Shown: positions 1-22,994 of the stretch, piece by piece | Numbering within the stretch: position 1 is the first letter of the stretch | Layout: the number at the start of each line of letters is the position of its first letter | Virus record (IMG/VR): IMGVR_UViG_3300017971_000781 | Coordinates: 1 to 22,994 of that record | Reading direction: 5' to 3' (one strand) | From: a virus | DNA length: 22,994 nt | Translations under genes and position numbers: made by a program | The notes under the pieces: generated by a model | The model's input: only the letters and a program-made list of their open reading frames with translations | Told to the model about the DNA's origin: nothing | The model's database searches: none

Positions 1-102
1 CCGCTTTGGGGACTGGCCCTCCTGGTGAACGGCGGCTTCCTCGTCGGGCTGGCGGCTGGTTACGGCCGAAAGCTGTACGCGAAGTTGCACCCCGTCGTGT
101 AG
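1..102 (+). CDS. C-terminal end of a small membrane protein (partial)
   Basis: The first reading frame is open from the window edge and stops at TAG (100-102), giving 33 visible residues. The visible part is a hydrophobic, glycine-rich segment (LALLVNGGFLVGLAAG) followed by a basic tail (YGRKLYAKLHPVV), which is the pattern of one transmembrane helix with a positive cytoplasmic end. The next gene also starts with a membrane helix, so this may be part of a holin-like or envelope gene group, but the start and family are out of view. The reading is supported by its composition and by the stop placed 88 bases before the next start. Confidence 0.5.
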   Translation, partial: PLWGLALLVNGGFLVGLAAGYGRKLYAKLHPVV

Positions 103-190
103 TAACCTCGCCCCATCCTTGCGTCACTTTCATCCCTTGGCTATTTGGCTGCCGTTGAGGCGGCCTTTCCCGAACACTGGAGAAGAAAAG

Positions 191-604
191 ATGAACCCCA
201 CCGTGGTGATTTGGATTCTGGCCGTTGCGGTTGCCCTCCTGGTTGGCCGTGAAGTCGGCAGATGGCTGTTCAGCACGAGCGAGAAGCTGACGACGAAGAA
301 GCGGGCCGCCCAGAAGTTGGCAGGCATCCTCCGCGACAACGGCCTGCGGCTGCTCCCCGCTTTGCTCGAAGATTTCGCCGTGGGCGACGTGCAGGACATG
401 GTGGAGAAGATCCACGATGTCTGCAAAATCGTCGATGCCGGCAGTGACGCCATCCTCAAGGAACTGGAGCAGACCTACGAGAACGTGCTGGCGCGGAAGC
501 TGGCCACGCCCGCGGGCCTGGCGTACATCAAGGCGCAGATCGCCGCGGTCGAACAGGCCGCCGCTCCCGAAGCTCCGAAGGCCGTTGGCCCGGTCAAGGC
601 ATAA
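191..604 (+). CDS. Small single-helix membrane protein, unknown function
   Basis: The protein has 137 residues. An in-frame upstream start at 119 exists, but ATG 191 is preferred: it follows a purine-rich ribosome site (ggagaagaaaag) and places a membrane helix at the very N-terminus (residues 4-19, VVIWILAVAVALLVGR). The rest is charged and helical, with a basic patch (residues 31-42) and an Ala/Pro-rich end. The shape, one N-terminal anchor and a cytoplasmic helical body, is seen in some phage holins, spanins and membrane-tethered accessory proteins. No family motif is recognised, so no function is assigned. It is followed by a strong hairpin, which suggests it ends a transcription unit or is attenuated. 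Confidence 0.7.
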   Translation: MNPTVVIWILAVAVALLVGREVGRWLFSTSEKLTTKKRAAQKLAGILRDNGLRLLPALLEDFAVGDVQDMVEKIHDVCKIVDAGSDAILKELEQTYENVLARKLATPAGLAYIKAQIAAVEQAAAPEAPKAVGPVKA

Positions 605-631
605 GACCGGACAGGACCACCACCTATTCTG

Positions 632-663
632 CCGTCCCTGTGCGGTCCTGCGCACAGGGACGG
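632..663 (+). terminator. Perfect 13-bp hairpin, possible terminator or attenuator
   Basis: The arms ccgtccctgtgcg (632-644) and cgcacagggacgg (651-663) are exact reverse complements around a 6-base loop. It lies 28 bases after the stop of the preceding gene. Only a short T-containing stretch (ttct) follows, so intrinsic termination would be weak. Its 3' arm overlaps the 5' arm of the next hairpin, so the two cannot form fully at once. Confidence 0.5.
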
Positions 664-707
664 TTCTCCGATGGCTTCCGGGCGCTCCGCGAGCCATTGG
701 AGAACCG
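661..707 (+). promoter_or_regulatory. Second hairpin next to the ribosome site of the thioredoxin-like gene
   Basis: The arms at 661-675 and 693-707 pair over 15 positions with one G-U pair around a 17-base loop. The 3' arm contains ggagaacc and ends at the first base of the GGAG ribosome site (707-710) that serves ATG 720. It shares 661-663 with the previous hairpin. The pairing is seen in the sequence; a role in switching translation or transcription is inference. Confidence 0.4.
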
Positions 708-719
708 GAGAACCAAACG

Positions 720-1085
720 ATGAATCGTCGAACTTACCTGACGGCCACCGTCCTGCCCTTACTCGCCTTGGCCGCTTTGATCGCGCTGATTGCGGGCTGC
801 GAATCCCCGACTCGGCAACACGGCGGCTGCAATCGCCCCAAGGTGGTTGTCTTCAGCGCCTCTTGGTGCGGCCCCTGCCAGCGCGACAGGCTGGTGCTGG
901 TGCAGTTGGAGGGTTGGGGCGTCGATGTGCAGGTCGTGGACATCGACCGGAACCCCGAACTGGCCGCAGAGTATGGGGTCAAGAGCGTGCCAACCTACTT
1001 CGTCTATATCTGCGGCCGGAACGTCCAGCGGACCCAGGACATCACCGTCGTTGTTTCCGTGATGAGGCCCCTGTTCCGACGCTAA
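720..1085 (+). CDS. Lipoprotein-type thioredoxin-fold protein
   Basis: The protein has 121 residues and probably exchanges disulfides at the outer face of the cytoplasmic membrane. The N-terminus has two arginines, a hydrophobic stretch and a lipobox LIAGC with Cys27, the pattern cleaved by signal peptidase II. The body has the thioredoxin signature: a strand (KVVVFSA), WCGPC with Cys50 and Cys53, the VVDID strand, and the cis-proline loop SVPTYF (Pro91). It is shorter than free thioredoxin plus leader and lacks most of the final beta-hairpin and helix, so it is a minimal fold. ATG 720 has a GGAG site 9 bases upstream. The following gene starts 1 base after its stop. The family call is firm; its role in the phage is unknown. 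Confidence 0.85.
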   Translation: MNRRTYLTATVLPLLALAALIALIAGCESPTRQHGGCNRPKVVVFSASWCGPCQRDRLVLVQLEGWGVDVQVVDIDRNPELAAEYGVKSVPTYFVYICGRNVQRTQDITVVVSVMRPLFRR

Positions 1086-1086
1086 C

Positions 1087-1359
1087 ATGCGACACAAACG
1101 CCGGTGCCGCAACTGTCCCGATACGCCCCAGCCCAAAAAGGTGCCGACCGACATGCCCATGCTGGCCGCCGACGGTGCGCGGCTGTGGCATCAGGCCCTT
1201 TATAGCTGCAACACGTTGGTCGAGATGATGTCCCGCTACGCCACGCTTGGCGTGCCGGGCAACCCGTCCTCCCGGCTGCAGAAGCTGATAGGGCGGATGC
1301 AAGAGATCGTAAAAACCTGTGAGGAGAGACACCATGCGAGTGACCGTCCCGTGGAATGA
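1087..1359 (+). CDS. Small basic protein with Cys pairs, unknown
   Basis: The protein has 90 residues. It starts one base after the stop of the thioredoxin-like gene and its end overlaps the next gene by 26 bases, both typical of a co-translated phage operon. The N-terminus is very basic with a CRNC pair (Cys7, Cys10), and two more cysteines follow (Cys41, Cys78), so a small metal site is possible. The middle is helical (residues 25-75). I recognise no family. It sits just upstream of the large terminase, where a small terminase subunit often lies, but it has no visible helix-turn-helix and I do not assign that role. Confidence 0.55.
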   Translation: MRHKRRCRNCPDTPQPKKVPTDMPMLAADGARLWHQALYSCNTLVEMMSRYATLGVPGNPSSRLQKLIGRMQEIVKTCEERHHASDRPVE

Positions 1360-1693
1360 CGCCTTCCCTCAATTCCAGATCGTCGTGCGGAGTCGGGCCG
1401 GAGTTTCGACCTTAACGGTGGACGATTCGCACCGCGAGGTGGATGTTCCGTTGCCGGAGGGCGTGGACGAGGATGATGTCGAAATCACGGGTCGCTGCTG
1501 CGGGCGGAACGGCCAGCCTTCCCCGCTTTGTGGCGAGATTCTTATCAAGGCGGCCGTCGAGAAACCGAAGCCTCAGCCGAAGGCGGCTCCCGTAGCACGC
1601 AAGAAGGCCCCTCTGGTCGAGCCGGAGCCGACGCCGAGATTGGAGCCGATCGTTGCGACGCCCGCCCCGGAAGGCAACCCCAACGAGACATGA
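1334..1693 (+). CDS. Small protein with beta-rich N-terminus and Pro-rich tail, unknown
   Basis: The protein has 119 residues from ATG 1334, chosen over an upstream in-frame GTG (1319) because gaggagag lies at the right distance before it. Residues 1-52 look like a small beta fold with an acidic turn (EGVDEDDVE). Residues 54-66 carry three cysteines (RCCG, LCG). Residues 77-114 are a Lys/Pro/Glu-rich low-complexity linker. The stop is about 100 bases before the terminase gene. No family is recognised. It could be a virion or regulatory accessory protein; the unstructured tail suggests partner binding, which is inference. Confidence 0.6.
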   Translation: MRVTVPWNDAFPQFQIVVRSRAGVSTLTVDDSHREVDVPLPEGVDEDDVEITGRCCGRNGQPSPLCGEILIKAAVEKPKPQPKAAPVARKKAPLVEPEPTPRLEPIVATPAPEGNPNET

Positions 1694-1750
1694 GGTTGCA
1701 GCGGGCCGAATCCCGACGCAACCAGCGCCGCACTTGCCGCTACCCACGCG

Positions 1751-1778
1751 AGTCTGAGACTTGCACCCTCGTCAGACT
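1751..1778 (+). other. 7-bp inverted repeat upstream of the large terminase
   Basis: The arms agtctga (1751-1757) and tcagact (1772-1778) are exact reverse complements with a 14-base spacer, ending 16 bases before the terminase start. The rest of the 101-base gap (1694-1794) shows no gene or clear promoter. The repeat is short and may be chance. A control or packaging-recognition role is only a guess. Confidence 0.2.
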
Positions 1779-1794
1779 ACCATGATGCCACCTC

Positions 1795-3468
1795 ATGCGT
1801 CTCTTGGACGACCTGAAACGGACGATCACCGAGGGACTGAAGAGCAAGACGCTCACGTCTTGCAGCCGATGGGCCGAGCATCGACGGATCATGGGGGCAC
1901 CATTCAACGGCCCCTACGGCTTTGTGCGCCACCCGTGGTGTCGTGAGATTCACGACAGCAAGGCGGCCTGGACGATTGCGATGAAGGCCGCCCAGCTTGG
2001 CGTGACGGAGACGGGAATCAATCGTGCCTTTTTCACGCTCGATCAGTTGAAGCGTGACTGCCTCTACGTCCTGCCGACGACGCTGAACGCGAGCGACTTT
2101 TCCAAGGCCCGCTTCGCCACCGCCCTGAAACTCAGCCCCTACCTCAAGGACTTATTCGTTGACACGAACACCGTGGGGTTGAAATCCACGGGCACCAACG
2201 TCCTGTACATCCGGGGCAGCCGCGGCGACTCGAACCTGAAAAGCATTCCCGTCTCGGAGTTGGTGCTGGATGAACTGGACGAGATGGACACCCATGCGGT
2301 GTGGCTTGCGTTGGAAAGGCTGTCGGGCCAGGTGGAGAAGCACATCCTTGCCGTCTCGACGCCGACCGTCCCGAAGTACGGCATCCACAAACTGTACCTG
2401 ACAAGCACGCAGGAGCACTTCTACTTTCAGTGCCCACACTGCTCCCGGTGGACGGAACTGTTGTGGCCAGACTGCGTGGAGATTGTCGGCGAATCGGTCA
2501 ACGATCCTCGCTGCAAGGAGTCATTCCTCAAGTGCAGGGAGTGCAAGCATAAGCTGGACCACGAGGCGAAACCGGAGTTCCTGGGGTGCGGAGTGTGGCG
2601 GGCGACCGAGCCGAACGTACTGCCCGAGGAAGCGCGTGGCTTCTACATCAACCAGTTGTACTCGTCCACCGTGACGCCGGGCGAATTGTCAATTGCCTAC
2701 CATCGCGGGATGGGCGACGAGGCGGCGAACACCGAGTTCCATAACAGCAAGCTGGGGATGCCCTTCATTGGTGAAGGTGCCCAGGTCACGGACCAAATGA
2801 TCGAAGCCGCCGTCAAGGGGCACACAATCAACGAACCACGGCCGCAGATCGGCGGCGACCGCCTTGTGACAATGGGAGTTGACCAGGGAAAGACGGGCTA
2901 TATTGCCGTCGTGGAGTGGCTGTTCGATCAACACCCCGGTAGCGACATCAATGCTGCGGCCATCGGCAAGCTGCTTTGGTTCGGCAAGTTCCCCGAAGAT
3001 GGTTGGGACTATCTTGGAGAGCTAATGCGAGAATGGCAAGTTCTCGCGTGCGTGGTCGATGCGGACCCGAACATCAACGACGCCCGGCGTTTCGCCCGAA
3101 GGTTTCGAGGGTATGTCTGGCTGACGAGGTACAGACGTGGCGTGACTGCCAAGGAAATTGCCCTTAGCGAAGAGGAGACAGGTGCTCCGTTTGCAATTGT
3201 GGACCGAACAAGCTGGCTGAGTTGCACGCTCGGCCGCTTCAAGACGAACCCGCCACGCATCCTGTTGCCGCGCGACATTTCGTTGGAATTCCGCGAGCAC
3301 ATCAAGAATCTCGTTCGCACGTACACGAAAGACGACACGGGCAACATGTCCGCCGAGTACGTGAATACCGGTAGCGACCACTTCGCCCACGCCCTTTGCT
3401 ACAGCGACATTGGCTTAGCACTCGCGCCGATTGGGGGCAGCGGTGAAGACATTGGCAAGGTGACGTAA
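1795..3468 (+). CDS. terL: Phage terminase large subunit, GpA-like
   Basis: The protein has 557 residues and is the ATP-driven motor and nuclease that cuts and packages phage DNA through the portal. The N-terminal ATPase has a Walker A-like loop of the GpA type (KAAQLGVTE, residues 64-72) and a Walker B strand ending in acid (LVLDELDE, 156-163). A zinc-knuckle pair, CPHC (213-216) and CREC (247-250), is typical of the GpA family. The C-terminal nuclease half shows candidate metal ligands: Asp363 in MGVDQGK, Asp422 in VVDADPN, and a final SDHFAHAL block (527-534). The length is near the family norm of about 550-650. The start lacks a strong ribosome site, but the N-terminal alignment is natural. 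No small terminase is recognised beside it. Confidence 0.9.
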   Translation: MRLLDDLKRTITEGLKSKTLTSCSRWAEHRRIMGAPFNGPYGFVRHPWCREIHDSKAAWTIAMKAAQLGVTETGINRAFFTLDQLKRDCLYVLPTTLNASDFSKARFATALKLSPYLKDLFVDTNTVGLKSTGTNVLYIRGSRGDSNLKSIPVSELVLDELDEMDTHAVWLALERLSGQVEKHILAVSTPTVPKYGIHKLYLTSTQEHFYFQCPHCSRWTELLWPDCVEIVGESVNDPRCKESFLKCRECKHKLDHEAKPEFLGCGVWRATEPNVLPEEARGFYINQLYSSTVTPGELSIAYHRGMGDEAANTEFHNSKLGMPFIGEGAQVTDQMIEAAVKGHTINEPRPQIGGDRLVTMGVDQGKTGYIAVVEWLFDQHPGSDINAAAIGKLLWFGKFPEDGWDYLGELMREWQVLACVVDADPNINDARRFARRFRGYVWLTRYRRGVTAKEIALSEEETGAPFAIVDRTSWLSCTLGRFKTNPPRILLPRDISLEFREHIKNLVRTYTKDDTGNMSAEYVNTGSDHFAHALCYSDIGLALAPIGGSGEDIGKVT

Positions 3469-3481
3469 AAGGAAAGGCTCA

Positions 3482-4060
3482 ATGGCTTCAAAGCGCTGTA
3501 CGAAATGCGGCGCGGAGAAACCGCTATATGACTTCCCGATTGCGAAACACCACGCGGACGGGCGCGCGTCCCGCTGCAAGACGTGTAAAGCGGCATCCGG
3601 TGTTGCAGGAGCCGGCCATAGGAAACTGTCTGGCGAGTATCAGTACGTGGACGAGAAAAGGTGCCCTCGTTGTGGTGCTATGAAGTCGGCTGCAGATTTC
3701 TACTCAAATGCACAGCGGCGGGATCACCTGTCGATTTACTGCAAGCTCTGCACGCGGATCGTGTCGCCGAAGACGCCGCCAGAACAAATGCGAGATTGGC
3801 GCTACCGCAAGTTGTTCGGAATCACGATTGCTGACTACGACCGGATGCTGGCACAGCAGGGCGGACGTTGTGCGATTTGCGGGCGCTGTAACGCTGGTAA
3901 AACGCCCAAGGGTCGTTTCTGCGTGGACCACGATCATGCCACGGGACAGGTTCGGGCGCTGCTGTGCGAGAAGTGCAATCGTGGCTTAGGCCACTATGAC
4001 GATGATCCCGAGCGACTTGAGGCCGCTGCTCAGTACCTTCGTGCTTTCAAGAGAGACTAG
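3482..4060 (+). CDS. Endonuclease VII-type HNH nuclease with two extra zinc ribbons
   Basis: The protein has 192 residues. The C-terminal half is a clear recombination endonuclease VII (beta-beta-alpha metal) domain: GITIADYDRMLAQQGGRC, zinc cysteines Cys130, Cys133, Cys162 and Cys165, and the catalytic CVDHDHATG block (Asp149-His152) followed by CNRGLG. The family cuts branched or double-stranded DNA. The N-terminal half adds two Cys4 modules (Cys6/9/32/35 and Cys61/64/87/90), probably for DNA binding. It has a good ribosome site (aaaggaaagg) and ends 3 bases before the portal gene. HNH proteins in packaging clusters can assist terminase or be free-standing homing nucleases; the sequence does not decide which. 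Confidence 0.88.
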   Translation: MASKRCTKCGAEKPLYDFPIAKHHADGRASRCKTCKAASGVAGAGHRKLSGEYQYVDEKRCPRCGAMKSAADFYSNAQRRDHLSIYCKLCTRIVSPKTPPEQMRDWRYRKLFGITIADYDRMLAQQGGRCAICGRCNAGKTPKGRFCVDHDHATGQVRALLCEKCNRGLGHYDDDPERLEAAAQYLRAFKRD

Positions 4061-4063
4061 GCT

Positions 4064-5866
4064 ATGGCAGTGTTGAACGACAACGTAGCTCACATTGCTG
4101 ATGCCCGGCATCCGATGTATTTGACCGGGATGGTGGACTGGAGGAAGTGGAGGTTGACCTACGAGGCTGGCGATCCGTTTCGTGAGGCATACCTGGAGCG
4201 GTTCTCGACGCGCGAAGATCAGACGGACTTCAATACTCGCAAAGCGATAACGCCCGTGCCGGCGTTCGCCAAGGCCGCCATAGCCGATATTCGCAACGCC
4301 ATCTACCAGCGGATGCGGGACATCACCCGCAAGGGCGGCAGCAAGGCTTACCAGTACGCGGTCAACGGTCTGAACCTGGGCGTGGATCGGCGGGGTTCGA
4401 CGATGAACGCCTTCATTGGCGTCAAGGTCTTGACCGAACTGCTGGTCATGGGTCGGGTGGGCGTGTTCGTCGATTCGCCGCCCATCCCGCGAGCCGCTAC
4501 CGTGGCGGATGTCGGCAACGTCGCGCCTTACCTCTACAAGTACGACATCGAAGACACGCTAAGCTGGACCTGCGCGAAGCCCGAAGAGCCGAGCGAATTT
4601 CAGGCCGTTCTGCTGCGCGACACGGTGATGCAGTACGACCAGGCCACGTTGCTGCCGATGATCTCGGCCCAACGGTATCGCTACCTTTGGATCAGCCCGG
4701 AGACGGGGCGCGTCAATCTGCAGTTCTACGATCTCCAGGGCCAGCCGGTCGATCAGTTCGGCCAGCCCGGCGGGGCCATCGAGTTGGAGCTGGATCGCAT
4801 CCCCTTCGTGATGCTCGACATCGGCGGCAGCCTGATTAAGGATGTCTGCCAGCAGCAGATCGCGCTCTTGAACCTGGGATCGAGCGACGTGAACTACGCC
4901 CTGCGGTCCAACTTCCCGTTCTACGTGGAGCAGAAGGACTTGCGCGCGGTGGGCGCGCATCTGAAGCACGCCGCCACGGCGGACGGCACATCGACCACCG
5001 GCGGTCAAGGGGCCGCCGACACCGACATCAAGGTCGGCGCGACCCACGGCCGGGCCTACGACAAAGGCATGAGTCCGCCCGCGTTCATCAATCCCTCGGC
5101 CGAGCCATTGCGGGCGAGCCTGGAGTTGCAGGACCGGCTCAAGCGGGACATCCGCGAACTGGTCAACCTGGCTGTCTCGGCGCTGGCGGTGCGCGCGTCG
5201 GCCGAATCGAAGGCGATGGACAACCAGGGCCTCGAAGCCGGGCTGTCTTACATCGGCCTGCTGTTGGAGAGCGCCGAGCGCCAGATTGCCGAGTTTTGGG
5301 CCGCCTACGAGGAACGGACGCCGAGCAAGCGTGACGTGGCGACGGTCAAGTACCCGGATCGCTACAGCCTCAAGACGGACGCCGACCGGATCAAGGAGGC
5401 CCAGGACTTGACCAAGCTGATGAACGCCGTGCCCGGCCGCAAGGTCAAGCGCGAACTGGCGAAGGGCATTGTCCAGGCGCTATTGGGCGGGAAGATCAGT
5501 GTCGATGATCTGGAGGCCATCAGCCAGGAGATCGACGCCGCCCACTACACCACCAGCGACCCGCTGACGATCCTGCAAGCCGTGCAGAACGGCGTCTGCG
5601 GCGAGAAGACGGCCTCCGTCGCCCTGGGGTTCGACGACGACGAATACCTGGCGGCCCGTCAAGACCACCTGGAGCGCGTGAAGCGGATCGCGGAGGCCCA
5701 AGGGATCGCCAGTGACAAGGGAGGCGACCCTGCCGCCCGAGGCGTGCCCGACCTGTCAGCCGATCCCCATGCCGGCAAAGAGGAGAAGGCGGCAAGCCGC
5801 AATACCGATCTTCAGCCTACCACGGCTCCGCGGGTCCGTGGGGCGGGCAAGCCGAAGTTGGAGTAG
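4064..5866 (+). CDS. Portal protein, DUF4055-like
   Basis: The protein has 600 residues and should form the dodecameric ring at the capsid vertex through which DNA passes and on which the tail is built. It follows the terminase, has a portal-like size, and shows the layout of DUF4055 proteins: an N-terminal YxxxxxxWRKWRLTYEAGD-like region, a beta-rich wing region with WISPETGRVNLQFYDLQG, the conserved LLNLGSSDVNYALRSNFPF block, and a long helical region (RDIRELVNLAVSALAV). The last 60 residues or so are charged and probably disordered. It starts 4 bases after the nuclease stop and ends 4 bases before the next start. The portal role is strongly supported by order; the family is from recall of its conserved blocks. 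Confidence 0.8.
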   Translation: MAVLNDNVAHIADARHPMYLTGMVDWRKWRLTYEAGDPFREAYLERFSTREDQTDFNTRKAITPVPAFAKAAIADIRNAIYQRMRDITRKGGSKAYQYAVNGLNLGVDRRGSTMNAFIGVKVLTELLVMGRVGVFVDSPPIPRAATVADVGNVAPYLYKYDIEDTLSWTCAKPEEPSEFQAVLLRDTVMQYDQATLLPMISAQRYRYLWISPETGRVNLQFYDLQGQPVDQFGQPGGAIELELDRIPFVMLDIGGSLIKDVCQQQIALLNLGSSDVNYALRSNFPFYVEQKDLRAVGAHLKHAATADGTSTTGGQGAADTDIKVGATHGRAYDKGMSPPAFINPSAEPLRASLELQDRLKRDIRELVNLAVSALAVRASAESKAMDNQGLEAGLSYIGLLLESAERQIAEFWAAYEERTPSKRDVATVKYPDRYSLKTDADRIKEAQDLTKLMNAVPGRKVKRELAKGIVQALLGGKISVDDLEAISQEIDAAHYTTSDPLTILQAVQNGVCGEKTASVALGFDDDEYLAARQDHLERVKRIAEAQGIASDKGGDPAARGVPDLSADPHAGKEEKAASRNTDLQPTTAPRVRGAGKPKLE

Positions 5867-5869
5867 GCC

Positions 5870-6190
5870 GTGTCCGAAATCACCAAAGAAAACGCAACCG
5901 ATCTGTTCTACGGGCACTGCCTCGCCGGCCCCACGGCGAAGCGCCTCCGCGAACAGTCCACGCCGGTGTTGAAGGGCGTGTTGATTCGGGCTGCCGGCGT
6001 CGTGGACCCGACTCCCAATACCGCATGTGTCTGGGTGGGCGATGCTCGCGTCCTGCCCTCCAGCGATGTTGAGCGCGGCGGGATGCCGATTCCACCCGGC
6101 GAATCGCTGTTCATCCCGATTGACGATCCCTACCGGGTCTGGGTGATCTCGACCGGTGCGGACCAGGACGTGGCCTGGATGGCGATGTAG
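5870..6190 (+). CDS. Small beta-rich virion-type protein
   Basis: The protein has 106 residues with a GTG start at 5870, only 4 bases after the portal stop, and it ends 1 base before the fibre gene start. The body reads as alternating beta strands: VLIRAAGVVDPTPNTACVW, a DARVLPSS strand, a PIPPGESLFIPI turn and strand, and a VWVISTGADQDVAWM end. This pattern resembles small beta-sandwich phage proteins that decorate heads or anchor fibres, where strands such as VWVG and PGESLFIPI recur. I do not recognise a named family. Its place directly before two fibre genes suggests an adaptor or decoration role, which is inference. Confidence 0.65.
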   Translation: MSEITKENATDLFYGHCLAGPTAKRLREQSTPVLKGVLIRAAGVVDPTPNTACVWVGDARVLPSSDVERGGMPIPPGESLFIPIDDPYRVWVISTGADQDVAWMAM

Positions 6191-6191
6191 C

Positions 6192-7565
6192 ATGAGCGAC
6201 CTTTACCATTCGTCCGGCCACGGTCACGGCCCGGTCGGTCCATCCGGCCCACAAGGGCCGACGGGCGCGACGGGTCCGGGCGTCATCAATTGGCGGGGTG
6301 AGTGGAGCGCCGCACAGCACTACCTACTGAACGACGCCGTGGGCAAGTGCGGCTCGGCGTACATCTGCGTTGAAGAGCACACTGGCTCCGAGCCGCCGTC
6401 GTCGAAGTGGAACCTGTTGGCCGAGAAGGGCGGCGTCGGGGCAACTGGCCCGGTCGGGCCGAGCGGCCCTGCCGGAGCGATGGGGCCGGTCGGGGCGACC
6501 GGCTTGCAAGGCCCACGCGGAGCACAGGGCAATCAAGGGCCGCCCGGCGTGCGCGGACAGACCGGATTGCCTGGCGCGCAGGGCGCGACCGGCCCTACCG
6601 GCTCGCCTGGCTTCGTCTGGAAAGGCGACTGGAACGAGACGACGGTTTACACGCCGAAAGACGTGGTGCAGCACAACGGCTCGTCCTACGTCTGCGTGGC
6701 AACGTGCATCAACTCCGCACCGCCTTCGGTGAACTGGAATCTGGTCGCTGCGAAAGGCGATGTGGGTGCTGTTGGGCCGCAGGGCGTGGCCGGCCCCGCC
6801 GGACCCGAGGGCGTGCAAGGCCCGATCGGACCCCAAGGCGTGCAAGGCCCGGTCGGCGCGAGCGGTCCTTCTGGCCCGGGCGTGCTGAATTGGCGCGGCG
6901 AGTGGGACGCCGAGACTGTGTATGCAGTCAACGACGGTGTTTCGTATGCCGGCTCGTCCTACGTGTGCATCAGCGCACACTCTGGCTCAGCGCCGCCATG
7001 CGCCCGTTGGAACGTGCTCGCCGAGAAGGGCAGCACCGGGCCAACGGGACCGACTGGCGCGACCGGCCCATCCGGTGGCCCGACAGGTCCGACAGGCCCC
7101 CCTGGAAATGACGGCGCGACAGGCCCGACAGGCGCAACTGGGCCGACAGGCCCGCCTGGTCCTGGCGGCGACTCCAAAGTTACGTTGCAGAATCAGACGG
7201 GCGGCGTAGCCACCATTGGACAGGCCGTCTACCTGAGCGGTGCTGACCAGTTTGGTTTCGCCAAGGCGGATACGCAATCGACGACGTTTGCCATCGGCCT
7301 TGTGTCGGACGTGTCGATCCCTGCTGGTGATCCGGGCGTGGTGCAGACGAACGGCTCGCTGACGGCGACCACTGCTCAATGGGATGCCGTGACAGGGCAG
7401 AGTGGCGGGCTCACGACTGGGGCAACGTACTACCTGTCGGCTGCGACTGGCGGACGGTTGACGACTTCCATTCCAACTGCGGAAGGGCACTTCGTTGTGC
7501 AAGTGGGGACCGCTCTCAGTGCCACGAAGATGCTGATTCAGATTCAACGCCCCGTCCAACTGTAA
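6192..7565 (+). CDS. Collagen-like fibre with three carbohydrate-binding-like modules
   Basis: The protein has 457 residues from ATG 6192, one base after the previous stop. An upstream in-frame start (6156) overlaps the previous gene and is less likely. Gly-X-Y collagen-like tracts (about residues 9-29, 83-140, 193-230 and 284-325) alternate with three similar 47-residue modules at residues 34-80, 143-189 and 234-280. Each has the pattern W-(R/K)-G-(E/D)-W, GSxYxC, SxPPxxxWNLLA, resembling CBM5/12-type chitin-binding folds. Residues 327-457 are a beta-rich cap with [17 protein letters not shown], like C-terminal domains of other phage fibres. The protein is probably a trimeric fibre binding a host or environmental glycan; the ligand is unknown. 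Confidence 0.8.
6291..7031 (+). repeat. Three dispersed copies of a 47-residue CBM-like module
   Basis: The modules begin at the first Trp codons at 6291, 6618 and 6891 and each spans about 141 bases, separated by collagen-like tracts of different length. The second and third share GSSYVC, and the first reads GSAYIC. Each ends in WN(L/V) followed by Ala/Glu-Lys-Gly, which leads back into the collagen repeat. The module-plus-collagen unit seems to have been duplicated as a block. Confidence 0.7.
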
Positions 7566-7575
7566 GGGCACGTCT

Positions 7576-8700
7576 ATGGCACTGAGAAAACCACTTGTTC
7601 TCAATGGCGGCCTGATCCAACAGTTGTCCGGCCAGGATGCTCTGAATCTTTGCGACTTTCCTTCCTGGTCTGAGGACAGCAACAATTGGATTCAGACCAG
7701 GAAGGCGTTTTGCAGTTGGTGGGGGCGTGCCTACGCACAGTCGGTTCAAGCGGCAACGGAGTTTGGCAGCCTTTCCGGGTCGTCCAAGTGGTATGGCGGT
7801 GTCTTGGCTCCGAACGGGATGATCTACGGGATTCCGTTGGACAGTACAACGCTGTTGAAGATCGACCCGACCACGGACACCGCGACGACGTTTGGCAGCG
7901 TACCGGGAGGCAGCGCGTGGATCGGCGGCGTGTTGGCTCCCAGCGGGATGATCTACGGGATTCCGTACAGCGGTACGGCCGTGCTAAAGATCGACCCGAC
8001 CACGGATACGGCGACGACGTTTGGCAGCCTTTCCGGGTCGTCCATGTGGTGTGGCGGCGTCTTGGCTCCGAACGGAATGATCTACGGGATTCCGTACAGC
8101 AGTACGGCCGTGTTGAAGATCGACCCGACCACAGATACAGTGACGACGTTTGGCAGCCTTTCCGGGTCGTTCAAGTGGTGCGGCGGCGTCCTGGCTCCGA
8201 ACGGAATGATCTATGGGATTCCGCGCGACAGTACGGCCGTGCTGAAGATCGACCCGACCACGGATACGGCGACGACGTTTGGCAGCGTAGCGGGAGGCGG
8301 CGCATGGGCCGGTGGCGTCTTGGCTCCGAACGGAATGATCTATGGGATTCCGTTCAGCGGGACGACTGTGTTGAGGATCGACCCGACCACGGATACCGTG
8401 ACGACGTTTGGCAGCCTTTCCGGGTCGTCCAAGTGGTGTGGCGGCGTCTTGGCTCCGAATGGAATGATCTATGGAATTCCGCGCGACAGTGCGGCCGTGC
8501 TGAAGATCACCCCGGCCGCGGATGCGGCGACGACGTTTGGCAGCGTAGCGGGAGGCGGCGCATGGGCCGGTGGCGTCTTGGCTCCGAACGGAGTGATCTA
8601 TGGGATTCCGTTCAACAGTACGACCGTGTTGAGGATCGGAGGCATTTACGACGACGTACAACTCGACTTCTGTCTGTCACGCTTTTTCAATAAGTTCTAG
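7576..8700 (+). CDS. Seven-repeat, probably beta-propeller, fibre protein
   Basis: The protein has 374 residues. Residues 1-59 form a head with MALRKPLVLNGGLIQQLSGQ, a start seen at the N-terminus of other phage fibre proteins as I recall. Residues 60-360 are seven tandem 43-residue units with no gaps, with consensus TTFGS, GGVLAPNGMIYGIP, VL(K/R)IDPTTDT. Seven units of about 43 residues with W/G-rich beta strands fit a closed seven-bladed propeller with each blade ending in VLKIDP. The last 14 residues break the pattern. It starts 10 bases after the collagen-like fibre and is likely part of the same adhesive structure. Binding to a sugar or protein receptor is inference; no enzyme motif is seen. 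Confidence 0.8.
   Translation: MALRKPLVLNGGLIQQLSGQDALNLCDFPSWSEDSNNWIQTRKAFCSWWGRAYAQSVQAATEFGSLSGSSKWYGGVLAPNGMIYGIPLDSTTLLKIDPTTDTATTFGSVPGGSAWIGGVLAPSGMIYGIPYSGTAVLKIDPTTDTATTFGSLSGSSMWCGGVLAPNGMIYGIPYSSTAVLKIDPTTDTVTTFGSLSGSFKWCGGVLAPNGMIYGIPRDSTAVLKIDPTTDTATTFGSVAGGGAWAGGVLAPNGMIYGIPFSGTTVLRIDPTTDTVTTFGSLSGSSKWCGGVLAPNGMIYGIPRDSAAVLKITPAADAATTFGSVAGGGAWAGGVLAPNGVIYGIPFNSTTVLRIGGIYDDVQLDFCLSRFFNKF
7660..7705 (+). repeat. Perfect 14-bp inverted repeat inside the propeller gene
   Basis: The arms ccttcctggtctga (7660-7673) and tcagaccaggaagg (7692-7705) are exact reverse complements with an 18-base spacer. It lies within codons for residues 29-44, in the head just before the propeller repeats. 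No T run follows, so it is not a standard terminator. Confidence 0.6.
7753..8655 (+). repeat. Seven tandem 129-bp repeats (propeller blades)
   Basis: The word tttggcagc recurs at 7762, 7891, 8020, 8149, 8278, 8407 and 8536, an exact spacing of 129 bases. Units come in two kinds: SLSGSxKW (units 1, 3, 4 and 6) and SVxGGxAW (units 2, 5 and 7). Units 4-5 and 6-7 resemble each other pairwise, and units 5 and 7 are almost identical over their first 80 bases. The last unit decays in its final 7 residues. Confidence 0.95.
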
Positions 8701-8708
8701 GTGATGCT

Positions 8709-8927
8709 GTGCGGCTCTACACACTGACAACGGCGGAAGCAGCAGCCATCAACGCGCTCAATGCTCAACGCACCAACGTGCTGCTGATCGTCTGTGATCT
8801 CGGCGAGTACATGGGTGTTGATCCTGACGCGCTACGAAGCCCCGACTACGCTCCGTACCTGGAAGCCATTGGCGGCACGTACCAGGAAGGGCGGATCGTG
8901 GAACTTGGTGCCGGCCCACAGTTCTGA
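8709..8927 (+). CDS. Small protein of unknown function
   Basis: The protein has 72 residues with a GTG start at 8709, 8 bases after the propeller gene stop. The N-terminal half is probably one helix (TTAEAAAINALNAQ) followed by a strand (NVLLIVCDLG). The C-terminal half has DPDALRSPDYAPYLEAIG, a possible second helix, and a short beta end. There is no membrane segment or metal motif. I do not recognise it. Its place between fibre genes and the glycosyltransferase suggests a small accessory or assembly protein, which is only positional inference. Confidence 0.55.
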   Translation: MRLYTLTTAEAAAINALNAQRTNVLLIVCDLGEYMGVDPDALRSPDYAPYLEAIGGTYQEGRIVELGAGPQF

Positions 8928-8984
8928 AACGTAGACAGTCGGCGTTCGGTGGCCCTGGCTCTTCTCAACCTGCGGGATTCAGTG

Positions 8985-10136
8985 ATGCGTTTTCACGTTG
9001 TCGCCTTGCCGCATACGCGGACGGCCATGAGTCATTCGGCGTGTGCCTTCACGATGAAGATTCTGCACTTCTGCCAGATGATGTCGGGGCTGGGCCACGA
9101 GGTTTTTCACTACGGCGTCGAAGGGAGCGAAGTGCGGGACTGCACGGCGGAAGACATCCCCGTCATGTCCAAGGCCGAACAGGAAGGATTCTTCGGCAAG
9201 TACGATCCGAACGCCCTCTACGAAGTCGATTGGAGCGGACGAGCACCGTACTGGGGTCTGCTGAACAGTCGGGCGGCTGCCGAGATCAACAGGCGGAAGC
9301 AACTTGGCGACTTCGTGTGCGTCATCATGGGTACGTTGAACCTGCCTCTTGCCACTGCGGTCGGCAACGACGTGATGGTGGTCGAGTACGGCATTGGCTA
9401 TAACGGCACGTTCGCCAAGTACCGGGTGTTCGAGTCGTATGCCCACATGCACAAAATCTGGGGAGCCCAGGGCGGCTACGACCCGGACGGCCGGTTCTAC
9501 GACGTGGTAATCCCAAACTACCTGAACCCGGACGACTATCCGCTGCAAACAACCAAAGGGAACTACTACCTGTACTTGGGCCGGTTGATTAAGCGGAAGG
9601 GCATCCACATTGCGGTCGAGACGTGCAAGCAACTGGGAGCCAAGTTGAAGATCGCCGGGCAGGGGTGCAAGCACGTCGAAGGCAACCGTATCCTCTGCAC
9701 GGACGGCGAGGTGTACGAGGGCGACAACCTGGAATACGTCGGCTTTGCGACCGGCGCGAAGCGGGCGCAGTTGTACCAGGACGCCATCGCCACTTTCGTC
9801 CCGACGATGTACGTCGAACCGTTCGGGGCCGTGGCAATCGAATCCCAGATGGCAGGCACGCCCGCCATCACCACGGACTGGGGAGCCTTCCCGGAGACGG
9901 TGGAGCACGGCCGCACGGGATACCGCTGCCGCACGCTGGATCACTTCCTGTTTGCGGCAAAGAACGCACCGAATCTGGACCCCGAGTATATCCACCGGCG
10001 GGCCGTGGCGAACTGGTCAATGGACCGCGTGCGCCACCGCTACCAGGAATACTTCCAGATGTTGACCGACCTGTGGGGCAAGGGTTGGTACGCTGAACGT
10101 GAACGAACACAACTCGATTGGTTGACGCAGACGTAG
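8985..10136 (+). CDS. Glycosyltransferase, GT-B fold, family 4-like
   Basis: The protein has 383 residues. ATG 8985 is chosen over an in-frame GTG at 8949 because the protein then starts MRFHVVALPHT, a beta strand and loop that begins the N-terminal Rossmann domain. The C-terminal domain has YLGRLIKRKGIHIAVE (phosphate-contacting Arg/Lys loop), IAGQGCKHVEG, and the diagnostic EX7E motif EPFGAVAIE (Glu278 to Glu286) followed by AGTPAITTDWGAFPETV. These define retaining nucleotide-sugar transferases such as GT4. There is no signal peptide or membrane helix, so it should act in the cytoplasm. Within a structural operon it may glycosylate a virion protein, perhaps a neighbouring fibre, or host surface sugars; the target is not shown. 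Confidence 0.9.
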   Translation: MRFHVVALPHTRTAMSHSACAFTMKILHFCQMMSGLGHEVFHYGVEGSEVRDCTAEDIPVMSKAEQEGFFGKYDPNALYEVDWSGRAPYWGLLNSRAAAEINRRKQLGDFVCVIMGTLNLPLATAVGNDVMVVEYGIGYNGTFAKYRVFESYAHMHKIWGAQGGYDPDGRFYDVVIPNYLNPDDYPLQTTKGNYYLYLGRLIKRKGIHIAVETCKQLGAKLKIAGQGCKHVEGNRILCTDGEVYEGDNLEYVGFATGAKRAQLYQDAIATFVPTMYVEPFGAVAIESQMAGTPAITTDWGAFPETVEHGRTGYRCRTLDHFLFAAKNAPNLDPEYIHRRAVANWSMDRVRHRYQEYFQMLTDLWGKGWYAERERTQLDWLTQT

Positions 10137-10137
10137 T

Positions 10138-10659
10138 ATGGCAATCAACACGGACATCTACGGGACGCTCGGCGAGGCGGACACCTACTTCGAGAACCGT
10201 CTCCACGAGACGGCCTGGACTGGTGCCACGCCTGCCAGCCGTGGCAAGGCGCTGATTGCCGCGCGCGCCATCATCGACGCCCTGAACTACAAGGGCTCCA
10301 AGCACGCCGTTTACACGCTCTTGCAGGCGAACCCATCCGCCACCCAAGATCAGATCAGGGCTGCCGAGGTCAACCAGCCGTTGGAGTTTCCGCGTGGGGC
10401 CGATACGGAAGTGCCGGAGGCCATCCGCATCGCCGAGTACGAGATTGCCCACGCGCTGCTGGACGGCAAAGACCCCGAGTTGGAATTGGAGAATCTGGCC
10501 GTCAATTCGATGGGGTACGGGCAAGTGAAGACCAGCTATGAGCGGACGCAGTTGCCCATCGAACACATCATCAATCTGGTGCCGAGTTCTGTCGCGTGGC
10601 GCTTGCTCAAGCCCTTTCTGCGCGACTCGGACGCCTTGAAGTTGTCACGACTGAGCTAG
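10138..10659 (+). CDS. Head-tail connector, DnaT-like phage family
   Basis: The protein has 173 residues and starts 1 base after the glycosyltransferase stop. It shows the layout of the phage DnaT-like/head-completion adaptor family: YGTLGEADTYFENRL near residues 8-22, AWTGA, ALIAARAIIDALNYKG, then a LEFPRG block with VPEAIRIAEYEIAHALLDG. Such helical proteins bind beneath the portal and help form the neck. The C-terminal segment (residues 115-160) ends in LVPSSVAWRLLKPFL, a typical closing helix. Its family name mentions ssDNA binding, but in phage structural clusters a connector role is more likely. Confidence 0.8.
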   Translation: MAINTDIYGTLGEADTYFENRLHETAWTGATPASRGKALIAARAIIDALNYKGSKHAVYTLLQANPSATQDQIRAAEVNQPLEFPRGADTEVPEAIRIAEYEIAHALLDGKDPELELENLAVNSMGYGQVKTSYERTQLPIEHIINLVPSSVAWRLLKPFLRDSDALKLSRLS

Positions 10660-10767
10660 GCGAGTGTCCTAGCTTCCTTTCCACCGGGCCTTGTTCCGGG
10701 TCAGACCCGCTGAAACCCGATAGGCGGACGCTCTGGTATTGTCCCATCGGGGTCGAGGTACGTGCGA

Positions 10768-11709
10768 ATGTCCATCTCTCTGTATCTGTCTCGTCCGTGG
10801 TCGTCTTGTTTCGAGGGTGAAGATGATAGCACTGGTCCAGGAGCCGGTGCCGGAGCGGGTAACGGTGCGGGGGCCGGAGCCGGCGCGGGGGCTGGGGCTG
10901 GCGCGAATGCCGGAGCCAGCGCGGGCGCCGGGGCTGGCATGGTCGCCGGAACTGGCACGGGCGCCGGGGCTGGCACAGGCGCCGGCGACGGCAAGGTGTT
11001 GTTCACCCAGGAAGACCTGAACCGAATCCTGGCGGAAGACCGCCGGAAGCACCAAGCCCAACTCAAGGAGCAGGCGGAGAAGCTGGAAAGCGTGCTCAAG
11101 AGTAGCCAATTGACGGAGCAGGACCGGAAGGTGCTGCAAGAGAACCTGGCGGCCCTCCAAGGCCAGTTGCGTTCCACGGAGGCGGCGGCGGCCAAGGAGA
11201 AGCAGGAGTTGGAGCAGGCGTACCACGTCAAGTTGAAGGAGAGTGAGAAGAAGGCGCAGACCTGGGAGTCACTCTACCGTGACTCCACAGTCCAGCGCGC
11301 GCTGCAAGACGCCGCCGTCAAGAACGACGCTTTCAGCCCAAGCCAAATCGTCACGCTGCTGAAGCCCATGACGAAGCTGGTGGAGGGCGTCGATCCTGTG
11401 ACGAAGCGGCCCACGAGCAGCTACGAAGTCAAGGTCGAGATGCTTGATGTCAACCCGAAGACGGGCGATCAGGAAGTGATGGTCCGCAGCCCCGAGGATG
11501 CGGTGAAGCGGATGAAGGAGTTGCCCGAGCAATACGGCAATCTCTTCAAGTCCGGCGTCGTCTCGGGGATCGGTTCGAGTTCGGCCACCGGCGGCCTCAT
11601 GCCGGGTCAAGGCGGGCGGATTGACGTGCGGAAGCTGACTCCGCAGCAATACCGCGAAATCCGGGCCAAGAACCCTGAATTGCTCGGACTCGCACCCAAG
11701 CGCCGCTAG
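10768..11709 (+). CDS. Capsid scaffolding protein with Gly-Ala tract
   Basis: The protein has 313 residues. ATG 10768 is preferred to GTG 10762 because GAGGT lies 8 bases before the ATG. Scaffolds template capsid assembly and leave or are degraded before packaging. Residues 1-22 are a short hydrophobic/acidic head. Residues 23-75 are almost pure Gly-Ala with a few Asn, Ser and Thr. Residues 80-175 begin VLFTQEDLNRILAEDRRKHQ and form a long charged coiled coil. Residues 180-240 hold a beta/helix region, and the last 60 include a Gly-Ser linker and LTPQQYREIRAKNPELLGL, a helix able to bind the coat protein. Its place just before the capsid gene supports the call. No protease motif is seen. Confidence 0.85.
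   Translation: MSISLYLSRPWSSCFEGEDDSTGPGAGAGAGNGAGAGAGAGAGAGANAGASAGAGAGMVAGTGTGAGAGTGAGDGKVLFTQEDLNRILAEDRRKHQAQLKEQAEKLESVLKSSQLTEQDRKVLQENLAALQGQLRSTEAAAAKEKQELEQAYHVKLKESEKKAQTWESLYRDSTVQRALQDAAVKNDAFSPSQIVTLLKPMTKLVEGVDPVTKRPTSSYEVKVEMLDVNPKTGDQEVMVRSPEDAVKRMKELPEQYGNLFKSGVVSGIGSSSATGGLMPGQGGRIDVRKLTPQQYREIRAKNPELLGLAPKRR
10834..10992 (+). repeat. Gly-Ala codon repeat in the scaffold gene
   Basis: The stretch encodes residues 23-75 as (Gly-Ala)n with scattered changes, using mixed GGN and GCN codons, so the DNA is a degenerate GC-rich 6-bp-based repeat. The mixed codons imply selection on the peptide and not only recent slippage. It also creates long open frames on the other strand (Pro-Ala repeats) that are not genes. 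Confidence 0.85.
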
Positions 11710-11789
11710 TCCTCTCAGGGGAACGGTGAAAGGGCAGGTGCGCCGGTCGCACCGAAGTCAAGTCGAAACCACATCTTGGAGTGAACAAC

Positions 11790-13208
11790 ATGAACCGTTT
11801 GTACCTCAGCAAGCCGGTCGTGGCCTGCTACGAGAACAACCTGGACGCCTTTATCCCGGAGTTGTGGGCGCAAGAGGGCCTGGCCATCCTCGAAGAGAAC
11901 ATGGTGATGGCCAACCTCGTCCACCGCGACTTCGAGAACGAGATCGCCAAGTTCGGCGACGTGGTGAACACCCGGAAGCCCGGGGAGTTCAAGATTCGCC
12001 GGAAGACGGACGGGACCACCCTGGCCCAGCAGGACGCCACGGCGACCAACGTGCAGGTGCCGCTGGACCAGTGGTTCTACTCGTCGTTCGTGATCCGGGA
12101 CGGCGAAGGGAGCAAGTCGTTCCAGGAGTTGAGCGACATCTACCTCCGGCCGGCGATGCTGACCATCGCTCGCGGCGTGGATCGCGCCCTGTTGGGCCGT
12201 GTCCATGCGTTCCTGGGTGCCCCGGTGGCCCGCGTGGGCAGGCTGGGCGGTTTGAACGCCAGCACGGCGAAGGACTACGTGCTGGAGGCCCGTGAGCGCC
12301 TGAACGTCAACAAGGCCCCCGTGGACGGCCGCCGGTTGGTCATGGCTCCGTCGAGCGAGACGGCCATGCTGAAGACCGACATCTTCTTGAAGGCCAATGA
12401 GCGGGGTGACGGCGGGACGGCGTTGGAGAATGCCACCCTCGGCCGCATCCTCGGCTTCGACACCTACATGTGCCAGAACGTCAACGGCCCGCTCTCCGGA
12501 GCGGACACCGACGCCACCCTGGTTATCACCGACGCCCTGGCGGTCGGCGGGAGCGGGTCGCAAGCGTGCTCCGGCATCACCGGCGCGGTGGTGACCGGCG
12601 AGTTCCTGACCGTGGCCGGCAACATGCAGCCGACGTACATCACGGCCCACACCGAGACGACTGGCGACACCACGGCCGTCACGCTGAACGAGGCCAACAA
12701 GTACGCCACCGAGGCCGCCGCCGCCACCGTCCGCTACAAGGCGTGCGATGCCGCTGCCGACTACGCGGCCGGCTACAGCAAGGGCATCGTCGTGGACGGC
12801 TACGCCACCGGCAAGGCCCCGCAGGTCGGCCAGTTGCTTGCCTTTGGGACGGGTGCCAACCGCCGAACCTACACGGTGATCGAGTCGGAAGACGCCGGCT
12901 CGACCTGCACCGTGTATCTGGACCGGCCGTTGGAGGTCGCGGTCGCCAACAACGACAAGGTGTTCCCCGGCCCCTACGGCGCGCTGAACCTGGCGTTCCA
13001 CCGGGACGCCCTGGCGCTGGTCACCCGGCCGCTGGCCCTGCCGGACACCCGGATGGGCGTCATGGCCGCCGTGGTCCCCCACAACGGGATCGGGATGCGC
13101 GTCTTGATGCAGTACGACATCAACGCGGGCGGGACCGTCGTGAACTGCGACATCCTGGCTGGCGTGGCCGTGCTGGACAGCGGCCTGTGTGTCCCTGTGC
13201 TCGGCTAA
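11790..13208 (+). CDS. Major capsid protein, P22 coat-like
   Basis: The protein has 472 residues. ATG 11790 has GGAG 8 bases upstream, whereas an in-frame GTG (11781) would overlap that site. The N-terminus (YLSKPVVACYENNLDAFIPE) and the blocks FENEIAKFGDVVNTRKPGEF, QWFYSSFVIRDGE and GVDRALLG look like the P22-type coat proteins of the HK97 fold. Residues 230-380 are a Gly/Ala/Thr-rich beta region that probably forms an inserted surface domain. The end (GVAVLDSGLCVPVLG) closes the A-domain. The gene directly follows the scaffold and is followed by a strong hairpin, as expected for a highly expressed gene. A small hairpin (11737-11753) lies in the 80-base leader. Confidence 0.87.
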   Translation: MNRLYLSKPVVACYENNLDAFIPELWAQEGLAILEENMVMANLVHRDFENEIAKFGDVVNTRKPGEFKIRRKTDGTTLAQQDATATNVQVPLDQWFYSSFVIRDGEGSKSFQELSDIYLRPAMLTIARGVDRALLGRVHAFLGAPVARVGRLGGLNASTAKDYVLEARERLNVNKAPVDGRRLVMAPSSETAMLKTDIFLKANERGDGGTALENATLGRILGFDTYMCQNVNGPLSGADTDATLVITDALAVGGSGSQACSGITGAVVTGEFLTVAGNMQPTYITAHTETTGDTTAVTLNEANKYATEAAAATVRYKACDAAADYAAGYSKGIVVDGYATGKAPQVGQLLAFGTGANRRTYTVIESEDAGSTCTVYLDRPLEVAVANNDKVFPGPYGALNLAFHRDALALVTRPLALPDTRMGVMAAVVPHNGIGMRVLMQYDINAGGTVVNCDILAGVAVLDSGLCVPVLG

Positions 13209-13233
13209 CCCTTCCGGTCTGCGAGCGAGTTGC

Positions 13234-13269
13234 GGTCGCCTGTCCGGGCGCAATCCCGGACAGGCGGCC
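13234..13269 (+). terminator. Terminator-like hairpin after the capsid gene
   Basis: A 15-bp stem with one G-U pair (13234-13248 with 13255-13269) closes a 6-base loop, followed by tctgttc. The core gcctgtccggg and cccggacaggc is perfect. It lies 26 bases after the capsid stop and probably partially terminates transcription, keeping capsid transcripts above those for the tail genes. Confidence 0.6.
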
Positions 13270-13315
13270 TCTGTTCAACCATCAACTGGGCCACCAGGCG
13301 GGCGGAGTTTGCCTC

Positions 13316-13594
13316 ATGGACAACAGCACTTTCATCGACGTGATCGCCCTGCTCAAGCAGTACGGCCCGCTGGTCCTGGTCGTGGCCTTTCTTCTCTGGC
13401 AAGGTTGGGTCCGCGAGGGCCGCATGAGCAAGCGCATCGGCAAACTGGAAGACGAGCAACGCAGTGTGCTCCTGCCTCTGGTCGAGCGCTGTGCGGACGT
13501 GATCGCCCAGAACACCTTGATGATGGAGCGGCTGGAAAAGGCTCTCGATACGGGATTGGAGTGTCCGCTTCGGAACAAGTGCCCCCGGCAGTAG
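13316..13594 (+). CDS. Small membrane protein with coiled tail, holin-like candidate
   Basis: The protein has 92 residues. ATG 13316 is chosen by the break after the capsid hairpin and by GGAG some 10 bases upstream; the longer open frame behind it is a shadow of the capsid gene. Residues 16-32 (YGPLVLVVAFLLWQGWV) form one membrane helix, then a charged amphipathic helix (residues 37-75) and a short CPLRNKC end (Cys83, Cys89). One-helix phage proteins of this size include holins and small accessory proteins. Here it sits between capsid and neck genes, which is unusual for a holin, so the function stays open. Confidence 0.65.
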   Translation: MDNSTFIDVIALLKQYGPLVLVVAFLLWQGWVREGRMSKRIGKLEDEQRSVLLPLVERCADVIAQNTLMMERLEKALDTGLECPLRNKCPRQ

Positions 13595-13607
13595 TTGACG
13601 TGCCGCC

Positions 13608-14120
13608 ATGACGTACCCTGCCAGCTACGGCTTGAATCAGCAGATTCGTCGCGTGCTGTACGCGCTGAAGCGGCAGTTCGGCGGGACGATCACCGTCTAC
13701 CAGAACGGGACGGTGACGACGGACACGAAGACCGGCGAAGTGACCCGGACGAAGACGGCGACCCGGATTCACCGGGCCGTCGTCTTACCTGTGACCGTCA
13801 GCCGCGAGGTGAAGCAAAGCATTTCGCTCATTTCGGCCAATAAGCAGATGGTCACGGGCGGCGGCTTCGAGGCGGGCAAGCGGCTGTTCATCATCGACCG
13901 CCGCGACTGCCCTCGCCTCGCGCTGCAAGAGAGCGATTGGATCGGCTACAACGGCCGCCGGTACGCGATCGAGAACTACGAGGAATACGAGTTCGACGCT
14001 GCGTATATCGTCACCGGCAAGGAACTGAAGGGCGAGGCCCTGGGAGTGGAAGGGTCGATCCTGGAGAGGTCCGCCGATGACGCGGTGGCCCTGGCTTCGC
14101 AAGCCACGGGGGAGAAGTAG
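13608..14120 (+). CDS. Head-tail adaptor or head-closure type protein
   Basis: The protein has 170 residues. It starts 13 bases after the previous stop without a clear ribosome site and ends 2 bases before the next start. The N-terminal helix (GLNQQIRRVLYALKRQFG) is followed by a beta barrel-like region: TITVYQNGTVTTDTKTGEVTRTK, RLFIIDRRDC, DWIGYNGRRYAIENYEEYEF and AAYIVTGKEL. This matches the shape of head-closure or adaptor proteins that sit between the connector and tail. No named family is recognised with certainty. The role is mostly from its place between the capsid and tail tube genes. Confidence 0.65.
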   Translation: MTYPASYGLNQQIRRVLYALKRQFGGTITVYQNGTVTTDTKTGEVTRTKTATRIHRAVVLPVTVSREVKQSISLISANKQMVTGGGFEAGKRLFIIDRRDCPRLALQESDWIGYNGRRYAIENYEEYEFDAAYIVTGKELKGEALGVEGSILERSADDAVALASQATGEK

Positions 14121-14122
14121 CC

Positions 14123-14623
14123 ATGCCGGCCGCAAATCCGAACTGGGCACGCTGGGTGTTTGCGTCCGTAGCCACCTACCTCAAGGGAGTTGCCGACAGC
14201 CAACAGCTTGCGGCCCTGGTCGAAGGGCTGGACGAGCGGACCACGGAATTCATGCAGGCTACGGATCGCTGCGAAATCCGCATCACGGGACCGTTCACGC
14301 GCGAACTGAGTCGCAACTACTTCCGCCTGGAAGTCGTGGCGAACGTCCTGTTCCTGAGTCGCTACGAAGAGAGCAAGAACCAGTACGCCGTCGTCAAGAC
14401 GATTGGCGTCTTCCAGGAGGCGATGGACGGAGCCATCGCGGTCTACAAGTACGGCAACGAGCCAGGAGACGACGAAACCGCACTGATCGGCTGTCTGTCG
14501 CCCGCCAACGGCCGGAACGATCGCGTCCGGGTGTTGCACTTCGGACAGATTGACCCCACGACGAAGCTGAAGCAGTCGATGGTAGACGCTCGCTACGCGA
14601 TGGAGATTTCCACCAACAACTAA
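14123..14623 (+). CDS. Tail terminator or neck-type protein
   Basis: The protein has 166 residues, starting 2 bases after the previous stop. The N-terminus is helical (WARWVFASVATYLKGVAD), followed by a strand (CEIRITGPFTREL), then LEVVANVLFLSR, a region that resembles the beta sheet of tail-terminator folds, and a late VLHFGQIDPTTKLKQ segment with a closing strand. Tail terminators cap the tube and join it to the head, and they usually lie directly before the tube gene, as here. The family is not proven from the sequence alone. Confidence 0.55.
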   Translation: MPAANPNWARWVFASVATYLKGVADSQQLAALVEGLDERTTEFMQATDRCEIRITGPFTRELSRNYFRLEVVANVLFLSRYEESKNQYAVVKTIGVFQEAMDGAIAVYKYGNEPGDDETALIGCLSPANGRNDRVRVLHFGQIDPTTKLKQSMVDARYAMEISTNN

Positions 14624-14638
14624 CAGGAGAAACCGAAC

Positions 14639-15385
14639 ATGGCACGCATCGAACTTCGTGACTGCGATGTCATTCTGCAAGACGGGTTGAGCGGCACCGG
14701 TGCGGTCAACGAGCCAACCACTCCGCCCGCTGAGGGTGACACAACCTTCGACGTTGACACCATCGTCTTGAATACGGCCGAGACGGACAAGATTCCCATT
14801 GGCGCGCGGTTCAAGATCGCTGGTGAGACGGACCCGCAGTTCCACACGGTCACGGCCCGCACCCCGGCCGACAGCGGCCCGACGACCAACGTCGTCTTCG
14901 CGCCTGCCTTGGGCGCGGGCACCTATGCCGACGGTGGCGTGGTGACGTTCTATCCCCAGAATCTCGACATCAAGATCGGGGAAGGGAACATCACCTACAC
15001 CGAGCACAACGAGTACGAGTACCTCAAGGATCGGGGAAACCTGGACTCCGTGAAGGAAGGCGACGAAGTGCCGATGGACGTGAAGCTGGAAGCCGTCTTC
15101 GAGCACATTACCCAGGGCACGAGCGAGCCGGTCAGCCCGATGGACGCTTTGAAGGGCGTCGGCGGCGCGGCCGAGTGGGTCAGTGCGTCGAGCGACCTGT
15201 GCGAGCCGTACTGCGTGGACGTGGTGGTCCTGCACACGCCGCCTTGCGGCACGGCCCAGCTTGAGCGAGTGACCTTCCCCGACTTCCGCTCGGAAACGCG
15301 GGAGGTCAACTACAAGGAATCCACGATCTCGATTACGGGCAAGTGCAAGGCGACCGAGCCGATCGTGGAGCGCGACACCGCGTAA
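14639..15385 (+). CDS. Probable major tail tube protein
   Basis: The protein has 248 residues. A strong ribosome site (aacaggagaaacc) precedes ATG 14639, fitting a gene made in many copies. The sequence is beta-rich with an acidic linker (residues 20-45) and the tube-like stretch YPQNLDIKIGEGNITYTEH, DEVPMDVKLEAVFEHI, and a closing pair of strands VNYKESTISITGKCKATEP. Strands such as VKLEAVFE and STISITGKC are typical of the stacked ring fold in siphovirus tube proteins. A cysteine-rich patch (CEPYC, PPCG) is unusual for this class. Position, before the frameshifted chaperone and tape measure genes, strongly supports the call. Confidence 0.7.
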   Translation: MARIELRDCDVILQDGLSGTGAVNEPTTPPAEGDTTFDVDTIVLNTAETDKIPIGARFKIAGETDPQFHTVTARTPADSGPTTNVVFAPALGAGTYADGGVVTFYPQNLDIKIGEGNITYTEHNEYEYLKDRGNLDSVKEGDEVPMDVKLEAVFEHITQGTSEPVSPMDALKGVGGAAEWVSASSDLCEPYCVDVVVLHTPPCGTAQLERVTFPDFRSETREVNYKESTISITGKCKATEPIVERDTA

Positions 15386-15392
15386 GACGGCT

Positions 15393-15412
15393 GCCCGGCC
15401 TCTAGGCCGGGC
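15393..15412 (+). terminator. Short hairpin after the tail tube gene
   Basis: The 8-bp arms gcccggcc and ggccgggc pair perfectly around a tcta loop, 7 bases after the tube gene stop. Little T-rich sequence follows directly (gttt at 15422), so this alone would be a weak terminator or an mRNA-stabilising end. It is the first of two stem-loops in the 122-base gap. Confidence 0.5.
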
Positions 15413-15444
15413 GCCCTGGCCTGTTTCTCACAAAGTCCGCTCAA

Positions 15445-15495
15445 GCGGTGCCGGCAGTGGGTGTCGGCACCGCCTCTTTCTCTCTTTCCTTTCAG
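15445..15495 (+). terminator. Terminator-like hairpin with T-rich tail before the tail chaperone
   Basis: The arms gcggtgccg (15445-15453) and cggcaccgc (15465-15473) pair perfectly over 9 bp with an 11-base loop. They are followed by a pyrimidine tract ctctttctctctttcctttc, the best U-rich tail in the window. It would lower transcription into the chaperone and tape measure genes, which are needed in smaller amounts than the tube protein. Confidence 0.65.
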
Positions 15496-15507
15496 CGAGG
15501 GAACAAC

Positions 15508-16035
15508 ATGAAGATTGGCGGTATCGACCCCAAGTCGCTCTCCAACGAAGTGCTGTTGGTCCTCCCGCGCGGCGAGAGCGAGATCGTCTTCCGCGCCAAG
15601 GGTCTGCCCGACATGGCCGAGTTCGACGCCCTTTGCCCGACCCCGAAGCCGCCGGGCAAGTTCACCAAGGACGGCTGGGTTCCCAACCTCAACGATCCCA
15701 CTTACCAGCAGATTCTCGGCGAGTGGGCGAAGAAGCGGCTGGGCTACATGGTGGTCAAGTCCCTGGGCCCCTCCGAAATGGAATGGGATACGGTCAAGGA
15801 AAACGACCCCCGCACCTGGGTCAAGTGGGAGGAAGACCTGAAAAGCGGCGGCCTGACCCAGGTGGAGTGCAACCGCGTGCTCGCCCTGGTGTTGGAGGCA
15901 AACGCCCTGGATGACGCCAAGCTGCAACGGGCGCGCGAGGTTTTTCTAGCTGGTCAGGAGCCGATGCCCGAAGAGTTCTCTTCGCCCCGCAGCGAACCGC
16001 CGAGTTCGCCGTCTGGCGGGCTTGCGAACGGCTAG
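15508..16035 (+). CDS. Tail assembly chaperone, short (G-type) product
   Basis: The protein has 175 residues from ATG 15508, with gcgaggga upstream; a longer open frame to 15448 crosses the hairpin and is rejected. It begins MKIGGIDPKSLSNEVLLVLPRGESE and includes DMAEFDALCPTPKPP and a helical C-terminal half (QVECNRVLALVLEANAL). Its size, the place between the tube and tape measure genes, and the overlapping -1 frame behind it match lambda G-type chaperones, which coat the tape measure protein while the tail forms. The last 25 residues in this frame (EEFSSPRSEPPSSPSGG) are low-complexity, as expected where the conserved message continues in the other frame. Confidence 0.8.
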   Translation: MKIGGIDPKSLSNEVLLVLPRGESEIVFRAKGLPDMAEFDALCPTPKPPGKFTKDGWVPNLNDPTYQQILGEWAKKRLGYMVVKSLGPSEMEWDTVKENDPRTWVKWEEDLKSGGLTQVECNRVLALVLEANALDDAKLQRAREVFLAGQEPMPEEFSSPRSEPPSSPSGGLANG

Positions 16036-16211
16036 GCATCCGGCCGCCGGGCGTCAAGCCGTCCTGGGACGAGTGTGGCGCCCAGACCCAGGCTTTGATC
16101 GTCGCCTTCGACCAACTGCGAAGTCACGACGAGGCAGAGCGGGAGGCTCAACTGGCCGGGGCACGACTGCCCTTGGCCGCGTCCCGGCCGCCGAAAGGAG
16201 ACGGTTCCTGA
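15915..16211 (+). CDS. -1 frame extension of the tail chaperone (GT-type fusion)
   Basis: A frame one base behind the chaperone gene is open from just after a stop at 15912-15914 to TGA at 16209-16211. It has no good start of its own and overlaps the last 40 codons of the chaperone. It encodes LFAPQRTAEFAVWRACERLG and then GIRPPGVKPSWDECGAQTQA, conserved-looking sequence that I recall from frameshift extensions of tail chaperones in other phages. With a slip near 15945 the fusion would be about 234 residues. The T domain normally binds tail tube subunits. This explains the 178-base gap before the next gene. Confidence 0.75.
   Translation, partial: RQAATGARGFSSWSGADARRVLFAPQRTAEFAVWRACERLGIRPPGVKPSWDECGAQTQALIVAFDQLRSHDEAEREAQLAGARLPLAASRPPKGDGS
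15939..15945 (+). promoter_or_regulatory. Candidate -1 frameshift slippery site
   Basis: In the chaperone frame the codons read gtt ttt with a G before them: G GTT TTT followed by C. The A-site codon TTT re-pairs perfectly after a one-base shift, but the P-site would be imperfect. It is the only run of five T in the region where both frames are open (15915-16032). The exact site is inference. Confidence 0.4.
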
Positions 16212-16213
16212 CC

Positions 16214-16714
16214 ATGAAGTTCACGGCGCAATTGTCCATTCCACGGATCGACGTGGCGGCCTACTGCAACGCCCTGGACGCTCACATGAAGGCCGCGATT
16301 GCCCAGGGCCTCATGGAATGGCTGGAGGCGGTCCTGGCGGAGATTCCAGTATGGAGCGGCGCGTCCCGCGCCACGTTCGCGAAGCTGGCAAGCCACATTT
16401 CCTACTCCATACCCATCAGTCCCACGGCCATAGATCGCACGGGGATCGGCGAGGCGTCCGGCGACGGCGAAATGGTGACGGACAAGGAGACGGGGGAGTA
16501 CACGTTCAGCTACAGCACAAGCCTGCCCTGGTTGATCTGGAACGAGTACCACAACGCCAACGTCGAGCCGGACCCCACGCTCTTCTATCGAGTGATTAAG
16601 GAAGGCCCGTACAACTTCCAGGCCGTCGGTGCCCGGGCCTTTCTGCGGTTCGCAGATACCGTGGCCCTTCCGGCGGTCAAGCCTCATGTGCGTGCGGTGC
16701 GCGTCAAGTCGTAG
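16214..16714 (+). CDS. Tail completion or HK97 gp10-like minor protein
   Basis: The protein has 166 residues from ATG 16214, 2 bases after the stop of the frameshift extension and with a gaaaggagac ribosome site. The longer open frame from 16022 overlaps the chaperone and is rejected. It has a helical N-terminus (HMKAAIAQGLMEWLEAVLAE), the phrase IPVWSGASRATFAKLA, a beta hairpin (TGEYTFSYSTSLPWLIWNEY), and a closing helix (GARAFLRFADTVALP). The SGASRAT and LPWLIWNEYHNA blocks resemble HK97 gp10-type proteins that join tail to head. Placement between the chaperone and tape measure is somewhat late for such a protein, so a minor tail role is also possible. Confidence 0.6.
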   Translation: MKFTAQLSIPRIDVAAYCNALDAHMKAAIAQGLMEWLEAVLAEIPVWSGASRATFAKLASHISYSIPISPTAIDRTGIGEASGDGEMVTDKETGEYTFSYSTSLPWLIWNEYHNANVEPDPTLFYRVIKEGPYNFQAVGARAFLRFADTVALPAVKPHVRAVRVKS

Positions 16715-16725
16715 CAAGGTGCCTC

Positions 16726-19700
16726 ATGGCCGACGAGATCGTCAACAAGCTGGGCTTTGACGTGGAAAGTGCCCTGGGCGCTTTGCAGCGCTTGGATACT
16801 GCGCTGCAATCTTCCGGCGCGGTCTTCCAGACCTTCGGCGCGACGCTGGACGCCTGGAACAGCCAAGCGAGAAACGCCCTGAACACGATGAAGGAGATGG
16901 CCTCGGCCGCCTCGCGGTTGGCCACGTCGATGGGGAAGATGGGCGCCGGCCCCGCAATGCCGGCGGCACCCGCTGCGGCCCCGTCGAAACTCTGGCTCCC
17001 GACCGATTTGGCCGGGGAGGCTCAAAAAGCCAATCAGGCGTTGCAGAATCTCGGCAACACGGCTGCCAACGCCGGGAATCAGATGCAGGAGGCTGGAGAG
17101 AAGGGCCGGAAGGCCGGCGCGGCTGCGGCCACGGGGGCGCAGGACGCTGCCAACAAGACCAAGGCGTTGACCGTTAGCTGGGAGACCCTGGGACGGGTCG
17201 TGATGACCCAGGCCATCGTCCGCGTCTTGAGCCAGATTCGTGACCTGCTGCGTGGGGCCGTGGCCGACGCCTTGGAGTTCTCCACGAAAATCTCGGAAAT
17301 CCAGACCATCGCCCCGAAGATCGACAAGGACTTCCGAGGGCTGGGCAAGGAAGTGGCCGACTTCTCCAGGCAGTTCAACTTCCCTTTGCCCGACGTGGCC
17401 GAGGCGGTCTATCAAACGCTGTCCAATCAGTTCACCACGGCCAGCCAGCGCGCGGACGTGATGACGGCCTCCGCCAAGCTGGCCAAGGTCGGCGTCATGG
17501 ACCTGAACGAAGCTGTGCTGCTCATAACCGGCACGCTCAACGGGTACGGGATGCAGTCCAGCCGGGCCGAGGACGTGGCCGCCAAGTTCTTCAAGACGAT
17601 TGAGTTGGGCCGCACCCGGGGTGCCGAGTTGACGCCCGTGATTGGCCGCATCGTGCCGATTGCCAGTGAATTGGGCGTCACCCTGGATGAAGTCAACTCC
17701 TCGATGGTCGCGTTGACCATCGGGTCGATGCGTGTCCCCGAGGCGGCGACCAGCTTCCGGGCAGGCTTGGCGGCCCTTATCAAGCCGTCCACTGACCTGC
17801 GGAAGGAGTTGCGTGCTCTGGGCTACGAGACGGGCCAGCAGATGATCCATGCCCTGGGCCTCCAGGGCACGTTTGAGGCCCTGCGCGAGAGCCAGAACGA
17901 CGACGTGGCAGCCACCGCTGCCTTGTTCCGCAACATCCGTGCCCTAAACGCCGAACTGCGATTAACAGGCGCCGGCGCGGAGCAGGCCGAAAGCGCCCTC
18001 AAGGCTATGAGCGCCACGTCGCGGGACGCCTTGAACGAGGCGTTCAAGCGGTTCACCTCCAGCGACGCGCAGCAGTACATGAAGGAACTGAACCGGTTCA
18101 AGGTGGCCTTGGCGACCGAGGTTGGGCCGGAATTGATAAAGTTTCTCTCCACCCTCTTGAAGACGGTGGGCGGGGCGGACGGGCTGACCGCCGCCATCAA
18201 GGGTCTGGCCACGACCTTCACGACCTTGGCCGAACCGCTGGCGGTGGCCGCCGGGGCGATGTTGGCCTTCTCGCTCCGCGCCAAGCTGGCGGCCATCAAT
18301 GCGACCCCGCTGGGCAGCATCTTCAACAATGCGATTGCCCCGCTGGCCATGACGGTTTGGGCCGCCGATTTCCTGGATCAGCGCCTCGCGTCGGTGCTGG
18401 GCAATGCCAACGAGAACTTCCGCAAGCACGTCCGGGAGATCGTCGAGGCCCAGGAGAAGGCAAGTACCGAGCGCATCGAGGCCGAGAAGAAGGTCTACGA
18501 CGACGCCGGCCGCCGGCTGGAGCAGTACACGGCACAAGTGCGCAGCGCGTACAACGCCCAGGTGGACGCGGCGCAGAAGAGCAATCAAGAGCTAATCACC
18601 TCGTCGCGGACGACGATGCAGGCGATGATCTCGGCCCGCCAGAGAATCGTGCAGCAGTTCCGCGCGGCCGCCCAAGACGCCAATCAGGCGGCCACCGATT
18701 CCGCGAAGCGTCAGGCGGACATGCAAGGCCATCTCGACGACTTGCTTTTCAAGGAGTGGCTCAAACGGCGACAGAAGTACGACGCCTACTACAAGAAACC
18801 CGAAGTCACGGAGGATATGTACAGTCGGCGCGCATTGGCCTTGACGAAGGAAGCGGCGGGGCTGCTGGCCAAGGCGGAGACCCCCGATCAAGTGCGGTCG
18901 GCCCAGGCCCTTTTCCAGCGAGCGGCGGCCCATGCCCAGGAGGCCCAGTCGATTGCCGAGGCATCGAAAAACGAACGGCTCTTGGCCGATGCCGAGCGAA
19001 CGGTGGAGGCGATCATCCGCCAACAGATCGCCGCTGAGAAGGAGTTCCAAGGCAGCAGCGCCAGCCGTGCGGAGGCGGCGGCCAAGGCGGCGGCCGAAGA
19101 GCAACGTCGCGTGGACCGGATGAAGGTCCTGATGAAGGGCATCCTTACCGACCTTGATCTGTTCGACAAGAAAGGCCCCATTGACCCGCGAAAGTCGGCC
19201 GCCATGTCGGCAGACTTGAAGAAGAAGATGGAGGAGTTCAAGGGGCTATGGATGGCGGGAACGGCGAGTCTCGATCTGGGCGAGATGCTGAAATACGACG
19301 CCCTGCAACAGCGGGTCAAGACGGTCTTGGAGGGCGGCGTTTCGGACTTGGAGGTCCAGAAGTTGTTTGCCGCGCCCACGACGATCGACGCGCTGCGCGC
19401 CCAGATCGAAAAGGGCTTGGGGGCGGTCAACGTCGCCCTCACGCCGTTTGCCAAGCCGGGCACGAGTCTCACGCCCCAGGGGCTTGCCAGGATGGACCCG
19501 GCCGCGCGGCTGGCGGAGATGGAGCGACTGAGCGCGGAGTACACGAAGCAGGTTGAGTTGGTGACGAAGCTCCAAGCCGAGCACGACGCGATTGGAAGGT
19601 CCATGACGCTTCAGAAGGCGGCCCAAGGTGCCTTGGGTGGCAACGTGACCGTCTACCGGGCGGCCCTGGAGGATTGGCGGACCTTCTTGTCCCAGGCCAC

Positions 19701-20538
19701 TCGCAAGGGCATCGGGACGATCTTCGGCGGCGGGAACATCCGGGAGGACACGAAGGCCCTGGCCGACCTGATGCAGCAGTTTCAGCAGGTGTCCAAGACC
19801 GGCATCAAGGGCTTCGGGATGGACCAGTTCCTTGAGTTGCAGAAGAAGGCCACGGACCTGCTCACCAAGCCCACCCTGACTGCGCTGGACAGGGAGTTCA
19901 TCCAAAGCCAGATGGGTTGGCTGAAGTCACTGGCGGACCAGGCCGAGGCCCTGAAGGCAAGCCAGCAGACGCCGCAGGGCCAGCCCCGCAACGTGGAGGC
20001 GGAGTTGCAGAAGGCACGGCAGGAGGCCGAACGTCTCAAGGGGATCATCGACCGGCTGAGTCCCCAGACGACGACTCAGATGGGTGAGGGCGCACAGCAG
20101 GCGCAAACCGCCCTCAGCGCGATTCCAAGCATGGCAAATCTGGCCGGCGACATCCAGGCGGCGGCCACCGCCATGTGGGACTTGGCGGCAGCCTCGTGGA
20201 GTGTGCAGGCGCCGCCGGCTGCCGTCACCGCTGCCAAGGGCCGGACGGTGTGGAACTTCCTGGCTTTCGGCGGCCCGGCCCAGGGCACGGACGTGATTCC
20301 GGCAATGCTCTCGCCGGGCGAGGTGGTCATCAACGCCGCCTCGGCACGGAAGTTTGCCTCGCAACTGACCGCCATCAATGCCGGCGTCCAGCCGGTCTAC
20401 CGCAGCGAAGGCGGCAGCGTCACCAACATCGGTGACATCAACGTGACTGTAACCGGCGGCGGAACCAGCCGCCAGACGGCTAGGTCCATCGCCGCCGAAT
20501 TGCGACGTGAACTGCGGCGTGGCACGGCAACCCTGTAA
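16726..20538 (+). CDS. Tail tape measure protein
   Basis: The protein has 1270 residues, the largest in the window. Tape measure proteins fill the tail tube and set its length; by the usual rough rule of 0.15 nm per residue it predicts a tail near 190 nm. The start MADEIVNKLGFDVESALGAL is typical. Hydrophobic stretches (about residues 150-180 and 500-550, including LAEPLAVAAGAMLAFSL) follow, then long charged coiled-coil regions (560-1150). The C-terminal block at about 1177-1212 reads FGGPAQGTDVIPAMLSPGE, a conserved end that marks phage tape measure proteins, then a basic tail. It starts 11 bases after the previous stop. No peptidase domain is seen. Confidence 0.93.
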   Translation: MADEIVNKLGFDVESALGALQRLDTALQSSGAVFQTFGATLDAWNSQARNALNTMKEMASAASRLATSMGKMGAGPAMPAAPAAAPSKLWLPTDLAGEAQKANQALQNLGNTAANAGNQMQEAGEKGRKAGAAAATGAQDAANKTKALTVSWETLGRVVMTQAIVRVLSQIRDLLRGAVADALEFSTKISEIQTIAPKIDKDFRGLGKEVADFSRQFNFPLPDVAEAVYQTLSNQFTTASQRADVMTASAKLAKVGVMDLNEAVLLITGTLNGYGMQSSRAEDVAAKFFKTIELGRTRGAELTPVIGRIVPIASELGVTLDEVNSSMVALTIGSMRVPEAATSFRAGLAALIKPSTDLRKELRALGYETGQQMIHALGLQGTFEALRESQNDDVAATAALFRNIRALNAELRLTGAGAEQAESALKAMSATSRDALNEAFKRFTSSDAQQYMKELNRFKVALATEVGPELIKFLSTLLKTVGGADGLTAAIKGLATTFTTLAEPLAVAAGAMLAFSLRAKLAAINATPLGSIFNNAIAPLAMTVWAADFLDQRLASVLGNANENFRKHVREIVEAQEKASTERIEAEKKVYDDAGRRLEQYTAQVRSAYNAQVDAAQKSNQELITSSRTTMQAMISARQRIVQQFRAAAQDANQAATDSAKRQADMQGHLDDLLFKEWLKRRQKYDAYYKKPEVTEDMYSRRALALTKEAAGLLAKAETPDQVRSAQALFQRAAAHAQEAQSIAEASKNERLLADAERTVEAIIRQQIAAEKEFQGSSASRAEAAAKAAAEEQRRVDRMKVLMKGILTDLDLFDKKGPIDPRKSAAMSADLKKKMEEFKGLWMAGTASLDLGEMLKYDALQQRVKTVLEGGVSDLEVQKLFAAPTTIDALRAQIEKGLGAVNVALTPFAKPGTSLTPQGLARMDPAARLAEMERLSAEYTKQVELVTKLQAEHDAIGRSMTLQKAAQGALGGNVTVYRAALEDWRTFLSQATRKGIGTIFGGGNIREDTKALADLMQQFQQVSKTGIKGFGMDQFLELQKKATDLLTKPTLTALDREFIQSQMGWLKSLADQAEALKASQQTPQGQPRNVEAELQKARQEAERLKGIIDRLSPQTTTQMGEGAQQAQTALSAIPSMANLAGDIQAAATAMWDLAAASWSVQAPPAAVTAAKGRTVWNFLAFGGPAQGTDVIPAMLSPGEVVINAASARKFASQLTAINAGVQPVYRSEGGSVTNIGDINVTVTGGGTSRQTARSIAAELRRELRRGTATL

Positions 20539-20560
20539 CTTCTTGTCGAGAGGAACACCA

Positions 20561-21166
20561 ATGAGCGTCAGCCGAATGAGCGTTTGCCAGAACGCGGGTT
20601 GCAGCCTGGTCCGCGCCCACAGGGCCGAAGACCAACTCCAACCCCGCGGCCGGTTTGTGGTCGAGCACTTCCGCAATGGCGAGAAGATCGGCCACTACGA
20701 GTTTCCCAACGGGATCACCAACGAGGGGAAGAACAAGCTGTTGGACGTGATGTTCCACGGCGTCTCGGCCATCACGACCTGGTGGCTGGGTTTGATCGAC
20801 AACAGCGGCTATAGCGCGTTGGCCGCCACGGACACCTACGAGAACATCAACCAGGCGGGCAACGGCTGGGACGAGTTCACCGACTACACCGACGCCGGCA
20901 ACGGCGGCAGCGCCAGCACCCGGCCGGAGTGGACCGAGGGCGCGGCGTCCAGCCAGGCCATCACCAACGGCAGCCCGGTGGTCTTCGACATCACCGGCAG
21001 CGGGACGGTCAAGGGCCTGTTCCTGGTGGGCGGCATCGCCAACGCCCAGAACAAGGGCAACCACGAGGCGGGCGGCACGCTCTGGGCCACCGCGCTGTTC
21101 GGCACCGGCGACGTGCCGGTCAACGCCCAGGACCAGTTGAAGGTGACGTACACTGTCAGCGCGTAA
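20561..21166 (+). CDS. Tail-region structural protein, beta-rich
   Basis: The protein has 201 residues from ATG 20561, with GAGAGGA at good distance; an upstream in-frame start (20507) overlaps the tape measure gene. It has a FVVEHFRNGEKIGHYEFPNG beta hairpin, ITNEGKNKLLDVMFHG, TTWWLGLIDNSGYSALAA, a WDEFTDYTD loop, RPEWTEG, and late strands PVVFDITGSGTVKGLFLVGG. This arrangement recurs, as I recall, in uncharacterised phage structural proteins near tail genes. It is followed by a strong hairpin. A baseplate or fibre-anchoring role fits the position but is not proven. Confidence 0.7.
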   Translation: MSVSRMSVCQNAGCSLVRAHRAEDQLQPRGRFVVEHFRNGEKIGHYEFPNGITNEGKNKLLDVMFHGVSAITTWWLGLIDNSGYSALAATDTYENINQAGNGWDEFTDYTDAGNGGSASTRPEWTEGAASSQAITNGSPVVFDITGSGTVKGLFLVGGIANAQNKGNHEAGGTLWATALFGTGDVPVNAQDQLKVTYTVSA

Positions 21167-21184
21167 TGGGACTCCCTCGCCACA

Positions 21185-21223
21185 GGTCGGGCGGGGTCTC
21201 GTGCCAAGAGGCCCCGCTCGGCC
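21185..21223 (+). terminator. Terminator-like hairpin before the tandem fibre genes
   Basis: A 16-bp stem with three G-U pairs (21185-21200 with 21208-21223) encloses a 7-base loop and is followed by ttctttc. It lies 18 bases after the preceding stop and 23 bases before the next ATG, so it separates the tail gene from the fibre pair. Confidence 0.6.
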
Positions 21224-21246
21224 TTCTTTCACCATGAGGAACCACG

Positions 21247-22221
21247 ATGGCTTACGAACGATTTGCCAACGGCGGACTCTCTTCGCTGGACGCGACAATC
21301 GACAACGACGATCTTGCGCTGACGGTGAAGTCGGCTGTCGGGTTCCCTACCGGCGGCAACTTCCGCATCATCATCGACGACGAGATCATGCTGGTTACGG
21401 ACGTGCAGGGCAAGACCTTCACGGTCTCGCGGGCGCAAGAGGGAACCAGCGCCGCCAGCCACGACGCGGACGCCGCCGTGTTTCACGTCCTCACGGCGGG
21501 TGCTTTGGCCCAGCGGGACATCGAGCAGTTCGCCACCGGAGCCGTCGCCGATCGCGATGCGGCCGGGCAGGCGGGCCGTCTCTACCTGCCGACCGAGGGC
21601 TTTGCCGCCCGCGACAGCGGCCTGGATTGGGAGATGATGCCTTATCATCGGTTCGTTCCGCCAGTCATTGGCGACTTTTCCTGGGTCAACCAGGGCAGCG
21701 CTACGGTGACCGATCGCAAGGGGATGATGGTCCTGGAGACGCCGAGCGTGGCGTCGGGCGAGAATCTGCGGCTGTTGGTCAAATCCGCGCCGACGACCCC
21801 CTACGAGATCACCGTCGCCATGATGGCCTTCGGGCCGATCTACACTACGTCGAACGCCGTTCCACAATTCGGCTTCTGCTGCCGCGAGAGCAGTTCGGGC
21901 AAGCTGCTCACTTACGGCTTCGGCTTCAATAACTACCCCTTTCGGTTCCAGTACGCCCAGTGGAACAGTCCCACGTCGCTCTCCAGCGGTGTCGTGGACG
22001 TGCCGGCAATGTCGCACTGGCCTCTCTGGTTGCGTTTCGCCGACGACGGCACCTACCGGCGGGTCTATGTCTCAGGGGATGGGGTCAAGTTCAACCTCGC
22101 GGTGGGCGAAGAGTCCCGGACGACGTTTCTGACGGCCGATGAAGTCGGCCTGTTTGCCAACAGTTGGAAGAACACTTACGTGCCGCGCGTCATTTCGTTT
22201 CTGCATTGGAGGGAAGCATAA
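21247..22221 (+). CDS. Tail fibre-type protein, first of a tandem pair
   Basis: The protein has 324 residues, with atgagga just before ATG 21247. Residues 10-75 form a small beta domain (FRIIIDDEIMLVTDVQGKTF, VSRAQEGTSAASH, HVLTAGAL) common in phage fibre anchors as I recall. A GRLYLPTEGF linker then leads to a domain of about 200 residues with FSWVNQGSATVTDRKG, CCRESSSGKLLTYGFG, LWLRFADDGTYRRVYVSGDG and VGLFANSWKN, which reads like a lectin-type (concanavalin-like) jelly roll. It is similar to the next gene throughout. The likely job is receptor or glycan binding, by inference. Confidence 0.7.
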   Translation: MAYERFANGGLSSLDATIDNDDLALTVKSAVGFPTGGNFRIIIDDEIMLVTDVQGKTFTVSRAQEGTSAASHDADAAVFHVLTAGALAQRDIEQFATGAVADRDAAGQAGRLYLPTEGFAARDSGLDWEMMPYHRFVPPVIGDFSWVNQGSATVTDRKGMMVLETPSVASGENLRLLVKSAPTTPYEITVAMMAFGPIYTTSNAVPQFGFCCRESSSGKLLTYGFGFNNYPFRFQYAQWNSPTSLSSGVVDVPAMSHWPLWLRFADDGTYRRVYVSGDGVKFNLAVGEESRTTFLTADEVGLFANSWKNTYVPRVISFLHWREA

Positions 22222-22994
22222 TGGCCGAGCAGTTCAAGAACCTCGCCAGCACGACGCTTGACGGCGCGATTGACGATGAAGTCACCACCATCACCGTCGC
22301 CAGTGCAATGGGCTTTACGGGCGGTGATTTCCGCATCCTCGTGGACAGCGAGATTATGAAGGTCACGGCCGTGAGCGGCCTGGACCTGACGGTCGCGCGA
22401 GGCGCGGAGGGGACAAATCCCACTGCGCATGACAATGCCGCCGTGGTTCGCCACGTCCTGACGGCCGGGGCGCTCGATGCCCACGATCAGGACGATCTCG
22501 TGGTCCGGGACACCTACGATAACAAGCCGGCGGCAGGCGTCCCCGGCCGCCTCTTCCTGCCGACCGATGGCATCTTCTTCGAGCGCGACAACGGCTCGTC
22601 GTGGGAGAAGTTCGGCCCGCTGTGGCCCATGACGCCCCCGCAAGCCTCGGATTTCCCGACCTGGGTGAACCAAGGCTCGGCGACCATCGTGGACAACAAG
22701 GGGGCGATCTGGATGGAAACGCCGTGCATCAGCAGCGTCAACGTCCGGGCGCGAGTGAAGTCCTATCCCACTCCACCCTTCACCGTGGAGATGGCGTTGG
22801 TTCCTTGCGTCACGCCCAATTCGGGAAATCCCGTTGCAGGGCTTTGCATCCGCGACAGCGTATCGGGCAAGCTGCAAATCTACGGCTTCTACGACCAGGA
22901 GGGCAAGGTCATGGGCCGCAATTACAGCAGCCCTACGACCTACAACAGCGGCGTGACTGGCTGGCCGGGGAGCGGCTACTTGCACATGGCCGAG
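22221..22994 (+). CDS. Paralogous tail fibre-type protein (partial, runs off the window)
   Basis: An open frame starts at ATG 22221, overlapping the previous stop by one base (TAATG) with ggaggga just upstream, a sign of coupled translation. It stays open for 258 codons to the window edge, so the C-terminus is missing. It repeats the layout of the gene before it: FRILVDSEIMKVTAVSG, ARGAEGTNPTAHD, HVLTAGAL, GRLFLPTDG, TWVNQGSATIVDNKG and CIRDSVSGKLQIYGFY. The two therefore arose by tandem duplication. The copies now differ strongly, with only short blocks shared, so the duplication is old or has been reshaped by selection. Confidence 0.75.
   Translation, partial: MAEQFKNLASTTLDGAIDDEVTTITVASAMGFTGGDFRILVDSEIMKVTAVSGLDLTVARGAEGTNPTAHDNAAVVRHVLTAGALDAHDQDDLVVRDTYDNKPAAGVPGRLFLPTDGIFFERDNGSSWEKFGPLWPMTPPQASDFPTWVNQGSATIVDNKGAIWMETPCISSVNVRARVKSYPTPPFTVEMALVPCVTPNSGNPVAGLCIRDSVSGKLQIYGFYDQEGKVMGRNYSSPTTYNSGVTGWPGSGYLHMAE

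Follow-up and report, generated by a model that had tools for sequence, protein, structure and literature searches.

The window, by which the whole stretch of DNA analysed here is meant, is a complete viral record from IMG/VR, 22,994 bases long. Its gene content, as assigned by ORF calls and by Pfam and PHROG profile searches, is that of a tailed-phage segment. No near relative among isolated phages was found by a nucleotide search with the adaptor-to-major-capsid-protein region, which returned only short GC-rich matches, and the best match of the terminase was to Thermus phages, at 27%. Searches for the propeller described below gave one weak Streptomyces match among plasmids and four loci in a genome-contig scan, which are too few for a host assignment. 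The genes of the window are as follows.

1795-3468: terminase
3482-4060: endonuclease VII-like protein
4064-5866, plus strand: portal protein (phrog_145, 1.5e-28)
5870-6190, plus strand: syntenic 106-aa protein in the gap between portal and fibre genes (homologues adjoin the portal; without family match)
6192-7565, plus strand: collagen-like fibre protein with CBM5/12-like carbohydrate-binding modules (Pfam Collagen 2.9e-19, CBM_5_12 5e-15; PHROG tail fiber 1e-75)
7576-8700, plus strand: propeller gene, 374 aa, predicted DUF6923-type seven-blade beta-propeller (ORF calls, Pfam, AlphaFold2)
8709-8927, plus strand: syntenic 72-aa protein downstream of the propeller (homologues in L004, L006 and L015; no Pfam or PHROG family match)
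8949-10136, plus strand: glycosyltransferase of the same portal-to-adaptor cassette (Pfam Glycos_transf_1 2.9e-18; phrog_3408 2e-76)
10138-10659, plus strand: head-tail adaptor Ad1, a separate gene in the window (phrog_477, 1.2e-13)
after Ad1 and before the major capsid protein: scaffold gene
11781-13208: P22-type major capsid protein
between major capsid protein and tape measure: head closure protein Hc1
16726-20538: tape measure protein

The propeller gene lies within the portal-to-Ad1 interval, and its immediate upstream neighbour is the collagen-like fibre gene, whose Pfam match confirms what the first-pass annotation had read from the sequence. The gene thus has a virion-protein context, with the collagen/CBM fibre upstream and portal and Ad1 flanking. 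The CBM5/12-like modules are interspersed within the collagen-like fibre. The glycosyltransferase gene, which recurs beside propeller genes in three related loci (L005, L006, L007), might serve to glycosylate fibres of the virion or sugars of the host. On the 3′ side of the tape measure, two adjacent paralogous tail-fibre-like proteins with a common N-terminal pattern (21247-22221 and 22164-22994) are probably tail-tip fibres.

Within the propeller gene the following parts were distinguished, units 1 to 6 being delimited by Tandem Repeats Finder, word positions and unit alignment.

7576-7752, plus strand: N-terminal region, residues 1-59, with the motif KPLVL..G..QQL...D as in standalone relatives (alignment; low model confidence)
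7753-7764, plus strand: N-terminal outer strand, residues 60-63, predicted to complete blade 7 (1+3 velcro closure; DSSP on the model, closure from the strand count)
7762-7890, plus strand: repeat unit 1 (129 bp, 43 residues)
7891-8019, plus strand: repeat unit 2
8020-8148, plus strand: repeat unit 3
8149-8277, plus strand: repeat unit 4
8278-8406, plus strand: repeat unit 5
8407-8535, plus strand: repeat unit 6
8536-8638, plus strand: repeat unit 7, partial, with three strands, the fourth coming from the N-terminus (Tandem Repeats Finder, alignment, model)
8638-8697, plus strand: C-terminal tail ending SRFFNKF (distant relatives keep an (S)R..N(K/N). ending; a cyanophage relative has SLNKF)

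The word TTTGGCAGC occurs exactly at positions 7762, 7891, 8020, 8149, 8278, 8407 and 8536, all seven copies being in frame inside the single ORF, so that the word at seven exact 129-base steps reported in the first-pass annotation stands. No further exact copy is present in the window, and with one mismatch allowed 13 copies were counted against 5.9 expected (at most 11 in shuffled sequences). Tandem Repeats Finder reported an array at 7761-8638 with a period of 129, 6.8 copies and a score of 1001. The units had also been described as seven exact 129-bp repeats, which holds for their spacing but not for their sequence. In pairwise DNA comparisons, units 1 to 6 are 71-91% identical to one another and 61-81% identical to unit 7, which is truncated, its final part being unrelated to the other units. 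A higher-order likeness groups units 1, 3, 4 and 6 on the one hand and units 2, 5 and 7 on the other, which means that more than one duplication lies behind the array.

The protein matches Pfam DUF6923 with 73.9 bits (curated cut-off: 27). A single-sequence AlphaFold2 prediction (pTM 0.63) was replaced by a run with an alignment of 51 homologues, from which one row belonging to an annotated phage record was left out. This run gave a mean pLDDT of 89 and a pTM of 0.88, with a pLDDT of about 95 in the propeller part and below 50 across most of residues 1-23. The N-terminal residues 1-59 may represent the part that attaches the protein to the virion. In the model, DSSP assigned a strand at residues 60-63, four strands to each of blades 1 to 6 and three final strands at 330-335, 341-345 and 351-354, that is 28 in total (1 + 6 × 4 + 3). 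As modelled, the protein is a closed seven-blade ring, the last blade of which is completed by the N-terminal strand. Foldseek returned seven-blade virginiamycin B lyases as the closest solved folds (E 1.5e-15), and VIA-align superposed 293-297 residues on them at 2.6-2.8 Å (Z 30-31, identity 10-12%). The confident ring and the fold match bear out the closed propeller which had been predicted from the repeats, and a solenoid or disordered repeat is ruled out by the model. Matches to SepRS_C, DUF359 and type III pantothenate kinase were weak, repeat-driven and below the curated cut-offs. No tail-nozzle family was matched by the protein in Pfam or PHROGs.

The fold match raises the question whether the propeller could be a virginiamycin B lyase-type enzyme or some other propeller hydrolase or lyase with host surface polymers as its substrate. 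Like the lyase Vgb (2z2o, 2qc5), the phage protein is predicted to form a closed seven-blade propeller. Unlike Vgb, it has no catalytic centre and its blades are highly similar, nearly equivalent to each other and without a unique active-site insertion. There is no histidine among its 374 residues and therefore no counterpart of the lyase catalytic residue (H270 in 2z2p), which excludes virginiamycin B lyase chemistry. A phmmer search against PDB sequences found no relative, and no lyase up to an E-value of 10. With neither a histidine nor detectable sequence homology, an identity as virginiamycin B lyase is ruled out, and an enzymatic role in the wider sense appears very improbable.

Scans of IMG/VR viral contigs yielded 176 and 246 stretches with relatives, of which the best 77-79 loci of each scan were kept. 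The first-pass annotation had called such propellers rare in phage structural operons. Given these numbers, and the propeller receptor-binding proteins of phi11, PRD1 and phiKZ (PMC4901313), this was too strong. Blades were counted with a blade HMM on complete viral ORFs. Seven blades were found in 75 of 77 distinct ORFs in a first count and in 85 of 93 in a wider set, although both counts favour full-length copies and are biased to the usual family length, since the loci were ranked by match strength. Most exceptions in the wider set reflect a degenerate seventh blade, which was recognized by eye in L014 and L192, and three Vibrio proteins show six blades and a gap about as long as two blades. 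A single 700-aa protein (L231:2989-5088) contains 14 blade units (2 × 7) and probably forms two seven-blade rings. Five near-identical 44-residue units terminate a 602-aa fibre protein (L227:1933-3738), which may be either a true five-unit form or a product of assembly collapse. The three frame-shifted units on a Woesebacteria-labelled contig (L020:4932-5487) are a degraded or mis-assembled copy. The integral seven is thus kept among the homologues, and varying, non-integral counts were not encountered. Judged by these counts, the blade number of this phage propeller family is locked at seven (or 2 × 7), with one five-unit exception.

This constancy is accompanied by signs of a repeated turnover of the blades themselves. 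At fourfold-degenerate third positions the blades of the window protein differ by 0.224, compared to 0.645 expected from the codon usage of the same contig, and across the family this within-protein difference ranges from 0.012 (Cylindrospermopsis phage Cr-LKS4) to full saturation. Between L037 and L044, 0.75 of the silent sites differ, whereas within these two proteins the values are only 0.05 and 0.12. Where two proteins are less than about 80% identical in their blades, a blade of the one hardly resembles the blade of the same position in the other more than it does those of different positions. The nearest DNA neighbour of a blade lies within the same protein for six of the seven window blades and for 247 of 546 blades overall, and in L003 a block of three blades was copied (pairs 1-4, 2-5 and 3-6). 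These silent-site and neighbour patterns indicate that the rings were rebuilt repeatedly, with the count still being seven; read in this way, the blades are homogenised or re-amplified again and again within the gene.

Variability between the blades of one protein is highest at blade positions 12, 9, 27 and 28, which, going by the strand boundaries in the model, fall within the DA and BC loops or directly beside them. The AB loop (APNG), Tyr23 and Pro26 are nearly fixed, and positions 38-39 of the CD loop are somewhat variable too. In four-strand blades the DA and BC loops share one face. By this topology, the most variable positions of the blades would lie on one face of the disc. This variability could reflect drift. 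It would also fit, together with the adjoining CBM5/12 fibre, a glycan-binding role, and the propeller is a probable adhesin, a reading in good agreement with its genomic context.

Where on the virion such a ring might be displayed can be approached through its relatives. Standalone relatives have about 375 residues and often start with KPLVL..G..QQL...D and end with SR.FNKF. In larger, fibre-like proteins of 580-1311 residues (L037, L055, L058, L075, L081 and Cr-LKS4 g13, which ends in ...SLNKF) the propeller is C-terminal and is preceded by 270-1000 residues. In fibre proteins the head usually occupies the C-terminus. The propeller gene of L058 has genes for tail fibres or virion structural proteins as neighbours. 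Vibrio phages have a diverged propeller gene directly behind the tape measure, and the gene after it encodes a pectin-lyase-fold or hemagglutinin protein. Two or three propeller genes stand in tandem in L005, L011, L067 and L085. The three of L011 (4312-7852) lie between the major capsid protein and Hc1, another interval among neck genes. As the gene behaves as a mobile module, being found among tail-tip genes in Vibrio phages and in the capsid-to-Hc1 cassette of L011, its position is weak evidence for the location of its product. The window gene could encode the head of a tail-tip or capsid fibre that is merely located between portal and Ad1. An ordinary receptor-binding head at the distal tip of a tail fibre would match the collagen-like tail-fibre gene upstream, the Vibrio arrangement and the C-terminal propellers of the long fibre-like proteins. 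However, the window has its own tail-tip genes elsewhere, 3′ of the tape measure, and the same lineage fuses the propeller to Ad1, a protein whose place is at the portal. A purely distal location is therefore considered rather unlikely.

This fusion was found at 13 loci of a sister clade, mostly from separate metagenomes (L036, L038, L039, L040, L042, L045, L046, L048, L051, L054, L060, L061, L064). A single open frame encodes seven blades, a proline-rich linker (e.g., GPASPPQPVDPPKPKG) and Ad1, so that the propeller is N-terminal and the Ad1 homologue is located at its C-terminus. The ATG of the fused frame overlaps the portal stop and is preceded by an AAGGAG-like site. The Ad1 part of the L036 fusion is 60% identical to the separate Ad1 of the window, and the portals of the two groups are 67% identical. 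A second Ad1 was not found in five fusion records scanned over their whole length (one of 81.8 kb), which may be incomplete records. The adaptor of RcGTA is a dodecamer, the C-terminal hook of which holds the portal while its attachment domain contacts the capsid (PMC7296036). With this geometry, an N-terminal propeller would be borne around the neck. A search of the open-access literature returned no fusion between a propeller and a head-tail connector.

The contents of the portal-Ad1 interval vary among relatives. It contains nothing in L133, a protein of about 200-300 aa resembling tail-type domains in L104 (similar proteins occur in L125 and L132), and cassettes of collagen, propeller and glycosyltransferase genes in the window and in L003-L005, L007 and L012. 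In L107 (7227-8498), L120 and L123 the N-terminus of Ad1 carries a different fused repeat domain, of the T(Q)VQCEVLGE type, so that Ad1 appears to act as a platform for display in general. The signs of a neck location are thus the Ad1 fusion in the sister clade and, for the window phage, synteny alone. As close relatives fuse the ring to the head-tail joining protein, the propeller is probably worn around the neck and not at the tail tip alone. The blades of the fused sister clade are old and diverged and show positional orthology, and their propeller could for this reason differ in role from the renewed, unfused ones.

A position at the neck would also suit a mechanical decoration of capsid or neck which seals or stabilises the portal vertex and is no adhesin. 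Besides the Ad1 fusion and the portal-side synteny, this idea can draw on the crassvirus muzzle and the T7-type nozzle, where propellers form structural gates (PMC10172136). The propeller nevertheless appears dispensable for assembly, as the interval of close relatives holds unrelated modules or almost nothing, and the CBM fibre and the renewal of the blades fit host contact better. Such a mechanical role is regarded as improbable.

The reading preferred here, held with somewhat more confidence than doubt, is that the closed seven-blade propeller is an adhesion module displayed on the virion, which most likely binds glycans and in the window phage would be sited at the neck. There it would be made as a separate protein and take its place in the portal-adaptor region together with the collagen/CBM fibre. 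One face of the disc, with loops varying from blade to blade, would bind repeated surface sugars multivalently and might thereby help in host capture before or beside receptor binding by the tail tip. Recurrent blade duplication or gene conversion would renew this binding face, and selection for ring closure would remove products without seven blades. A more specific version, which seems to us about evenly balanced, envisages a neck adhesion device in which the Ad1 ring carries seven-blade propellers, twelve of them if it is dodecameric as in RcGTA (PMC7296036). The portal-adaptor interval would then be a slot into which different display modules can be inserted in exchange for one another, such as the propeller, the collagen/CBM fibre and tail-type or other repeat domains, with the blades being re-amplified under a strict limit of seven.

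Phage receptor-binding proteins with propellers are known from phi11 (Gp45, five blades), PRD1 (P2, a distorted five-blade form) and phiKZ (gp131C, seven blades) (PMC4901313). They share a propeller domain with the window protein and are placed on the virion in host-recognition or peripheral positions. The window propeller differs in lacking a sequence match to solved chains and in its highly repetitive blades, and its seven blades also set it apart from Gp45 and P2. A neck fusion of propellers of this kind is not described in the papers found. Near-identical blades from recent duplication are shared with the repetitive WRAP-like propellers (PMC6805158, PMC9218822). For these, however, a broad survey showed a continuum of blade numbers (PMC9218822), while the phage family keeps seven or 2 × 7. 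A further parallel is the neck passage structure of the lactococcal phages TP901-1, Tuc2009 and phiLC3, which is located where capsid and tail join and is equipped with carbohydrate-binding modules (PMC9692632). The likeness would consist in an ancillary adhesion device with CBMs. The lactococcal structure is, however, a separate coiled-coil and CBM protein without propeller and unfused to the adaptor. The WD40/YVTN-like protein of Vibrio phages 2.095.A and 2E1 (MG592664, KX507045) likewise has a related propeller, at its N-terminus, and is encoded among virion genes, but differs in its diverged blades, its long other C-terminal domain and its location after the tape measure. A collagen-repeat protein of Hokovirus, a giant virus of protists, is predicted to contain a propeller that superposes at 1.3 Å and is 40% identical to that of the window (A0A1V0SG21, BFVD), collagen and propeller apparently forming one chain there. 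The pairing of collagen and propeller is thus common to very different viruses.

Phage propeller receptor-binding proteins were known before (PMC4901313). What appears to be new, as far as the open-access literature shows, is the fusion with the adaptor and a renewal of blades that keeps strictly to seven. Neither this fusion nor the homogenisation of the blades had been noted in the first-pass annotation. If true, a propeller built onto the adaptor would place host-binding heads at the neck of tailed phages, as a second adhesion site that can be tested. The family moreover constitutes a natural experiment on what sets the blade number of a propeller, with blades that seem to be recopied at the DNA level, from near-identical ones (Cr-LKS4) to silent-site saturation, while the count is seven or twice seven.
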